DNA of 64,000 nucleotides, taken from NCBI RefSeq assembly GCF_003702705.1, contig NZ_QZMN01000011.1, positions 82,592-146,591 on the forward strand, read 5' to 3'. The notes beneath the pieces were generated by a model. The model did no database searches, was not told the origin of the DNA, and saw only the letters and a program-made list of their open reading frames with translations. Made by a program: the position numbers and the translations under genes. Shown in pieces: positions 1 through 64,000 of this stretch. Source of the DNA: Ornithinimicrobium cerasi (GTDB taxonomy: Bacteria; Actinomycetota; Actinomycetes; Actinomycetales; Dermatophilaceae). The first letter of the stretch is position 1. Each line of letters begins with the position of its first letter.

Positions 1-201
1 AACTACCTCACCGCGATCGAGGGTGACGACGTCGACGTGACCAGCGCCGAGTACGTCTACTACGACCCGATCGACACCCTGCCCCCCACCGGGCAGGAGT
101 GGTGGCGCCAGCACACGGCCGAGCACCACGACGGCGCGGAGCAGGCGGCCTACGAGCACGCCCGCGCCTCCCACCAGGCGTCGGTGGACCAGCTCGCCTG
201 A
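1..201 (+). CDS. C-terminal fragment of an unidentified protein
   Basis: An open frame runs from the first base of the window to a TGA at 199-201, giving 66 residues of a protein whose start lies outside. The fragment is acidic, with aromatic stretches (YVYYDP, EWWRQH) and a hydrophilic tail ending SVDQLA. Codon third positions are strongly GC, as in real genes here. I do not recognise the family and assign no function. Confidence 0.6.
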   Translation, partial: NYLTAIEGDDVDVTSAEYVYYDPIDTLPPTGQEWWRQHTAEHHDGAEQAAYEHARASHQASVDQLA

Positions 202-286
202 GGCCTCCCCTGGCCCACACCGCAGCCCCCTCTTCATCCCGCACACCTGATCCTGCCCCTCCCCCTCCCCCACAGCCCCCTCCCCG

Positions 287-359
287 CAACTCACAGGCGT
301 CGACCCTGCCTCGGGCCGGATGCATCCCCCGGTCAGTGATGGCCGACGCCTGCGAGTTG
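287..359. repeat. Inverted repeat, 16-nt arms, 41-nt spacer
   Basis: CAACTCACAGGCGTCG at 287-302 and CGACGCCTGCGAGTTG at 344-359 are reverse complements except for one base. The pair lies in the non-coding gap between the partial gene and the deacylase gene. It could be an unusually long-looped terminator, a protein site or a remnant of a mobile repeat; there is no T-run to favour a terminator. Confidence 0.6.
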
Positions 360-428
360 GCGGGTGGGGCCTCGTTGGCGGGTTGGGCCTCATCGGGCGG
401 GTGGGTCTCGTCGGCGGGTGGGGTCTAG
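357..428. repeat. Imperfect G-rich tandem repeat, about 18 bp x 4
   Basis: Four degenerate units of 17-19 bp follow one another at 357-374, 375-393, 394-410 and 411-428. Each has a core resembling GGCGGGTGGGgCCTCg. The array ends 11 bp before the likely GTG start of the downstream gene, so it covers the region where its promoter and ribosome binding site should be. Confidence 0.65.
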
Positions 429-439
429 CATCCTTGACC

Positions 440-934
440 GTGGCCAAGAAGCAGAGGTCCTCGGGCGGCACGCCGGCCACCGTGACGCTCGACCGCGCCG
501 GCGTCCCGTACGAGGTCCGTGCCTACTCCCACGACCCCGCGGCGTCGTCGTACGGGCTCGAGGCTGCCGAGGCGCTCGGCGTGGAACCCGCCCGTGTCTT
601 CAAGACCCTCCTCGTGGACACCGACCGGGGTCTGGGCGTCGGCATCGTGCCCGTGGACGCGCTGCTGGACCTCAAGGCGGTCGCGGCCGCGCTGGGCACC
701 AAGAAGGCCACCATGGCCGACCCCGTGGCGGCCGAGCGGACGACCGGCTACGTCGTCGGAGGGATCAGCCCCGTGGGTCAGAAGAAGGCGCTGCCCACGG
801 TCCTCGACGTCTCCGCGGAGCAGTTCCCGACGATCCTGGTCAGCGGCGGCAAGCGCGGGCTGGACCTCGAGCTCTCCCCCGCCGACCTGCTCACGGTCAC
901 CCACGGTCGCACGGCGGCCATCGCCCGCCGGTAG
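440..934 (+). CDS. ybaK: YbaK/EbsC-type Cys-tRNA(Pro) deacylase
   Basis: A 164-residue trans-editing enzyme of the YbaK family, which hydrolyses cysteine wrongly attached to tRNA-Pro (and related mischarged tRNAs) in the cytosol. The conserved catalytic-site lysine is K55 in the FKTLL motif, and the family signature GGISPVG is at 107-113. I chose the GTG at 440 because it gives the usual short N-terminus (AKKQRS then TPATVTLD). Longer frames upstream run through the G-rich tandem repeat and look non-coding. A TTG at 434 is an alternative start. Length fits the family. Confidence 0.88.
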   Translation: MAKKQRSSGGTPATVTLDRAGVPYEVRAYSHDPAASSYGLEAAEALGVEPARVFKTLLVDTDRGLGVGIVPVDALLDLKAVAAALGTKKATMADPVAAERTTGYVVGGISPVGQKKALPTVLDVSAEQFPTILVSGGKRGLDLELSPADLLTVTHGRTAAIARR

Positions 935-1042
935 TGACGAGGGAGGTCACCCACGGGTGCGGTCAGGTTCGTGGGACCTTCATCACCCTGCAGCGTGATG
1001 GAGGTCCGGCTGGCGTGACCGCACCCGACTCGGGATGGCTGC

Positions 1043-1504
1043 TCAGATGATGAAGTCGGCCTCGGGGAGGCGGCCGAGCCGGTCCTCCCAGGGCGTGGAC
1101 AGCACGATCGTCGTGTTGGTGGACACCGACGCCTGCTGGCGGATGCGTGCGAAGAGCTCCTCGAGGTCCTGCGGGCGGGCCACGCGCAGGAGCAGGACGT
1201 AGTTCTCGTCGCCGGCGACCGACCAGCACGCCACGATCTCCTCGATCCCGTGCAGCCGTTCCGGCACGTCGTCCTCGGCCGCGGGGTCGAAGGGCTTGAC
1301 CGACATCAGCGCGGTGAGGGGCAGCCCGACCTTCGGGTAGTCCACGACCGCCCGATAGCCGGTGATGATGCCCCGCTCCTCGAGCCGCTTGACCCGCTGG
1401 TGCACCGCCGAGGTGGAGAGCCCGACCTGCCGCCCGAGGTCGGCGAAGGAGATGCGCCCGTCGGCGGCCAGGACCTGGACGATGTGGCGGTCGAGGGGCT
1501 CCAT
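1043..1504 (-). CDS. Lrp/AsnC-family transcriptional regulator
   Basis: A 153-residue regulator. Residues 1-50 form the AsnC-type winged helix-turn-helix (IVQVLAADGRISFADLGRQ, then LSTSAVHQRVKRLEERG). Residues of about 65-140 form the RAM/AsnC effector domain (LTALMSVKPF, then VVACWSVAGDENYVL-type core). Such proteins usually sense amino acids as octamers. ATG at 1504 is chosen because the HTH begins at once after it; longer frames upstream overlap the next gene. It is the only DNA-binding protein in this stretch, and its target is not evident. Confidence 0.92.
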   Translation of the reverse strand: MEPLDRHIVQVLAADGRISFADLGRQVGLSTSAVHQRVKRLEERGIITGYRAVVDYPKVGLPLTALMSVKPFDPAAEDDVPERLHGIEEIVACWSVAGDENYVLLLRVARPQDLEELFARIRQQASVSTNTTIVLSTPWEDRLGRLPEADFII

Positions 1505-1524
1505 GGGCCCAGCGTAGCCGCGGG

Positions 1525-1914
1525 TCAGCGCAGGTCGGGGGCGGTGCGCGCGGTCCTGCGCGAGGCGAGGAGCACGGCATACCCGCCGGCGGTGGCGAGC
1601 AGCGAGGGCAGGAACCAGACCGGCAGCGGCGCGGGGGCGCGCAGCACGGCATACCCCAGGACCAGGAGCGACAGCGCACCGATGACCAGACGTCGCCGCC
1701 CGGCGAGCGCCACCGCGAGGGAGGCGAGCACCACCACGGTCGGCAGCCCCAGCAGGAGCACGGCGTCGAGGTCGACCCCCGACGGGCGCTCGAGCGGGTT
1801 CTCCCCCTCGGCGGTGGACCACAGCGGTCCGAGCAGCAGGACCACGGCCGTCGCCAGGGTGAGCAGCACGGCGAGCCAGGGGAGCCGGTCGGCCGTCGCA
1901 CGCACCCGCCTCAC
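1525..1914 (-). CDS. Small integral membrane protein, unknown function
   Basis: A 129-residue protein with about four hydrophobic segments (near residues 12-31, 50-70, 74-92 and 97-116) separated by short Arg-rich loops, so an inner-membrane protein with little soluble mass. It lies 20 bp upstream of the Lrp-type regulator on the same strand and is divergent from the exonuclease gene. I recognise no named family. Two copies of the octamer GGCATACC occur inside it. Confidence 0.75.
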   Translation of the reverse strand: MRRVRATADRLPWLAVLLTLATAVVLLLGPLWSTAEGENPLERPSGVDLDAVLLLGLPTVVVLASLAVALAGRRRLVIGALSLLVLGYAVLRAPAPLPVWFLPSLLATAGGYAVLLASRRTARTAPDLR

Positions 1915-1940
1915 GCTAGCAGGGCCTACCCTGGGGCCCC

Positions 1941-2894
1941 ATGAGCGTCGAGACCGCGCAGCCGCGCCCGCACCTCCTCCTCCTCGACACCGCGAGTCTC
2001 TACTTCCGGGCGTTCTTCGGGGTCAAGGACCTGCGCGAGGCCCCGGACGGGACGCCGACCAACGCCACCCGCGGTCTGCTCGACATGGTCGCCACCCTCG
2101 TCACCCGGTTCCGTCCCACCCACCTCGTGGCCTGCTGGGACGACGACTGGAGGCCCGAGTTCCGGGTGCGCGCGATCCCCACGTACAAGGCGCACCGGCT
2201 CGCGGACGGCGCGGTCGACGAGGAGCAGGTGCCTGACGAGCTGGCGGCCCAGGTCCCGGTCCTGCGCCGGGCGCTCGAGGCGTTCGGGATCCCGGTGCTG
2301 GGCTCGCCCGGCTACGAGGCCGACGACGTCATCGGCACCCTGACCGCGCGGCACAAGGACCGGATGGCCGTGTCGATCGTCACCGGCGACCGCGACCTGT
2401 TCCAGCTCGTCGACGACGCCGCGGGGGTGACGGTGGTCTACACCGCGCGCGCCGGGGTGCGCGACGCCGAGGAGATCCGCGAGGCGGACCTGCAGGCGAG
2501 GTATGGCGTGGCCACCGGGGCGCAGTACGCGGACATGGCGATGCTGCGGGGGGACACCAGCGACGGGTTGCCGGGCGTGAAGGGGATCGGGGACAAGACG
2601 GCCGCCCAGCTCATCGCGACGTACGGCTCGCTGGAGGGGCTGCGCCGGGCTGTCGCGGACGGCGACCCGGAGCTCAAGGGGGCGCGCCGGGCCAACCTGC
2701 TCGCGGCGTCGGACTACCTGGACGTCGCGCCGCTCGTGGTGACCGTGGCCCCGGACGCCCCCCTGCCGGACATGCCGCTGACCGTCCCGCGCGAGCTGGC
2801 CGACCCGGGGACGCTGCAGCAGCTGGTGGAGGCCTACGACCTCGGCAGCCCGGTGGGGCGGCTGATGAAGGCGCTGGACCTGCGCCCGGGGTGA
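1941..2894 (+). CDS. 5'-3' exonuclease / flap endonuclease-like protein
   Basis: A 317-residue free-standing homologue of the N-terminal nuclease domain of DNA polymerase I, expected to cut 5' flaps and RNA primers in repair or replication. Metal-binding acids are visible: D16 in LLLLDTASL, E126/D128/D129 in GYEADDVIG, D150/D152 in TGDRDLF and D205/D208 in RGDTSDGLPG. The helix-hairpin-helix GVKGIGDKTAA follows at 212-222. ATG 1941 gives the usual short N-terminus. No polymerase domain follows, so this is an accessory exonuclease and not Pol I itself. Confidence 0.92.
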   Translation: MSVETAQPRPHLLLLDTASLYFRAFFGVKDLREAPDGTPTNATRGLLDMVATLVTRFRPTHLVACWDDDWRPEFRVRAIPTYKAHRLADGAVDEEQVPDELAAQVPVLRRALEAFGIPVLGSPGYEADDVIGTLTARHKDRMAVSIVTGDRDLFQLVDDAAGVTVVYTARAGVRDAEEIREADLQARYGVATGAQYADMAMLRGDTSDGLPGVKGIGDKTAAQLIATYGSLEGLRRAVADGDPELKGARRANLLAASDYLDVAPLVVTVAPDAPLPDMPLTVPRELADPGTLQQLVEAYDLGSPVGRLMKALDLRPG

Positions 2895-2925
2895 CGGCCC
2901 CGCCGCAGTTCCCGATGGGCAGTCC

Positions 2926-3348
2926 CTAGGGGTCGGTCGGCTCCGGCATCGGGTGTCGGTAGGTCCACGAGGTGAGGGCGGTGCCGAGCATGGCCAGCAG
3001 GACGCCCACGAAGATGTGCAGCGCCCGGTCGCCCGACTCCCCCAGCCAGTACTGCAGCGAGACGAGGACCGCGACGGCGACGGCGAGACCCAGGTTGACG
3101 GGTCCGGCCGAGCGCCGCAGGGCCAGGTAGACGACGGCGGTTCCCACGGCGACGACGAGCGTGACCCACGCGCCCAGCTGGTGGTGGCGGAAGAAGCGGT
3201 CCTCCCCGCCGAGGAAGGCCGAGGCCCAGCCCGCCTGCGCGATGAGGCAGCTGAGCAGGAGCGTGGCCGCGCTGCGCAGGACGACCAGGTGCGGGTGCGG
3301 CATCGACGGCAGGGAGCGCACCCGGGCGCGCGGCGACGGACCGGACAT
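2926..3348 (-). CDS. Four-helix integral membrane protein
   Basis: A 140-residue protein with four predicted membrane helices (about residues 24-44, 57-78, 87-105 and 110-130), joined by short loops and ending in a Pro-rich tail. It resembles small DUF6220-like membrane proteins, but I cannot confirm the family. The start at 3348 is the first ATG; another at 3303 would also keep all helices. It is the last gene of the leftward run with the PH-domain protein and thiolase. Confidence 0.75.
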   Translation of the reverse strand: MSGPSPRARVRSLPSMPHPHLVVLRSAATLLLSCLIAQAGWASAFLGGEDRFFRHHQLGAWVTLVVAVGTAVVYLALRRSAGPVNLGLAVAVAVLVSLQYWLGESGDRALHIFVGVLLAMLGTALTSWTYRHPMPEPTDP

Positions 3349-3359
3349 GGTCGAGGCGC

Positions 3360-3899
3360 TCAGCGCCGGCGCGGCGGCTCGTTCGGCGGCCACTCGCCGT
3401 CGTCCGAGCCGTCGTCCCGGGAGTAGAGGAGCTCCTGCAGCCGCACGTGGACCCGCTCGACGTCGGGGACGTCGTGCAGGACCATCCCGCCCTTCTCGGT
3501 CGCGTCGGAGACGACGAGCGTGCCGCAGCCGAGGACGCGGTCCAGCAGCCCCTTCTCCAGGCCGATGTCGTTGATCCGGTGCAGCGGGATGTCGCGTCCG
3601 CCGCGGCTCAGGATGCCGAACCGGTGGCTGATCCGGCGGGTGGTGACCGTGTAGCTCTCGCTGCGCCACCGCAGCACCGGCAGCCCGACGAGCCAGAGCG
3701 CGAGGAGCAGCGCCACCCCGCCGGCGACCCACATCGCCACCGGGTAGACGTCGCTCCCGCGCAGGAACCACCACAGCGCGACCAGGGCACCGGCGAGGAG
3801 GACGGCCCACAGGACCGCGACGACCAACGCCTTCCAGTGCGTCCGCAGCCGCAGGACGATCTCCTCGCCCTCGGTCAGCTGGTCAGCGCGCAGCCCCAT
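3360..3899 (-). CDS. Bacterial PH-domain (YdbS-like) membrane protein
   Basis: A 179-residue protein with two adjacent membrane helices (about 27-47 and 53-76) followed by a bacterial pleckstrin-homology domain of the PF03703 type (about 80-160; RSESYTVTTRRISHRFGILS and RDIPLHRINDIGLEKGLLDR). The family is membrane-bound and mostly uncharacterised. The start at 3899 lies 2 bp from the thiolase stop codon, so the two genes are almost certainly co-transcribed. The C-terminus is acidic then Arg/Pro-rich. Confidence 0.88.
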   Translation of the reverse strand: MGLRADQLTEGEEIVLRLRTHWKALVVAVLWAVLLAGALVALWWFLRGSDVYPVAMWVAGGVALLLALWLVGLPVLRWRSESYTVTTRRISHRFGILSRGGRDIPLHRINDIGLEKGLLDRVLGCGTLVVSDATEKGGMVLHDVPDVERVHVRLQELLYSRDDGSDDGEWPPNEPPRRR

Positions 3900-3900
3900 C

Positions 3901-5106
3901 TCAGACCACCCTCTCGAAGACGGCGGCCAGCCCCTGGCCCCCGCCGATGCACATGGTCTCCAGGGCGTAGCGGCCCTCGCGGCGGTGCAGCTCGGAGGCG
4001 AGGGTGGCCAGGATCCGGGCCCCGGTGGCACCGACCGGATGCCCCAGAGAGATGCCGGAGCCGTTGGGGTTGAGCCGGTCCCAGGAGGAGGGGTCGCTCA
4101 TCCCCCACTCGGTGAGCACGGCCAGCGCCTGGGCCGCGAAGGCCTCGTTGAGCTCGATGAGGTCGAGGTCGTCCATCGTGAGCCCCGCCCTCTCGAGGGC
4201 GGCGGCGGAGGCCGGCACCGGACCGATGCCCATCGTCTCCGGTGCGACGCCCGCGACGGCCCACGACCTCAGCGCGAGCACCGGGGTCAGGCCCTTCGCC
4301 TCGGCGTGCTCACGGGTGGTGACGACGCACAGGGCGGCCGCGTCGTTCTGGCCGCTGGCGTTGCCGGCGGTGACGGTGGCCGCGGGGTCCTGGCGGGACA
4401 TGATCGGGCGGAGGCCGGCGAGGACCTCGGTGGTGGTGTCGGGGCGGATGTGCTCGTCGGTGTCGACGACGACCGTGCCCCTGCGGGAGGTGACCTCGAC
4501 GGGCACCAGCTCCTCGGCATACCGACCCTCGGCCTGGGCGGCGGCCGCCATCCGGTGCGAGCGGGCGGCGAGCTCGTCCTGGGCCTCACGGGAGATGCCG
4601 TAGTCGCGGCGCAGGTTCTCCGCGGTCTCGATCATGCCCCCGGGTATGGGGTGCCTGTCGCCACCCGCGGTGGAGCGGGCGCGGCCGAGCCGGTCGGCGA
4701 GCTGGACGTCCGCGCGGACGCCCAGACGCAGCAGGGCGTAGTGCTCGACCTGGCTCATCGACTCCGCTCCCCCGGCGACGACCAGCCGGGCCCCGCCGGT
4801 GGCCACCGCCGAGGCGGCCGTGAGGACGGCCTGCAGGCCGGAGCCGCAGCGACGGTCCAGCTGCATGCCGGGCGCCCGGTCCAGGCCGGTGTTGAGCGCG
4901 AGGATCCGTCCGAGCGCGGGGATCTCGCCGGAGGGGTTGGCGTTGCCGACGACGACGTCATCGACGTCGCCGTCCTGCAGCCCCGTCCGCTCCAGCAGGG
5001 CGGTGAGCAGCTGGGTGCCGAGGTCGGCCGCGGTGAGGCTGGCCAGGCTCCCCAGGAAGCCGCCGACGGGGGTGCGCAGGGGCGAGCAGATGACGATGTC
5101 GGACAT
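3901..5106 (-). CDS. Acetyl-CoA C-acyltransferase (thiolase)
   Basis: A 401-residue thiolase that joins or cleaves acyl-CoA units in fatty acid degradation or acetoacetyl-CoA formation. The nucleophilic cysteine is C87 in RRCGSG. The other catalytic elements are NEAF at 320-323, H356 in GHPVGATG and C386 in MCIGGG. Length is typical. Degradative and biosynthetic thiolases cannot be told apart from the motifs alone. It starts 18 bp from the helicase stop and leads into the PH-domain gene. Confidence 0.95.
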   Translation of the reverse strand: MSDIVICSPLRTPVGGFLGSLASLTAADLGTQLLTALLERTGLQDGDVDDVVVGNANPSGEIPALGRILALNTGLDRAPGMQLDRRCGSGLQAVLTAASAVATGGARLVVAGGAESMSQVEHYALLRLGVRADVQLADRLGRARSTAGGDRHPIPGGMIETAENLRRDYGISREAQDELAARSHRMAAAAQAEGRYAEELVPVEVTSRRGTVVVDTDEHIRPDTTTEVLAGLRPIMSRQDPAATVTAGNASGQNDAAALCVVTTREHAEAKGLTPVLALRSWAVAGVAPETMGIGPVPASAAALERAGLTMDDLDLIELNEAFAAQALAVLTEWGMSDPSSWDRLNPNGSGISLGHPVGATGARILATLASELHRREGRYALETMCIGGGQGLAAVFERVV

Positions 5107-5124
5107 GGCCCAACCCTAGTGGCG

Positions 5125-8031
5125 TCAGTCGAGGCGGTCGGCGGCGACGACGCCGCGCAGCATCGCGTCGCTGGCTCGTCGGGCGGCGCGGGCGACCTCC
5201 GGCTCGGCGGCCTGGGCGACCTGACCGAGCAGGTCGACGACCTGCTTGCAGCGGCGCACGAAGTCGCCGGCCGACATGCCGCCGTCGCGCAGCACCTCGT
5301 CGAGGCCGCGACCCGACGCCCAGCGGTGCACCATCCAGGCGATCCCCGGGTCGGGCTCCCGGTCACCCTCCAGCCGGTGCTCGCTCTTGAGGCTGAGCAC
5401 CTCCCGCCAGATCGCGCCCATCTCCCCCAGCGCCTCCTCGACCTCGACGGTGGGCATCCGGGCGTCGAGCACCTCGTCCCCGCGCGCCTCGTGGATCAGC
5501 GAGGAGACCACCGCGGCCAGGTCGGCGGGCGTCAGCCGCCGCCAGGTGCCCCGCCGCAGCGACTCCGCGACGACGAGGTCGAGCTCGGTGTAGATCCGCC
5601 GCAGCCGCTGGCCCTCCGGCGTCACCTGCTGCCCGTCGGGCGTGAGGTAGCCCAGCCCCGCCAGCAGGTCGCAGATCCGCTCGAACGTGCGCGCCACCGT
5701 GTGCGTGCGCTCGGCCACCCGCCGCTGGAGGTCGTCGGTCTCGCGCCGCAGCTGCCACCACCGCGCGGCCCACCGCGCGTGGTCCTCGCGCTCCGGGCAG
5801 CCGTGGCACGGGTGGGCCCTCAGCTGCGCGCGCAGCTCGTCCACCCGGGCCTCACCCCGGTGCGGGTATGCCGTGCCGCTCTCCTCGTCCGCACCCCCAC
5901 CACGGCCCGGTCCCGGCCGCGGCTCACGGACGGTGTCGCGCAGCGCCGAGGCCAGGTCCTTGCGGGCGCGGGGGCTGCGGGAGTTGAAGCCCGTCGGGAC
6001 GCGCAGGGTGCCGATCACCTCGGGCACGTCCTTGAAGCCGGCCACCGTGAGCCGCTGGACGCTGCCGTTGGAGGTGAGGACGGTCGGCTCCGGGGCGGCG
6101 GAGGCGCGCTTGGTCCCCCGGATCACGACGCCCATCGTGCCCTTGCGGCCCCCGTCGAGCTGGATGACCTGGCCCGGCGCCAGCTCCTCGAGCGAGCGGG
6201 CGATGTCCGAGCGGCGCTCGTGCTGGCGCTGCCGGGCCAGCTTCTTCTCCAGCTCGCCCAGCTCGTGCCGCATCCGGCCGTACTCGCGGAAGTCACCCCG
6301 GTCGCAGCGCATCGCCTCGGCGTAGCCCTCGAGCGCGGTCTCGTTCTCCCGGACCCGGGTGGTCAGCCCCACCACCGACCGGTCGGCCTGGAACTGCGCG
6401 AACGAGGACTGGAGCAGCTCGTGCGCCCGGTCCCGGCCGTACTGCGCCACGAGGTTGACCGCCATGTTGGAGCTGGGGCGGAAGGAGCTGCGCAGCGGGT
6501 AGGTCCGGGTGGAGGCCAGGCCGGCGACGTCGACCGGGTCGACCCCGCGGCGCCACAGCACCACCCCGTGACCCTCGACGTCGATGCCGCGCCGCCCGGC
6601 CCGGCCGGTGAGCTGGGTGTACTCCGCCGGGGTGACCGGCGCGTGCGTCTCCCCGTTGAACTTGACCAGCTTCTCCAGCACCACCGTGCGGGCCGGCATG
6701 TTGATCCCCAGCGCCAGCGTCTCGGTGGCGAAGACCGCCCGCAGCCGCCCGTGCGTGAACAGCTCCTCGACGATCTCCCGGAACAGCGGCAGCATCCCGG
6801 CGTGGTGCGCCGCGTAGCCGCGCGCGAGGCCCTCGACGAAGTCGTGGTAGCCGAGCACGCCCAGGTCGGCGGGGTCGACCTCGGCCACCCGTTGCTGCAC
6901 CAGGTCGCGCACCCGGCGCCCGTCCTCCTCGGGCACCAGGCGTGCCCCCCGCCCCAGCAGCTGGGCGACGGCGGCGTCGCACCCGGCGCGGCTGAAGATG
7001 AAGGTGATCGCCGGCAGCAGCCCCTCGCGGTCGAGCCGGTCGATGACCTGCGCCCGGCTCGCGACGCCACCGGGCAGCGCACCGCGCTCGAGGACCGGGA
7101 CGGCGTCGTCATACCTGCGCCTGGAGTCGGACCGGCCGCGCTCCCCGCCGCCGCGTCCGCGCCCCCCGTCGCGCCCACGGCCGCGACCGTCCCGTCCGCC
7201 CCCGCGCGGCTCCCCCCGCCGACCCCGGGGACCGCCCGCGTCCTCCCGGGACCATCCGCTGGAGGCTGACCGCTCCGCCTGCGAGATCCGTTGCAGGAGC
7301 TCAGGATTGACCCGGGTGCTGCCCGGGCCCGCACCCTCGGTGACGAAGAGGTCCAGCATCTGGGTGCCCACCATCATGTGCTGCCACAGCGGCACGGGTC
7401 GGTGCTCGGACACGATGACACGTAACGACTCAGGGTTCCCGCCTCCGCGAACCGCCCTGAGCCAGTCACCGAACTCCTCGGCGTTGCTCACCGTCGCCGA
7501 CAGGGAGACCACCTGCACCGACGGCGGGAGGTGGATGATGACCTCCTCCCAGACCGCGCCGCGCCAGCGGTCCGCGAGGTAGTGCACCTCGTCCATGACG
7601 ACGAAGCCGAGGCCGGTGAGCGTGGGCGAGGAGCTGTACATCATGTTGCGCAGCACCTCGGTCGTCATCACCACCACCGGCGCCTCGCCGTTGACCGAGG
7701 AGTCACCGGTGAGCAGACCCACGTTGGCGCTGCCGTGCCGCTCGACGAGGTCGTGGTACTTCTGGTTCGACAGCGCCTTGATCGGGGTCGTGTAGAACGC
7801 CTTGCGGCCGGTCTCCAGCGCCAGCGCGACGGCGAACTCCCCCACCACGGTCTTGCCCGCACCTGTCGGGGCCGCCACGAGCACGCCGGCCCCGTCCTGG
7901 ACCGCCTGGATCGCCTCCAGCTGGAAAGGATCGAGCTCGAAGCCGAGGCTCTGCGTGAAACGTCCGGCGGGCGTCGCGGCCCGGGCCGCCCGCTCCCGGG
8001 CGCGGGCGTACTGCTCGGCAGGGCTGGACAT
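5125..8031 (-). CDS. helY: Ski2/Mtr4-type DEAD/DEAH helicase HelY
   Basis: A 968-residue superfamily 2 helicase of the actinobacterial HelY group, related to eukaryotic Ski2/Mtr4, probably acting on RNA. Walker A is APTGAGKT at 54-61 and the DEVH box is at 147-150. The SAT motif (SLSATVSN) and the motif VI-type QLTGRAGRRG are present. The C-terminal third holds the Ski2-type helical domain. Residues 266-306 are an Arg/Gly-rich, probably disordered insertion between the two motor lobes. The helY-tatC-tatA-pafC-pafB order is the usual actinobacterial one. It sits 9 bp from the lipid kinase stop. Confidence 0.95.
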   Translation of the reverse strand: MSSPAEQYARARERAARAATPAGRFTQSLGFELDPFQLEAIQAVQDGAGVLVAAPTGAGKTVVGEFAVALALETGRKAFYTTPIKALSNQKYHDLVERHGSANVGLLTGDSSVNGEAPVVVMTTEVLRNMMYSSSPTLTGLGFVVMDEVHYLADRWRGAVWEEVIIHLPPSVQVVSLSATVSNAEEFGDWLRAVRGGGNPESLRVIVSEHRPVPLWQHMMVGTQMLDLFVTEGAGPGSTRVNPELLQRISQAERSASSGWSREDAGGPRGRRGEPRGGGRDGRGRGRDGGRGRGGGERGRSDSRRRYDDAVPVLERGALPGGVASRAQVIDRLDREGLLPAITFIFSRAGCDAAVAQLLGRGARLVPEEDGRRVRDLVQQRVAEVDPADLGVLGYHDFVEGLARGYAAHHAGMLPLFREIVEELFTHGRLRAVFATETLALGINMPARTVVLEKLVKFNGETHAPVTPAEYTQLTGRAGRRGIDVEGHGVVLWRRGVDPVDVAGLASTRTYPLRSSFRPSSNMAVNLVAQYGRDRAHELLQSSFAQFQADRSVVGLTTRVRENETALEGYAEAMRCDRGDFREYGRMRHELGELEKKLARQRQHERRSDIARSLEELAPGQVIQLDGGRKGTMGVVIRGTKRASAAPEPTVLTSNGSVQRLTVAGFKDVPEVIGTLRVPTGFNSRSPRARKDLASALRDTVREPRPGPGRGGGADEESGTAYPHRGEARVDELRAQLRAHPCHGCPEREDHARWAARWWQLRRETDDLQRRVAERTHTVARTFERICDLLAGLGYLTPDGQQVTPEGQRLRRIYTELDLVVAESLRRGTWRRLTPADLAAVVSSLIHEARGDEVLDARMPTVEVEEALGEMGAIWREVLSLKSEHRLEGDREPDPGIAWMVHRWASGRGLDEVLRDGGMSAGDFVRRCKQVVDLLGQVAQAAEPEVARAARRASDAMLRGVVAADRLD

Positions 8032-8040
8032 GTCCTCAGG

Positions 8041-8946
8041 CTATGCCAGCGCGGGCACGATCATCTGCAGGTTCGCGCTCGCGACCTGCACGGTGAGGGG
8101 CAGCGGGGCCAGCGCCTCGCCGTCCCCGTGGGCGAGGACGTCGGCGGGTCCCTCCACCCGCACCCGGGTGGCGCGCCGCACCTCGACCTCCGGCATCGCG
8201 GTATGCCGTCCCGCCCGGACCGCGCGGAGCAGGACGAGGGCGCGGGCCGGGGTGAGCGGGCGGACGACGACCAGGTCGAGCAGGCCGTCGCCGGGGTCCG
8301 CCCCCGGGGCGAGGTGCAGCCCGCCGCCGAGGTAGGGCATGTTCGCCGGCACCACGACGAGGGCGTCCAGCTCCTCGGTCGTCACCCGCCCGTCGGGCAA
8401 GGTCGTCGTCAGCGCGTAGCGCAGCGGCGGCGTCCACCGCAGCCGGGCGATCTCCACGAGCGCGGCCACCGTGTAGGACCACGACCCGAGCCGGCGGGGC
8501 AGCAGGGTCGCGCGGTGGGCGATGCGGGCGTCGAGGCCGGCGTTGACCGAGCCGAGGACGTGCCGGTCCAGCTCGACGACGTGCAGGGTGTCGACCGTGC
8601 GCCTGCCGTCCTGCAGCAGCGCCGCCAGGGCGGCCGGGCCCGACCCGATCCCCAGCGATCGCGCGTTGTCGTTGCCGGTGCCGGCGGGCAGGATCCCGAC
8701 CGCCGTGCCGGTGCCGGCGCACAGGTCGGTCGCCAGGCTCACCACCCCGTCCCCGCCGGCGACCGCCAGCACGTCGACGCCGTCGGCCACCGCGGCGGCG
8801 CACCGGTCCCTCGCCTCCGCCAGCGAGGACGCCGCGACCTCGACCACGTCGTGCCCGGCCGACCTCAGCGCTCCCACCGCCTGCGCCCCGAGCAGCGCGG
8901 CGCCCCCGCGCCCGGACCGCCGCCCGTGCGCGACGGCATACCTCAT
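8041..8946 (-). CDS. Diacylglycerol kinase-family lipid kinase
   Basis: A 301-residue enzyme of the DAGK catalytic family, which phosphorylates diacylglycerol, sphingosine-like or related lipids using ATP. The nucleotide-binding motifs GGDG (64-67) and PAGTGND (87-93) are intact. The C-terminal beta-sandwich half is present (GLLDLVVVRPL). The ATG at 8946 overlaps the tatC stop by 4 bp (ATGA), which suggests translational coupling to tatC. Substrate cannot be read from sequence. Confidence 0.9.
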   Translation of the reverse strand: MRYAVAHGRRSGRGGAALLGAQAVGALRSAGHDVVEVAASSLAEARDRCAAAVADGVDVLAVAGGDGVVSLATDLCAGTGTAVGILPAGTGNDNARSLGIGSGPAALAALLQDGRRTVDTLHVVELDRHVLGSVNAGLDARIAHRATLLPRRLGSWSYTVAALVEIARLRWTPPLRYALTTTLPDGRVTTEELDALVVVPANMPYLGGGLHLAPGADPGDGLLDLVVVRPLTPARALVLLRAVRAGRHTAMPEVEVRRATRVRVEGPADVLAHGDGEALAPLPLTVQVASANLQMIVPALA

Positions 8947-9755
8947 GGCCGGGGCGTCGGCTGGTCCGGGGCGAGACCGGCGTAGCGGCCCGGGTTCTTC
9001 CTCTCCCTGCGGCGCTCGAGCAGGAAGGCGACACCGACCGCGCACCAGAAGAGGAAGAAGACGGGGGCCGCCATCGCCAGCATCGTCCAGGCCGACGGGT
9101 CCGGGGTCATGAACGCGGAGAAGACGAGGATGGCGAAGAGCGTGACCCGCCAGCTGCGCCTCATGTTGCGCGCCGAGAGGATCCCCACCTGGTTCAGCGC
9201 CACCAGCACGACCGGCAGGAGGAAGGCCAGCCCGAAGGCGAGCATGAAGTAGAGCCACAGGGACAGGAACTCCTGCGCCCCCGGCAGGTTGGCGGCGCCC
9301 TCGGGCGTGAATCCGAGCAGGATCGCGACGAGGCGGGGGAAGGTGAACGCGGCCATCGCCGCGCCGGCGAAGAACAGCGGGATGCTGATGAAGAAGTAGA
9401 CCAGCGCGATCTTCTTCTCCCGCTGGTGCAGCCCGGGGAGCAGGAAGGCCCACACCTGCCAGATCCACACCGGGCTGGCCAGCACGATGCCGCTGAAGAC
9501 CGCGACCCTCAGCTGCATCGCGAACGGCTCGGTGATGTTCTGGAAGCGCAGCATCACCTCGTCGTCCCCCCGCTCGCGGGCGACCCGGGCGATCGGCCCG
9601 TTGACGAAGGCGAAGATCTCGTCGTACCAGTACCAGCCGACCACGGCCAGGGCGGCGATGGCGATGCAGGAGATCAGCAGCCGGTTGCGCAGCTCCTTGA
9701 AGTGCTGCCCGAGCGACATCCTGCCCTCGGGGTCCCTCGTCGTGGCGCGCGCCAT
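8943..9755 (-). CDS. tatC: Sec-independent translocase subunit TatC
   Basis: A 270-residue polytopic membrane protein, the twin-arginine signal receptor of the Tat export system. Six helices are expected. The N-terminal family signature SLGQHFKELRNRLL is at about 14-27, and the conserved first periplasmic loop follows (FQNITEPFAMQLRVA). A charged cytoplasmic tail (ERRRERKNPGRYAG) ends the protein. It pairs with tatA 40 bp upstream and is coupled by a 4-bp overlap to the lipid kinase gene. No tatB is seen in the window. Confidence 0.97.
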   Translation of the reverse strand: MARATTRDPEGRMSLGQHFKELRNRLLISCIAIAALAVVGWYWYDEIFAFVNGPIARVARERGDDEVMLRFQNITEPFAMQLRVAVFSGIVLASPVWIWQVWAFLLPGLHQREKKIALVYFFISIPLFFAGAAMAAFTFPRLVAILLGFTPEGAANLPGAQEFLSLWLYFMLAFGLAFLLPVVLVALNQVGILSARNMRRSWRVTLFAILVFSAFMTPDPSAWTMLAMAAPVFFLFWCAVGVAFLLERRRERKNPGRYAGLAPDQPTPRP

Positions 9756-9795
9756 GTCCTCCCCTGCCGGATGCTGCCGGTGTGCCGCGGCCGGG

Positions 9796-10083
9796 TCAGG
9801 CGCGCGGGTCGCCGTCGTCGGGGCGTCCCTCGAGCCGGCGGTACTCCTCGGCCGCGGTGTCCCGGTAGGTGTCGTCCGTGCGCTCGCCGGCGCCCGGCAG
9901 CGGTGGCTCCCCAGGTGCGCGGTCCTTGCGCGCGGCGTTCTCGTCCTTCATCTGGTCGACCTCGGTCTTGAAGACGCGCATCGACTCGCCCAGGCTCCGG
10001 GCGGCGTTGGGCAGGTTCTTCCAGCCGAAGAGCAGGATGAAGGCGACGATCAGCACGATCACGTGCCAGGCCTGGAGGCGCAT
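9796..10083 (-). CDS. tatA: Sec-independent translocase subunit TatA
   Basis: A 95-residue protein with one N-terminal membrane helix (about 6-21), the hinge FGWKNLP and an amphipathic helix (AARSLGESMRVFKTEV), which is the standard TatA plan. It oligomerises to form the export pore that TatC nucleates. The tail is acidic and disordered. It lies between pafC and tatC in the conserved actinobacterial order. Confidence 0.97.
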   Translation of the reverse strand: MRLQAWHVIVLIVAFILLFGWKNLPNAARSLGESMRVFKTEVDQMKDENAARKDRAPGEPPLPGAGERTDDTYRDTAAEEYRRLEGRPDDGDPRA

Positions 10084-10135
10084 GGGGTGTCCTTAGTCTC
10101 GCAAGTCGTCGGCGTGCGCTCCACGCGCGCCGACG

Positions 10136-11116
10136 TCAGTCTAGGCCGTCCGCCTGGGTGTGCCCCTCCACCGCCCCGACCGCTCCGCGCGCGACCGCCC
10201 CCACGAGCTCCGCGGGGGCGAGCACCCGCACCTGGCCGGCCGCCCGCCAGACCAGGCGCTGCAGCCACCGGGGGTCGGCGACGCGCAGCACCACCTCGAG
10301 GCTGCCGTCCTCGCGCCGGTCCACCCGTTCGACGGGGAAGGTCTCGGCGACCCACGCCGCGGAGGGTTCGAGGTGCAGGGTGACCTCCAGGTCCTCCGGC
10401 GCCGCCCGGTAGACACCGGCACCGAGCTCGCGCGGCGGCAGGTCGGCCGGCGGCGTGCCGTCCTCCTCGAGGACGGTGAGCTCCTCGATGCGGTCGAGCC
10501 GGAAGAGCCGGACGCCGACGGCGCGGTGGCACCACGCTTCGAGGTACCAGCGGCCGTCCACGCCGACCACCCGGATCGGGTCGACGTCGCGCTCGGTGGT
10601 CTCGTCGCGGCTGGCGACGGTGTAGCGCAGGTGCAGCCGACGCTGGCGCACGAGACCGTCGCGGAGGCGGGCGGACAGCTCGGGGTCCAGCGGCTGCTCG
10701 AGGTCGACGGTGACGGAGGCCGCGGTCGCGGCCGCGTCGCCCGCGGCGGCCTCGAGCTTGGCCAGGGCTCGGTCGATCGCGTCGTGCTCGGTCAGCCCGG
10801 GCGTGTCCCGCAGGGCGCGGAGAGCGACGATGAGCGCCAGGGCCTCGTCGCGACCCAGCCGCAGCGGCCGGGCGATGGTGTCGGCGTTGGAGACGTAGAC
10901 CCGCCCGTCCTCCCACTGCGCGTCGATGAGGTCGTCGGGGTAGTGGCCCGGCAGCCCGCAGACGAACAGCAGCTCGAGGTCGTCCACGACCTGGGCCTCG
11001 CTCACCCCCAGCTCGCGCGCGGCGCTGGCGAGGTCGACGCCCTGCCGGTTGAGCAGCCAGGGCACCATCGTCAGGAGCCGGCCCAGCCTGGAGGTCGCGC
11101 TCTCGTAGGTCGCCAT
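10136..11116 (-). CDS. pafC: WYL-domain transcription activator subunit PafC
   Basis: A 326-residue protein with an N-terminal winged HTH (about 10-60, LGRLLTMVPWLLNRQGVDL), a WYL domain (the family core is seen as VVGVDGRWYLEAWCHRA near 205-221, then FRLDRIEEL) and a C-terminal WCX-like region. PafB and PafC together activate the LexA/RecA-independent DNA damage response in mycobacteria, and WYL domains are thought to sense nucleic acid. The start codon shares one base with the pafB stop. Confidence 0.93.
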   Translation of the reverse strand: MATYESATSRLGRLLTMVPWLLNRQGVDLASAARELGVSEAQVVDDLELLFVCGLPGHYPDDLIDAQWEDGRVYVSNADTIARPLRLGRDEALALIVALRALRDTPGLTEHDAIDRALAKLEAAAGDAAATAASVTVDLEQPLDPELSARLRDGLVRQRRLHLRYTVASRDETTERDVDPIRVVGVDGRWYLEAWCHRAVGVRLFRLDRIEELTVLEEDGTPPADLPPRELGAGVYRAAPEDLEVTLHLEPSAAWVAETFPVERVDRREDGSLEVVLRVADPRWLQRLVWRAAGQVRVLAPAELVGAVARGAVGAVEGHTQADGLD

Positions 11117-12132
11117 CAGACCTCCCCACCGTGCGCGCGGGCGACCGCCGTCAGCGCCACGACCACGGCGTCCCTGACCTCCGGCGGGGAGGCGACCCGC
11201 ACGTCGGGACCGGCTGCGCACACCTCCTGGACGAGCGCGCCGACGTTGGTCACCCTCAGGTCGAGGCTGTCCCAGCCAGCCTCCCCGTCGCCCGGCTCGA
11301 CCGTGCCGCGGCGGCGCAGCGAGGAGGCGGCACCGTCGCGCACCAGGAGGCGCACCGTCGTCCTCGCGCCCGCGTCCTCGCCGTAGGTGCGCCGGATCAT
11401 CGCGGTGGCGTCGTGCTCCTCGGGAACCCGGAAGGCTCCGGGACGCCCGACGCCGCGGGGGGTGCCGACCACGCGGTCGAGGCGGAACACGCGGGGGGCG
11501 TCGCGGTCGAGGTCGTGCGCCGTGAGGTACCAGCGCCCGTGCCAGCTGGTCAGCCCCCAGGGCTCGACGCGCCGCGACGTCACCCCCGCTCCCCCACCAC
11601 CCCGGTAGTCGAAGGTCAGCCGGGTGCGCGACAGGACCGCGTCGCGCACCGGCTCGAAGGCGGGCTCGCGGGTGTGCAGCAACGGCTCGATGCCCGAGAC
11701 GGAGGCCTCGTCCCGGACGAGCCCCGCGGCGTCGAGCTTGCGCAGGGCCTGCGCGGCCGGGCCGGCGAGGCTGGCCTGGCTCCACGCCCGGGCGGCGAGC
11801 CCGACGACGGCCAGCTCGTCCGGGTCGAGGTCGACCTGCGGGAGGGCGTACTCGCGCTCGTCGATCCGGTAGCCGACCTCGTCGTCGAAGAACGGGTCCA
11901 CGGCCTCCGCGCGCAGCGGGATGCCGAGGGCGCGCAGCTCGTCCTTGTCACGCTCGAACATGCGCTCGAAGGCCTCGTCGGTGCCGTCCTGGTAGTCCGG
12001 CACCGCCTCCCGGATGCGCGCCCGGCTCAGCGGCTGCCGGGTCGCGAGCAGCGCGATGACGAGGTTGAGCAGGCGCTCGGTCTTGGCGGCCGCGGGGGTC
12101 GGGCCGCTCGTCCTGGCCTTCGGGCTGGGCAT
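11116..12132 (-). CDS. pafB: WYL-domain transcription activator subunit PafB
   Basis: A 338-residue partner of PafC, with an HTH near 14-60 (ERLLNLVIALLATRQPLS), a WYL domain (EPWGLTSWHGRWYLTAHD, then FRLDRVVGT) and a C-terminal WCX-like part. I chose ATG 12132 (MPSPKARTSG) because it just precedes the HTH; the frame continues upstream without clear coding signal. The gene is first in the leftward pafB-pafC-tatA-tatC-kinase-helY run and divergent from the DUF3866 gene. Confidence 0.92.
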   Translation of the reverse strand: MPSPKARTSGPTPAAAKTERLLNLVIALLATRQPLSRARIREAVPDYQDGTDEAFERMFERDKDELRALGIPLRAEAVDPFFDDEVGYRIDEREYALPQVDLDPDELAVVGLAARAWSQASLAGPAAQALRKLDAAGLVRDEASVSGIEPLLHTREPAFEPVRDAVLSRTRLTFDYRGGGGAGVTSRRVEPWGLTSWHGRWYLTAHDLDRDAPRVFRLDRVVGTPRGVGRPGAFRVPEEHDATAMIRRTYGEDAGARTTVRLLVRDGAASSLRRRGTVEPGDGEAGWDSLDLRVTNVGALVQEVCAAGPDVRVASPPEVRDAVVVALTAVARAHGGEV

Positions 12133-12241
12133 GGGCACGAGGCTACTAGACACCTGTGCGACCGACGGGTCGCCCGTGCCGCTCCGACGGGTGGCCGCTG
12201 CCACACCGACGGGTCCGGGCGGCCGGCACTAGGCTCCCTGG

Positions 12242-13348
12242 GTGATCACCTGGCGTGAGGGAACCGTCCGCGGGCGGGTCGGCGGATGGGCCGGGGTCCT
12301 CGAGCTCGAGGTCGACACCGCGGAGGGCACCGTGCGGTCCCTCGCCTACCCCGACGTCGTGGGGGCGCCGGAACCCGGTGACCGTGTCCTCCTCAACGTC
12401 ACCGCCCTCGAGCGCGGGCTCGGCACCGGGGGGTATGCCGTGGTCGTCGCCGTCCCCGACCGGCCCGACCTGTGGCCCACCGTCGACCGCGCCGCGCCCG
12501 GCCACCTCGTCAAGGCCCGCTACACCCCGATGCAGACGACGGTCCTGGGTGTCGACGACCCCGAGGGCGAGCACCACGCGCTCCTCGTCGACGCCGACGA
12601 CCTCGACGGTCTGCCCGTGGTGGCCGCCGACCTGCACTCAGCCCTGCCCGCCGTCGTCGCCGGCGTCCGCGCACAGCGGGCCGACCTGCGCATCGCCTAC
12701 GTCATGACCGACGGTGGCGCCCTTCCCGCCGCGTTCTCCCGCACCTGCGCCGAGCTGCGCGCGGCGGGCTGGCTCACCTCCGTCATCACCGCCGTGCAGG
12801 CCTACGGGGGCGACCTGGAGGCGGTGACCGTCCACAGCGCCCTGCTCGCGGCCCGGCACGTCGTGGGCGCGGACCTCGCCGTGGTGGTCCAGGGTCCGGG
12901 CAACCTCGGCACCGGCACGCGATGGGGCTTCTCGGGTGTCTCCGCAGGAGAGGCGCTCAACGCCGCCGCCGTGCTGGGCGGCCGCCCCGTCGCCTCGCTC
13001 CGGGTCTCCGAGGCCGACCCGCGCCCGCGCCACCGCGGCCTCTCGCACCACAGCTCGACGGCCTACGGCCGCGTCCTCGCGCACCCGGCCGAGGTCCCGG
13101 TGCCGGCCGGCAGGACCGGGCGGCCCACCACGGACTCCTGCCTGCAGGACGTCCGGGAGCAGGTCGCCCGGCTCGCCGACCGCGCCCCGCACCTGCGTCC
13201 GGTCGACGTGCCGGTGGACCAGCTCATGGACGTGCTGGCGGACGTCCCGACGCGGCTGCGCACCATGGGTCGTGGTCTCGAGGAGGACGCGGCCTCGTTC
13301 CTGGCGGCCGCCGTCGCGGGCGTCCTCGCCGCCCGGCCCACCGCCTAG
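12242..13348 (+). CDS. DUF3866-family protein
   Basis: A 368-residue conserved actinobacterial protein of the DUF3866 type, often found beside pafBC. Recognisable blocks are YTPMQTTVLGVDDPEG, RIAYVMTDGGALP, VVVQGPGNLGTGTRWGFSG and RHRGLSHHSSTAYG, the last with a His/Ser cluster. The Gly-rich GPGNLGTGT looks like a phosphate- or nucleotide-binding loop, but no activity is established. The GTG start is at 12242. It is followed 9 bp later by the glutaminase gene. Confidence 0.88.
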   Translation: MITWREGTVRGRVGGWAGVLELEVDTAEGTVRSLAYPDVVGAPEPGDRVLLNVTALERGLGTGGYAVVVAVPDRPDLWPTVDRAAPGHLVKARYTPMQTTVLGVDDPEGEHHALLVDADDLDGLPVVAADLHSALPAVVAGVRAQRADLRIAYVMTDGGALPAAFSRTCAELRAAGWLTSVITAVQAYGGDLEAVTVHSALLAARHVVGADLAVVVQGPGNLGTGTRWGFSGVSAGEALNAAAVLGGRPVASLRVSEADPRPRHRGLSHHSSTAYGRVLAHPAEVPVPAGRTGRPTTDSCLQDVREQVARLADRAPHLRPVDVPVDQLMDVLADVPTRLRTMGRGLEEDAASFLAAAVAGVLAARPTA

Positions 13349-13357
13349 GGTGGGCGC

Positions 13358-14296
13358 ATGCGCGACGGCGGCCTGACGGCATACCTGGAGGAGCTGCTGG
13401 AGCGGGTGCGGGGGGAGGACTCGGGCGAGCCGCACGAGCTGCCCGTCCTCGCGGAGGCGGACCCGGAGCGGATGGCGGTGGCCGTCGTCGACGTCGACGG
13501 GACGGTGTGGGCGGCCGGTGACGCGGAGCACCGGGTCCCGATCCAGTCGATGAGCAAGGCGGTGGTCTACGGCGTCGCGATCGACAGCTCGGGCATGGAC
13601 GAGGTGCTCCGCCACATCGACGTCGAGCCCTCCGGTGACGCGTTCAACCGGATCAGCCTCGACGACGGCTCGAACCGGCCGGCCAACCCGATGATCAACG
13701 CCGGCGCGCTGACCGCGCACTCCCTCGTCGCCGGGCGCGACGCGGCCCACCGGCTCGAGCGCATCCGGGAGGTGCTCTCGGCGATGGCCGGGCGCGAGCT
13801 GGAGATCGACGAGGAGTGCTACCGCCAGGAGATCGCCGACGCCCACCGCAACCTCGGCATCGCCCACCTCGTCAAGGCGCTGTCCGAGCTGCCCGACGAG
13901 CCGCACGACGTCGTGGACGGCTACACCCGGCAGTGCGCCCTCTCCGTGAGCGTCGTCGAGCTGGCCCGGATCGCCGCGACGCTGGCCAACGACGGCGTCC
14001 TGCCGGGGACCGAGGACCGGGTGCTGAGCGCGAGAGCGACCCGGCACGTGCTCTCGGTGATGCTGACCTGCGGCATGTACGACTCCGCCGGCGACTGGGT
14101 CTCCTCCGTCGGCATCCCGGCCAAGAGCGGCATCAGCGGCGGGATCCTGGGTGCCGTCCCCGGGCGGGGCGGCATCGCGACCTACTCACCCCGCCTCGAC
14201 GGACACGGCAACTCCTCGCGCGGCATCCTCGCCTTCGAGCACATGTCGCGCGACCTCGACCTCCACGCGCTGCGCCCCCGTCACCGGGACCGGTGA
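13358..14296 (+). CDS. glsA: Glutaminase A
   Basis: A 312-residue serine-dependent beta-lactamase-fold glutaminase, converting glutamine to glutamate and ammonia in the cytosol. The catalytic S64-x-x-K67 is in QSMSK. The substrate-binding NPMINAGA is at 110-117, and the C-terminal GIPAKSGISGGI motif is intact. Length is typical for the short bacterial form. It is co-directional with the DUF3866 gene. Its stop codon lies inside a perfect 16-bp hairpin. Confidence 0.95.
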   Translation: MRDGGLTAYLEELLERVRGEDSGEPHELPVLAEADPERMAVAVVDVDGTVWAAGDAEHRVPIQSMSKAVVYGVAIDSSGMDEVLRHIDVEPSGDAFNRISLDDGSNRPANPMINAGALTAHSLVAGRDAAHRLERIREVLSAMAGRELEIDEECYRQEIADAHRNLGIAHLVKALSELPDEPHDVVDGYTRQCALSVSVVELARIAATLANDGVLPGTEDRVLSARATRHVLSVMLTCGMYDSAGDWVSSVGIPAKSGISGGILGAVPGRGGIATYSPRLDGHGNSSRGILAFEHMSRDLDLHALRPRHRDR

Positions 14297-14305
14297 CGGG
14301 GGCGC
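14272..14305. terminator. Perfect 16-bp bidirectional terminator hairpin
   Basis: Arms GCGCCCCCGTCACCGG (14272-14287) and its exact complement (14290-14305) surround a 2-base loop. The element lies between convergent glsA and the FKBP gene and includes the glsA stop codon. There is no T-run on either side, as is common in high-GC actinobacteria. Confidence 0.75.
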
Positions 14306-14324
14306 AGCGGGAGGCGGGCGCGGG

Positions 14325-14723
14325 TCAGCGCACGTCGACGAGGTCCACGACGAAGATCAGCGTCTCGCCACCCTTGATGGCGCCACCGGCGCCCCGGTCG
14401 CCGTAGCCCAGGTGCGGCGGGATGACGATCCTTCGGCGGCCGCCGACCTTCATCCCGAGCAGCCCCTGGTCCCAGCCCTGGATGACCTGGCCGACGCCGA
14501 CCGTGAAGGTCAGCGGCTCGCCGCGGTTCCAGGAGGCGTCGAACTCCTCGCCGGTCGACCAGGCGACACCGACGTAGTGGGCCGAGATGGTCGCTCCGGC
14601 GGTGGCCTCGGCACCCTTGCCGACCTCGACGTCCTCGGTCACCAGCTCGCTGGGCGGGCTGTCACCGGGGAAGTCGATCTCCGGCTTGGCCTTCCTGACC
14701 TCGCCGAACGGGGACTCGCTCAT
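14325..14723 (-). CDS. FKBP-type peptidyl-prolyl isomerase, cytosolic
   Basis: A 132-residue single-domain FKBP that catalyses cis-trans isomerisation at proline. The domain fills residues of about 35-132: ISAHYVGVAWSTGEEFDASW, GQVIQGWDQGLLGMKVGGRR and IPPHLGYGDRGAGGAI carry the usual FK506-pocket aromatic residues. The N-terminal KPEIDFPGDSPPSELV is typical of the actinobacterial small form. No signal peptide. It follows the lipoprotein FKBP gene with a 44-bp gap. Confidence 0.95.
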   Translation of the reverse strand: MSESPFGEVRKAKPEIDFPGDSPPSELVTEDVEVGKGAEATAGATISAHYVGVAWSTGEEFDASWNRGEPLTFTVGVGQVIQGWDQGLLGMKVGGRRRIVIPPHLGYGDRGAGGAIKGGETLIFVVDLVDVR

Positions 14724-14767
14724 GTCTCTCCTTGGGTATGTCGTGGGGCTGGCTCGGGCGGGCGCGC

Positions 14768-15799
14768 TCAGTAGGCGCCGAGGATGTCGACGACGAAGAC
14801 GAGGGTCTCGCCGGCGAGCTCGTGGGCCGGCGGGGCGGTCGCGCCGTCGGTGTCCGCCGGGGCCTCGCCGTAGGCCTGGGCGGCGGGGATGACGAGAAGG
14901 ACGCGCGAGCCGACGGTCTGACCGACCAGGCCCTCGTCCCAGCCGGGGATGACCCGGCCGACACCGATGGGGAACTCCGCCGGCTCGCCGCGGTCGTAGG
15001 AGTTGTCGAAGCCCTCGCCGTCGGAGAACTTCACGCCGGTGTAGTGGACCTTGACGGTCTGGCCGGCCTGCACCTCGGCGCCCTCGCCCCTGACCAGCAC
15101 CTGGCTGACCAGCTCGGTCGGCTCCTCGGTGCCGTCGGGGACGGTGATCTGGGCCGCGGACGCGCCGTCGGCCTCCACCTCGGGCAGACCCTCCTCCGGC
15201 TCCACGGCCTCGCCGGTCGCGGAGGTGAGCGGCTCCCTGCTGGAGACGACCTCCATGTAGAAGACCAGGGTGTCGTCGGCCCCGACGCCCAGCTGCGGGT
15301 TGCCCGCGGCGCCGAAGGCGTCGGCGGCCGGGATCGCGAGCAGCAGGGTGTCGCCGGCGCTGCGGCCGGGCAGGGTCTCGAGGAAGGCCGGGAAGAGGTT
15401 CTCGTTGCTGAGGTCGAGCGTCACGGTCTCGTCGGCCTCGTAGGTCGACAGCAGCTGCTCACCGGTGGTGCCGTTGACGGCGAGGTATCGGGCCTGCACC
15501 TCGTGCCCCTGCGCCACCTCGTCACCGTCGCCCGCGGCGACGTCCTGGCTCTGGGTCTCCGACACCCGGAAGGGCAGGTCGCCCTCGGCGAAGGGCTCGT
15601 CGTTCCAGGTGATCTGGGGCGCGTCCCCCTCGGTGTCCACCGCCAGCTCGGCGAGGTCTCCGTCGGCGACGGCCGAGGTCACGGCGGCGTCGTCGCTCTG
15701 CGAGGCGGCGTCCCCGTCACCGCCCTCGGTGGCGCAGCCGGCGAGGAGGAGCAGCGGGGCGGCGGCCAGGGCGGCCAGCCAGGGTCGGGGTGAGCGCAC
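14768..15799 (-). CDS. Double-domain FKBP isomerase lipoprotein
   Basis: A 343-residue exported isomerase. Residues 1-21 are a lipoprotein signal peptide with lipobox LLAGC and lipid-modified C22, so it should sit on the outer face of the membrane. Two FKBP domains follow, one divergent (about 90-180) and one canonical (about 245-343; VKVHYTGVKFSDGEGFDNSY, GRVIPGWDEGL). The first has lost several pocket residues and may be a chaperone module. Acidic linkers join the parts. It lies between pafA and the cytosolic FKBP. Confidence 0.93.
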   Translation of the reverse strand: MRSPRPWLAALAAAPLLLLAGCATEGGDGDAASQSDDAAVTSAVADGDLAELAVDTEGDAPQITWNDEPFAEGDLPFRVSETQSQDVAAGDGDEVAQGHEVQARYLAVNGTTGEQLLSTYEADETVTLDLSNENLFPAFLETLPGRSAGDTLLLAIPAADAFGAAGNPQLGVGADDTLVFYMEVVSSREPLTSATGEAVEPEEGLPEVEADGASAAQITVPDGTEEPTELVSQVLVRGEGAEVQAGQTVKVHYTGVKFSDGEGFDNSYDRGEPAEFPIGVGRVIPGWDEGLVGQTVGSRVLLVIPAAQAYGEAPADTDGATAPPAHELAGETLVFVVDILGAY

Positions 15800-15841
15800 G
15801 CGCGCATCCTTTGCTAGACGGTGGAGGACAACCTGCTCAGC

Positions 15842-17302
15842 CTAACCAACGGAACCTGGGCGTTCGGTGTGAGGCGCTGACCCGGCGCGGATCGAGGCGA
15901 TCAGCTCCTCGACCCGGGCGTCCACGCTGACGAAGGGGTCCTTGCACACGACGGTGCGGCTGGCGGCGTCGTTGAGCTTGAGGTGCACCCAGTCGCAGGT
16001 GAAGTCGCGCCGGTGCTCCTGGGCGGCGCGGACGAAGTCGCCCCGCAGGCGGGCCCGGGTCTGCGGCGGCTCGTGCATGGCCCGGGCGACGCGGGCGTCG
16101 TCGACGAGGGTGCGTGCCCGACCGGCCCGCTGCAGGATCGGCACCAGGCCACGGCGCGGGTGGACGTCGTGCCAGGCGAGGTCGAGCTGCTGCAGACGCT
16201 CGTCGTGCGGTGCCAGACCGTGCCGGTCGGCGTAGGAGTCGAGCAGCGACTTCTTCATCACCCACTCGACCTCGGTGTCGACGAGCGCGAGGTTGTCCGT
16301 GTCGATGGCGTGCAGGGTGCGGTCCCACAGCTCCAGGACCTGGTCGTAGGGGGCGGTGTCCGCGATGCCCGCGCCGGCGGCATACCTGCTCGCGAGCTCG
16401 AGCAGCTCGCGCTGCATGTCGAGGGCGGTGATCGTGCCGCCGCGCTGGCGGGCCAGCGGGCGGCGGCCGGTCGGGTCGCGGCTGACGTCGCGGATCGCCT
16501 GGACGGGGTTGGCGAGGGCGAGGTCGGGCACGATGGTCCCGGCCTCGAGCATCCGCAGGACGAGGTCGGTGGTGCCGATCCGCAGCAGGGTCGTCGTCTG
16601 GCTCATCGTCGAGTCCCCGACGATGACGTGCAGGCGCCGGTAGCGCTCGGGGTCGGCGTGCGGCTCGTCGCGGGTGTTGATGATGGGCCGTGAGCGGGTG
16701 GTGGCCGAGGACAGGCCCTCCCACATGTGGTCGGCACGCTGGGAGACGAGGTAGGTGGCACGCTCCCCCACGACGTGCAGCCGTCCCGCTCCGCTGACGA
16801 GCTGCCGGGTGACGAGGAAGGGGACGAGGGTGTCCGTCACCCGCTCGAGGCGCCCGTCGCGGCGGATGAGGTAGTTCTCGTGCGAGCCGTAGGAGTTGCC
16901 CCGCGAGTCGACGTTGTTCTTCAGCACGTAGATGGTGGCGTCCATCCCCTCCTCGGCGAGGCGCTGCTCGGCGTCGTCGGCGAGGTCCTGGACGATGAGC
17001 TCGCCCGCCTTGTCGTGGGCGAGGACGTCGAGGAGGTCGACGCACTCGGCCGTGGCGTACTCCGGGTGCGAGCCGACGTCGAGGTAGAGCCGCGAGCCGT
17101 TGGACAGGAAGACGTTGCTCGACCGGCCCCACGCGACGACCTTGCGGAAGAGGTAGCGGGCCACCTCCTCCGGTGCCAGCCGCGGGCCCTCCCGGAAGGT
17201 CGCGTTGACCCCGAACTCGGTCTCGATCCCGATGATCCGCCGGTCCACCGCGCTCACCGCGGTCCGGGACGGCGGGCCCCCGGGCACCGGCTCACTGCCC
17301 AC
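15842..17302 (-). CDS. pafA: Pup--protein ligase PafA
   Basis: A 486-residue (from the longest start) glutamine-synthetase-fold ligase that joins the C-terminal glutamate of Pup to substrate lysines using ATP. Family blocks are GIETEFGV, ARYLFRKVVAWGRSSNVFLS, SHPEYATAEC, NNVDSRGNSYGSHENYL and RPIINTRDEPHA. It lacks the Dop loop, which separates it from its paralogue. The family N-terminus aligns with the GTG at 17248 (VDRRIIGIE); GTG 17257 is also possible. The 17302 start adds 18 low-complexity residues and overlaps pup by 11 bp. Either way it is coupled to pup. Confidence 0.96.
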   Translation of the reverse strand: MGSEPVPGGPPSRTAVSAVDRRIIGIETEFGVNATFREGPRLAPEEVARYLFRKVVAWGRSSNVFLSNGSRLYLDVGSHPEYATAECVDLLDVLAHDKAGELIVQDLADDAEQRLAEEGMDATIYVLKNNVDSRGNSYGSHENYLIRRDGRLERVTDTLVPFLVTRQLVSGAGRLHVVGERATYLVSQRADHMWEGLSSATTRSRPIINTRDEPHADPERYRRLHVIVGDSTMSQTTTLLRIGTTDLVLRMLEAGTIVPDLALANPVQAIRDVSRDPTGRRPLARQRGGTITALDMQRELLELASRYAAGAGIADTAPYDQVLELWDRTLHAIDTDNLALVDTEVEWVMKKSLLDSYADRHGLAPHDERLQQLDLAWHDVHPRRGLVPILQRAGRARTLVDDARVARAMHEPPQTRARLRGDFVRAAQEHRRDFTCDWVHLKLNDAASRTVVCKDPFVSVDARVEELIASIRAGSAPHTERPGSVG

Positions 17303-17492
17303 CCTTCTGCACGAAGTTGTGCACGAACTCCTGGGCGTTGGTCTCCAGCACCCCGTCGATCTCGTCGAGGAGGCTGTCCAGGGCGGCGTCGCGCTCGGCG
17401 TGCTGCGCCTGGGGAGCCGCCGGCGGCACCGCCGGCTCGGGCTCGGGGGCGGCGTCGTCGCGCCGTGAGGTGAACTTCTGCTGCTCGGACAT
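17292..17492 (-). CDS. pup: Prokaryotic ubiquitin-like protein Pup
   Basis: A 66-residue Pup. The N-terminal half is disordered and Pro/Ala-rich; the C-terminal half is the helical ARC-binding segment (DAALDSLLDEIDGVLETNAQ) ending in VQKGGQ. The terminal glutamine means Dop must deamidate it to glutamate before PafA can use it. It is 13 bp downstream of dop and overlaps pafA. In proteasome-bearing actinobacteria prcB and prcA usually lie between pup and pafA; no such gene exists here. Confidence 0.98.
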   Translation of the reverse strand: MSEQQKFTSRRDDAAPEPEPAVPPAAPQAQHAERDAALDSLLDEIDGVLETNAQEFVHNFVQKGGQ

Positions 17493-17505
17493 GGGGATGC
17501 TCCTC

Positions 17506-19047
17506 TCAGACGTCCTCGCTCACCAGCTCGGTGAGCAAGGAGGCGGTGCGGGTATGCCGGTCGAGCAGGGCCGCGGTCTGCTCACGCGTGGCGGAGGTCG
17601 GCTCGGGCAGCTGGACCCGGCGCACGCGACCACGCTCGTCGAGCAGGACGACCGAGTCCCACGAGGCGGCGCGGACGTCCGTGCCGAAACGACGCACGAC
17701 CTCGCCGCGGAACCAGGCGCGGGTGTCCGCCGGCGGCTCGGCGACCGCGGCGGCGATCGCCGCGTCGTCGACCAGACGCTCCAGCTGGCCCGCGGCGCGC
17801 AGCCGCAGCGCCAGCCCCCGTGCGGGGTCCAGGTCGTGCCACTGGATGTCCATCGCCTGCACCCGCGGGTCGTCCCACGCGGCGCCGGCCCGGTCGCGGA
17901 ACCTCTCGAGGAGCGAGAGCTTGGCCACCCACTCGACCTGGGCGGCGCAGGAGGCGGGGTCGACGCGCAGGGCGTCGAGGACCGTGCGCCACCGCCCCAG
18001 GACGAGGCGGGTCTCCTCGTCGAGGACCCACCCCTCGTGACCACCGACGGCGGCCTCCTCGACCGCCTCGAGGTGGGCCTCGAGCAGGTCGAGCCCGGTC
18101 AGGTGCCGTCCGTCGAGGGTCTCGACCGTCGCGCGCAGGGTCGGGTCGTGGGAGATGACCTGCGCCGCCGCCACCGGGGCGCGCAGCGTGACGTCGGGGA
18201 CCGCCCCGGGGTCTGTCTCCAGGAGACGGAGGACGGCGCTGAGCGAGCCGACGGCGAGGAGGGTCGTCACGTCGGCCATCGTGGCGTCGCCCACGATGAC
18301 GTGCAGCCGGCGCCACAGGTGCGGGGTCGCGTGCGGCTCGTCCCGGGTGTTGATGATCGGGCGGCGCAGCGTGGTCTCCAGCCCCACCTCGGCCTCGAGG
18401 TAGTCGGCGCGCTGGCTCAGCTGGAAGCCGGGTCGCTCGCTCGTCTGCCCCAGCCCCACCCGGCCGGCGCCGGCGATGACGGGTCGGGCCACGAGGAAGG
18501 GGATCAGGTCGCGGGCGATCCGTTCGAACGGCACGGTGCGCGGGACGAGGTAGTTCTCGTGGGTCCCGTAGGAGGCGCCCTTGCCGTCGACGTTGTTCTT
18601 GTAGAGCCGCACCTGCTGCCCGCGCCCGGCCAGCGTCCGCGCCGCGGCGAGCGCCACCTGCTCGCCGGCGCGGTCGTAGCGCACCGCCTCGGTGGGCGAG
18701 GTGACCTCGGGTGAGGAGTACTCGGGGTGGGCGTGGTCGACGTAGAACCGCGCGCCGTTGGCCAGCACGGTGTTGGCGATCGTCGGGTCCTCGACGTCGG
18801 TGAGCTGGGAGCGGTCGGCGAGCGCGCGGGCCATCTCGTAGCCGCGGGCGTCCCGCAGCGGCGTCTCGTCGGCGTAGTCCCAGCCGGAGCCGGTGGGCAG
18901 GGCGGCGCCCGCGTGCGCGCCCGCGGCGTAGGCCTGCACGACCTGGCCCGAGAGGAGCATGGGGGTGAGGGGCCGTCCCTGGGCGTCGACCTGGTCGCTG
19001 GTGATCCCCAGCTCGGTCTCGATCCCCATCACGCGACGGACGGTCAT
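17506..19047 (-). CDS. dop: Pup deamidase/depupylase Dop
   Basis: A 513-residue paralogue of PafA that deamidates the C-terminal Gln of Pup and removes Pup from substrates. The catalytic aspartate is D104 in FYVDHAHPEY. The diagnostic Dop loop segment DYADETPLRDARG is at 57-69. Other blocks are NNVDGKGASYGTHENYL and RPIINTRDEPHA. It heads the dop-pup-pafA unit. Family length is about 500 residues. Confidence 0.97.
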   Translation of the reverse strand: MTVRRVMGIETELGITSDQVDAQGRPLTPMLLSGQVVQAYAAGAHAGAALPTGSGWDYADETPLRDARGYEMARALADRSQLTDVEDPTIANTVLANGARFYVDHAHPEYSSPEVTSPTEAVRYDRAGEQVALAAARTLAGRGQQVRLYKNNVDGKGASYGTHENYLVPRTVPFERIARDLIPFLVARPVIAGAGRVGLGQTSERPGFQLSQRADYLEAEVGLETTLRRPIINTRDEPHATPHLWRRLHVIVGDATMADVTTLLAVGSLSAVLRLLETDPGAVPDVTLRAPVAAAQVISHDPTLRATVETLDGRHLTGLDLLEAHLEAVEEAAVGGHEGWVLDEETRLVLGRWRTVLDALRVDPASCAAQVEWVAKLSLLERFRDRAGAAWDDPRVQAMDIQWHDLDPARGLALRLRAAGQLERLVDDAAIAAAVAEPPADTRAWFRGEVVRRFGTDVRAASWDSVVLLDERGRVRRVQLPEPTSATREQTAALLDRHTRTASLLTELVSEDV

Positions 19048-19056
19048 GGGGCCACC

Positions 19057-19647
19057 CTACGGTCCCTTCCCGACGGCGGTCCCGCCGTCCGCCCCGGTCG
19101 CCCGGGGCACGTCCAGACGGTCGAGGACGGCCTGGACGAGGGCGCCGTACTCGCGGACCACGGCGTCCTCGAGCCCCTCGTCGTCGGCACCCTCGAGGAG
19201 GCCGAAGGTGCGCACGCCGGCCGCCAGGCCGATCATCAGGCAGGCCAGCTGCTCGACGTGCCGCCGGTCCTCACCCTCGGACGGGAAGCGGCCGAGGAAG
19301 CGCTGCCGGAAGTCGGCGAGCGCGGTCTCCCGGTCCGGCGCCTGCGGGAAGAGGTAGAGGGCGCGCAGCCACGGCTCGGCGGCCTCCTCGTCGCGGCGGG
19401 TCAGCATCCGGCGGACCAGGAGCTCACCCATGCCCTCCAGCGGGGTGTCGGGGAGCAGCGGCGCGGGCTCGGCGGGCCGGGCGAGGGCGTGCAGCTGCTC
19501 CTTGGAGCCGGCGATCTTCATCACCATCGCCGGTGAGACCCCCGCGACCCCCGCCACCTCACGGATGGTGACCGACGCATACCCCCTCTCGCCGAAGAGC
19601 CGACGTGCCGAGCGCAGCACCCGTTCGCGGGTCTCGGTGGCGCTCAC
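19057..19647 (-). CDS. TetR-family transcriptional repressor
   Basis: A 196-residue regulator with an N-terminal TetR HTH (residues of about 8-50; RLFGERGYASVTIREVAGVAGVS) and an all-helical ligand-binding half. Its GTG start overlaps the stop of the upstream MFS gene by 4 bp (GTGA), so the two are one operon and the repressor most likely controls that transporter. The pair interrupts the usual arc-dop order. Confidence 0.92.
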   Translation of the reverse strand: MSATETRERVLRSARRLFGERGYASVTIREVAGVAGVSPAMVMKIAGSKEQLHALARPAEPAPLLPDTPLEGMGELLVRRMLTRRDEEAAEPWLRALYLFPQAPDRETALADFRQRFLGRFPSEGEDRRHVEQLACLMIGLAAGVRTFGLLEGADDEGLEDAVVREYGALVQAVLDRLDVPRATGADGGTAVGKGP

Positions 19648-21683
19648 GGCTCGCGCACCGCCACCGGGGTGAGGTCCGCGCGCTCCGCCGGGCGGGGGAC
19701 CCCGGTGATCAGGTCCACGTCCAGGCTGGCCGACGTGCTGTGCACGGTGAGCGCGCGGGAGCGGGTCCGGCCGGTCCCGTGGTCGACGGCGGTGAGGACG
19801 TAGCGGCCCGGAGGTGGCAGACCCAGCTCGTAGTAGCCGTCGGGGTCGGCTGTCGTCGTCCCCGCGTACTCGCCCGAGTGTCGGATGAGCGAGAGCATCA
19901 CCCCGCCCAGCGGGCGGCCGGCGTCGGTGACGTGGCCGCTGAGGAGCAGTCGTCGGGTCATCGTGACGTCCTCGGCCTCCCCCGCGTCGAGGTCCACCAG
20001 CTCCGACTGCGGCGCCCAGCCCTCGGCGGAGACGACGAGCAGGTAGCTGCCTCCCTCCGGCAGGGCGAGGACGTAGCGGCCGTCGTTGTCGGTGCGGCCC
20101 CAGTCGACGTGCCGACCGTCGGGGTGGAGCACGGTGGCGACGGCCTGGCGCAGCGGCCTCCCGGCCGGGCCGACCACCCGGCCCCGCACGAGCACCTCGG
20201 GCCGTTCCCCGTCGGCCTTGACGTGCACCCGCTCACCCGTCGGGACGGCGCCGGCCGGTTCCAGGCTCTCGTCGAGCCGCACCGGTCGGCGGATGAACGC
20301 GGCGATGAGGGCGCCACCGAGCGCGGCTGCGGTCCCCGCCCAGAACACCAGCTGGTATGCCGCGAACGTCGGCGCCATCTCCCCGCTGCTCGTCCGGATC
20401 ATCGAGGCGGCGAAGACCGCCGCCACGAGCGCCGACGCGGACGAGGTGCCGATGGAGCGCAGCAGGGTGTTGAGGCCGTTGGCCGAGGCCGTCTCGGTGA
20501 TCGGCACGGCGCGCATGATGAGGGTCGGCATGGCCGCGAAGGCCAGGGCGGTGCCGAGGGAGGCGATGCCCGAGGTGACCATCACCTCCACCACCGAGCC
20601 GTGCAGCAGCGCGCGTGTGACGAAGCCGACCGCCATGGCGAGCGCCCCGCCGATGAGCACCGCGCGCGGCCCGTAGCGCCGGATGAGGCCCGCCGACAGG
20701 GGCGACATCGCGACCATGAGGATCCCCGCCGGGAGCAGCGCGAGTCCCGTGGCCACGACCGAGAGGTCGAACCCGTAGCCGGTCTCCAGGGGCATCTGGA
20801 CCTGCTGGGCCGAGGTGAGGAAGTTGGCGAACATCGCGAACCCGACCAGCACGGACGCCGCGTTCGTCAGCAGCACGGTGCGCCGCATCGAGGTGCGGAT
20901 GTCGACGAGCGGCTGCCCGGTCCGCAGCTCCCAGGGCACCCAGGCCGCCAGCACCAGGCCGGCGGTGACGAGAAGGGTGAGCGTGAGCGGGGAGCTCCAG
21001 CCCCACGATCCGGCCTTGCTCACCGCCAGGAGGAAGCAGGTCAGCGCGACCGAGAGGAGCACCGCGCCGAGGAAGTCGAACCGCCCCCGGGTGCGGACGG
21101 TCGACTCGGGCACCACCCGGTGCACGGCGACGAGCATGACGACCGCGAACCCGCCGGAGACGTAGAAGAGTGCGTGCCAGTCGAGGCTCTGGTAGATCAC
21201 GCCCGCCAGCGGCATACCCACCGCGCCCCCGATGCCGAGCGTCGCGGACATCAGCGCGACGCCGGAGCCGACCTTGTCGGCGGGCAGGTGGTCGCGCATG
21301 ATGCTGATGCCGACGGGCACGAGACAGGCGCCCAGGCCCGCGAGACCGCGGCCGAGGATGACCATCCCGAGGCTGGTGGACAGCGCGCCGATGAGCGACC
21401 CGACGATGACCGCCCACATGCAGACGAGCATCATCAGGCGCTTGCCGAACATGTCCGCGAGCCGCGACACGATCGGAGTGCCGACGGCGGCCGTCAGGAG
21501 GGTGATGGTCACCAGCCAGGAGGCGTTGTCGCTGGTGGTCCCCAGGATCTCGGGGAAGTCGGGGAGCAGCGGCAGGACGAGCGTCTGCTGCAGCGAGACC
21601 AGGGTCCCGCACAGGCCGAGGACGGCGATGATCGCGCCGGTGGACGGGCCGGGACGGGCCGTCTCGGCCTCCAGTGAACGCAT
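19644..21683 (-). CDS. EmrB/QacA-type MFS transporter with C-terminal beta-sandwich repeats
   Basis: About 679 residues. The first 445 or so form a 14-helix DHA2-type drug/proton antiporter (DNASWLVTITLLTAAVGTPI, then RLADMFGKRLM). Two carboxypeptidase-regulatory-like beta-sandwich repeats follow, near 490-580 and 585-665 (VRGRVVGPAGRPLRQAVATV; LSGHVTDAGRPLGGVMLSL; both with GRYVL and GYYEL turns). Such repeats are usually extracellular, yet a 14-helix topology would place this tail in the cytoplasm. ATG 21683 is chosen; a GTG at 21689 is possible. Co-transcribed with the TetR gene. Confidence 0.92.
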   Translation of the reverse strand: MRSLEAETARPGPSTGAIIAVLGLCGTLVSLQQTLVLPLLPDFPEILGTTSDNASWLVTITLLTAAVGTPIVSRLADMFGKRLMMLVCMWAVIVGSLIGALSTSLGMVILGRGLAGLGACLVPVGISIMRDHLPADKVGSGVALMSATLGIGGAVGMPLAGVIYQSLDWHALFYVSGGFAVVMLVAVHRVVPESTVRTRGRFDFLGAVLLSVALTCFLLAVSKAGSWGWSSPLTLTLLVTAGLVLAAWVPWELRTGQPLVDIRTSMRRTVLLTNAASVLVGFAMFANFLTSAQQVQMPLETGYGFDLSVVATGLALLPAGILMVAMSPLSAGLIRRYGPRAVLIGGALAMAVGFVTRALLHGSVVEVMVTSGIASLGTALAFAAMPTLIMRAVPITETASANGLNTLLRSIGTSSASALVAAVFAASMIRTSSGEMAPTFAAYQLVFWAGTAAALGGALIAAFIRRPVRLDESLEPAGAVPTGERVHVKADGERPEVLVRGRVVGPAGRPLRQAVATVLHPDGRHVDWGRTDNDGRYVLALPEGGSYLLVVSAEGWAPQSELVDLDAGEAEDVTMTRRLLLSGHVTDAGRPLGGVMLSLIRHSGEYAGTTTADPDGYYELGLPPPGRYVLTAVDHGTGRTRSRALTVHSTSASLDVDLITGVPRPAERADLTPVAVREP

Positions 21684-21748
21684 GTTCACCAGTCTACGTG
21701 CCCGCCGCAGGTCGACCGACCGTCATCTCGTGCGCCGCCCTCCCCTGT

Positions 21749-21869
21749 GCACCGGCCACTCACCTGCGTGACGCCTGCCCGTCGGTCCGCCGATCGCCGC
21801 GCACCGGCCACTCACCTGCGTGACCCACGCCCGTCGGTCCGCCGATCGCCGCGCACCGGCCACTCACCG
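21749..21869 (+). repeat. 52-bp tandem repeat, two copies plus partial (left flank)
   Basis: Units at 21749-21800 and 21801-21852 differ at 3 of 52 positions; a partial third copy (GCACCGGCCACTCACC) starts at 21853. The unit begins GCACCGGCCACTCACC and ends CCGCCGATCGCCGC. The core GCACCGGCCACTCAC recurs in reverse orientation on the other side of the nuclease-like gene. Confidence 0.9.
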
Positions 21870-21937
21870 GGGGGCGCCGAGACCTGCCTGTGGACAAGCG
21901 CCAACGCGACCACCGCGGTCGCGGCACGCTTGCGCGG

Positions 21938-22852
21938 GTGACCTTCGATCCTCGTCAGCCGTTCCTGCTCGGGTCCGCGACCCGGGCCGGGCTGCCACGG
22001 CGTGCCGTGAAGTCCTCGACGTACCGGCGGGTGCTGCCCGGCGTCTACGTCGATGCCCGGGTGAAGGTCGACGGACGGGTCGAGGCGCTGGCCGCCCTGC
22101 TGCTCGCGGGTGCGGACGCATTCATCTCGCACCACCAGGCGGCCAGGCTCTACGGGGCTGTCGTCCCGGACACGGTGGTCATGCACGCGAGCATCCCCGG
22201 GAACCGCCACCGCTCGCGACGACCCGAGCTGACGGTGCACCGGTCGGCGCGGGTGCCGACGCGGTTTCGCGGTGTGCCGGTGACGACGCCCGAGGACACG
22301 TTCCTCGACCTGGCCGGCCACCTGACCCTGGTGGACCTGGTCGTGCTGGGCGACTCGCTCGTCCGCCGGGGGCGCACCACCCCGGACCGGCTGGTGGCCG
22401 CAACCGAGTCTGCCGGCCCACGACTCCGCCGTGCGACGCTCCGCGCCGCCCGGCTGGTGAGGCACGGCGTGGACTCCGCGATGGAGACGCGCTCCCGGTT
22501 GCTCGTCGTGCTGGCCGGCCTGCCGGAGCCGGAGGTCAACGTGTGCTTCTGGTCCCCCGACGGCCAGCTGCGGCGTCGGCTCGACCTGGCCTACCGGGCG
22601 GTGCGGCTGGCCCTCGAGTACGACGGTCGGCAGCACGCCCTTTCCCGGGCGCAGTGGGAGTCCGACGTCGCGCGCAGGGAGGAGTTCGACGCGGAGGACT
22701 GGCGCATCATGGTGCTCCTGGCCAAGGACATCTACCGCACCCCGGCCCGCACCCTCGACCGGCTGGTCGCCGCGATGCGCAAGGCCGGGATGGAGGTCCC
22801 GCCGCTGTCCGACGAGTGGCGTAGGCACTTCCCCGGCCATGCAGCGGCGTGA
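21938..22852 (+). CDS. AbiEi/DUF559-like protein with Vsr-type nuclease fold
   Basis: A 304-residue protein of a family common in actinobacteria. The N-terminal half resembles the AbiEi/transcriptional-regulator-like domain (FDPRQPFLLGSATRAGLP, RRVLPGVYV). The C-terminal quarter looks like a DUF559/Vsr-type PD-(D/E)XK fold (RRLDLAYRAVRLALEYDGRQH, then DIYRTPARTLDRLV). Candidate metal ligands are the Asp of RLDLAY and the Glu of LEYDG. The GTG at 21938 matches the usual FDPR start; a GTG at 21890 would add 16 residues. It is bracketed by inverted 52-bp repeats. Function is unproven. Confidence 0.82.
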   Translation: MTFDPRQPFLLGSATRAGLPRRAVKSSTYRRVLPGVYVDARVKVDGRVEALAALLLAGADAFISHHQAARLYGAVVPDTVVMHASIPGNRHRSRRPELTVHRSARVPTRFRGVPVTTPEDTFLDLAGHLTLVDLVVLGDSLVRRGRTTPDRLVAATESAGPRLRRATLRAARLVRHGVDSAMETRSRLLVVLAGLPEPEVNVCFWSPDGQLRRRLDLAYRAVRLALEYDGRQHALSRAQWESDVARREEFDAEDWRIMVLLAKDIYRTPARTLDRLVAAMRKAGMEVPPLSDEWRRHFPGHAAA

Positions 22853-22888
22853 CCCCTGCACGCGAGACCGGTCCGCGGGGCGCAGGGA

Positions 22889-23019
22889 CCACCCACGTGA
22901 GTGCCCGGTGCACGCCATACCGACCAGGCCCGCACCCCGGCCACCCACGTGAGTGGCCGGTGCACGCCATACCGACCTGACCCGCACCCAGGCCACCCAC
23001 GTGAGTGGCTCCTGCACGC
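22889..23019 (-). repeat. 52-bp tandem repeat, two copies plus partial (right flank)
   Basis: Units at 22889-22940 and 22941-22992, and a partial third at 22993-23019, have the core CCACCCACGTGAGTGGCCGG followed by TGCACGCC. The core GTGAGTGGCCGGTGC is the reverse complement of the core of the repeat at 21749-21869. The array ends 4 bp from the arc stop codon, so it is also the 3' flank of arc. Confidence 0.9.
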
Positions 23020-23023
23020 ACCG

Positions 23024-24712
23024 TCAGAGGAAGGGGCCGTGCGCCCCCTGCTCGACCGAGCGACCCGGGTGGGTCCCCGTGCTGTCGCCGACCAGGGTGC
23101 GGATGTAGACGATCCGCTCACCCTTCTTGCCGGACACCCTCGCCCAGTCGTCGGGGTTGGTGGTGTTGGGCAGGTCCTCGTTCTCCCGGAACTCGTCGAG
23201 GTAGGCCTGGTCGAGGTGCCGCTGGCGCAGTCCCTCGTCGCCGCTGAGGAGCAGGTCCTTGATGGCGAGCTTCTTGGCCCGGTCCACGATGTTGCGCACC
23301 ATCGCCCCGGACGCGAAGTCCTTGAAGTACAGGACCTCCCTGTCCCCGCCGGCGTAGGTCACCTCGAGGAACGCGTTCTCCGGCGACACGGCATACATCC
23401 CCCCGACGGTGACGTCGATGAACGCCGCGACCGTGGTTGTGCGGTCGCCCCCGTGGGCTGCGACCTCGTCCGGGTGCAGCGGCACGTCGGTGGTCAGGTA
23501 CTTCGCGAAGATGTCCCGCGCACCTGCGGCGTCGGGCCGCTCGATCTTGATCTTCACGTCGAGCCGGCCGGGGCGCAGGATCGCCGGGTCGATCATGTCC
23601 TCACGGTTGGAGGCACCGATGACGATGACGTTGTCGAGACGCTCGACGCCGTCGATCTCGGCCAGCAGCTGCGGCACGATCGTCGTCTCGACGTCGGAGG
23701 ACACCCCGGACCCGCGGGTGCGGAAGAGCGACTCCATCTCGTCGAAGAAGACGACGACGGGGCGGCCGTCCGCCGACTTCTCCCGCGCGCGCTGGAAGAT
23801 CAGCCGGATGTGCCGCTCGGTCTCGCCGACGTACTTGTTGAGCAGCTCCGGGCCCTTGATGTTGAGGAAGTACGACGCCGTGCTCTCCTCGGCCGGCGCG
23901 CCCCTCAGCAGGGCCGTCTGCCGTGCGAGGGAGGCAGCGACCGCCTTGGCGATGAGCGTCTTGCCGCACCCGGGCGGCCCGTAGAGCAGCACCCCCTTCG
24001 GCGGGCGCAGCTGGTGCGCGGCGTAGAGGTCCTGGTGCAGGAACGGGAGCTCGACGGCGTCGCGGATCTGCTCGATCTGCCCGGTCAGCCCGCCGATGTC
24101 GTCGTAGGAGATGTCCGGCACCTCCTCCAGCACCAGCTCCATCACCTCCGGCCGCGGCACCCGCTCGGTGACGAAGCCGGTCCGGGGGTCCATCAGGAGG
24201 GCGTCGCCCAGGCGCACCGGTTCCTCCGCGAGGGAACCCGCCCGACGACACACCCGCTCGTCCTCACCGCGGACGATGACGACGACCCGGTCCTCGCCCA
24301 GCAGCTCCTTGCAGGTGACGACCTCCCCGGACCGTTCGTACCCCGCCACCGCCACGACCGCCTGGGCCTCGTTGAGGAGCACCTCGCGCCCCGGTCGCAG
24401 CTCGTCGGTCGACAGCTCGGAGGAGACCCCGGTGCGCACCCGACGGCCTGCCACCGACACGTCCACGGTGCCGTCCCCCACGAGTCCGAGCACCAGGCCG
24501 AACGTCAGGGGCGGCGAGGCCAGGGCGTCGAGGTCCTCGCGCAGCCCGGAGATCTGGGTGCGCGCGGCCCGCAGGGTGTCCGCGAGCTGGTCGTTGCGCG
24601 CCGTCAGCTCTCCCAGCCGCGCGGTCATCGTCCGCACCTGCTGCTCGAGATTGCGCTCGCGGAACGACGGGCCCCCCGGGCCGGGGGTGCGGTCGGACGT
24701 CGGCTGGGTCAA
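23024..24712 (-). CDS. arc: AAA ATPase ARC (Mpa), Pup-substrate unfoldase
   Basis: A 562-residue hexameric ring ATPase that recognises Pup through its N-terminal coiled coil (about 19-60) and unfolds pupylated proteins. OB-type domains occupy about 65-190. Walker A is GPPGCGKT at 245-252 and Walker B FFDE at 322-325. The TTG at 24712 is chosen because AGGAGG lies 4 bases upstream and the frame above it overlaps the divergent lipoprotein gene. The C-terminus ends HGPFL rather than the GQYL that docks the mycobacterial homologue to the 20S proteasome. Confidence 0.95.
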
Positions 24713-24749
24713 CGGACCTCCTGGAGGTGGTCGGGCTAGATTCCACAGT

Positions 24750-25238
24750 ATGAGACGCCGCCTCCCCCCGCGCGGACCGGGTCGCCGGGCGCGTGCCGCA
24801 CCCGCCGGCCTCACCCTCGTCCTCCTGCTCACCGGGTGCGGCGAGTCGGTCGACGAGGGGTCAGCCCCCACGTCCGCCGCGCCCCCGTCCGTCACCCCCG
24901 GCGGGTCGGCGACGACAAGCCCCCCGACGAGCACAGGAGCAGGGATGACCGAGCACGGCGCCGGAGACGTCCTCACCCCCGCGGACACGGGCTCGACGCT
25001 GCGCCTGTCCCCCGGTGAGGAGGCGACCCTGCGGCTCGAACCACCGCTGCAGGAGGTCGCCCCGACCGCGGCCGACCCCGGGGTGGTGGAGCTCGTGCCG
25101 GTGGACCACCTCGTCGACCCCGGGTATGCCGAGTACCAGCTCCTCGCGCACGCGGCGGGCACGACGACGGTCACGGTCGCCGGGACGGACGACCACCCCG
25201 AGGACATGGTCCTCGAGGTGGTCGTCGACGGCGGCTGA
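24750..25238 (+). CDS. Small secreted lipoprotein, unknown function
   Basis: A 162-residue protein with a twin-Arg-rich N-terminus, a hydrophobic stretch and a lipobox (LLLTGC) near residue 29. A Ser/Thr/Pro-rich linker (to about residue 70) precedes a small beta-rich domain ([31 protein letters not shown]) resembling bacterial Ig-like or protease-inhibitor-like folds, though I cannot name it. It is divergent from arc with only 37 bp between the starts, so their promoters must overlap. Confidence 0.8.
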
Positions 25239-25239
25239 C

Positions 25240-25268
25240 GCTCCGGCGGGCGGTTCACCCGCCGGAGC
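25240..25268. terminator. Bidirectional terminator hairpin
   Basis: GCTCCGGCGGG (25240-25250) and its exact complement (25258-25268) form an 11-bp stem with a 7-base loop, placed between the convergent lipoprotein and M36 protease genes. Confidence 0.75.
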
Positions 25269-25277
25269 GCCGGTGGC

Positions 25278-28067
25278 TCACTCCTCGAACCTGAAGTCCG
25301 CGCGGTGCTGGGTGCCGTCGTCCAGCGTGATGATCAGCTGGCGGCAGGTGCCGCCCCACGCCTCATCCGTCTTCCAGTTGTACTGGTAGCGCTCCTGCCG
25401 GGCGTTGTAGGTCAACGCCCGCTGGCCGGTGGTCTCGGTCGGCACGCTGACCGCGAACTGCAGCGGCTCGCGGGTCTCGCAGCTGATCTGCTGGCTCATC
25501 GGCGAGTGCGCGTCGCGAAGCACGTCGAGCCCGAGGTCGCCGCCCAGGTTGAACTGGACAGGTGCGGCGTCACCCGCGTCCACCACGTTGAGCGCGTCGT
25601 TCGAGTACTTCGCCCCGACGAGACCGGCACCCGGCGCGTCGCAGGTAGGAGGCACGTCGAAGGCCTCGGTGTTGTCGTCGCGGTTGGTCGTGCCCTGCAC
25701 CGCGCTGTAGCCCAGGCCACGACGGGCGAAGGTCGACCAGATCACGCAGCTGTCCGTCCCGCCGAGCGCGGCGTCGGCGGCCAGGATGCCGTTGCGGCCG
25801 GCCACGAAGCCCGGCCCGCAGCCCTGGAGCTTCAGACCGTCCATGACGTACTGCATGGCCCGGGTGTTGCCGGCCTCGTCCCACTCCGCGTAGAGGTCGT
25901 CGGTGAAGCCGTGGCGGTCCATGAGGTTCCAGTTGAGGTCCCACAGCACCGAGGCCCACGCGTGGCCGATCCCGTGCGGCGCCGCCAGGGAGCCGCCGGT
26001 GATCCAGCTGTTGCTCTTGATCCGGTCGTAGGTGAACGGCTGGATCGCCATGTTGCGCGAGTACGGCGCCGGCCGGATGCCGGCCCCGCCGCGGTCCGGC
26101 TGGAAGAGGGCGTAGGGGCCCATGCCGCGGGCCTGCTCCGGGTCGTCCAGCGCCGGGTCGAGCAGCATCGTGATCGCGAGGTAGTCGCTCCAGCCCTCGC
26201 CCATCTGCTCGTTCCCGCTCAGGCAGTTGATGTTGAGGCCGCCCGTCAGGCGGTTGGAGACGCCGTGGCCGTACTCGTGGATGATGATGCCGTTCTCGAG
26301 GTCCCCGTCGCGGATACCGGGGTGCGAGGACATCTTGTGCACCGACGCCGAGGTGGCGCCGGCGGACACCTGGGCGCGGATGGCCTCGCCGTCGGCGGTG
26401 CTGACCGAGATGGCCGGTATGCCGACCGCCGGGTCCATGCTGCCGGACAGGATCGGTGCGGCCTGGGTGGCGTCGTTGTGGCTGATCACCACCGCGACAG
26501 CACCGCCGGCCTCCGCGTTGCTGACCTGGGTGTGCGGCGAGCACGCGGTGGTCCTCGCGGTGATCACGATGGCACCCGGCGCCGCGAACGGCACGCAGGC
26601 GTCGTCGACGACGACCGCCACCCCGGGGAAGCCCGCGTTGGTCGGGGCCGGGGTGAAGCGGGCGTAGTTGGCGCCGTAGGTGACGGCGTCGGAGCCCGTG
26701 CCCAGGGTCAGCCCGCTCTGCGGGCCGAACTGGTTCCCGGGCCACAGGTACATCTGCATCCGGGGGCGACCACCGTCGGCGGCCGGGGTGGAGAAGTTGG
26801 CGTTGTTGGTGCCACCGCCGTCTGCCGCCTCCGCACGGACGTCGTCGCCGCCCGTGCCCTTAGTGGTGTAGTTCTTGACCTGGAAGTTGCCGGATGCCTC
26901 GTCGAAGCCGTAGCGGTAGAGCACGTCGTGGATGACGTTGTTCGCGTAGAAGAGGTTCGTGACCGCTGCTGCCCGGTAGGTCTGGGCGTGCTCGCTCAGG
27001 TCCATCGGGAAGTCGAAGTCCAGCCCCGCGCCGCCGTCCGGCTCGCTGCCCGGGTCAGGGACGTTGTTGGCGTCCTGGTCGGTGTAGGCGTGCACGTTGT
27101 TGCCGCGCGTGGTGGTGTGCTCCGGGCCGGGCTCCCCGTCGGTGTCGTGCCAGCCGAAGGGCGAGGCGACCTGGTCGGCGGGCTGCGTCACCAGCTCGCG
27201 GTCGCCGTCGTTCGGGCTCTCCTTGGGGAACGCCAGGACGCGGTAGCTCGATCCGTCCGCGACCGGGACGGGGGACCCCGGCAGCGCGCCGGTGGCCGCC
27301 GCCGCGGGTGCGCCCGCAAACTGCTGGGGCGAGCGTGCCAGGCCGGTGAGGTGGCCCTCGCCGTGATGGTCGGTCCAGTCCTCGGTGGTGAGGGTCTCAC
27401 CGGTCTGGGCGTCGACCATGACCTGCCAGAGGTGGTCGGACCCGGCCTCGTCGATCACCAGCTCCCAGGCCAGTCGGAGCCCGTCGTCGGTCATCTGCCA
27501 GACGAGCCGGGCCGGTATCTCCTCGTCGGCGATCCCAGCGGCGGAGACCGTCGTCTCCTGCTCGGCACCGGTGGCCTTCTCCAGCACCTGGGGTCGCTCA
27601 GCCTCCAGGTCCAGGTCGGAGGCGGCGCTCGACACGGCCTCGGCCGCGTCCAGGGACGCCTTACCGGTCGCCTCGCGCAGGTTGGGCACGAGCGACTCGG
27701 CCACGTGCAGGACGACGCCGTCCTTCGTCACGCTGACCGTGGCCACCCCGCCGTAGACCTGGCGGCCCGCATAGTGCTGGACGAGGTTGACGTAGGTCAC
27801 GCCGTTGTGGTCGGACGTGTGCTGGGACAGCACCTGCAGGTCCGCGAGGTCCGCCGCCGAGACGCCGTACTCGGAGGCCTTGAGCCGGAGCACGTCGCGG
27901 GCGATGTCCTCGGCCGCGGCCGAGCTCGGCTCGGTGAGGAAGAAGGCGGTGCCCGCGGCGGGTGCCGCCGCGGGTTCCTCGGGGACGGCGACCGCACCAC
28001 CGGGGATCATCAGCGTGAGGGAGAGGGGGATGCCGAGGCCGGCGGCCAGCAGCGGGGTAGAACGCAT
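25278..28067 (-). CDS. Secreted M36 (fungalysin-type) metallopeptidase
   Basis: A 929-residue secreted zinc protease. Residues 1-29 are a signal peptide. An FTP/PepSY-type propeptide covers about 40-230. A PA (protease-associated) domain is inserted at about 485-580. The zinc site H597-E-Y-G-H601 follows in [17 protein letters not shown], with the distal Glu expected in [10 protein letters not shown]. The C-terminal region past 780 carries Cys-containing accessory sequence ([15 protein letters not shown]). It lies between the ARC-linked lipoprotein and trmI, where the conserved actinobacterial cluster normally has no protease. Confidence 0.93.
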
Positions 28068-28122
28068 CGGAGCTCCTTTGCCCGTCGAAAAAGACGGACG
28101 CGCCGCACCCCCTCGATCTCGT

Positions 28123-28146
28123 GGTCCGACCCTGGTGGGTCGGACC
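28123..28146. promoter_or_regulatory. Perfect 10-bp inverted repeat upstream of the M36 gene
   Basis: GGTCCGACCC-TGGT-GGGTCGGACC lies 56-79 bp upstream of the protease start and about 90 bp downstream of the trmI stop, both leftward. It could be an operator for the protease or the trmI terminator. No T-run follows, so position does not decide. Confidence 0.55.
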
Positions 28147-28237
28147 GAGTGCGACGCCTCCGTCCGGTGAGATCAACCTACGTCCGACCCCGGTCAAGGG
28201 GGGGTCAGCGCACGGTCAGGATCTCCTCAGGAGATGG

Positions 28238-29344
28238 TCAAGGAATCCCCTCGTCGCCCGCGGCTCCCGGGGCCTCGGTCTCCTGGGCGTCGGTGGTCGC
28301 CCGGGCGTCGGCGGTCGCTCCCGGGTCCTCGGTCGCCCGGGCGTCGGCGGTCGCCCGGGCGTCACGGGCGGTGCGCCGCACCCGCTTGGCCGACACCGCC
28401 CGCTCGCCGAGCTCCTCGGCGCTCCACTCCCCCTCGTCGTGAGGGACGTAGTCCTCCCCGTAGGCGCCCTTGGCCGGTCGCCGCTTGAGCAGCGGCGCGG
28501 CGGTGCCGGGGGCCAGGCTCCGCACCGTGAGGAGGAACCCGGTGTGACCGTGCATGCGGTGCTGAGGTCGCACGGCCAGTCCCTCGAGGTGCCAGCCCCG
28601 CACCAGCGACTCCCACGCCTGCGGCTCGGTCCAGCCGCCGTGGGTGCGTGCGGTCTCGGCCACCCGCGAGAGCTGGGTCGCGGTGGCGACGTAGCAGATC
28701 AGCACCCCGCCGGGGGCGAGGGCCTCGTGCACGACGTCGAGGCACTCCCAGGGCGCCAGCATGTCGAGCACGACCCGGTCCACCGACCCGGGCGCGACGC
28801 TGCCGGGCAGCGCCTCGACGAGGTCGCCCACGGTCACGGACCAGGCCGGGTGGTCGCGGCCGAAGAAGGCGCGGGCGTTGGCCCGGGCGATCTCGGCGAA
28901 GTCCTCGCGACGCTCGAAGCTGAGGAGGCGGCCGGAGTCCCCCACCGCACGGAGCAGGGACAGCGAGAGCGCCCCCGATCCGACGCCCGCCTCGACGACC
29001 GTCGCACCGGGGTAGATGTCCGCGTAGGTGACGATCTGACCGGCGTCCTTGGGGTAGACCACCTGCGCGCCGCGCGGCATCGAGAGCACGTAGTCGGAGA
29101 GCAGCGGCCGCAGGGCGAGGTAGTCCGCCCCGGAGCTGTGCCGCACGACGCTCCCGTCGGGTGCGCCGATGAGGTCGTCGTGACGGACGTGGCCGCGGTG
29201 GGTGTGGAAGGTGGCGCCCGGCTCCAGGGTGATGGTGTGCAGCCGGCCCTTCGGGTCGGTGAGCTGCACCCGGTCCCCGGCACGGAAGGGACCGCGCCGC
29301 AGGTCGGCGCCGGTCGCGGGGTGGGCGTCGTCGGGGTCGGTCAC
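28238..29344 (-). CDS. trmI: tRNA (adenine-N1)-methyltransferase TrmI
   Basis: A 368-residue SAM-dependent enzyme making m1A58 in the T-loop of tRNA, like Rv2118c. The N-terminal beta domain (VQLTDPKGRLHTITLEPG) precedes the Rossmann fold with SAM loop EAGVGSGALSL near 133-143 and DMLAPWEC near 207-214. The family core ends near residue 300. The last 45 or so residues are a repetitive Ala/Thr/Asp tail (ARATADARATED type), probably disordered. The GTG start is at 29344. It is 9 bp from the M50 protease stop. Confidence 0.93.
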   Translation of the reverse strand: MTDPDDAHPATGADLRRGPFRAGDRVQLTDPKGRLHTITLEPGATFHTHRGHVRHDDLIGAPDGSVVRHSSGADYLALRPLLSDYVLSMPRGAQVVYPKDAGQIVTYADIYPGATVVEAGVGSGALSLSLLRAVGDSGRLLSFERREDFAEIARANARAFFGRDHPAWSVTVGDLVEALPGSVAPGSVDRVVLDMLAPWECLDVVHEALAPGGVLICYVATATQLSRVAETARTHGGWTEPQAWESLVRGWHLEGLAVRPQHRMHGHTGFLLTVRSLAPGTAAPLLKRRPAKGAYGEDYVPHDEGEWSAEELGERAVSAKRVRRTARDARATADARATEDPGATADARATTDAQETEAPGAAGDEGIP

Positions 29345-29353
29345 CGGGTCATC

Positions 29354-30484
29354 CTACGAGGGCGTGGGTCGGACCCGTCTGGCCGCCACGTCGTCCACCA
29401 GCACCACCCCCCAGGGCCTGCCGTCGTGACCGACCAGGCCGACCACGCCGGATCCGCTCGCACGCATCACCTCCACCGCCCGGTCCAGCGGGTCCTCCGC
29501 GGAGAGGGTCACCGTCCAGCCGACCGGGAGGCGGACGGTGAGCGCCGCGACGGTGGCACCGCTTCTGGCCTGCCCGTCCAGTCCCTGCAGCGTGCCGGGG
29601 TCGACCAGCCCGACGGGCGCACCGGTGTCGTCGACGACCACCCACAGGGGTCGCGCGTCCCAGTCCACCTCCCCCACTGCCGTGTCGAGGGGCACCACCC
29701 CGACCGGCCGCGCGACGTCGCCCACCCGTCGGCGGGAGACCACCAGCCCCGAACGCCCCAGGCGGACCGCGGCCGACGCCCCCTGCCAGAGGAAGAGGGC
29801 GATGACACCCACCCACAGCACGCGGGTCAGTCCCAGGCTGCGGCCCTCCAGCAGGGGTGGCACGAGAGCCCAGAGGACGAGGAGCACGACCACGAGCCGG
29901 CCGAACCAGCCCGCCACCAGCGTGCCGAGGTGCCGGTTCCCGGTGAGCCGCCACACCAGGGCCTCCAGGAGGAACCCCCCGTCCAGCGGTAGCCCGGGGA
30001 TGATGTTGAAGACGGCGACGAACGCGTTGGCCGCGGTGAAGGCGTAGGCGAGCAGCCACGGCACGCCGCCCTCGGCCAGCGCCCCCGTCAGGCCCCAGCC
30101 GAGCAGGGCGAGCACACCGTTGGACAGGGGCCCCACGACGGCGACGGCGGCGCTGCGTCCAGGCGTGCCTCCGGTGCCGTCGTGCGCGGTGTGCCCGCCC
30201 CAGAAGTCGGCGACCACCCGGGAGACCCGGAACCCGACGCGCTGCGCGACCAGGGCGTGCGCGGCCTCGTGCACCAGGACGGAGATGAGCAGGAGCCCCG
30301 CGAAGGCGAGGGCGACCACATACGCCCCCCAGCCCAGCTGCGGGACCACCCGCGCGACGGTCGGCCCGAAGAGGGCAGCCACGAGGAGGGCCACCAGCAC
30401 CCAGCTGCGCCCGAGGTAGACCGGGACGCCGGACAGGGTCCCGATCCGCCAGCCGTGGCCGCCGGCCGTGGGGGGTGTGCTCAT
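29354..30484 (-). CDS. Site-2-type M50 intramembrane zinc protease with CBS domains
   Basis: A 376-residue polytopic membrane protease. The zinc motif is H72-E-A-A-H76 in SVLVHEAAHALVAQ; the second motif is IIPGLPLDGG, which supplies the Asp ligand. The C-terminal 140 residues carry CBS-like modules (GVVPLDTAVGEV, PLWVVVDDTGAPVGLVD, GSGVVGLVGHDGRPWGVVL) that may sense nucleotides. This is the group-III arrangement. It is upstream of trmI and divergent from the RecB-like gene. Confidence 0.93.
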   Translation of the reverse strand: MSTPPTAGGHGWRIGTLSGVPVYLGRSWVLVALLVAALFGPTVARVVPQLGWGAYVVALAFAGLLLISVLVHEAAHALVAQRVGFRVSRVVADFWGGHTAHDGTGGTPGRSAAVAVVGPLSNGVLALLGWGLTGALAEGGVPWLLAYAFTAANAFVAVFNIIPGLPLDGGFLLEALVWRLTGNRHLGTLVAGWFGRLVVVLLVLWALVPPLLEGRSLGLTRVLWVGVIALFLWQGASAAVRLGRSGLVVSRRRVGDVARPVGVVPLDTAVGEVDWDARPLWVVVDDTGAPVGLVDPGTLQGLDGQARSGATVAALTVRLPVGWTVTLSAEDPLDRAVEVMRASGSGVVGLVGHDGRPWGVVLVDDVAARRVRPTPS

Positions 30485-30563
30485 GCGCCCAACCTAGGCG
30501 ATGGTCCTGACGACCCCCGATCCCGGCGAGGCCTGTCGGGGGTGCTGCGTACAGTGGCGCACC

Positions 30564-31418
30564 ATGCAGCCCGCCCTCTCACCGTCGCGGGCGGCCGACT
30601 TCATGCAGTGCCCGATGCTCTACCGCTTCCGGGTCGTGGACCGGCTGCCCGAGGAGCCGAGCGCACCCGCCGCCCGGGGCACCCTCGTCCACGCCGTCCT
30701 CGAACGCCTCTTCGACCTGCCCTCCCCCGAGCGCACCCTCGACGCGGCCGCGCAGCTGGTGCCCGGGGAGTGGGCGCGCATGCTCGAGGCGGAGCCGGAG
30801 CTGGCGAGCCTCGTCGCGGCGGCGGAGGGAACCCCCTCCCCCGAGGTCTGGTATGCCGAGGCCGTCACCCTGCTGGAGCGGTGGTTCGGTCTGGAGGACC
30901 CGACGACCCTGGAGCCGGCCGAGCGCGAGCTGTACGTCGAGGCGCGGGTCGGCGAGCTGGTCATCCGCGGCGTCGTGGACCGGCTCGACGAGGCTCCGGA
31001 CGGCCGCCTGCGGGTGGTCGACTACAAGACAGGTCGCGCCCCGTCGGAGCTGTTCGAGGGGCGCGCCCTGTTCCAGCTGAAGTTCTACGCGCTGGCCCTG
31101 TGGCGGGCTCGCGGCGTGCTGCCCTCCCGGCTCCAGCTGGTCTACCTCCGCGACGGCCAGGTGCTCTGGATCGACCCGACGGAGCGTGACCTGGAGGCCA
31201 CCGAGCGCAAGATCCAGGCGCTGTGGGAGGCCATCGAGCTCGCGGCCCACTCGGGCGACTGGCGGCCCAGTCGCGGGCGGGCGTGCAGCTGGTGCTCGTT
31301 CCGGGCCGTCTGCCCGGCCTGGGGCGGCACCCCGCCGGAGCTGCCTGACGACGCGGCGCGGCGCGCCATCGACCCACGGGCGGCGAGCCGGACCGACCCG
31401 GTGGTCGACAGCGACTGA
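30564..31418 (+). CDS. RecB-family exonuclease with Fe-S cysteines
   Basis: A 284-residue PD-(D/E)XK nuclease. The metal site is D139 in GVVDRLDE with D153 and K155 in VVDYKTG. Four cysteines, C16 and C241/C244/C250 (CSWCSFRAVC), match the AddB/Cas4-type 4Fe-4S cluster that pins the C-terminus to the N-terminal helix. ATG 30564 is chosen since MQPALSPSRAADFMQCP is the family start; the frame extends upstream to 30501. Its place beside trmI and the ARC locus is conserved in actinobacteria (Rv2119 position). Confidence 0.93.
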   Translation: MQPALSPSRAADFMQCPMLYRFRVVDRLPEEPSAPAARGTLVHAVLERLFDLPSPERTLDAAAQLVPGEWARMLEAEPELASLVAAAEGTPSPEVWYAEAVTLLERWFGLEDPTTLEPAERELYVEARVGELVIRGVVDRLDEAPDGRLRVVDYKTGRAPSELFEGRALFQLKFYALALWRARGVLPSRLQLVYLRDGQVLWIDPTERDLEATERKIQALWEAIELAAHSGDWRPSRGRACSWCSFRAVCPAWGGTPPELPDDAARRAIDPRAASRTDPVVDSD

Positions 31419-31433
31419 TTCCGGACCGTTGCC

Positions 31434-32126
31434 TCAGGTCATCCGTGCGGCGCCGGTGGCGAGCATCCAGAGGTCGGCGGCACGCACGCTCTCGAGCCCG
31501 TCCACGAGGACCAGGCCCTCGCGCTCGGGGATCCGCACCAGGTGCGGGACACCGATCGTCGGGACCCCTGCGGCCACGGCCGAGCCGGCGCCCGTCGGTG
31601 AGTCCTCGACGGCGACGCAGCAGGCCGGGTCCACCCCCAGCCGGGCAGCCGCCGTCAGGTAGGGCTCGGGGTGCGGCTTGCCGTGGGTGACCATGTCACC
31701 GGTGACGACGGCGGCGAAGGTGCCGGCCGGCAGCGCCTCCACGAGCACCTGTGCGAGCACGTCGTAGGACATGGTGACGAGGGCGCACGGGACCTCGAGC
31801 GCGACGAGCTCGTCGAGCAGCGAACGGGCCCCGGGCCGCCACGGCACCTCGGCCCGCATGCGCCTGCCCACCTCGCCCTGGATGAGGTCGACCACCTCCT
31901 GAGGGGTGCCGCGCACCGGGCTCTGCTCGAGGATGATCTCGGCCGAGCGCAGCAGCGGGTTGCCCACCAGCTGCAGCGCCTGCTCGTGGGTCCACGTCCC
32001 GCCGGCAGCCTCGACGACGTCGCGCTCCGCGGCCATCCAGTAGGGCTCGGTGTCCACGATCGTGCCGTCCATGTCCCAGAGCACGGCGGCCGGGAGGGCG
32101 CGCTCGGCGCGGGGAAGCAGGTGCAC
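31434..32126 (-). CDS. HAD-superfamily hydrolase (phosphoglucomutase/phosphatase-like)
   Basis: A 230-residue haloacid-dehalogenase-type enzyme. The nucleophile and acid are D18 and D20 in LWDMDGTIVD; the Thr/Ser motif is in LVTMSYD; the lysine is in GKPHPEPYL; the metal acids are in CVAVEDSPTGAG. The four-helix cap after motif I marks the beta-phosphoglucomutase/pseudouridine phosphatase subgroup; the substrate is not readable. The GTG start is at 32126, since a nearby ATG is out of frame. Divergent from the PAC2 gene. Confidence 0.92.
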   Translation of the reverse strand: MHLLPRAERALPAAVLWDMDGTIVDTEPYWMAAERDVVEAAGGTWTHEQALQLVGNPLLRSAEIILEQSPVRGTPQEVVDLIQGEVGRRMRAEVPWRPGARSLLDELVALEVPCALVTMSYDVLAQVLVEALPAGTFAAVVTGDMVTHGKPHPEPYLTAAARLGVDPACCVAVEDSPTGAGSAVAAGVPTIGVPHLVRIPEREGLVLVDGLESVRAADLWMLATGAARMT

Positions 32127-32201
32127 GTCCCCATGCTAGGTCGCGACGTAGGGTGAGCGGAGACGGCCACGGCCGGCAGACACCCGACACCAGGAGGTCC
32201 C

Positions 32202-33059
32202 ATGCTGGAGTTCGCCGACGTCCCCGAGCTGCGCGACCCCGTCGTCGTCGCCGCCTTCGAGGGCTGGAACGACGCCGGTGAGTCCGCCTCGGCCGTGGTC
32301 GAGCACCTGCGCGCGGTCTGGGGCGCCGAGCTCGTGGCCTCGCTGGACCCCGAGGACTACTACGACCTGCAGGTGAACCGCCCCACGATCGTCACGGTCG
32401 GCGGCGAACGGACCCTCCGCTGGCCCTCGACCCGCCTCTACGTCGTGCGCGACTCCCCGCTGGGCCGGGACCTGATCCTCGTCCAGGGCATCGAGCCCTC
32501 GGTCCGCTGGCGCGCGTTCACCGCGGAGATCCTCGACTTCTGCCTGGACCAGGGCGCCACGCTCATGGTGACCCTCGGCGGTCTGCTGGCGGACGTGCCG
32601 CACACCCGCCCGATCCCGGTGAGCATGACGACCGAGGACCAGGCGCTGCGCGAGCAGGGCATCGCGGAGCGGAGCACCTACGAGGGTCCCACCGGGATCG
32701 TCGGCGTCCTCAGCGAGCTGGCCCATCGCCGCGAGCTGCCCACCGTCTCCGCCTGGGCGGCCGTCCCGCACTATGCCGGCGGGCCGCCGTCGCCGAAGGC
32801 CACCCTGGCTCTCCTCAGCGCCCTGGAGGAGCTCCTGGGGTGCGTCATCGACGACGACGAGGTCGCGGAGGCGGCGCGTGCCTGGGAGCGCGGGGTGGAC
32901 GAGCTCGCGGCCTCCGACGAGGAGGTCGCCGAGTACGTCGCCTCGCTCGAGGACGCCCAGGACACCGCCGAGCTCCCGGAGGCCTCCGGTGACGCGATCG
33001 CCCGAGAGTTCGAGCGCTACCTGCGCAAGCGCGGCGAGGACGGGTCGCCCCGGGGCTGA
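32202..33059 (+). CDS. PAC2-family protein (proteasome-assembly-chaperone-like)
   Basis: A 285-residue protein of the PAC2 family, named after a eukaryotic proteasome assembly chaperone; the bacterial role is unknown. Blocks include VVVAAFEGWNDAGESAS, DLILVQGIEPSVRWR, VTLGGLLADVPHTRP and a Ser/Glu-rich helical tail. A clear ribosome binding site (AGGAGG) precedes ATG 32202. The same gene is common in actinobacteria that have Pup, but its link to proteasomes is unproven. Confidence 0.92.
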   Translation: MLEFADVPELRDPVVVAAFEGWNDAGESASAVVEHLRAVWGAELVASLDPEDYYDLQVNRPTIVTVGGERTLRWPSTRLYVVRDSPLGRDLILVQGIEPSVRWRAFTAEILDFCLDQGATLMVTLGGLLADVPHTRPIPVSMTTEDQALREQGIAERSTYEGPTGIVGVLSELAHRRELPTVSAWAAVPHYAGGPPSPKATLALLSALEELLGCVIDDDEVAEAARAWERGVDELAASDEEVAEYVASLEDAQDTAELPEASGDAIAREFERYLRKRGEDGSPRG

Positions 33060-33111
33060 GGCCGCCCGGCCGCCAGCGCGGGCCCCGTCCCGAGACCCTG
33101 CACGGCGTCGC

Positions 33112-34389
33112 TCAGGGGAGCAGGGCGAGCCCCAGCAGCGCGTCGACGGCGTCCGGCACGAGCCGGGACGCACCACCCGGCCCCGCACGGCTGACGCCGC
33201 CGGCCCAGACGTCCACCGCACGCAGCGCCCCGGGGGCGTCGAGGTCGTCGGCCAGCCGCTCCCGCAGCGTCCGGACGGTCCGCTCGTCAAGCTCCGTGGG
33301 CACCCCGTCGGGGTCGACGCCCGCGGCCGCCGCGCGCCAGGCCGCCCAGCGGGGGGCGGCGAGCGCCAGGTCCGCGTCGTTCCACGTCCACTCCGTGCCG
33401 TAGTGGTGGGCCAGCAGCGCCAGCCGGACCACCATGGGGTCGACCCCGTCGGCGCGCAGCCGGCTGACGAGCACGAGGTTGCCCTTCGACTTGCTCATCT
33501 TCTCGCCGTCCAGGCCGACCATGGCCTGGTGGACGTAGACCTGCGCGAACTTGGTCCCCTCGAGTGCGGTCGCCTGCACCGCGCTCATCTCGTGGTGCGG
33601 GAAGATGAGGTCGCTCCCCCCGCCCTGGACGTCGAAGGGGGCGCCGAGGTGACGCAGCGCGATGGTGGAGCACTCGATGTGCCACCCGGGCCGGCCGCTG
33701 CCGAGCCTCTCCCCCGGCCAGGCCGGCTCGCCGTCGCGGGCGGCGCGCCACAGCAGCGGGTCGAGCCGGTCGCGTTTGCCGGCCCGGTCGGGGTCACCGC
33801 CCCGTTCCCCGAAGACCTCGAGCATCTCCTCGTGGCTCCAGCCCGAGACGGAGCCGAAGCTCGGCTGGCGGCCCAGGTCGAGATAGACGTCGTGCGCCTC
33901 CTCCTCGACCGCACCCTCCTCCCGCGTCACCGGGATCCGGTAGGCCGCACCGCTCTCCAGCAGCCGCGTGGTGGCGTCGACGTCGTCGGGGATGCCCTCC
34001 ACCGCACCGACGTAGTGCGCCGGCGCGAGGACGCGCAGCGCCTCCATGTCCTCCCGGAACAGGTCGATCTCCCGGGCGGCGAGGTCCTCCCAGCGCACGC
34101 CGTCGCGCTCCGCCCGCTCCAGGAGGGGCTCGTCGACGTCGGTGACGTTCTGGACGTAGCGGACGTCGAGGCCGGCGTCCAGCCACACCCGCTGCACGAG
34201 GTCGAAGGTGAGATAGGTGGCCGCGTGCCCGAGGTGGGTGGCGTCATAGGGGGTGATGCCGCAGACGTAGAGCCGAGCCGTGCCCTCGGGAGCCACGGTG
34301 ACCCGCCGTCGGGAGGCGGTGTCGTGCACGGTGAGGGGTCCTCCTGACCCTGGCAGCGCGGGCACGGACGGGGAGGACCAGGACTTCAC
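33112..34389 (-). CDS. mshC: Cysteine:GlcN-Ins ligase MshC (mycothiol biosynthesis)
   Basis: A 425-residue class I aminoacyl-tRNA-synthetase-like enzyme that ligates cysteine to glucosaminyl-inositol, the fourth step of mycothiol synthesis. The zinc-site C43 is in VCGITPYD; the HIGH-like motif HLGHA is at 52-56; KMSKSKGN is present near residue 300. The conserved WHIECSTIA segment supplies further active-site residues. Its short C-terminal domain separates it from cysteinyl-tRNA synthetase. The GTG start is at 34389. It is in the conserved mshC-SCO1664-DUF3090-phosphomutase order. Confidence 0.96.
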
Positions 34390-34437
34390 GGGGGCGAGCC
34401 TAACCCGCGACGAGGGCAGGTCAGCAGTCCGGGCGAC

Positions 34438-35244
34438 TCACCACAACGGCCAGGGCAGGGGGTAGCGCCCCTCCGGCGGCACCGGCAGGCGCGGGTCGAC
34501 GAGCAACTCCTCCAGGCGCACCCGGAGGGAGACGAGCTCGGCGGCGGACAGCAGCCCGTCGAGGCCGCTGTCACCGGAGCCCAGGCCCTCCAGGACCCGC
34601 CGGACCCGCTCGAGCTCCACCTCTCCCAGGTCCTCACCGGCCCATCCCCACAGCACGGTCCGCAGCTTGGGCACCGCGTTGAAGGACAGACCGTGGTCGA
34701 AGCCCCACAGCCGCTCACCGACGAGCCCGACGTGGGCCGCCTTGCGGTCGGCGTTGTCGAGCACCACGTCCAGGACCGCCAGGGAGCGCAGGCGCGGGTG
34801 GTCGGCGTGCACCACCACGAGCGGCCGTCCCTCCTCGTCCTGCGCCGCCACCACGGGCAGCCACCCGTCGGTCGCGACCTGCTCGGGCGTGACGACGTCG
34901 ACGAGCCCGCCGGCTGGGACCCCGTCCTCCTCGGTCTCCATCCACAGCTGCACCGACCCCGGACCCAGCGGTCCGTCGCGCAGCACCGTGGCAGGGACCA
35001 GGCCCCAGCCCCCGAGCTCGCTCACGAGGTATGCCGCGACCTCCCGGGCGGCCAGCGTGCCGGGCGGGAAGTCGGCGAGGGGTCGTTCGCCCCGGACCGG
35101 CTTGTACACGGCACGGCCGGCCGGTGACCCGTCCGGCTCGACGAGGTCGACGAGCAGGGTCACGTTCGACGCCTCGCGGAGCAGGCCGACGGGCTCGAGC
35201 GTGGCCCGGTGCAGGAGCCTCTCGCCGGGCGGGCCGTCAGTCAT
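34438..35244 (-). CDS. SCO1664-family protein (PI kinase-like fold)
   Basis: A 268-residue conserved actinobacterial protein. Distant similarity to phosphatidylinositol 3/4-kinase catalytic cores is visible in GRAVYKPVRGERPL (a lysine loop), VLDVVLDNADRKAAHV (an N/D metal-type motif) and LWGFDHGLSFN. Activity is not established. ATG 35244 gives the family start and lies 8 bp from the DUF3090 stop, so the genes are co-transcribed. It stands in a mycothiol-linked cluster. Confidence 0.9.
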   Translation of the reverse strand: MTDGPPGERLLHRATLEPVGLLREASNVTLLVDLVEPDGSPAGRAVYKPVRGERPLADFPPGTLAAREVAAYLVSELGGWGLVPATVLRDGPLGPGSVQLWMETEEDGVPAGGLVDVVTPEQVATDGWLPVVAAQDEEGRPLVVVHADHPRLRSLAVLDVVLDNADRKAAHVGLVGERLWGFDHGLSFNAVPKLRTVLWGWAGEDLGEVELERVRRVLEGLGSGDSGLDGLLSAAELVSLRVRLEELLVDPRLPVPPEGRYPLPWPLW

Positions 35245-35252
35245 CGGGCAGG

Positions 35253-35813
35253 TCAGCGGCGGTAGCCGTTGGCGCGCGGGCAGATGTGCCCCGCCGGGTC
35301 GAGGGGCTGGCCGCAGAACGGGCAGGATGGCCGACCGCCCTCGATCGACGCGGTGCACCGCTGCGCGAACGCCCGCGCCCTCGCGGGCTCCAGGACGATG
35401 CTGACGGCCTGCGGCGGCCGACCGGTCCACGGGTAGTCGGCGGTCGGGTCGAGCTCCAGGATGTCCTCGACGTCCGGCCGGTCGAAGGCCTCGACGACCA
35501 CCCGCCCGCGCTCGGACTCCCAGGCCACCGAGAGCCGCTGCACCCGGAAGTCGTCGTCGAAGGGCGCGTCCAGCGGTGCCTTGTCGACATACGGCGCCGC
35601 CGCCTCCTCCGAGCCCGCCTCCGCAGCCACCTCGGCCACGAGCTCGACGAGGGAGAGGCCGAGCAGGCGCACCTGCTCCTTCTCCAGGCTGACGGTCGTC
35701 CGCCGGGTGCCGTCGCTGACCTGCAGGAAGAAGGTGCGCTGGCCGGGCGGTCCCACGGAGCCGGCCACGCAGCGCTCCGGCGGGTCGTACACGGTGACGG
35801 CAGGGTCCGACAT
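35253..35813 (-). CDS. DUF3090-family protein with C-terminal zinc knuckle
   Basis: A 186-residue conserved actinobacterial protein. It starts with the family motif VTVYDPPERCVAGSVG. The last 25 residues form a likely zinc site, CPFC followed by H and C (CPFCGQPLDPAGHICPR). Function is unknown, but the gene is almost always beside the SCO1664 and phosphomutase genes, as here. The short intergenic distance suggests an operon. Confidence 0.92.
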   Translation of the reverse strand: MSDPAVTVYDPPERCVAGSVGPPGQRTFFLQVSDGTRRTTVSLEKEQVRLLGLSLVELVAEVAAEAGSEEAAAPYVDKAPLDAPFDDDFRVQRLSVAWESERGRVVVEAFDRPDVEDILELDPTADYPWTGRPPQAVSIVLEPARARAFAQRCTASIEGGRPSCPFCGQPLDPAGHICPRANGYRR

Positions 35814-35823
35814 GGTGCTCAGC

Positions 35824-36567
35824 CTACGTCCGGGCCGGGCCCGTCCCCGCGCCCCCACCGACCACCGCGTCGCCGCCGTCCGTGGGCGCAGCCGCGAGCC
35901 GTGCGGTCAGCCCGCCCAGGTCGACGGGGTCGCTGCCCGTGTCGTTGAGGCGCAGCACGAAAGACCGGGTGCTGGTGAGGTGCACGACGCTCACCGACGC
36001 CGGGTCGACGACGAGCCGCTGGAACTCGTCGAGCGGCATGGCGAGCGAGGCCGCCAGCACCGCCTTGATGACGTCGCCGTGGCTGACGGCCGCCCAGACG
36101 GCCGCCGGCCCGTGCTCGGCCTCCAACCGGGCGTCCCACCCATGCACAGCCTCGAGCGCCCGCTGCTGCATCTGGGCGATGGACTCGTGCTCGTGGTCGG
36201 CGTGCGGGGGGAAGGTCACCCGCGAGGGACGGTCCTGCACGTCGCGCCACAACGGGTCCTTCGCCAGCTCGCTGAGCGGGCGTCCGGTCCACGCGCCGTA
36301 GCGGGCCTCACCCAGCCGCTCGTCCGTCTCGGTGCGCGGACGAGCACCCTCGGGTATGCCGCCGGTCAGCCCGGCGGCGGTCTCCAGGCAGCGCTGGAGG
36401 GGGCTGGTGACCACCGCCACCAGGCCGGCGCCGGCGAGCCGGTCGCCGAGCCCGCGGGCCTGTGCGGCGCCGGTGTCGTCCAGGCCCACGCCGGGGGTCC
36501 AGCCGGCGAGGAGGCCGGAGGTGTTGGCGCTGGTGCGCCCGTGCCGCACCAGCACGCAGAGCGCCAT
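35824..36567 (-). CDS. MSMEG_4193-family histidine phosphatase/phosphomutase
   Basis: A 247-residue histidine-phosphatase-superfamily enzyme. The phosphohistidine nucleophile is in the N-terminal VRHGRTSAN, and the second catalytic His is in AVSHGDVIKAV. LGEARYGAWTG carries the acid-base region. The C-terminal 25 residues are Gly/Ala-rich and probably disordered. Its ATG shares one base with the stop of the upstream LLM gene, so the two are coupled. The substrate is unknown. Confidence 0.9.
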   Translation of the reverse strand: MALCVLVRHGRTSANTSGLLAGWTPGVGLDDTGAAQARGLGDRLAGAGLVAVVTSPLQRCLETAAGLTGGIPEGARPRTETDERLGEARYGAWTGRPLSELAKDPLWRDVQDRPSRVTFPPHADHEHESIAQMQQRALEAVHGWDARLEAEHGPAAVWAAVSHGDVIKAVLAASLAMPLDEFQRLVVDPASVSVVHLTSTRSFVLRLNDTGSDPVDLGGLTARLAAAPTDGGDAVVGGGAGTGPART

Positions 36568-37616
36568 CAGGCTCCGTCGTCGGCCAGGCGCGCGTGGGCC
36601 TGGACGGCGACCTCGAGCGCCTCCATGCGGGCCTCCCGGTCCCGGCCCCACGGGGCCACGGTCAGCGTGGTCAGCCCCGCGTCGCGGTAGCGGCGCATGC
36701 GCTCGGTGACGCGGTCCACGTCCCCCAGCAGGGACGTGTCGTCGATGAGCTGCGGTGGCAGCGCAGCGGCGGCCTCGGCCCACCGCCGGTCGAGGTAGAG
36801 GTCCTGGACGAGCGTCGCCTCCTTCTCGTACCCCATGCGGCAGGCGAGCTGGTTGTAGAAGTTCTGCTCCCTGCTGCCCATCCCGCCGACGTAGAGGGCC
36901 GGGTAGGGGCTGACGGTGCGGGCGCAGGCCTCCAGGTCGTCGCCGGTGGCCATCGCCACCGTGGCGGTGGTGTCGAAGGCGGGGGGCGGCGTGCTGCGGC
37001 GGGCCATCCCGGCCTCCAGCTGCGCGCGCTGCTCGGGGAAGTAGTCGGGGGCCACGAAGACACCCAGCCAGCCGTCGGCGATCTCTCCCGCGAGCTCGAG
37101 GTTCTTCGGCCCGACCGCGGCGAGGTAGAGCGGGATCGGCCGGCGGTGCGTGTGGGTCAGCCGCAGCGGCTTGCCCGGCCCGTCCGGCAGGGGCAGGGTG
37201 AAGTGCTGCCCCTGGTAGGTCACCGGCTCGTGGGCCAGCGCCATCCGCACGATGTCGACGTACTCACGGGTGCGTGCGAGCGGCCGGGCGAACCGGACCC
37301 CGTGCCAGCCCTCGGACACCTGCGGCCCGCTGACCCCCAGACCCAGCCGAAACCTGCCGCCGGAGAGGCTGTCGAGGCTGACCGCCGCCATCGCGGTGGC
37401 GGCAGGCGTGCGGGCGGGGATCTGCAGGACCCCGGCCCCGAGGCCGATGCGTTCGGTGCGCGCTCCGATCCACGCCAGGACGCTGACGGCGTCCGGGCCG
37501 TAGGCCTCGGCCGCCCACACCACGTCCACGCCGAGCTCGTCGGCGCGCTGGACGAGGGCGAGGTTCTCCTCGTCGCGCCCCTGTCCGAAGAACCCGCAGC
37601 TCAGCCCGAGCCGCAC
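36567..37616 (-). CDS. LLM-class F420-dependent oxidoreductase
   Basis: A 349-residue luciferase-like TIM-barrel enzyme expected to use reduced F420 or flavin. Visible blocks: LGLSCGFFGQGRDEENLALV at the start, VDVVWAAEAYGPDAVSVLAW and LGLGVSGPQVSEGWHG, the last typical of the F420 branch. The GTG start is at 37616. It lies 4 bp from the acidic-protein stop and overlaps the phosphomutase by 1 bp, so it belongs to one leftward operon. Confidence 0.92.
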   Translation of the reverse strand: MRLGLSCGFFGQGRDEENLALVQRADELGVDVVWAAEAYGPDAVSVLAWIGARTERIGLGAGVLQIPARTPAATAMAAVSLDSLSGGRFRLGLGVSGPQVSEGWHGVRFARPLARTREYVDIVRMALAHEPVTYQGQHFTLPLPDGPGKPLRLTHTHRRPIPLYLAAVGPKNLELAGEIADGWLGVFVAPDYFPEQRAQLEAGMARRSTPPPAFDTTATVAMATGDDLEACARTVSPYPALYVGGMGSREQNFYNQLACRMGYEKEATLVQDLYLDRRWAEAAAALPPQLIDDTSLLGDVDRVTERMRRYRDAGLTTLTVAPWGRDREARMEALEVAVQAHARLADDGA

Positions 37617-37619
37617 CGC

Positions 37620-37961
37620 TCAGCCCCGGGGCCGGTCGTCGACGTCGAACTCCTCGTCGTCCAGACCGACGTAGGAGTCATCCTCGTCGTCGAGATCTCC
37701 GTCCTCGCCGTCGTCGTCCTCGCCGTCGTCGTCGTCCTCGTCGAGGTCGTCCTCGAGCTCCTCGTCGAAGACCTCGAGCGGGGTCACCTCGCCGTAGGCG
37801 TCCATGAGGGCGTCGTCGTAGGCCGTGAAGGCCTCGGCGATGCGCTCGTAGGCCTCCACGACAGCCGGGTCGTCGTCACCGCGCTTGACGGCCGCGGTCT
37901 CCAGGTGGCGCTCCAGCGCGGCGACGAGCGAGGACAGGGCGGCACGCGGATCGGCGGTCAT
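37620..37961 (-). CDS. Small acidic protein, unknown function
   Basis: A 113-residue protein. The N-terminal 60 residues are helical (ALSSLVAALERHLETAAVKR, then AYERIAEAFTAYDDALMD); the C-terminal half is an extreme Asp/Glu run that should be disordered and could mimic nucleic acid or bind metal. Related genes occur in actinobacteria but I cannot name the family. ATG 37961 begins the helical part. It opens the operon that runs through the LLM, phosphomutase and DUF3090 genes. Confidence 0.82.
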   Translation of the reverse strand: MTADPRAALSSLVAALERHLETAAVKRGDDDPAVVEAYERIAEAFTAYDDALMDAYGEVTPLEVFDEELEDDLDEDDDDGEDDDGEDGDLDDEDDSYVGLDDEEFDVDDRPRG

Positions 37962-38043
37962 GGTGCGACCGTAGCGCGAATCGACGCCGTCCGTCGGGGA
38001 TATCCGTGCGCGCCGCGGGGCCGGTCCTATGCTGTCGGTCACC

Positions 38044-38229
38044 ATGGTCGAGTACGAGTTCCGGGAGCTCACCTTCCACCGCGCCAGCGACCGGTCGACG
38101 GTGCGCAGGGCCCTCACCGAGCATGCCGAGTACGGCAGCTGGGAGCTCGTGCGAGTGCGGCTCTTCTGGGGCGGGGTGCGCAAGGTCGTGCTGCGCCGCA
38201 AGATCATCCGTGTGCAGCGGACCGCCTGA
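38044..38229 (+). CDS. DUF5703-family small protein
   Basis: A 61-residue basic protein conserved in actinobacteria (MVEYEFRELTF, TVRRALTEHAEYGSWELVRV, VVLRRKIIRVQR). It resembles the DUF5703 family, of unknown function. Divergent from the acidic-protein gene and convergent with the M20 peptidase gene. ATG 38044 is the only suitable start. Confidence 0.88.
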   Translation: MVEYEFRELTFHRASDRSTVRRALTEHAEYGSWELVRVRLFWGGVRKVVLRRKIIRVQRTA

Positions 38230-38246
38230 CGCGAACGGTCCTGACG

Positions 38247-39590
38247 TCAGCAGTTCGCGACGAGCTGGCCCAGGACCCTCGTCCCGAAGCGGACCGAGTC
38301 CACGGGCACCCGCTCGTCCACCCCGTGGAACATCCCCACGAAGTCGAGGTCGTCCGGCAGCCTCAGCGGCGCGAAACCGTAGCCGGTGATGCCCAGGCGG
38401 GACAGGTGCTTGTTGTCCGTCCCCCCGGAGAGGCAGTAAGGCAGGACGTGCGCCCCGGGGTCCTCCTTGAGCAGGGCGCGGCGCATGGAGTCCACGAGCT
38501 CCCCCGAGGACGGGGCCTCCAGGGCGACGTCCTTGTGCACGATCTCCACCTCGACGTGCTCCCCGGCCAGCTCACCGATGAGGGCCAGCAGCTCCTCCTC
38601 GTGGCCGGGGAGGAAGCGGCAGTCCAGCGACGCGGACGCCGTCTGCGGGATGACGTTGTGCTTGTAGCCGGAGGCCAGCATGGTGAAGTTCGCCGTGTCA
38701 CGCAGCGTTCCCTCGACGAACCGTCGGGCCCCGCCGAGGCGCACGAGGAGGTCCTCGACACTGTCCTCGGACCAGGTCGTGCCGACGATCTGCGCGACGC
38801 CGTCGAAGAGCTCCCGGACCGAGGCGATGTAGGTCCGGGGCCACGGGTGGGCATCGATCCGCGCGATGGCCTCGGCCAGCCGGACGACGGCGTTCTCCGG
38901 GTTGGGAACCGAGCCGTGGCCGGCCCGCCCGCGCGCGTGCAGGCGCAGCCAGGCGATGCCCTTCTCCGCGGTCTGCAGGAGGTAGGCGCGGGTCGGAGCC
39001 CCCGTTGCCGCGTCCGGCAGGGTCACCGAGAAGCCACCTACCTCCGAGATCGCCTCGGTGCATCCCTCGAACCACCCGGGGTGCTGGGTGACGACGTGGC
39101 CGGCGCCCTTGACCCCGCCCGCCTCCTCGTCCGCGAAGAACGCCCAGACGATGTCTCGCGGTGGCTTCTCCCCCGACCGCGCCAGCTGCCGCAGGGTGGC
39201 GAGGAGCATGGCGTCCATGTCCTTCATGTCCACGGCCCCCCGGCCCCAGATCATGCCGTCCTTCTCCTCCGCGGCGAACGGGTCGACCGACCAGTCCTCC
39301 GCCTGGGCCGGCACGACGTCCAGGTGGCCGTGCAGCACCAGGCCGCCGCGGGAGCTGTCACGCCCCTCCGTCCGCACCACCACGCTGGCCCTCCCGGGCT
39401 CGGACTCGGTCAGCTGGGGATCGAGGCCCACCTCCTGCAGCAGGCCCACCACGTACTCCGCCGCCGCCCGTTCCCCGGGGCCGCTGCCGTCGCCGTAGTT
39501 GCTCGTGTCGATCTGGATGAGCTCGCGGCAGATGCGCACCGCCTCGTCCTCGGCGGTGGTGGTCAGCGGGACGGGGCCGGTGTCGGTCAT
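38247..39590 (-). CDS. M20-family metallopeptidase
   Basis: A 447-residue di-zinc peptidase/deacylase of the ArgE/DapE/CPG2 type. Metal ligands are in VLHGHLDVVPA (His, Asp), GRGAVDMKD (Asp) and FFADEEAGG (the catalytic Glu pair), with the last His near YGFAPL. The dimerisation domain is marked by GRAGHGSVPNPENAVVRL. It has no signal peptide, so it is cytosolic. The substrate is not determinable. It follows the giant peroxidase gene with a 78-bp gap containing a hairpin. Confidence 0.92.
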   Translation of the reverse strand: MTDTGPVPLTTTAEDEAVRICRELIQIDTSNYGDGSGPGERAAAEYVVGLLQEVGLDPQLTESEPGRASVVVRTEGRDSSRGGLVLHGHLDVVPAQAEDWSVDPFAAEEKDGMIWGRGAVDMKDMDAMLLATLRQLARSGEKPPRDIVWAFFADEEAGGVKGAGHVVTQHPGWFEGCTEAISEVGGFSVTLPDAATGAPTRAYLLQTAEKGIAWLRLHARGRAGHGSVPNPENAVVRLAEAIARIDAHPWPRTYIASVRELFDGVAQIVGTTWSEDSVEDLLVRLGGARRFVEGTLRDTANFTMLASGYKHNVIPQTASASLDCRFLPGHEEELLALIGELAGEHVEVEIVHKDVALEAPSSGELVDSMRRALLKEDPGAHVLPYCLSGGTDNKHLSRLGITGYGFAPLRLPDDLDFVGMFHGVDERVPVDSVRFGTRVLGQLVANC

Positions 39591-39629
39591 GCGCCCCACA
39601 GTAGGGGGCACGACCCCGGGCGCGACGAA

Positions 39630-39657
39630 GGGCCCGCCCTCGGGAGAGGACGGGCCC
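39630..39657. terminator. Hairpin between peroxidase and M20 genes
   Basis: GGGCCCG (39630-39636) and CGGGCCC (39651-39657) form a 7-bp stem, with further pairing possible in the 14-base loop. It sits just after the peroxidase stop (39669) on the leftward strand, so a terminator is the simplest reading. Confidence 0.55.
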
Positions 39658-39668
39658 CACGTCATACC

Positions 39669-42600
39669 TCAGCCGCCTGGCAGCACCTCCGAGGTACTGC
39701 CCTGGAGCACGCCCTCGTCGTCGACGTAGGTCGCCACGACACGCAGGTCACCCTGCGTCCCCTCAGGCACGGGGATCGTCTGCTCCAGCCCTGCGGACTC
39801 GAGCTCGGCGCCGGTGACCGGGACCCAGGTCCCGCTCTCGTCGAGCTCCTGCAGGGTGAACTGCGTCTCGCCCGCTGCGCCGTCGACGTCCAGACCGGCC
39901 TGCACCTCGTCACCCGACACGGTGGCGGTCAGCGGGGCTGCCGCACCGCACGCGGCACCCGTGGCGAGCACCACACAGCCGTCGGCGAAGTCGACCTGCT
40001 CGATGGCGTGGAGGATGTCCTCGCCCTCGTCCGAGGTCAGACGGTAGTAGCCGTCACCGAGGTCCTCGATGGTCACGTCCGCCTGGTTCGCCAGGTACTC
40101 GGCCGTGTCGACGGCACCGCCGGCACCCGGGTCGACCGCGATCTCGCGCACGATCTCGAAGTCACCGGGGTTCATCGTCCCGGCGAAGATCGCTGCCCGC
40201 ACCTGGGTCGCCGAGTTGTAGCGGGCACCCGTGGGCACGTGGAGCAGCTGCACCCGCAGGTAAGCGTCGCCGTCGATGAAGTCGTCCCCATCACGACCCT
40301 CGATCAGGTCGCTTCCGGAACCACCCATCAGCAGGTTGCCGTCGACCGGGTCGCCGGCCGCGTTCCCGCTCATGAACCGTGCCGCGTAGTCGTCGTGGCC
40401 CGCCGGCTGCAGGAGCTCCCGCAGTCCGTCGACCAGGTCCAGGCCCTCCTCGGTCAGCCAGTTGACCTCGGTGCCCGTGAAGGCGTCCGGGACGAAGCCG
40501 AGACCGCGGAGCACGTCGTTGCCGCTGCCGCCGGAGAGAGACTCCGTCTGCAGGTAGCGATCGCGGATCGCGGTGACGTCCGGGGGCTGCAGGTTGAAGT
40601 TCATGTCTGCATCGACCCCGGCGGTCGTCCCGTAGAACGTGACGTGGTCGAACCCGAACATCCCGTGGAAGCGGTCCGTGCCGCCGGGGCCGCCGACGAG
40701 GATGTCGTCGCCGCCCTCGGCGTCCATGTCGTCCGAGCCGGCACCGCCGATGAGGACGTCGTCACCGCCGATCGTGTCGTTCTGGAACTGCTGCGAGTTG
40801 TCACCGATCAGCAGGTCGGACGCCGCGAGGCCCTCCAGCCAGTCGTCCCCCTCGTTGCCGAACGGGGTCTCGCGACCCGGTCCGCCGACGAAGATGTCGT
40901 TGCCGGTGCCGAGGAAGCCGGTCGCCCCGTCGGAGTTGTCGAGCGGCTTGCTGACGAAGTCGTTGCCCGCTCCGGCGAGGAGCAGGTCGATCCCCGGCCC
41001 TCCGTCGATCGCGTCGTTGCCGTCACCGCCCTTGATGTTGTCGTCGCCGAAGGTGTCGGTGAGGATGTCGTCACCGGGCCCACCGAGGATGGAGTCGTTG
41101 CCCGACCCGCCCTCGATGCGGTCGTTGCCTCCGTAGCCGAAGAGCGAGTCGTCACCCTGCCCACCCTGAATGCGGTCCGGGAGCGTCCGGTTGCCGTGGA
41201 TGGCGATGTGCTCGTCGCCGTTCCAGCGCCAGGTCCCGTCGGGGAGCTGGGACAGCTGGGCAGGCAACGGGACAGGAAGGTTCTCCAGGTCGATGCTCGG
41301 GTCGGTGATCGTGAAGATGGACGCCGGAAGCAGTGAGGCGTCCGTGTTCCGTTGGATCAGCGAGGAGAACGAGTTCGCCTCCAGTGCCGCGAAGAGCTGG
41401 TTGCCCTGGTTGCGGAACAGGTAGTAGAACCGGTCGCCGAACTGCAGGTCCTCCAGCTGGGTCTCGAAGACGTAGTTGAACGTCGCTCCGAGCATCCCGC
41501 CGAACGGGTCGAGGGCCTCGGCGAGTCCGCCGACCCAGAAGTCGACCTCCTCCAGACCGGTGACCGTCTGACCGTCAACGTTGGCCCATGCACCGGTGGA
41601 CTGCAGGAACGCGATCCGGTCAGCGGGCGCCTGCGGGGCCGGGAAGAGCGCCTCGACGGCCTGCTCGAGGCCCAGGGTCACAGCGACCTCGCCACCGAGG
41701 ATGACGACCCGGCCCGGGTTCAGCCGCAGGATCTCCGCAGCCGTGGCTGCCGGAAGAGCGGTACCGGTGCCGGGCACCAGCAGGAGAGGCGACCCGGTGG
41801 GCGCAGCGGAGAGCGCGTCCGGATAGTCGAGGCCGGTTGCCAGGTAGACGGTTCCGCCGGAGTTGTCGGCGAAGGTGTCCTGGCTGATCGCCACCGAGGT
41901 GGCGTACCGGTTCGCTCCGGAGATGCGCTCGACGGTGCCGTAGGCTCCCAGCGCCGTGACCACGTCGTCGCTGACCGCGAGAGGACCACCGAGCACCTTG
42001 ATGTCGGTGACGTTCAGACGGTCCAGCTCGGCGGCGGTCACCGCCGGCAACCCCTGGTTGACCAGGAGCAGGGGCGAACCGTTGAAGGCGGCCGCTGCTC
42101 CGCCGGACAGGGCGTCCGGGAAGTTGAGCCCGGAGGCCACGTAGGCCGTGGCCGCCCCGCCCTCGAAGGCGCGCTGGCTGACCCGTACCGCGGTCTCGAA
42201 CCGGTTGACCCCGGAGACCCGGGTGACAGTGCCAGTCGTGGAGTAGGTGCCGAGCGAGTTCAGCACCTGCTCGGTCACCACGCTGGGTCCGCCCAGCACG
42301 ACGATCTCCGAGGGCTGCAGCCTCTCCAGCTCAAGTGCGGTGGCCGCGGGGATCGCGTTGGTGTCCACGAGCAACAACGGGCCACCGTCAGCGGCGGCGG
42401 CCGGTCCACCGGCGAGGGCGTCGGGGAAGTTGCGGCCGTTGGCCACGTAGACCACCGGCGCCGCGCCGGCGAAGGTCGCACGGCTCAGGGCAGCCGCCGT
42501 CGCGAAGCGGTTGGCTCCCGAGATCCGCTCCACGAGGTCCGTGGTGGAGGTGCCCAGGACGAGCGCCTCGGCCGCGGCGCGCTTGCCGACAAGGGTGTTC

Positions 42601-44864
42601 TCGGCGACGACTGAGGGGTGCGAGCCGTAGGCGGCGATGAAGTTGATCAGGGACGCCTGGCTGTCACCCCGTCCGAAGTTGCTCCCGTTGCGCAGGGCGG
42701 AGCCGAAGTCCTGCCAGCTCGAGTACGGCTCGAGGTTGGGGTTGCCGGACTCCTCGTAGAAGACGCGGCGCGCCTCCTGCAGCGGAGGGACACCGACGTC
42801 GCGTCCCCGCATGATGTTGATCGACGCAAGGTCGAGCGGCAGCCCCAGCAGGCTGTTGCGCAGTGTGCTGGTGACCAGCTCGTCCGTCTGGTTGGCGGGC
42901 TGCTGGGTCGTGCCGTTGACGAGGGCGCCGGCAGCCTCCTCCGAGGTCAGCCGGTCGGCTGCCGCGCAGGTGTTGGCCGCCGTCGGCTCCACCCGGCAGT
43001 GGAAGGCGACCGGGTTGAGGAAGCCGTCGAGCAGCGACGTCGAGGTGGTGCCGAATCCCTGCCGCTGGAGGTCCTGGTTGAGCATGGAGTGCCCGAAGCG
43101 GTAGACGACATGGGCGAACTCGGCCTTGATGGACGGGTCGATGGTCTCGTCGTAGCTGTTCTCGTTGAAGGTGATGACGTCGATCGCAGGCTGGATCGTG
43201 CGCGCGAACTCCTCGAACACGAGGTGCTGGTACTGCATCTCGTTGGCGAACCGAGCAGCCTGGAAGACACGCTCGTTGAACGACCAGTCGTCCGCCTCGT
43301 CCTGGTTCTGGTAGGCGGCGAGCAGCTCCTCGTTGCCGGGCTCGTTGAGGACGGTGTTCACGTGGTCGACGAGCCGGTTGTGCTCTGCGTGGAAGACGTG
43401 GTGCACGGCCGTCAGGCCGATGTTCTCGTTGCCACGACCGTCACCGGTGATGAAGTGCTCGCCGAGCAGGACGTTGTCGTAGCCGGCGAGCTCGTTGGGG
43501 ACCGCGCCGTGCGCGATGTCGTCCAGGAAGGACTGGTTCAGGCGCTCGGCGTTGACCGTCGAGATGGGGGCGGAGGGGTTTCCCTCGGCCACTCCACCCA
43601 CGTTCACGAGCTGGGGGAACCCGTTGGCGCCGGGGACGAAGTTGCCGTAGAGGTCCACGACGACGTTGGGGACCGACAGCACGTCTGCGTCACGGAGGGC
43701 GATGCCGAGGACGGACGCTGCCTGCGCCTTGACGTTGTTCCAGGTGGCCAGACCGCCGCTCGGGCTGTCGAGCAGCCGTCCCGTGGCCTGGGGCCGTCCG
43801 CCGACGAGCTCGTACTCCCTCAGGAAGACCTGGTGGGCGGGGTGCGAGGTGTAGGTCTGGTTCTGGTCCACGAAGGGCGTGGTGCGGTTCTCGTGCTCGC
43901 GCACGTCGTCACCGTTGCCCAGGATGCCGTCCGGGCCGGGCTGGTTGGTGGCCCGATCGAGCATCATGAATCGACGGTCCGGGGGGGTCACGTTGTAGAG
44001 CGGGTCGTCCTGGGCGAGCGGCACGACGATGGTGCCGCTCCCACCCTTGTTGACGAGGTCCAGCCCGTGGTCGAAGAACTGCCCGAACAGCACGAACCAC
44101 AGGTTGACGGGGGCCGAGAGGCCCTCATCAGGCATGACGTTGGGGATGAACACCTCGCCGGTCACCGGGTCGGTCGTCGAACCCTCGGTGTTGGCGGCGG
44201 CGTCCACAGCAGCCGGGTTGGCCGTGGAGGAGTCCACGATGAGGTTGCTGATGGTGCGGGGGTCGGAGTCGTAGACGAAACCGCTGGTCTGCTCGTAGCA
44301 GGTGGAGGCGGGGTCGTCGCAGACGGAGGTCGCCCCGGGCGGGTTAGGCGGACCACCGGCGACCGGGTCGCCATCACGCCAGTGGATGGGCAGCAGTCGC
44401 GGCATCAGCCGGTTCGAGGAACCGAACTCGGTCTGGCCGTTGACGAGGTTGTTGAACGACCCGTCCACGGTCCGCAGCCCGTGCGGGAGCATGGGGTCCC
44501 GCACGCACTTGCCACTCGTGTCGTCGGAGGTCGCGCAGACCAGGGAGTAGGACGTGTCCCCGGTGTTGATCGCGTGGGCGTGGGCCTCGGAGATCTGGAT
44601 CTGGTCCAGGATGAAGTCGAGGTCGCTGCCGATGAGGCGGAACGTCGGAACCGTCTCCGTCACTGCGGCGGAGGGCGCGACCAGCGAGGTCACGGCGAGG
44701 GGCGCGACGACCAGGGTCGAGGCGCTCAGGAAGCCCACGGCAGTTCGCCACCTTGATCTGAGCAGATGCACCAGCAACGCCACCCCGCCTACTGCCACGA
44801 GCACGACAGACACAACAAGCCAGACACTGGATCCCACGACGCGCTTCCCCTCGATCTGTTCCAC
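39669..44864 (-). CDS. Giant heme peroxidase with inserted CWB2 repeats and RTX-like repeats
   Basis: A 1731-residue surface or secreted protein. Residues of about 12-66 hold two hydrophobic segments serving as a membrane anchor or signal. An animal-type heme peroxidase domain follows, with distal H266 in GQFFDHGLD and proximal H592 in RFGHSML, then INIMRGRDVGVPP. Residues of about 777-1071 are three cell-wall-binding type 2 repeats (ERISGANRFATA, ANGRNFPDALAGG, IVVLGGPSVV). The peroxidase fold then resumes (STGAWANVDG, VDFWVGGLAE). RTX-type Ca repeats (GGNDRIEGGSGND) cover about 1235-1395, with one more near 1510. The tail is a beta domain. The GTG start is at 44864. Confidence 0.92.
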   Translation of the reverse strand: MEQIEGKRVVGSSVWLVVSVVLVAVGGVALLVHLLRSRWRTAVGFLSASTLVVAPLAVTSLVAPSAAVTETVPTFRLIGSDLDFILDQIQISEAHAHAINTGDTSYSLVCATSDDTSGKCVRDPMLPHGLRTVDGSFNNLVNGQTEFGSSNRLMPRLLPIHWRDGDPVAGGPPNPPGATSVCDDPASTCYEQTSGFVYDSDPRTISNLIVDSSTANPAAVDAAANTEGSTTDPVTGEVFIPNVMPDEGLSAPVNLWFVLFGQFFDHGLDLVNKGGSGTIVVPLAQDDPLYNVTPPDRRFMMLDRATNQPGPDGILGNGDDVREHENRTTPFVDQNQTYTSHPAHQVFLREYELVGGRPQATGRLLDSPSGGLATWNNVKAQAASVLGIALRDADVLSVPNVVVDLYGNFVPGANGFPQLVNVGGVAEGNPSAPISTVNAERLNQSFLDDIAHGAVPNELAGYDNVLLGEHFITGDGRGNENIGLTAVHHVFHAEHNRLVDHVNTVLNEPGNEELLAAYQNQDEADDWSFNERVFQAARFANEMQYQHLVFEEFARTIQPAIDVITFNENSYDETIDPSIKAEFAHVVYRFGHSMLNQDLQRQGFGTTSTSLLDGFLNPVAFHCRVEPTAANTCAAADRLTSEEAAGALVNGTTQQPANQTDELVTSTLRNSLLGLPLDLASINIMRGRDVGVPPLQEARRVFYEESGNPNLEPYSSWQDFGSALRNGSNFGRGDSQASLINFIAAYGSHPSVVAENTLVGKRAAAEALVLGTSTTDLVERISGANRFATAAALSRATFAGAAPVVYVANGRNFPDALAGGPAAAADGGPLLLVDTNAIPAATALELERLQPSEIVVLGGPSVVTEQVLNSLGTYSTTGTVTRVSGVNRFETAVRVSQRAFEGGAATAYVASGLNFPDALSGGAAAAFNGSPLLLVNQGLPAVTAAELDRLNVTDIKVLGGPLAVSDDVVTALGAYGTVERISGANRYATSVAISQDTFADNSGGTVYLATGLDYPDALSAAPTGSPLLLVPGTGTALPAATAAEILRLNPGRVVILGGEVAVTLGLEQAVEALFPAPQAPADRIAFLQSTGAWANVDGQTVTGLEEVDFWVGGLAEALDPFGGMLGATFNYVFETQLEDLQFGDRFYYLFRNQGNQLFAALEANSFSSLIQRNTDASLLPASIFTITDPSIDLENLPVPLPAQLSQLPDGTWRWNGDEHIAIHGNRTLPDRIQGGQGDDSLFGYGGNDRIEGGSGNDSILGGPGDDILTDTFGDDNIKGGDGNDAIDGGPGIDLLLAGAGNDFVSKPLDNSDGATGFLGTGNDIFVGGPGRETPFGNEGDDWLEGLAASDLLIGDNSQQFQNDTIGGDDVLIGGAGSDDMDAEGGDDILVGGPGGTDRFHGMFGFDHVTFYGTTAGVDADMNFNLQPPDVTAIRDRYLQTESLSGGSGNDVLRGLGFVPDAFTGTEVNWLTEEGLDLVDGLRELLQPAGHDDYAARFMSGNAAGDPVDGNLLMGGSGSDLIEGRDGDDFIDGDAYLRVQLLHVPTGARYNSATQVRAAIFAGTMNPGDFEIVREIAVDPGAGGAVDTAEYLANQADVTIEDLGDGYYRLTSDEGEDILHAIEQVDFADGCVVLATGAACGAAAPLTATVSGDEVQAGLDVDGAAGETQFTLQELDESGTWVPVTGAELESAGLEQTIPVPEGTQGDLRVVATYVDDEGVLQGSTSEVLPGG

Positions 44865-44893
44865 AGAATGATGCAGAGAACCCTGCGCTGCCG

Positions 44894-44922
44894 ACTATGG
44901 CCCTCGGTGAGGCTTCTCACAA
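44894..44922 (-). promoter_or_regulatory. Candidate promoter of the giant peroxidase gene
   Basis: On the minus strand, TTGTGA (44922-44917) and CATAGT (44899-44894) are separated by 17 bases, a reasonable sigma70-type pair. A transcript would start near 44887, some 20 bases before the GTG start at 44864. This is the most AT-rich part of the neighbourhood. Confidence 0.5.
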
Positions 44923-44960
44923 GACTTTGCCGGAACTTTACTCCCCGCCGCACCTCATCG

Positions 44961-44982
44961 TTACCAAATCTTTACCAAAACT
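44961..44982. promoter_or_regulatory. 11-bp tandem direct repeat, response-regulator-like site
   Basis: TTACCAAATCT (44961-44971) is followed directly by TTACCAAAACT (44972-44982), matching at 10 of 11 positions. Spacing of one helical turn is typical of OmpR/PhoB-type response regulator boxes. The site lies about 75-95 bases upstream of the predicted peroxidase transcript start and about 157 bp before the pentapeptide gene. Which gene it controls, and the regulator, are unknown. Confidence 0.55.
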
Positions 44983-45138
44983 TGGGAGGCGAGCCCAGAC
45001 CATCCGGGGACGCGTGGCGACGTCGCGGCGGCCGCGGGGGGAGACTTCTCCCATGCACCGACTGCTGGACAGGAGCCCCGCAGGAGCGACGCACCGGGTC
45101 TGCCGCGCCCCCCGCAGCAGACCTCCGGAGGGGAGGCC

Positions 45139-45738
45139 GTGACGCCCCCCGAGCTCGTCGGCGCTCGCGTCGCCGACGAGGACTGGTACGGCGAGGAGCT
45201 GACCGACCGCGTGTGGCGCGGGTGCAGGTTCGTCGAGGTGGACCTCACTGAGGCCAGGACGCGCGGGTGCCGGTTCGAGGAGTGCACCTTCGACCGGTGC
45301 CGCCTGAACGCCTCCCGCCATCATGAGACGGCCTTCACCGCCTGCGCCTTCAGCTCCACGAGCTTCTTCGACGCCACGATGGAGGGGTGCCGGCTGGACG
45401 GCAGCAGCTTCGTCCGGTGCATCCTGCGGCCGTTGACCGTGGTGGGCGGGTCGTGGTGGGGCGTGACGATGGTCGGCGCCGAGCTCGAGGGGTTGTCGCT
45501 GGCGGGGCTGCGTCTGCAGGAGGCCGACCTCTCGGAGGCGGACCTGCGGGGCGTCGACCTGCGCGGGGCCGACCTGAGCGGGGCCACCCTGAGCTCGGCC
45601 CGCCTAGATCGAGCCGACCTGCGCCGGGCGGTCCTCGTCGGGGCGCAGCTACGGGACGTCTCGGTGCGCCGGACCCGGGTCGACCTCGCGGGTGCCCTCG
45701 CGCTCGCGGAATCGCTGGGTGCCGTGGTGGAGGAGTGA
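45139..45738 (+). CDS. Pentapeptide-repeat protein
   Basis: A 199-residue right-handed quadrilateral beta-helix protein. Five-residue units with central Leu/Phe occur in two blocks: about 30-95 (CRFEECTFDRC; FSSTSFFDATMEGCRLDGSSF) and about 120-170 (ADLSEADLRGVDLRGADLSGA). Cys-rich positions in the first block are common in this family. Such proteins include gyrase-protecting DNA mimics, but the charge pattern here does not settle that. The GTG start at 45139 follows GGAGGGGAGG. Confidence 0.9.
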   Translation: MTPPELVGARVADEDWYGEELTDRVWRGCRFVEVDLTEARTRGCRFEECTFDRCRLNASRHHETAFTACAFSSTSFFDATMEGCRLDGSSFVRCILRPLTVVGGSWWGVTMVGAELEGLSLAGLRLQEADLSEADLRGVDLRGADLSGATLSSARLDRADLRRAVLVGAQLRDVSVRRTRVDLAGALALAESLGAVVEE

Positions 45739-45739
45739 C

Positions 45740-46102
45740 CTAGATCGGCACGCCCTCCGCGTCGTCGAGGTCGTCACCGAGCTCCACCTCGCGCAGCGCG
45801 TCCGGGGTGGGGACGCCCTCCGGACCGCCCATCCGCACGACCTCGTCGTCGTAGGACAGCTCCGTGGGTGGCTCCTCCCCCAGGGCTTCCAAGGAGGCGC
45901 TCGCCTCCTGCTCGTAGGTGAGGGTCCCGCCAGACGCGTGGGGGTCGACCGCACCGTCCGGGCCGGATTGCCTGCCGGGGGCGTCCACGGCCTCCGGCGT
46001 CTCCTCCGGCTCGAACGTGCTCTCGCCCTTTCCCATCCCCACTCCGACACCCTCCTCGTTCAGATCCTCCGGGCTGATGGTCCCGTCCGGCTGACGGGTC
46101 AT
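45740..46102 (-). CDS. Acidic hypothetical protein
   Basis: A 120-residue acidic, low-complexity protein (RQPDGTISPEDLNEEGVG, FEPEETPEAVDAP, DALREVELGDDLDD). It faintly resembles small disordered actinobacterial proteins such as DUF5709, without enough to assign. ATG 46102 is preceded by GAGAGGAGC. It is convergent with the pentapeptide gene with a 1-bp gap. No domains, signals or membrane segments are seen. Confidence 0.7.
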   Translation of the reverse strand: MTRQPDGTISPEDLNEEGVGVGMGKGESTFEPEETPEAVDAPGRQSGPDGAVDPHASGGTLTYEQEASASLEALGEEPPTELSYDDEVVRMGGPEGVPTPDALREVELGDDLDDAEGVPI

Positions 46103-47054
46103 GACGCGCTCCTCTCGCTCGGGTGGTGCCCCCAGTCTGGACGGACACGAGCAGGCGCGTCCATCCGGAGGGGCGGCCCGTCCAGGGAGCCGGTATGCCC
46201 CGGTCAGGCGGACACCGACGGCCGCCCGAGGCTGACCTCCGACAGGGACCCGGGCGGCGAGCAGGCTGGTCAGCCACAGCGCGACAGGGCGCTGCCCAGG
46301 GAGCGCACGAGGGCTGCGACGGTCACGACCGCGATGCTCGACGGGGGGACGCGGACGAGCAGCCGGCCATCAAGGTCGTCGACGGCGCGGTCGAGGTGGT
46401 CTCGCCAGGTCGGTGGCAGACGTTCGGATGACCACGGACGGGCCAGGACCGGGAACGGACCTGCGGTTTCCGTTGTTCATTCCGAGCCATGGGCTGTGCC
46501 CGGCACTTCTCCACCAGCGGACGCCGCGGATCGGTGGCCTCATCTGTGTCCGGAGGGGGACTTGCTCACATGGGACACACACCCTCGACATCCAGATTAG
46601 TGCGTAATCGCAGGTCAGAGCGTTGCGACGCGTGGGGGGTTATGCGCCACGCCCGTGAGAGGACGGCTTGACCGCGGGGGGTGGACTCCCGACCAAGGGG
46701 TCCTGAGAGCGCCGGCCCTACCCCATGCCGTCCCCGGTCGCCGTCGTTGGCGCCCCATCCGTCCGGACCCGGTCGAGCACCCGCCCGGCACGAACAAGAC
46801 GACCTCCGCAGACGAAGTCAGCACCCCAGCGGCCACCCCTGCCCTCAGTCAGCCGCCACTCGAGGAAGGGTGGTCTGGCGGACGGGTCGGCAGCCGCCCA
46901 GGACGGCCGCATGGTCGTCCTCGCGCCACTCCCCCACGCGGCTGGCCGCTGTAGACCATCCACAGCTCGTGGAGCATCGCACCACCAGACGGTGAGTCGC
47001 TTCTACGGTGCTGGTGACCCTGTTCATCTGGGGCCGTGGGTGGACACTGCAGTG
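46103..47054. other. Long non-coding or degenerate stretch; boundary of the accessory region
   Basis: No convincing intact gene lies in these 950 bases. Around 46340-46431 (+) a short frame ending EVVSPGRWQTFG has strongly GC third positions and may be the tail of a lost gene. GATTAGTGCGTAATC near 46592 is a small palindrome. I found no tRNA, attachment site or transposase. The last copy of the octamer GGTATGCC in the window is at 46192, and the following 18 kb differ in gene character. Confidence 0.55.
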
Positions 47055-47555
47055 GTGAGTGTTCCTGAGCGTCCCTCAGTGGAGGACCAGCGTCCGCCTG
47101 CCTCGCTGCTCAGGGTCGTCAACCCCGTTCTGCGAACCATCTTGAGATCGCCTCTGCATCGGGCCGCCAGCACCGGATTGATGCTTCTGCATGTGAAGGG
47201 TCGCAAGTCGGGGCGCGTCTACGTCGTCCCGGTGGGGCGGCACGTGTACCAGGGGCAGCTGGTGGCTTTAGCCGGCGGTACCTGGCGCCGCAACCTGGCC
47301 GGCGGTGCGGACCTGGAGGTGACGCTGGACGGGCATCGACGTCCTGCACATGGGGAGCTCATCGAGGATCCCCGTGAGGTGGCCGAGATCTTCGAGGACC
47401 TCTTGGCCCAGATCGGACCGAAGCGCGCGAACAGGCTTGGGCTGAAACTCAACACCGACCGGGCTCCCACGACGACCGAACTGCAAGCCGCGCTGGTCGA
47501 CCGCAACGTCGTGCGTCTGACCTTCCTCGACTCCGGGGCGGCTGTCGGTCGCTGA
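47055..47555 (+). CDS. Nitroreductase-family deazaflavin (F420)-dependent oxidoreductase
   Basis: A 166-residue split-barrel protein of the Ddn/DUF385 type, which binds F420 and reduces quinones or xenobiotics. Recognisable are LMLLHVKGRKSGRVYVVPVG, the family cofactor strand, and ALAGGTWRRNLAGG. Start: GTG 47055, with GTG 47052 next to it as an alternative; the long frame upstream is non-coding in character. It stands alone at the left end of the accessory region. Confidence 0.85.
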   Translation: MSVPERPSVEDQRPPASLLRVVNPVLRTILRSPLHRAASTGLMLLHVKGRKSGRVYVVPVGRHVYQGQLVALAGGTWRRNLAGGADLEVTLDGHRRPAHGELIEDPREVAEIFEDLLAQIGPKRANRLGLKLNTDRAPTTTELQAALVDRNVVRLTFLDSGAAVGR

Positions 47556-47573
47556 CCCGGCAGGAACGAAGGG

Positions 47574-48399
47574 CTACGGGTTAGCGCCCCCTGCGTAGGC
47601 TTTGATGTCGGCGGTGAGAAGCCGGGCAAGGTCATCGCTCTTGCGTGTCGGACCCGTGTGCCCGGCACCGGTCAGGGACCGCAGATCGCTGGAGGGCAAG
47701 GCGTTGTCGAGCAGTTGCAGGCGACGTGCGAAGTGGGCCGGGGAGCGGGTCCCGCCGATGAGCAGGACGTGCTGTGTGATCGTCCGGTATTGCTCGAGGC
47801 GGTCACCCAGGCGTTCCAGTGCCTCCTGGTCGGCGATCTGGCCGGGGATGAGCCGCGTGCGGAACCGCGGCGATAGAGCGAGGACGCGTGCCAGCTTGGC
47901 CGCGGGCGCCGGTGCTCCGGCCATGTCGCGTAGGAAGATCTCCAGCGCCCGACCGGGACGGCCTGCCTCGATCGCACGACGCGCCGCCAGCGTCGAGCCC
48001 GGAGAAGCGAGCGGTAGTTCTGCCAGCTCTAGGGCTGGCTCGTAGACCGCCAGAGCATCGAAACACTCCGGAGCCGCGAGCGCGGCCTCCAGCGCCACCA
48101 CACCACCGGACTTGACCTTCGAGGTCGGAGGTTTCGTCCTTGACCTCCACCGCGCGCGACCGCCCAAGGTCCGCCTCGTAGCGGCGCCGCGTGAGGCGCA
48201 CCACCCGGCACGTGTCCGCCAGTTTCGCCGCCAGCCCGGCATATCCTCGCCCACCGTCCAGGCCAGCACCGGAGATGATCACGGTGGCGGGCCCGCTGCC
48301 CTCGTCGAAGGCCGAGACCGGGTAGCCATCAGCAGCCTCCACGGTCAATCTTCGGGGAGCCCGCGGTTCCGCTGTGCCCTCTCGACGCTGCCGGGCCAT
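47574..48399 (-). pseudogene. Broken alpha/beta hydrolase
   Basis: The N-terminal part (from ATG 48399; LTVEAADGYPVSAF, VIISGAGLDGG, ADTCRVVRLTRRRYEADLG) and the C-terminal part (SGGVVALEAALAAP, HVLLIGGTRSPAHFARRL, GAGHTGPT) are clearly one alpha/beta hydrolase read in two frames. They join near 48115. The nucleophile elbow, normally GHSxGG before SGGVVALEA, is missing, so a short deletion removed the serine and shifted frame. The catalytic His region survives. Non-functional as drawn. Confidence 0.8.
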
Positions 48400-48531
48400 G
48401 AGCGGACGCTAGCGGGAGCCCCGAGTCGCGGTGACGTGCTCGTCTCACGCGGCCGTGGCGGTGAAGTGTCTGACGAGTGTCCGGGTTAGTGGCGGTTCCC
48501 CCACGGACCCCCCTCGCAGACGCTGGACGAC

Positions 48532-49308
48532 ATGAGTACACAAACCAGAACCAGCCCTGCCCCGTCCGGCCCCATCGCCTCACCCTCGCTGGTGTCCACG
48601 GTGGCCCTGCACCTCCTGCCCGGCGTTGCCCTGGCAGCGATCTTCGTCCCGGTCGTGGCGCCGATGCGCGAGCTGGGAGTTCCACCGATCGCGACCTTCG
48701 CCCTTGCGGCGCTCGCCACGATCGTCCCGCTCGAGCTGGGCTACCTGCTCCTGCAGGGACGCCGCCGCACGGGCCGTTTGTCCCTGCAGGGCGTCGTGCT
48801 GAACCGACAACCATTGCCGGCGCGTACCTACGCCGTCTGGATCCCGGTCCTTTTCGTCGTGTCCGTCCTGCTGTTCAGCTCGATCTCCTCCTACACCAAG
48901 GACTGGATCAAGGATGGACTGTTCCCGTGGGTGCCAGTCTGGGTGGACGACCCATTCGGAGTGGCCGACCCCGGCCGCTACGGTGCCACCGCCCTCGTGC
49001 TCGCCTGGATCCTGGCCACCCTGGTCAACGGCATCGTCGCCCCTGTCGTGGAGGAGCTGTACTTCCGGGGTCACCTCCTCCCGCGGCTCGCTCGCCTCGG
49101 GGCGTGGGCGCCGTTCGTCAACAGCGCGCTCTTCGCGCTCTACCACTTCATCTCCCCGTGGCAGTTCCTCGCTCGCGCGCTGGGACTGCTGCCGCTGTTC
49201 TACTTCGTCTGGCGCCGCAGCAACCTCACGGTTGCCATCGTGGTGCACTGCTCTCTCAACCTGACCCTCTCCCTCACCGCCCTCCCCCTGGTGCTGAAGC
49301 TCCTGTGA
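48532..49308 (+). CDS. CPBP-family intramembrane metalloprotease
   Basis: A 258-residue polytopic protein of the CAAX-protease and bacteriocin-processing family. The EExxxR motif is in VEELYFRGHLLPR, the second motif in FALYHFISPWQF, and the third His/Asn in VHCSLNL. About seven membrane helices. Members cleave prenylated or peptide substrates in the membrane or modify bacteriocin immunity. ATG 48532 begins the protein. A second family member lies at 61671-62615. Confidence 0.9.
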   Translation: MSTQTRTSPAPSGPIASPSLVSTVALHLLPGVALAAIFVPVVAPMRELGVPPIATFALAALATIVPLELGYLLLQGRRRTGRLSLQGVVLNRQPLPARTYAVWIPVLFVVSVLLFSSISSYTKDWIKDGLFPWVPVWVDDPFGVADPGRYGATALVLAWILATLVNGIVAPVVEELYFRGHLLPRLARLGAWAPFVNSALFALYHFISPWQFLARALGLLPLFYFVWRRSNLTVAIVVHCSLNLTLSLTALPLVLKLL

Positions 49309-49620
49309 CGGGTGACGTCTCTCCTGCCAACCGAGGACCCGGGCCCGCAGGGGCCCGGGTCATCACCATCGTGCGTGCAGGCCCGCACCTCGTCCAGTTG
49401 GCGGCAAGGCGGCACGAGTAGGGAGTTTCAGGCAGCCGCTCCTGGAATCCGGACCGTCGGAGCCGCCGTGGTGCGACGGAACCGCCTCCACCCGGGCGGC
49501 TAGCTGATGGGGCTGTGTTGAGCGCGGGTGAATGCGTCGGTATCGGATCGTCCGGCCGTGCCGTGGGCTCGCAGGGTGGGGCCGCGCCTCGCTGTGGTGG
49601 TGGCAGTGGCCGGGTGCGCC
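49309..49620. other. Intergenic region after the CPBP gene
   Basis: Apart from the hairpin at 49336-49361, the 312 bases between the convergent CPBP and SDR genes show no recognisable gene or RNA. Confidence 0.5.
49336..49361. terminator. Terminator hairpin after the CPBP gene
   Basis: GACCCGGGCCC (49336-49346), a 4-base loop and the exact complement (49351-49361) form a perfect 11-bp stem 27 bp past the stop codon. No T-run. Confidence 0.75.
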
Positions 49621-50412
49621 TCAGTTCGATGCGAAGCCAACACCTGGTGATGGGCACAGCACGGAGCGATCGTGTTTACGAGGCCCGGTCCCTCCCCGCA
49701 GACCTTCCGCTGGGAGGACGGGGACCGGAACCTGGGGAAGGGAACCGTCGGGGAGACGCTCGGTGCGCGTCTTGATACCTGTTCGCCACTCGGTCGGCAC
49801 GACCAGGAACTGTCCCGCTCGAAGCGCGCGGAGCGCGCCCGCGGCTACTTCTTCGGCGTCCTGACCCACCTGGGACATCCCCGTACGGACCAGTCCGGGG
49901 CACAGCAGCGTGACGGAGACATTGGTGCCCCGCAGGCAGAGAGCGGTATGCTCGGCCAGCCCCAGGACGGCATGCTTGCTCACCCCGTAGGCCCCACCCT
50001 GGGGCCACGTGAGCAGACCGGCCAGCGATGCGGTGATCAACACACTCGATGGGTGTTCGGACTTCAGCAACCGTGGAAGGAACGCTCGTAAGCCGTTGAC
50101 GATGCCGAGCAGGTTCACCTGTAGGACGTGACTCCACTCCTCGTCGGCAACCTCCCACGGCGCTCCCACTGATGCCCCGACGACGCCGGCGTTGAGGCAC
50201 ACCGTTGTCGTCGGGTCGGACCTCCTCGCCAACGCCTCCATGGCATCCGTGTCGGTGACGTCCAGCAGATGGGCGACACCGCCCAGGGACGCGGCGAGGT
50301 CGTCCGTGGGAACTCGGTCTGCGGTGTGCACGACGTGACCGTCGGCCGCCAGCCCCTCGGCAAGGGCACGACCGATGCCTCCGGCGGCGCCAGTAACAAC
50401 TGCCACAGGCAT
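49621..50412 (-). CDS. Short-chain dehydrogenase/reductase
   Basis: A 263-residue classical SDR oxidoreductase. The nucleotide motif TGAAGGIG is at 7-14, NAG near the end of strand 4 (CLNAGVVG), the catalytic Ser in VLITASLAG, and YGVSK gives Tyr and Lys. The C-terminal 35 residues (after EWRTGIKTRTERL) read longer and more Pro/Gly-rich than family norms and may be read-through after a lost stop. It is divergent from the HTH-STAND regulator, whose target it probably is. Confidence 0.88.
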   Translation of the reverse strand: MPVAVVTGAAGGIGRALAEGLAADGHVVHTADRVPTDDLAASLGGVAHLLDVTDTDAMEALARRSDPTTTVCLNAGVVGASVGAPWEVADEEWSHVLQVNLLGIVNGLRAFLPRLLKSEHPSSVLITASLAGLLTWPQGGAYGVSKHAVLGLAEHTALCLRGTNVSVTLLCPGLVRTGMSQVGQDAEEVAAGALRALRAGQFLVVPTEWRTGIKTRTERLPDGSLPQVPVPVLPAEGLRGGTGPRKHDRSVLCPSPGVGFASN

Positions 50413-50612
50413 TTCCGGTTCCTTTCAGTCAGATCTGGTCGCGAGGATGGCGGCCTGCCTACGGATTCGAAGCGTCGTGCACCCCGCATGCTGATCCTGC
50501 GAGCCTGCCTCACTGCCGCGGATCCAGGACACCGCTGTGGGTCGGACACTGCCCGGACACTCACCCCGGTCGAAGCGGTCGTCCCGCAGCCGGCCGTTGC
50601 TAGCATCGCGTC

Positions 50613-52943
50613 ATGGACGGCGCCTCGGGCGGCGGCCCACCGACCTTCGCACAGCGGCTCCGGTCGTTGCGCGAGGCCGCATCGCTGTCTCAGGAGGCCC
50701 TCGCGGAGCGTGCTGGCATCTCCACAGACGCCGTCAGCTCGCTGGAGCGAGGCACCAGGACACATCCCTACCCGGCCACCGTGCGCGCCCTGGCAGATGC
50801 CCTCACGCTCAGCCCTGCCGAGCGGGCGGCCCTGACCGCGGCTGTGCCCTCACGTCACCGTCCGAGCGCCAGCGGCCGGTCCGCGCCCGCCGGGCCACGT
50901 GCCCAGGTGCCTGTTGCTCCGACGCCGCTGCTGGGGCGGGAGGACGACGTCGCTGCCCTGAGCCAGCTCCTCACGGATCCCGCCCAACGGCTGGTGACTC
51001 TGACCGGCATCGGTGGTATCGGCAAGTCCCGGCTTGCGGCTGCGGTCGCCGAGCGTCGCGCGGGACAGGACCGTGACGGCGTCGTGTTCGTGGCACTGGA
51101 TTCTGTACCGCACGAGTCGCTCATGCTCGCCGAGATCGGACTGGCGGCTGCTCTCCGGGGTCCGCATCTCACCAGCGGCGAAGAGGCCATCCCCACCGAC
51201 CTCACCGCGCTACAGGCCTTGCTGGTGCTCGACAACGTCGAGCACCTGACCGGCGCCGGACGGGTCGTGGCAGATCTCCTGTCCAAGTGCCCGGATCTGA
51301 CCGTGCTGGCGACAAGTCGAGTCCCGTTGCGTGTCCGCGGGGAGTTCGAGTACGCGGTCCCGCCCCTAGCCCTGCCCACAGTCTCGGACCCGGAGTCCTT
51401 GTCCGACTTCCCCGCAGCGGCGCTGCTCATCCAACGGGGCCGGGCTGTCCGCAAGGACTTCGCTCTCCGGCCGGACGACGTGGCCGCGGTCGTAGGCATC
51501 TGCCATCGTCTCGGCGGGATTCCGTTGGCCCTCGAGCTGGCGGCCGGAGGACTTCGAGCCTTCGACCCGCCTGAGCTCCTCACCAAGCTCGAGGAGGTCC
51601 TAGAACTGCCCGGGCCGCTCGACCTGCCTGCCCGGCAGCGCACCCTCCGTGCGGCGCTGGACTGGAGCTACGCACAACAGAGCGAAGCGGACCAGACGTC
51701 CTTCAGACAGTTGGGGGTCTTCGCGGGCGGCTTCTCGCTCCAGGCTGCCGAGACCGTCGTCGGCGCGACACCGGCTGCCGTGGACCGTCTCACCACCTAC
51801 TCGCTGTGCGCCCTGGCACGCACCGATCAGGGCCACTCCCGGTACGCGATGCTCCAACCGATCGCGCACTACGCCCGGTCCCTCCTGTCCGAAGACGAAT
51901 CGGAAGACGTGCACCGCGCCCATGGCGACTTCTTCGTCTCGCTCGCCGAGCGCGCGACGTCTGGATACCACGGCGACCACCAGGCCGACTGGATGCAGCA
52001 CCTCGATCGCGAGACCGCCAACATCTCCGCCGCATACGAGTGGGCAGTCCGCAGCGGTGCCGGAGACCTGGCCGGCAGGTTCGCCTCCGCCCTGTGGATG
52101 TACTGGTGGATGAGAGGCCAGCTGCGCTGGGCACGTCCCATGCTGGAGCGAACCCTTCGCCTCCCCATGACGGAGACCATCCGCGCGCGGACGCTGATCG
52201 CGGCAGGCGGCATCGCCGAACCCGGGGTCGACATACCCGCCGTCGAGGACCGCTACCGACAAGCCCTGGACCTCGCCGTCAAAGAAGGGGATCAGACGAC
52301 GGCGGCCAGCGCCTTGCTGGCCCTGGGAGCCATCGCGCTTGAAGCTCACCGCCTGGACACCGCTCAACAGCGGCTGGTGCGAGCACTGCAGACTGCCTCG
52401 AGGGCCGGCGACTCAGCTGAGTGGTACACCGGGCATGCGCACATCCTCCTCGGCGCGACACTGCGGTATCGAGGTGACCCACGCGCAGCCATCGACCAGG
52501 TCCGAGCCGCACTGGAGTCGGCGCGAGCCCGCGGTGACGGGGTCGCGACGACGATCGCGCTCTACAACCTGGGGCAGGCTGAACTGTCCCTGGGTCGACA
52601 CCAGGTCGCCGCGCGACATCTGCGCGAGGCGGTGCCCCTGTGCCTTGCGATCGACGATGCGCCCAACCTGGCGCTCATTCTGGACGCCCTCGCGGCCGCC
52701 GCTCTGACCACCGACCCCGAGCGCGCCGCGACCCTGCTGGGAGCCGCAGAGGCCATGCGGCACAGCGTGGGTTTCGCCGGGTATGGCTCCTACGCACCAG
52801 ACCGTGCCCGCAGAGACTGGGCCGCCGACCAGGCTCGTCAAACACTGGGTGAAAGCAGGTACCACGGCGCGGTGCAAGCCGGCCGCTCGCTCGACCTCCA
52901 CTCCGCAGCCGCGTTAGCCCTCGAACCGGTGTACCAGCACTGA
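50613..52943 (+). CDS. HTH-STAND ATPase transcriptional regulator
   Basis: A 776-residue protein. An XRE-type HTH occupies about 12-66 (LREAASLSQEALAERAGIS). A STAND/NB-ARC ATPase follows, with Walker A GIGGIGKS at 132-139 and Walker B LLVLDN at 203-208, then the sensor-like LTVLATSRVPLRV and the GIPLALELAAG motif. The C-terminal 350 residues are helical TPR-like repeats. Such proteins switch on neighbouring genes on ATP and ligand binding. It is divergent from the SDR gene, with 200 bp between the starts. Confidence 0.9.
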   Translation: MDGASGGGPPTFAQRLRSLREAASLSQEALAERAGISTDAVSSLERGTRTHPYPATVRALADALTLSPAERAALTAAVPSRHRPSASGRSAPAGPRAQVPVAPTPLLGREDDVAALSQLLTDPAQRLVTLTGIGGIGKSRLAAAVAERRAGQDRDGVVFVALDSVPHESLMLAEIGLAAALRGPHLTSGEEAIPTDLTALQALLVLDNVEHLTGAGRVVADLLSKCPDLTVLATSRVPLRVRGEFEYAVPPLALPTVSDPESLSDFPAAALLIQRGRAVRKDFALRPDDVAAVVGICHRLGGIPLALELAAGGLRAFDPPELLTKLEEVLELPGPLDLPARQRTLRAALDWSYAQQSEADQTSFRQLGVFAGGFSLQAAETVVGATPAAVDRLTTYSLCALARTDQGHSRYAMLQPIAHYARSLLSEDESEDVHRAHGDFFVSLAERATSGYHGDHQADWMQHLDRETANISAAYEWAVRSGAGDLAGRFASALWMYWWMRGQLRWARPMLERTLRLPMTETIRARTLIAAGGIAEPGVDIPAVEDRYRQALDLAVKEGDQTTAASALLALGAIALEAHRLDTAQQRLVRALQTASRAGDSAEWYTGHAHILLGATLRYRGDPRAAIDQVRAALESARARGDGVATTIALYNLGQAELSLGRHQVAARHLREAVPLCLAIDDAPNLALILDALAAAALTTDPERAATLLGAAEAMRHSVGFAGYGSYAPDRARRDWAADQARQTLGESRYHGAVQAGRSLDLHSAAALALEPVYQH

Positions 52944-53039
52944 GTCCTTCACAACAGCATCACCGCACCCTCAGCGACCGATCACCGGATTTCCCGCGTG
53001 TCGCTCGTGCCCAGTACGAGACGCGCCAACAGGGGTGCG

Positions 53040-54843
53040 GCACTCGTCCTCAGCGGTGCCGACGGCTGAGCGGACGGGTCCAGGTTCGGGGGCTTCCGCG
53101 TGCGAGGGTGCTGCAGGGCGGCACCAGGGACTCGAGGACCATCGTGGTCTTGCCCGACCCCGAGACGCCGGTGACCGCGGTCAGCCGGCCGACGGGTACG
53201 TCGGGCTCGAGGGGATGGACGGTATGCAGCGCGCCCGTCGCCAGGTGGATGGTGCCGTGCGCGCGACGTCGGCCGGGGCGGCCGTCGCCCGCACCACGTG
53301 CGGCTCCCGGCCGGTGAGGAAGCCGGCGAGCCTGGAGGCAGGCGCGGCTGCGAGGGCTGCAGGGCTGCCCTTGGCGATGACGGTCCCACCCTCGCTGCCC
53401 GGCCCGGGACCCATCTCGATCAGCCAGTCCGCCTGCCGCAGGACGTGGACGTCGTGGTCGACGAAGACGACGGAGTTGCCGTCGGCGAGCAGGGCCTGCA
53501 TCACGCCCACCAGCCCGTCGACGTTGGCGGGGTGCAGCCCGATGGACGGCTCGTCGAGGACGTAGAGCACGCCGGTCGTGCGGTTGCGGAGGGCGCGGGC
53601 CAGTTGCGCGCGCTGCCGCTCGCCGGTCGACAGCGCGGCGCCGGCGCGGTCGAGCCCGAGGTAGCCGAGGCCGAGCTCGACGAGGCGCCGGGCCATGTCG
53701 ACCAAGGTCTCCACCAGCCCTTCGGCCATCTGGCGCATCTCGGCCGGGAGACCGGCCGGGACACGGTCACCGCTCCAGCGCCCCGGCCAAGGTCAACGCC
53801 GTGACCTCGGCCAGGTCGAGCCCGCCGATGCGCGGCCCCCGTGCGGCGGGGCTGAGCCGGGTCCACCGACAGTCCGGGCAGGTGCCCTCCCGGAGGAACC
53901 GGCTGACCCTGGCCAGCCGCTTCTCGGTGTCGGCCCGCTTGAGCTCCTCGGTCACCGTCAGCCGAGCGTTGCGGAAGGTGAAGTCCAACTCGTGCAGGCC
54001 CTTCCGGCTGGGGACGGTGATGTGCTTCTTCTCCTCCGCCCCGTCGAGCACGATCTCCCGCTTGGCCTCGGTCAGCTCGCTCCACGGCACCTCGGTGCGG
54101 ACCCCCAACTTGCGCGCGATGGCCGGCTGCACGTTGAAGCCGAACATCTGCCACGGCAGGACGTCCCCGTCGTCCAGGCTCTACGTCGGGTCGGGGACGA
54201 GCGTCGCGGCGTCCACCGTGCGCACCACCCCGATGCCCTGGCAGCGGGGGCAGGCTCCGGTCGAGTTGAACGACAGGGCCTCCGCCCCTGGAGGACGCAC
54301 GCGTGCTCCGCATACCGGGCAGGGAAAGGGGTCTCGGCCGCGACGTCGATCGTCGGCGGCACCCGGTGCCCGTTGGGGCACAGGTGGGACGCGAGCCTGG
54401 AGAACATCAGACGCAGCACGTTCAGCAGCTCGGTCGAGGTGCCGAAGGTGGAGCGCACGCCGGGCACGCCGGGTCGCTGCCACAGGGCCGCGGCCGGGAC
54501 GTGCTCGAGGGAGTCCACCGCCGCGCGGGGTGCTTGGGCCATCCGCCGGCGGGTGTAGGTCGAGAGCGCCTCGACGTAGCGCCGGGACCCCTCGGCATAC
54601 AGCACCCCAGCGCCAGCGAGGACTTGCCGAGCCGGAGACCCCCGCGGCCCCGATGAGGGAGCGCAGCGGCACGTCGACGTCGACGTCCCTGAGGTTGTGG
54701 ACCCGGGCGCCCCGCACGCGGACGGCGTCGGAATGCTGGGATTCGGGATGGGGCGCCACGGGTACAGGCTCAGAGTTTTGTGCGTGTCCTCGCACTGTCG
54801 CGACCCGGGGCGGGTGACCCTCGGCAGCGCGGTCAATGCGCAC
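53040..54843 (-). pseudogene. Degraded UvrA-like (excinuclease/antibiotic-resistance type) ABC ATPase
   Basis: Remains of a UvrA-class ABC protein in several frames. Blocks include VRGARVHNLRDVDVDVP, GVLYAEGSRRYVEAL, FGTSTELLNVLRLMFSRL, two CxxC zinc pairs (CPVC, CPRC), LDFTFRNARLTVTEELKR, LSTGERQRAQLARAL, YVLDEPSIGLHP and a final GVSGSGKTT. Lesions: one-base losses in G/C runs near 54605, 54626 and 54322, a TAG stop at 54181-54183, frame changes near 53755 and 53230, and loss of sequence after the second Walker A. Reading frame cannot be restored by one change. Confidence 0.85.
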
Positions 54844-54865
54844 CCGGACGTGGGTGCGGAGCCGC

Positions 54866-55378
54866 TCAGCCGACCTCGGACCTGCTGACGGCTGCTGCCA
54901 GCCGCTCCAGGGTCGCGGCCATGGCTCGCTCCATACGGTCTGGGTATCCCGGCAGCTCGACCGTGAGCCGGGGCAGCAGCGCCCGGGACCAGTCGTAGGT
55001 CTGAGTGACCAGCGTGGAGCGTCCGCCTTCCGTCGGCTCGAGCTCGAAGCGCCAACGCTGTCCGCCGACCACCCGCACCCCGGCGACCTCGCCGGTCGTC
55101 TCCCAGGCGATCAGCCGGTCCGGCCGGTACTCGACGACGCGGTTCACCGACCGGTAGCTCACCCCACGCTGACACATCGCCATGGTGAAGCGGCTGCCCA
55201 GCACAAGACGTTCGGGCCCGTGCGGCCGGCCCTGCAGCATGCCCGAGCCGTCGAGCTCGTCGTGGCGGCCGACATCCGTGAGCAGCGAGAACACCGCTCC
55301 GGGCGGTGCGTGCACCACCCGCTGACGCGTGCGTCGGCGCGCCGGCCGGTCCCGCCCGTCGGTGAGAGCTGCGTGCAT
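54866..55378 (-). CDS. SRPBCC-family (START-like) protein
   Basis: A 170-residue protein of the polyketide cyclase/START-like fold (RQRVVHAPPGAVFSLLTDVG, then WRFELEPTEGGRSTLVTQTYDW). Such domains bind hydrophobic ligands, sometimes as cyclases or dehydratases. ATG 55378 is chosen because it lies before the divergent gene and starts the family fold. It stands divergent from a second SRPBCC gene across a 16-bp palindrome. Confidence 0.85.
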   Translation of the reverse strand: MHAALTDGRDRPARRRTRQRVVHAPPGAVFSLLTDVGRHDELDGSGMLQGRPHGPERLVLGSRFTMAMCQRGVSYRSVNRVVEYRPDRLIAWETTGEVAGVRVVGGQRWRFELEPTEGGRSTLVTQTYDWSRALLPRLTVELPGYPDRMERAMAATLERLAAAVSRSEVG

Positions 55379-55435
55379 GACCTGACCTCCGTGTGCGTCG
55401 GAGCCGCCGCGGTGTGGCGCGCCCGGAAACATGAG

Positions 55436-55451
55436 TGTACCATCTGGTACA
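55436..55451. promoter_or_regulatory. 16-bp perfect palindrome, candidate TetR operator
   Basis: TGTACCA-TC-TGGTACA is a perfect inverted repeat with a 2-base centre. It ends on the first base of the downstream ATG (55451) and lies 57 bp from the divergent SRPBCC start. A repressor bound here would block both genes. The TetR gene at 55903 is the obvious candidate. Confidence 0.65.
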
Positions 55452-55906
55452 TGATTGTGGTGAGCAGAGGACGGTCGACCGCAGCGCCCGAGCAGGTGTG
55501 GGCGGTGCTCTCCGATGTGGACGCTTGGCCCCGGTGGGTCCCGACGGTGACGAGCGTCGCGCGCGCGTCCGGTCCGGACGGCACACCTACTAATCCGGCG
55601 ACGGCACCTGGGGTGGGCAGCGTCTTCGAGGTCGTGCAGTCCCGGCTGGGGCGGGCCCGCTGGGTCGTGACCGAGTGGGAGGTCGGACGCTCGTTCACCT
55701 GGGTCTCCTGGCGACCGGGCGTGCGGAGCACTGCCACCCACCGGCTACGCGCCGAGCAGGGCGGGACCGGCATCGAGCTGGGCATCTCGTGGTCGGGGCA
55801 AGGCGCGCGGGTGGTCCGGGCACTCGTCGGGCGGCTGACGCAGCGGTACACCGAACTGGAGCTGGGCGCGCTCGTCGCCACGGCCGAGGGCCGGTCCGAC
55901 GGATGA
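55451..55906 (+). CDS. SRPBCC-family protein, paralogue of the gene at 63207
   Basis: A 151-residue START-like protein. Shared blocks with the 63207 gene: GRSTAAP, WAVLSDVDAWPRWVPTVTSV, LGRARWVVTEWEVGRSFTWV, GRLTQRYTELELGALVA. No clear ribosome binding site precedes ATG 55451, so it may be a leaderless transcript. Its stop overlaps the TetR start by 4 bp (ATGA). The ligand is unknown. Confidence 0.85.
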   Translation: MIVVSRGRSTAAPEQVWAVLSDVDAWPRWVPTVTSVARASGPDGTPTNPATAPGVGSVFEVVQSRLGRARWVVTEWEVGRSFTWVSWRPGVRSTATHRLRAEQGGTGIELGISWSGQGARVVRALVGRLTQRYTELELGALVATAEGRSDG

Positions 55907-56460
55907 GCGCCCGGCAGGACCTGCTCGACCGGGTGCTGACCTGGTTCGTCGAGAACGGGGTCGGTGACACGAGCCTGCGGACCCTCGCCGCCGGCTTGGG
56001 GACCAGCCACCGGATGCTGATCTACCACTTCGGGTCTCGGGACCGTCTCCTCGGCGCGGTGGTCGAGCAGGTGGAGCGCCACGAGCGCGCAGTCCTGGAG
56101 CAGCTCCTGGAGGAGCAGGACGACCCCGCGGCGGCGGCGATGGCCTTCTGGGGTCACGTCGCCGACACGGCCGGCACCTTCGCACCCCTGTTCTTCGAGC
56201 TGTCCGGGCAGGCCATGCAGGGTAAGGAGTGGGCCGCGCCGCTGCGGGAGTGGCTCGTCGAGGGCTGGATCGAGGCCCTGGGCGAGCTTTACCGGAGGGC
56301 GGGACTGAAGGGGGATGCCGCCGAGCGCACCGCCCGGTTGACCTTGGCGATGGCGCGCGGCGTGCTGTTCGACCTGGCGCTCACTGGCGACCGGGCGACC
56401 GCGGACGCGGCCGTGGCCAACTTCACCGCGCTCCTGACCGGTGCGGAAGGGAGTGGATGA
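55903..56460 (+). CDS. TetR-family transcriptional regulator
   Basis: A 185-residue regulator with HTH residues of about 10-50 (FVENGVGDTSLRTLAAGLG then HRMLIYHFGSRDRLLG) and a helical ligand domain. Overlaps of 4 bp with both neighbours make a translationally coupled SRPBCC-TetR-monooxygenase unit. It is likely to repress that unit through the palindrome at 55436-55451. A decayed copy of its start follows the paralogous SRPBCC gene at 63656. Confidence 0.9.
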   Translation: MSARQDLLDRVLTWFVENGVGDTSLRTLAAGLGTSHRMLIYHFGSRDRLLGAVVEQVERHERAVLEQLLEEQDDPAAAAMAFWGHVADTAGTFAPLFFELSGQAMQGKEWAAPLREWLVEGWIEALGELYRRAGLKGDAAERTARLTLAMARGVLFDLALTGDRATADAAVANFTALLTGAEGSG

Positions 56461-57776
56461 GGATGAGAGCGCTGATCTGCGGAGCCGGTATCGCTGGGCT
56501 GGCACTGGCTCAGCGGCTGACCGCCTCCGGGTGGGAGGTCACGGTGGTCGAGCGAGCGCCGGGCCCCCGGGAGCAGGGGTACATGATGGACTTCTTCGGT
56601 CTGGGTTACGACGCGGCCGAGGCGATGGGCCTGCTGCCGCGGCTGCGCGAGCTCGGTTACCGGCTCGACGACGTCAGCTACGTCGACTCCTCCGGACGGC
56701 GCAGGGCGAGCCTGGACTACGACCGCTTCGCCCGGCTGGTCGATGGGCGGCTGCTGAGCATCATGCGTCCTGATCTGGAACTGGCGCTGCGCGAGCAGGT
56801 CGAGGGCGACGTCGTGCTGCACTACGGGCGCACGCTCGCCAGCGTGGTGGCCGTGCCGGACGGCGTGCGGGCGGTGCTGACCGACGGCACCGTGCTGGAG
56901 GCCGACCTGCTGGTCGGCGCCGACGGCATCCACTCCCATGTCCGGGCGATGATCTTCGGGCCGGAGTCCCGCTTCATCCGCTACCTGGGCCTGCACACCG
57001 CGGCATACATCTTCGACGACTCCCACGTCCGGCGGCAGCTCGGCAACCGGTTCTCCCTCACCGACACGGCGGACCGACAGATGGGGCTGTACGCGTTGCG
57101 GGACGGACGGGTCGCCGCGTTCGCCGTGCACCACGACTCCGACCCAGCGATCCCGGACGACACCCGCGCCGCCGTCCGGGGCACGTACTCGACGCTGGGC
57201 TGGGTTGTCCCGCGGGCGCTGGAGAGCTGCCCGCCGGCGTCCGAGCTCTACTACGACGTGGTCGCGCAGGTGGAGGTGCCGCAATGGCACCGCGGCAGAG
57301 TTGTCCTGCTGGGCGACGCCTGCCAGGCCGTCTCGCTGCTCGCCGGTCAGGGTGCCTCCCTTGCCGTCGCCGGCGCGTACGTGCTGGGCCAGCAGCTGGC
57401 GGCCGGGGGCCCAGTGGAAGACGCCCTGGCGCGCTACCAGCAGGCCTGGAAACCTATCGTCGAGGCCAAGCAGGAGGTCGGCCGGCGCGGCGCGAAGTGG
57501 TTCCTGCCGTCGTCACGGGCGCGGTTGTGGCTGCGGCGCGCCTCGCTGAAGCTGAGCGCTCTCCCCGGCTGGGACAGGGTCGCCGGCACGGGTCTGGTGG
57601 GCAAGACGCACCTGTCCCTGACAGACCTCGGTGCCGATGCGCCGCGGCTCACCTCGATGCAGTCTCCTACGTCGGCCGAGCCGTCGGAGACGACGGTGCC
57701 CAGGACGGGCGCGACGACTTCGGGAACACCTGGGAAGTTGGTGTGCCGTGCGGATTCTGCTGCTGACCGCGGGTAG
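56457..57776 (+). CDS. FAD-dependent monooxygenase (PHBH fold)
   Basis: A 439-residue flavoprotein hydroxylase of the p-hydroxybenzoate hydroxylase fold. The dinucleotide motif is GAGIAG near 9-14, DG near LLVGADGIHSH, and the GD motif in VLLGDACQAVS. Family members hydroxylate aromatic or polyketide substrates or inactivate antibiotics. Start ATG 56457 overlaps the TetR stop by 4 bp; ATG 56463 is an alternative. The glycosyltransferase starts 29 bp inside its end, in another frame. The last 40 residues are Thr/Ser-rich and unlike the fold. Confidence 0.88.
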   Translation: MRMRALICGAGIAGLALAQRLTASGWEVTVVERAPGPREQGYMMDFFGLGYDAAEAMGLLPRLRELGYRLDDVSYVDSSGRRRASLDYDRFARLVDGRLLSIMRPDLELALREQVEGDVVLHYGRTLASVVAVPDGVRAVLTDGTVLEADLLVGADGIHSHVRAMIFGPESRFIRYLGLHTAAYIFDDSHVRRQLGNRFSLTDTADRQMGLYALRDGRVAAFAVHHDSDPAIPDDTRAAVRGTYSTLGWVVPRALESCPPASELYYDVVAQVEVPQWHRGRVVLLGDACQAVSLLAGQGASLAVAGAYVLGQQLAAGGPVEDALARYQQAWKPIVEAKQEVGRRGAKWFLPSSRARLWLRRASLKLSALPGWDRVAGTGLVGKTHLSLTDLGADAPRLTSMQSPTSAEPSETTVPRTGATTSGTPGKLVCRADSAADRG

Positions 57777-58983
57777 TCGCGGGGACGTCGAACCGTTCGT
57801 GGCGCTGGGCCAGCAGGCCCTCGACCGCGGGCACGAGGTGTGCCTGGGTGTCACCCGGGAGTTCGTGGACCCGATACGGGCCGCCGGCCTTGACGTCGCC
57901 ACCCTCGAGGGCGACTTCGCCGACCTGGTGGCCCAGCAGGGGGTGTCGGCCTGGGCGGCGCTGCGCTCCTACCGCACGGTGGTAACACCGATGATGGCCG
58001 CCGTCCTGCGCTCAGCCGCCGAAGCAGCCCTCGCCTTCCGCCCTGACGTTGTCGTGCACCATCCGAAGGTGATATCCGCCCCGGTGGCTGCCGCGCGGCT
58101 GGGCGTGCCGCACGTGCTGGTCGAGCTCGTGCCAACCTTGACTCCGACCCGCGCCTTCCCCGCGGCCGGAGTCACCACGGTGAACCTGGGGCCGCTCAAC
58201 CCCCTGACGTGCCGGGCCACCGCTGCCACCTCGGGCATGTTCGCCGCCACCTTGCGCTCCATCCGCAGCGACCTGGACCTACCGGTCCGCGGCCCGCTAC
58301 CTCCACCTGGGCTCACCCTTGTCCCCGTCAGCACCGCGCTGCTCGAGCGACCCGCGGACTGGCCGCAGACCACTCAGATCACCGGCGCCTGGCATCGCGC
58401 CGGGGTGGACCCCTGCGCAGCGGGCGGGCTCGATGCCGAGGTCGAGGCATTCCTCGACGCAGGGGAGGTCGTCTACGCCGGCTTCGGCTCGATGGCCGCC
58501 GGGGACCCCGCAGCGCGCGCCCACGCGATCGTCGGGGCTACGCGCGCCACCGGCCGACGCGTCCTTCTCGTCACCGGATGGGGCGGGCTGGCAGTCCCCG
58601 AGGACCTCGCGACCGGTAATGACGTCCTCGTCCGCCGAGACCTGCCGCACGCCGCGGTCCTGCCTCGCTGCGCCGTCGCGGTGCACCACGCCGGCGCCGG
58701 CACCACCCACGCGGCCGTCCGCGCGGGCACAGTGTCGATCCCCGTGCCTTTCCTGGCTGATCAACCATTCTGGGCCGCGCTGCTGCACCGGCGCGGCCTC
58801 GGTACAGCCCCGCTGCCCGCACGGCACCTCACCACCGCAGCGCTCACCAAGGCGCTGCAGTCCTTACCCACTCCCGCCGCCGCAGCACGTGCCGCACAGA
58901 CTATGACCCCGCGAGGACGGTTGCGGGCGTGCTGTCCGGCTCATCGAGCACGTCGTACACGCACGGTAACACCGGCCCATTGA
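57748..58983 (+). CDS. GT1-family glycosyltransferase (UGT-like), frame-disturbed tail
   Basis: A 411-residue two-domain GT-B enzyme. The N-terminal motif is RILLLTAGSRGDVEPFVALG. The C-terminal sugar-nucleotide-binding region includes VYAGFGSMAAGDP and VAVHHAGAGTTHAAVRAG. It resembles macrolide- and sterol-type glycosyltransferases. From about residue 385 the frame loses homology; in another frame the expected end, EDGCGRAVRLIEHVVHAR, appears, so a one-base loss near 58910 has replaced the last 25 residues. GTG 57748 starts the conserved strand. It overlaps the monooxygenase gene. Confidence 0.85.
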   Translation: MRILLLTAGSRGDVEPFVALGQQALDRGHEVCLGVTREFVDPIRAAGLDVATLEGDFADLVAQQGVSAWAALRSYRTVVTPMMAAVLRSAAEAALAFRPDVVVHHPKVISAPVAAARLGVPHVLVELVPTLTPTRAFPAAGVTTVNLGPLNPLTCRATAATSGMFAATLRSIRSDLDLPVRGPLPPPGLTLVPVSTALLERPADWPQTTQITGAWHRAGVDPCAAGGLDAEVEAFLDAGEVVYAGFGSMAAGDPAARAHAIVGATRATGRRVLLVTGWGGLAVPEDLATGNDVLVRRDLPHAAVLPRCAVAVHHAGAGTTHAAVRAGTVSIPVPFLADQPFWAALLHRRGLGTAPLPARHLTTAALTKALQSLPTPAAAARAAQTMTPRGRLRACCPAHRARRTRTVTPAH

Positions 58984-59009
58984 CACGCTAACATACGGCA
59001 CCGTATGGT
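58980..59009 (+). promoter_or_regulatory. Promoter of the NAD-binding protein/TetR operon
   Basis: TTGACA (58980-58985, overlapping the glycosyltransferase stop) and TATGGT (59004-59009) are 18 bases apart. The first palindromic operator covers the space between them, so a repressor would exclude RNA polymerase. Confidence 0.6.
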
Positions 59010-59032
59010 AAAATCCATACGCAACCGTATGG
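58992..59032. promoter_or_regulatory. Two palindromic TetR-type operators
   Basis: CATACGG-CA-CCGTATG (58992-59007) and CCATACG-CAAC-CGTATGG (59015-59032) are inverted repeats with the same CATACG half-site. They overlap the promoter and the likely transcript start. The TetR gene at 59976, in the operon that follows, is the natural ligand. Confidence 0.7.
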
Positions 59033-59077
59033 AGCCTCTCCCAGGGGGCGAGCCAGACCGAGAGAAAGCTGAAAGTC

Positions 59078-59191
59078 ATGGCGTTGACCATCGACAGCCA
59101 GACTGCCGCCCCGGTGGGGACCATGCCGACGCCTTCGAGGGCCGGTCGTCCTCTCACTGAACCGAGGACCGTGGGAGCAGGGGCGCCGTGA
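59078..59191 (+). CDS. Possible 37-residue leader peptide
   Basis: A short frame, ATG 59078 to TGA 59189-59191, encodes MALTIDSQTAAPVG and a Pro/Arg-rich tail. Its stop overlaps the GTG start of the next gene by 4 bp (GTGA), as would suit coupled translation. It lies inside the operator-controlled transcript. No family is recognised and it may be chance; the plain purine-rich stretch AGAGAAAG before it is only a weak ribosome site. Confidence 0.35.
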   Translation: MALTIDSQTAAPVGTMPTPSRAGRPLTEPRTVGAGAP

Positions 59192-59979
59192 CCATCCTGG
59201 TCACCGGTGGCACCGGGGTGCTGGGACGCTGCGTCGTCGGCAGGCTCGTCGCTGCCGGGCACCGGGTCCGGGTCCTGAGCCGAGACCCGTCCCGCTCGTC
59301 GACCGTCCACGACGTAGACCTGTGCGCCGGTGACCTCCGAGAGTTAGCCAGCCTTCGGCCCGCCCTGTCGGAGGTCGACGTCGTGGTGCACTGCGCCTCC
59401 GACGCCCGGTCGCCGGAGGCGGTCGACGTCGCTGGGACGTCGAACCTCGTCGCGGCCCTGCGAGGTCTCGACGTCGGCCACCTGGTGTACGTCTCGATCG
59501 TCGGCGTGGACCGGATTCCGATCAGGTACTACCGCGCGAAGCGGGACGTCGAGGCGATCATCGAGAACCAGGGCGTGCCGTGCACGATCCAGCGGGCCAC
59601 CCAGTTCCACCCCTTCGTGGCCGAGATGCTGGCCAGGTCGGCGCGCAGGCCGTTCATCGCCTGTCCGACAGGCTTGCGCTTCCAGCCGATCGCGGTCGAA
59701 CAGGTGGCGAACCGGGTGGCGCAGCACGTGGAGGCCGGCGCGGCCGGGAAGGCGGCCGACCTCGGCGGGCCGGAGGTCCTGACGCTTCACCACCTCGCCT
59801 CCACCTGGCTGTCAGCCGCCGGTCGGCGACCTCGCCCCCTCCTGCCGGTGCCGTTCCCCGGAGCTGTGGGGCGGGCGTTCAAGGACGGTGCGAACCTCTG
59901 CCCGGAGCAGTCGTCACGCGGACTCACCTGGACCCAGTACCTTGAGGCCAGCCACAGCCCAGAGGGGGCGGTCAGATGA
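59188..59979 (+). CDS. NAD(P)-binding protein, NmrA/atypical SDR
   Basis: A 263-residue Rossmann protein. The Gly motif TGGTGVLG is at 6-13; VLSRDPSR suggests NADP; the YxxxK-like element is YYRAKRDVEAII. It resembles NmrA/NDUFA9-type sensors or reductases. The GTG start is preceded by GGAGCAGGGG. It is first in an operon with the TetR gene, whose ATG overlaps its stop by 4 bp. Confidence 0.9.
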   Translation: MTILVTGGTGVLGRCVVGRLVAAGHRVRVLSRDPSRSSTVHDVDLCAGDLRELASLRPALSEVDVVVHCASDARSPEAVDVAGTSNLVAALRGLDVGHLVYVSIVGVDRIPIRYYRAKRDVEAIIENQGVPCTIQRATQFHPFVAEMLARSARRPFIACPTGLRFQPIAVEQVANRVAQHVEAGAAGKAADLGGPEVLTLHHLASTWLSAAGRRPRPLLPVPFPGAVGRAFKDGANLCPEQSSRGLTWTQYLEASHSPEGAVR

Positions 59980-60572
59980 CCACCGCCGGTTCGGCACGCA
60001 GGCTGAGCCGGGACGACTGGCTCGACGCGGCGATGACCGCAATGGCCCACGGGGGCGTACGCGGGATCCGGGTCGAACCACTGGCCAAGGCCATGAGGAC
60101 CAGCAAGGGCAGCTTCTACTGGCACTTCCGTGACCGTGCCGACCTGGTCCGGGCGACCCTCGAGCGGTGGGAGCAGCTGGAGACCGACCGCGTGATCGAG
60201 GTCGTGGAGTCCACCACCCATCCTCGTGAGCGGTTGCGACGGCTGCTTGCCATCGCGCACCGGCAGGATCCGGAACGGCCAGACCCCAGCGTGGCGCTGA
60301 CCGGCGACCACGACGACCCGGTCCGGGTGGTGCTGGAACGCGTCACTGCCCGCAGGATCGGCTTCGTCGCCGAGCAGCTCATGGCGCTGGGCATCGCACC
60401 TGAGGAGGCCGCACGGCGAGCGACCCTCGCCTACACCAGCTACCTCGGCTACGCCGCGCTCGTCCGCAGCGCCCCTGGCGTCCTGCCCGCAGACCAAGCC
60501 GTCCGGCGCTACATCGAGACGGTCCTGACCGTCCTCGTGTCCACAACCACGGAGCACCGCCGCGATGGCTGA
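59976..60572 (+). CDS. TetR-family transcriptional regulator
   Basis: A 198-residue regulator. The HTH lies at about 12-55 (DDWLDAAMTAMAHGGVRGIRV, then KAMRTSKGSFYWHFRDRADLV). The ligand-binding half is helical and Arg-rich. Coupled to the NAD-binding protein gene, it most likely autoregulates through the paired operators at 58992-59032. Confidence 0.92.
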   Translation: MTTAGSARRLSRDDWLDAAMTAMAHGGVRGIRVEPLAKAMRTSKGSFYWHFRDRADLVRATLERWEQLETDRVIEVVESTTHPRERLRRLLAIAHRQDPERPDPSVALTGDHDDPVRVVLERVTARRIGFVAEQLMALGIAPEEAARRATLAYTSYLGYAALVRSAPGVLPADQAVRRYIETVLTVLVSTTTEHRRDG

Positions 60573-60629
60573 CCCTATGAAGGTCGAGCGCCTAAGCCAA
60601 GGTACGGCGCCTGAGCGAATGGAAGACCG

Positions 60630-61598
60630 ATGAACGAGGACCGGGAGCTTCACGTGGTGATCGGTGCCAGTGGCGGCACGGGGCGTGCGCTGGTCCGCGA
60701 GCTCCACGGGCGGGGTCGGCGGGTGCGCGCGGTCAACCGCAGCGGTCGGGCCGACGTACCGCCGGGGGTCGAGGTCGCGGCCGGTGACGCACGGGACGCG
60801 CACCGGATGCGCGAGGTGTGCCGGGGGGCGGCGGTGGTCTACAACGCGGTCAATCCGCCGTTCCCGGACTGGCTCCAGGCGTTTCCCGCCGCCGTTGACG
60901 GAGTGCTGGCCGGAGCCGGCTCCAGCGGAGCCCGCATGGTCTTCGTCGACGACACCTGGATGTACGGCCGCACGACCGGCCCGATGACCGAGGACCTGCC
61001 GTACCGTCCCGTCAGCAACAAAGGTGTCCTGCGCGCATGGCTGGCCGAGCGGGTGCTCGCCGCCCACGAGAGCGGTCGTGTCCGGACAGTCATCGGTCGA
61101 GCCCCCGAGCTCTACGGGCCGGCCGTGGAGTCGCTCCTGGGCAGCAACATCTTCGGCCCGGCCGCCAGAGGAGGCCTGGCCCTGTGGGCCGGCGAGCTGG
61201 ACCAGCCCCTGACCCCGATGTTCATCGATGACTTCGCCCACGGACTGGCCGAGCTCGGCGAGCGGGAAGAGGCGCTCGGCGAGGTGTGGCACCTCCCGAC
61301 CCCCGCGCCGACCACCGCCAGGCACCTGCTCGACCTGGCCGCCACCCGGTCGCAGCGGCGGATGCGCGTCCTGAGGGTCCGCGAGCCCGCTGTTCGCGCC
61401 CTGGGCGTCGTATGGCCGGTCGCGCGGGAAGGTGCCGAGATGCTTTACCAGTTCCGCCAGCCCCACACCATCGACTCCAGCAAGTACCGCGCCGCCTTCG
61501 GCCCAGGACGTGTCACGCCGTACGAGCAGGGAGTCGACCGCACCCTGGCCTGGTACCGGGCCACACCGAAGCGACCCATCACCGCCCTCGGACGCTGA
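60630..61598 (+). CDS. NAD-dependent epimerase/dehydratase-like protein
   Basis: A 322-residue extended-SDR-type Rossmann protein. The motif is VIGASGGTGRALV (about 9-21), then VNRSGRADV. FVDDTWMYGRT carries a Tyr, and LPTPAPTTARHLLDLAA is typical of the substrate half. It may reduce or epimerise a small molecule. It has its own start 57 bp after the TetR gene and is probably in the same transcript. Confidence 0.9.
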   Translation: MNEDRELHVVIGASGGTGRALVRELHGRGRRVRAVNRSGRADVPPGVEVAAGDARDAHRMREVCRGAAVVYNAVNPPFPDWLQAFPAAVDGVLAGAGSSGARMVFVDDTWMYGRTTGPMTEDLPYRPVSNKGVLRAWLAERVLAAHESGRVRTVIGRAPELYGPAVESLLGSNIFGPAARGGLALWAGELDQPLTPMFIDDFAHGLAELGEREEALGEVWHLPTPAPTTARHLLDLAATRSQRRMRVLRVREPAVRALGVVWPVAREGAEMLYQFRQPHTIDSSKYRAAFGPGRVTPYEQGVDRTLAWYRATPKRPITALGR

Positions 61599-61670
61599 CA
61601 CTTCATGTCCGCCGCCTGGCTGAGGTCCCGACACCGTCGATCCCACGCACCTTCTCGACAGGAGCAGACC

Positions 61671-62615
61671 ATGTCCTCCGCCTCTGTGCGCCAAGTCTCC
61701 GCAGCGGACCCTGCGGACGGTGGGTCGGTCATCCGATTCATTCGCCGAAGGCCTCTGGTGTCGTTCTTCCTCTGGGCCTACACCGTGGGGCAGGTCCTGC
61801 CCTGGTCGGTGATGCTGGCGGGGCTGGCGGACCGGGCGTGGCTGCTGTCGGGATCGGTGGTGGTCAGCACGCTCGTGGGGTTGCTGCTGCCCGCCCTGGT
61901 GATCACCTGGATCGCCGACGGACCTGAGGGGCTGCGCCGGCTGTGGCGACGAGCGGTGAAGATGCGCGTCGGCCTGGCCTGGTACGCGGCCGCATTCCTG
62001 CTCGTGCCGGCGCTCGTCCTGGCGGTCGGCGTCCTGCTCGGCGGAACGCCTTCGGACCGCTCCGCCGGCTTCCTGCTCGCCGCGCTGGGACCGCACCTCC
62101 TGCTGCCCCTGGTGATCACCTTCGTGCTGATCAACTGGTGGGAAGAGGTCGCCTGGATGGGCTTCGTACAGGCTCGGCTGCAGGACTGGCGCGGGCCGCT
62201 GCTCGCCGCGCTGATCGTGGCACCCTTGTTCGCGCTGCAGCACAGCGCGCTGGTCGCTGGGCAGGGCGTCCTGGCCGCTGCGGTGCTGATGGTCGTGCTG
62301 ACCGTGCTCGCCGTGCCGTTCCGGATCGCTGTCGGCTGGGTCTACAACCGCACAGGCAGTCTCTTTCTGGTCGGACTCGTCCACGCGATCGGCAACGCCA
62401 CGACCGGTGGCGACGGGATCAACGCGGGCTACCTGCGCCACCTGTACCCGGGCAACAACAACGTGACGATGGCGCACCTGCTCGCGATGTTCCTGCTCGG
62501 GCTGCTCGTCCTCCTCGTCACCCGCGGCCGACTGCTCGAGGCCGGCACCCCGGAGCCGCAGGAGCGCTCGCCACGGGATGCGGCGACCGCGCACGGGACA
62601 AAGGACCAGTCATGA
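61671..62615 (+). CDS. CPBP-family intramembrane metalloprotease
   Basis: A 314-residue polytopic protein. The EExxx region reads WWEEVAWMGFVQARL, where the usual Arg is replaced, with FALQHSALVAG and VHAIGNA as second and third motifs. About eight membrane helices. ATG 61671 is preceded by AGGAG. Its stop overlaps the next gene's start by 4 bp. It is distinct in sequence from the 48532 member. Confidence 0.88.
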   Translation: MSSASVRQVSAADPADGGSVIRFIRRRPLVSFFLWAYTVGQVLPWSVMLAGLADRAWLLSGSVVVSTLVGLLLPALVITWIADGPEGLRRLWRRAVKMRVGLAWYAAAFLLVPALVLAVGVLLGGTPSDRSAGFLLAALGPHLLLPLVITFVLINWWEEVAWMGFVQARLQDWRGPLLAALIVAPLFALQHSALVAGQGVLAAAVLMVVLTVLAVPFRIAVGWVYNRTGSLFLVGLVHAIGNATTGGDGINAGYLRHLYPGNNNVTMAHLLAMFLLGLLVLLVTRGRLLEAGTPEPQERSPRDAATAHGTKDQS

Positions 62616-63124
62616 TCGGGGCCAGATGGGGAGTGGACGACAGCGAAACGGCCCTGACGTACCCGTGCGACGGGTTCCTGCCCGCACCCACGCTTCAGGT
62701 ATGGCGAGGGGTCACCGTGCATGCGCCGCCTGAGGCCCTGTGGCCATGGCTGACACAGGTGAGACTCGCGCCGTACTCCTACGACTGGATCGACAACCTC
62801 GGACGCCGATCACCGCGCGAGCTCCTCGAGCTGCCGGAGCCCGCGGTCGGTGACCGGTACACAACTGCCGGGCGACGTGAGATGGGCCGCATCGTCTCCC
62901 TCGAGCATGGACGCCAGCTCACCGCAACGATCCTCGGGGCGTTCATGTCCTACCTGCTCGTGCCAAGGGAGCACCAGACCACACGGTTGTTGCTCAAAGT
63001 CGTCATGAACCCCAACCGCCTGCTCGCGCCAGCTCTCTCCGTCGGCGACCTCGTCATGGCCAGACGTCAGCTGCTGAACCTCAAAGCGCTCGCCGAGCAG
63101 GGGCCGCGCCCGAACACGAGGTGA
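62612..63124 (+). CDS. SRPBCC-like protein
   Basis: A 170-residue protein with a START-like pattern (VTVHAPPEALWPWLTQVRLAP, then LGRRSPRELLELPEPAVGDR). It is divergent from the other SRPBCC genes of the cluster, and the ligand is unknown. Its ATG overlaps the CPBP stop by 4 bp (ATGA), so the two are translated together. Confidence 0.82.
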   Translation: MIGARWGVDDSETALTYPCDGFLPAPTLQVWRGVTVHAPPEALWPWLTQVRLAPYSYDWIDNLGRRSPRELLELPEPAVGDRYTTAGRREMGRIVSLEHGRQLTATILGAFMSYLLVPREHQTTRLLLKVVMNPNRLLAPALSVGDLVMARRQLLNLKALAEQGPRPNTR

Positions 63125-63206
63125 CCCATTTCGACCACCTCACCCGCGACCACCAACACCGCCAGACCGCCCCCTTGACGGCCTTGGCCTGACAAAGGAG
63201 AAGCAC

Positions 63207-63659
63207 ATGGATGTGCGCAGCGACGGGCGGTCCACCGCCGCCCCCCAGAAGGTGTGGTCCGTGCTGTCGGCAATCGAAGGCTGGCCGGCATGGACACCGA
63301 CGGTCACCTCGGTGACGAGGGAGACGGCTGAAGATGACAGCCCACGGACTCCCGGCAGCATCGGCGTGGGCAGCAGATTCTCGGTGACGCAACCACGGTT
63401 GGGCCGAGCCACCTGGGTGGTCACGGAATGGGAGGAAGGACGGTCCTTCACCTGGGTGTCCCGACGACCGGGGATCCGCACGACCGCCACCCACCAGGTG
63501 CACCCCCAGGACGCCGGGACGCGCATCGAGCTGGCCATCACCTGGGACGGGCCCGGAGCCTGGCTGGTCCGTGCGCTGTTCGGACGGATGACCCAGCGCT
63601 ACACGGACATCGAGCTCAAGTCGCTGGTGGCAGCCGCGAAGGCCAAGCCATCAGCGTGA
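63207..63659 (+). CDS. SRPBCC-family protein, paralogue of the gene at 55451
   Basis: A 150-residue START-like protein, very similar to the 55451 product (GRSTAAPQKVWSVLS, WTPTVTSVTRE, TWVVTEWEEGRSFTWVSRRP, GRMTQRYTDIELKSLVAA). ATG 63207 is preceded by AAAGGAGAAG. As in the first copy, its stop overlaps the start of a TetR reading frame by 4 bases (GTGA), but here that frame is broken. Confidence 0.88.
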   Translation: MDVRSDGRSTAAPQKVWSVLSAIEGWPAWTPTVTSVTRETAEDDSPRTPGSIGVGSRFSVTQPRLGRATWVVTEWEEGRSFTWVSRRPGIRTTATHQVHPQDAGTRIELAITWDGPGAWLVRALFGRMTQRYTDIELKSLVAAAKAKPSA

Positions 63660-63730
63660 GCGCTCGAGGAGGGACAGCTGGATCGCGTCGCCGCCCGAGT
63701 CGCCTCCACCGGCGTGCATGACACCAGCCT
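63656..63730 (+). pseudogene. Remnant of a duplicated TetR gene
   Basis: Starting at GTG 63656, the first residues read SAR; after a one-base frame change the sequence gives LDRVAARVASTGVHDTSLALA, matching LDRVLTWFVENGVGDTSLRTLA of the TetR at 55903. Homology is lost by about 63730. This is a decayed second copy of the SRPBCC-TetR pair. Confidence 0.75.
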
Positions 63731-63897
63731 GGCCCTCGCGCGGCCGGGCTGGTGCCAGACCACCGGAGACGTCCTACAGCGCGAACCGCGGACACGCCCG
63801 ACGCGCCGTGAACACATGCCGACCCCATCCCGGCGGTTGCACCTCCGCAGACCGCCTTAACAAGCGCCATGCGCGGCGCACGACCACAGGAGAATCG

Positions 63898-64000
63898 TGG
63901 AACTTGCCACCCGAGAACGAACCTACGCCTGGAAAGACCCCTCATCCACTCTTGTCGCTGGCGCCACTCAGGACGGCCTCACCCTCCTGCGGGCCATCGG
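63898..64000 (+). CDS. PaaI-type thioesterase (N-terminal part)
   Basis: A GTG at 63898 with AGGAGA just before it opens a frame to the window end (34 complete codons). It reads ELATRERTYAWKDPSSTLVA and DGLTLLRAIG, the N-terminal pattern of actinobacterial PaaI/hotdog thioesterases. Those enzymes hydrolyse aryl- or acyl-CoA esters. The rest lies outside the window. Confidence 0.7.

What the first reader, a model, noticed from the sequence alone, without database searches (positions are those of the whole stretch)
39669..44864. Cell-wall-binding repeats inserted inside a heme peroxidase domain
The animal-type peroxidase fold is split: distal His (266), proximal His (592) and the RGRD segment come first, then three CWB2 repeats (about 777-1071), then the remaining peroxidase elements (STGAWAN, VDFWVGGLAE), and only afterwards RTX-like repeats. 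CWB2 arrays usually sit at a protein end. An insertion in the catalytic domain would anchor the enzyme to the wall around its active-site shell and may couple wall binding or calcium to activity.
Basis: partly seen in the sequence, partly recalled or inferred. Interest (0 to 1): 0.72.

Follow-up and report, generated by a model that had tools for sequence, protein, structure and literature searches.

The report
Wall anchor nested inside bacterial peroxidase
A bacterium makes a large, probably secreted oxidising enzyme whose cell-wall anchor is built into a loop of the enzyme itself rather than at its end; relatives share this, and other genes in these genomes hint, without proof, at manganese oxidation on the cell surface.

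Summary
The minus-strand gene at 39669-44864 (1731 aa) encodes a probably secreted long peroxicin (RTX-type animal-peroxidase homologue; family of MopA and PepA). Three CWB2 repeats (778-1070) sit inside the peroxidase domain, between neighbouring helices (761-771, 1079-1087). The stretch after them is peroxidase: 79-82% identical to two uninserted Nocardioides homologues and colinear with solved peroxidases; AlphaFold models with and without insert agree. I found 16 such proteins in six actinobacterial genera, and 3 relatives in three genera with a CWB2 triple in another loop, before the distal histidine. Haem motifs are kept, and dN/dS is below 0.5 in each part in the six pairs tested. The genome's other ten CWB2 triples lie at protein ends. 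Best reading: a wall-tethered extracellular haem peroxidase. Mn(II) or another metal as substrate is only a lead: MnxG-like oxidase genes co-occur with long peroxicins (4 of 5 such genomes among 396), and in one genome an MnxG-like protein with its own CWB2 triple lies beside a CWB2-inserted peroxidase; yet most insert-bearing genomes examined lack MnxG-like genes. Coupling of wall binding to catalysis is untested. New variant of a known kind.

The parts
39669..44864 (-). whole gene: RTX-type haem peroxidase (long peroxicin) with nested CWB2 triple, 1731 aa
44676..44825 (-). N-terminus: hydrophobic segments at res 14-32 and 45-63; membrane segment plus signal-peptide-like segment
   Evidence: hydropathy scan; the signal reading is inference
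42552..44648 (-). peroxidase domain, first part (res 73-771)
44064..44084 (-). distal Asp265/His266 (GQFFDHG)
43905..43937 (-). PERCAL calcium motif GPDGILGNGDD (res 310-320)
   Evidence: motif definition from PMC3396595 (passages)
43080..43103 (-). proximal His592 (YRFGHSML)
42798..42821 (-). INIMRGRD (res 682-689)
42261..42533 (-). CWB2 repeat 1 (res 778-868)
41958..42227 (-). CWB2 repeat 2 (res 880-969)
41655..41933 (-). CWB2 repeat 3 (res 978-1070)
41277..41630 (-). peroxidase domain, second part (res 1079-1196)
40605..41198 (-). RTX-type calcium-binding repeats (approx. res 1223-1420)
38247..39665 (-). M20-family metallo-hydrolase ORF that ends the 3-nt gap downstream on the same strand; no functional link shown

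Best explanation
A haem peroxidase of the long-peroxicin (MopA/PepA) family, held on the actinobacterial cell wall by a CWB2 triple nested in a loop of the catalytic domain. Steps: (1) export through the Sec pathway (inferred from the N-terminus); (2) the two peroxidase parts fold into one haem domain around the insert (strongly supported by sequence and models); (3) the CWB2 triple binds a wall glycopolymer non-covalently, the insert acting as a tether (inferred from the Clostridioides precedent); (4) the RTX tail and PERCAL motif bind calcium outside the cell (inferred); (5) the anchored enzyme oxidises an extracellular substrate, perhaps Mn(II) or another metal or phenolic donor (inferred from family and genome context, about 0.4 for Mn(II)). 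CWB2 triples occupy two different loops in two separate peroxidase lineages.
For: Colinear Pfam and PDB matches on both sides. Post-insert part 79% and 82% identical to two uninserted homologues. AF2 of residues 73-1216: pLDDT 89.6, pTM 0.81, matching peroxidases and the CWB2 proteins Cwp6, Cwp8 and SlpH. Uninserted control L089: pTM 0.89, same flanking helices, fuller match to 8s6c (TMt 0.80 over 796 columns against 0.67 over 627). C-loop triple in 16 distinct proteins, N-loop triple in 3. Distal motifs in 18 of 18 inserted proteins that are not cut off before them, proximal-His and GG[LM]AE motifs in 19 of 19. dN/dS under 0.5 in each of three parts in six pairs. MnxG-like oxidase in the own genome (PDB MnxG, E 5.2e-156); MnxG-like genes in 5 of 396 order genomes, 4 of them among the 20 with long peroxicins. 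MopA and MnxG as Mn(II) oxidases: PMC6247904 and PMC9765421 (passages).
Against: No experiment. The substrate cannot be told from sequence (PMC3396595 says so, passages). Of the 10 Ornithinimicrobium genomes with the C-loop insert, 7 gave no MnxG-like hit, nor did the Cellulosimicrobium, Actinomyces, Microbacterium and Agromyces genomes; G051 was not examined. The window gene and the MnxG-like gene of its genome are on different contigs. The Aurantimonas genome gave no MnxG-like hit. CWB2 parts evolve faster than the first peroxidase part in 5 of 6 pairs. The ligand of actinobacterial CWB2 was not looked for. No coordinates or PAE were seen, so domain orientation and distance to haem are unknown.
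Confidence: 0.65

Rival explanations
1. Regulatory coupling: binding of wall polymer by the nested CWB2 module (or calcium by the RTX tail) changes the haem pocket and switches activity.
For: In all 19 inserted proteins found the triple splits the catalytic domain; none of the sampled long peroxicins had it at an end, as far as my CWB2 profile, built from the window's three repeats only, can see. The second insertion loop lies just before the distal-His helix.
Against: The C-loop region takes unrelated inserts elsewhere: PERCAL motifs, and about 190 aa of non-CWB2 sequence in L190. Uninserted proteins lie within both inserted groups. This points to tolerance rather than a tuned switch.
Confidence: 0.12
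2. The CWB2 triple no longer binds wall and is only a spacer or lid.
For: CWB2 parts evolve faster than the first peroxidase part in 5 of 6 pairs; my strict PILL-type pattern found all three motifs in only 4 of 17 modules.
Against: CWB2 dN/dS 0.07-0.48, one dS saturated. GGPLLL, GSPLLL, GSPLLL in the window's repeats. Three repeats in all 19 inserted proteins.
Confidence: 0.12
3. The insertion destroyed the enzyme and the protein is now a structural wall protein.
For: An insertion of about 295 aa in an enzyme domain is a large change.
Against: Haem and catalytic motifs kept; low dN/dS in both peroxidase parts; confident model.
Confidence: 0.06
4. Assembly artefact, or the post-repeat stretch is not peroxidase.
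For: None found.
Against: Same architecture in 16 proteins from many genomes; colinear homology on both sides.
Confidence: 0.01

Closest known systems
MopA / PepA-type long bacterial peroxicins (animal haem peroxidase + PERCAL + hemolysin-type calcium repeats)
   Same: Peroxidase domain with the same motifs, 42-59% identity (best segment) to the uninserted relatives listed; PERCAL motif at 310-320; C-terminal RTX repeats. Aurantimonas manganoxydans SI85-9A1 (L159) is among the relatives.
   Different: CWB2 triple nested in the domain; one peroxidase domain where many proteobacterial ones have two; extra N-terminal hydrophobic segment; Mn(II) oxidation untested.
Clostridioides difficile CWB2 surface proteins (Cwp2, Cwp66, Cwp6, Cwp8, SlpA)
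   Same: Three tandem CWB2 repeats with PILL-type motifs; the model matches Cwp6, Cwp8 and SlpH.
   Different: There the triple is N- or C-terminal (PMC4973711, passages); here it is inside a catalytic domain.
MnxG-type multicopper Mn(II) oxidases
   Same: A homologue lies in the same genome; in G015 (Pfam) and G001 (by eye in the tail printed) the homologue ends in a CWB2 triple; possible functional partner.
   Different: Unrelated fold; CWB2 terminal; NCBIfam MnxG scores of 313 (G015) and 267 bits (own genome) are far below the cut-off of 3100.

Membership tests
Long peroxicin (peroxidase-cyclooxygenase superfamily) | An_peroxidase over the Pfam cut-off | tested here: met
   195.2 bits against 25
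Long peroxicin (peroxidase-cyclooxygenase superfamily) | distal Asp/His, R-x-x-E, proximal His, conserved Asn | tested here: met
   D265/H266, R477/E480, H592, N683. R-x-x-E and the His-Asn pair are named in PMC4420034 (passages); the mapping to MPO/LPO residues is partly recalled
Long peroxicin (peroxidase-cyclooxygenase superfamily) | PERCAL and hemolysin-type calcium repeats | tested here: met
   GPDGILGNGDD fits G-x-D-G-x-x-[GN]-[TN]-x-D-D; HemolysinCabind. PERCAL by this strict pattern was found in only 3 of the 11 C-loop proteins
MopA Mn(II) oxidase | oxidises Mn(II) | not testable with these tools
   needs assay
MopA Mn(II) oxidase | lies in one sequence clade with a tested MopA | tested here: inconclusive
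   The first peroxidase domain of the Aurantimonas protein falls in another branch; its second domain and other tested MopA proteins were not in the tree
CWB2 wall-anchored proteins | three tandem CWB2 repeats | tested here: met
CWB2 wall-anchored proteins | PILL-type motif in each repeat | tested here: met
   GGPLLL, GSPLLL, GSPLLL in the window protein; the fourth position is L where the published pattern has I/V. In the other 16 modules scanned the pattern found one to three
CWB2 wall-anchored proteins | binds a wall anionic polymer | not testable with these tools
   needs binding assay

The most novel reading that the evidence does not exclude
Some Actinomycetia (Ornithinimicrobium above all) own a wall-tethered Mn(II)-oxidising system in which MopA-type peroxidases carry the anchor inside the catalytic domain and MnxG-type multicopper oxidases carry it at the C-terminus, so that Mn oxide forms on the wall. 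A CWB2 triple entered two different loops of the peroxidase, possibly by hopping from one loop to the other between paralogues, since the best tree found holds all 19 inserted modules together (not rejected, not shown).
Probability: 0.35. Interest if true: 0.75.

Novelty: new variant of a known kind. Interest (0 to 1): 0.6.

Why it matters
It is a clear natural case of a wall-binding module nested in an enzyme domain, at two sites, with inserted and uninserted relatives that allow a clean test of whether a nested anchor changes catalysis. It also gives a concrete lead to wall-bound Mn(II) oxidation in Gram-positive bacteria and a natural template for placing wall anchors in internal loops.

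Tried and rejected
Rejected: artefact or false peroxidase tail. Conserved gene neighbourhood of the window gene: of 14 neighbouring window ORFs searched in loci L061-L089, only one weak SDR hit of 29% identity was found. Strict monophyly of the 16 C-loop peroxidases: rejected, p-AU 0.0046, because two uninserted Nocardioides proteins lie within; one gain and one loss, two gains, or recombination cannot be told apart. Origin of the modules: 16 C-loop modules were one group at support 83 (not starred) in a first tree, not so in the free tree with two more rows; grouping of the 16 (p 0.81) and of all 19 (p 0.93) was not rejected and had higher likelihood than the free quick search, so the CWB2 trees are poorly resolved. 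I first took the N-loop insert to be a single case; re-checking showed two more, and the report was mended. alone does not show N-loop inserts, because its query starts behind that loop. The whole-genome trees are 'quick' trees with SH-aLRT support only.

Literature: 'cell wall binding repeat' + 'heme peroxidase' 0 papers; 'cell wall-binding repeat-containing protein' + 'peroxidase' 0; 'CWB2' + 'peroxidase' + 'cell wall' 13, seen as listing and abstract starts only, none of whose titles is about such a protein; 'Ornithinimicrobium' + 'manganese oxid' 0. The held library lacks most subscription papers. Five papers were seen as passages only: PMC6247904, PMC3396595, PMC4973711, PMC4420034, PMC9765421.

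Full report
What is there. The gene lies on the minus strand at 39669-44864 and encodes 1731 aa from a GTG start. Pfam finds animal haem peroxidase, three CWB2 repeats and hemolysin-type calcium repeats. The window is G000:C7:82592-146591 of a 3.83-Mb genome.

Is the domain really split? Yes. The stretch after the repeats matches the C-terminal part of a solved peroxidase colinearly (8s6c residues 423-511, i-Evalue 9.6e-5; several lactoperoxidases at 488-569), and Pfam positions 446-522 at E 5.1e-10. It is identical at 95 of 121 and 100 of 122 residues to two uninserted Nocardioides proteins, L089 and L088. AlphaFold on 72 aligned sequences gave pLDDT 89.6 and pTM 0.81 for residues 73-1216; Foldseek matches peroxidases and CWB2 proteins. 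The uninserted control L089, 51 sequences, gave pTM 0.89 and a fuller match to 8s6c (TMt 0.80, 796 columns, against 0.67, 627 columns), as expected if the local alignment of the inserted model stops at the insert; aligned ranges were not shown. The flanking helices correspond: 686-698 and 1011-1015 in the window model (add 72 for protein numbering), 706-718 and 727-731 in the control. No coordinates or PAE were available, so the distance to the haem was not measured.

Where exactly. The insert replaces a short linker between KRAAAEALVLG (761-771) and APADRIAFL (1079-1087). The empty site reads, for example, KRAAADLLVNGGAGAPGDREAFM in L089. In L061 and L153 this same linker holds a PERCAL calcium motif; in several Pseudomonas domains and in L143 and L144 a PERCAL motif lies elsewhere in the stretch between AAYG and GGLAE. 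PERCAL inserts in this domain are published (PMC3396595, passages). The distant homologue L190 has about 190 aa of other sequence there. So this is a permissive region.

How common. Among 98 relatives I took 21 long peroxicins: 11 with the C-loop CWB2 triple, 1 with a triple in another loop, 9 without. My CWB2 profile was built from the window's three repeats, so distant repeats could be missed. Records seen twice removed, there are 16 distinct C-loop proteins: 10 from Ornithinimicrobium, 1 from G051 (another genus of the family), and Cellulosimicrobium composti, Actinomyces minihominis, Microbacterium gallinarum and Agromyces cavernae (two). Of 32 genomes of the genus, 11 have a long peroxicin and 10 of these the C-loop triple. 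Judged by the gap between Pfam matches, the C-loop triple occurs in 2 of 20 long-peroxicin genomes of the order draw, and in the class and phylum draws only in the window's own genome.

A second insertion site. Three proteins carry a CWB2 triple before the distal His and none at the C-loop: L065 in G015 (residues 254-556), L273 in G323 (252-542) and L274 in G272 (262-551, stop-to-stop numbering for the last two). Peroxidase sequence lies on both sides of each triple, between NPAA... and IPDIATDEGLSA-like motifs. They come from three genera and two family codes, f1 and f6. I found the last two only on re-checking 48 loci; loci of the class and phylum draws were mostly not fetched, so more may exist. 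Two Pseudomonas proteins, L152 and L158, have an Ala-rich stretch in the same loop (229 and 232 residues, against 38-102 in the others matched).

History. In the peroxidase tree the 16 C-loop proteins form one group with the two uninserted Nocardioides proteins inside (99*); strict monophyly is rejected (p 0.0046). The three N-loop proteins form a second, distant group (100*) with the uninserted Citricoccus protein L096 inside. So the two sites belong to two lineages, each with an uninserted member. The trees of the CWB2 modules are poorly resolved: the 16 C-loop modules grouped at support 83 in one tree and not in the free tree with two more rows; holding the 16, or all 19, together is not rejected and gives a higher likelihood (p 0.81 and 0.93). 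A starred branch separates the Microbacterium module from 8 of 10 other CWB2 triples of its genome. One shared source of all modules is therefore possible, not shown.

Is the placement unusual? The genome has 33 CWB2 repeats in 11 triples. Of the other ten proteins, five have the triple at the C-terminus, four near the N-terminus (in L239 the ORF start is probably called too early: a signal-like stretch lies just before the repeats) and one is almost only CWB2. Pfam domains beside it include subtilase, kelch, 5'-nucleotidase, polysaccharide deacetylase, amidase and RCC1 repeats; none was seen to be split by the triple, though one of two RCC1-profile stretches of L239 was not located.

Is it functional? 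Proximal-His and GG[LM]AE motifs are present in 19 of 19 inserted proteins, the two distal motifs in 18 of 18 that are not cut off before them. My strict RGRD pattern fitted 13 of 17 and, as RARD, both; the Asn of that motif is invariant in alignment A1 of 11 inserted proteins. dN/dS over six pairs is 0.05-0.38 (first part), 0.07-0.48 (CWB2, one dS saturated) and 0.05-0.28 (second part); CWB2 is faster than the first part in 5 of 6.

What it may do. The family includes MopA, an Mn(II) oxidase that needs haem, NAD+ and calcium (PMC6247904, passages), and PepA; activity cannot be told from sequence (PMC3396595). Pseudomonas putida GB-1 has MnxG, McoA and MopA, and P. resinovorans has homologues (PMC9765421, passages). 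The window's genome has a giant multicopper oxidase whose best solved relative is MnxG (E 5.2e-156; NCBIfam MnxG 267 bits, below the 3100 cut-off). MnxG-like genes occur in 5 of 396 order genomes; 4 of the 5 are among the 20 with long peroxicins (hypergeometric P 2.3e-5, kinship not corrected, at most two candidates scored per genome; the fifth genome is 62% complete). Among 59 relatives it is 4 of 4 (13 of 59 have long peroxicins; P 0.0016). In G015 the order is response regulator, histidine kinase, L065 peroxidase, YtkA-like protein, MnxG-like protein with C-terminal CWB2 triple and, further on, a heavy-metal P-type ATPase. Against this, 7 of 10 C-loop Ornithinimicrobium genomes and the four other named insert-bearing genomes searched have no MnxG-like hit. 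I hold Mn(II) oxidation at about 0.4 for the window protein.

Verdict. Observation confirmed; the nesting is real, shared and under selection. Anchoring is likely, catalytic coupling unproven, the substrate a lead. I file it as a new variant of the long peroxicins.

Noticed in passing
L218:1086-8561 (G015) and L251:4176-11564 (G001): Giant MnxG-like multicopper oxidases that end in a CWB2 triple (Pfam in G015, by eye in G001), with a heavy-metal P-type ATPase near both and a YtkA-like gene beside the G015 one.
   Followed up: partly
L250:4051-9690 (G000:C51): The window's own genome has an MnxG-like multicopper oxidase of 1879 aa; no CWB2 match on that contig.
   Followed up: partly
window 44676-44825 (-) and N-termini of L065, L069, L073, L075-L080: Inserted Ornithinimicrobium peroxidases have an extra hydrophobic segment before the signal-like one (in L065 and L076 only the first passed my threshold); eight of nine uninserted proteins of that set show one segment and L062 none.
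   Followed up: partly
L087: Agromyces cavernae has two neighbouring peroxidase genes, both with the CWB2 triple at the C-loop.
   Followed up: no
L152, L158 (Pseudomonas): Ala-rich stretch in the loop before the distal His, the loop being 229-232 aa long.
   Followed up: no
L190 (G796): Long peroxicin with non-CWB2 sequence inserted in the C-loop region and another insert upstream.
   Followed up: no
window 38247-39665 (-): An M20-family hydrolase ORF starts 3 nt after the peroxidase stop on the same strand; no match to it was found in the loci around the other peroxidases searched.
   Followed up: partly
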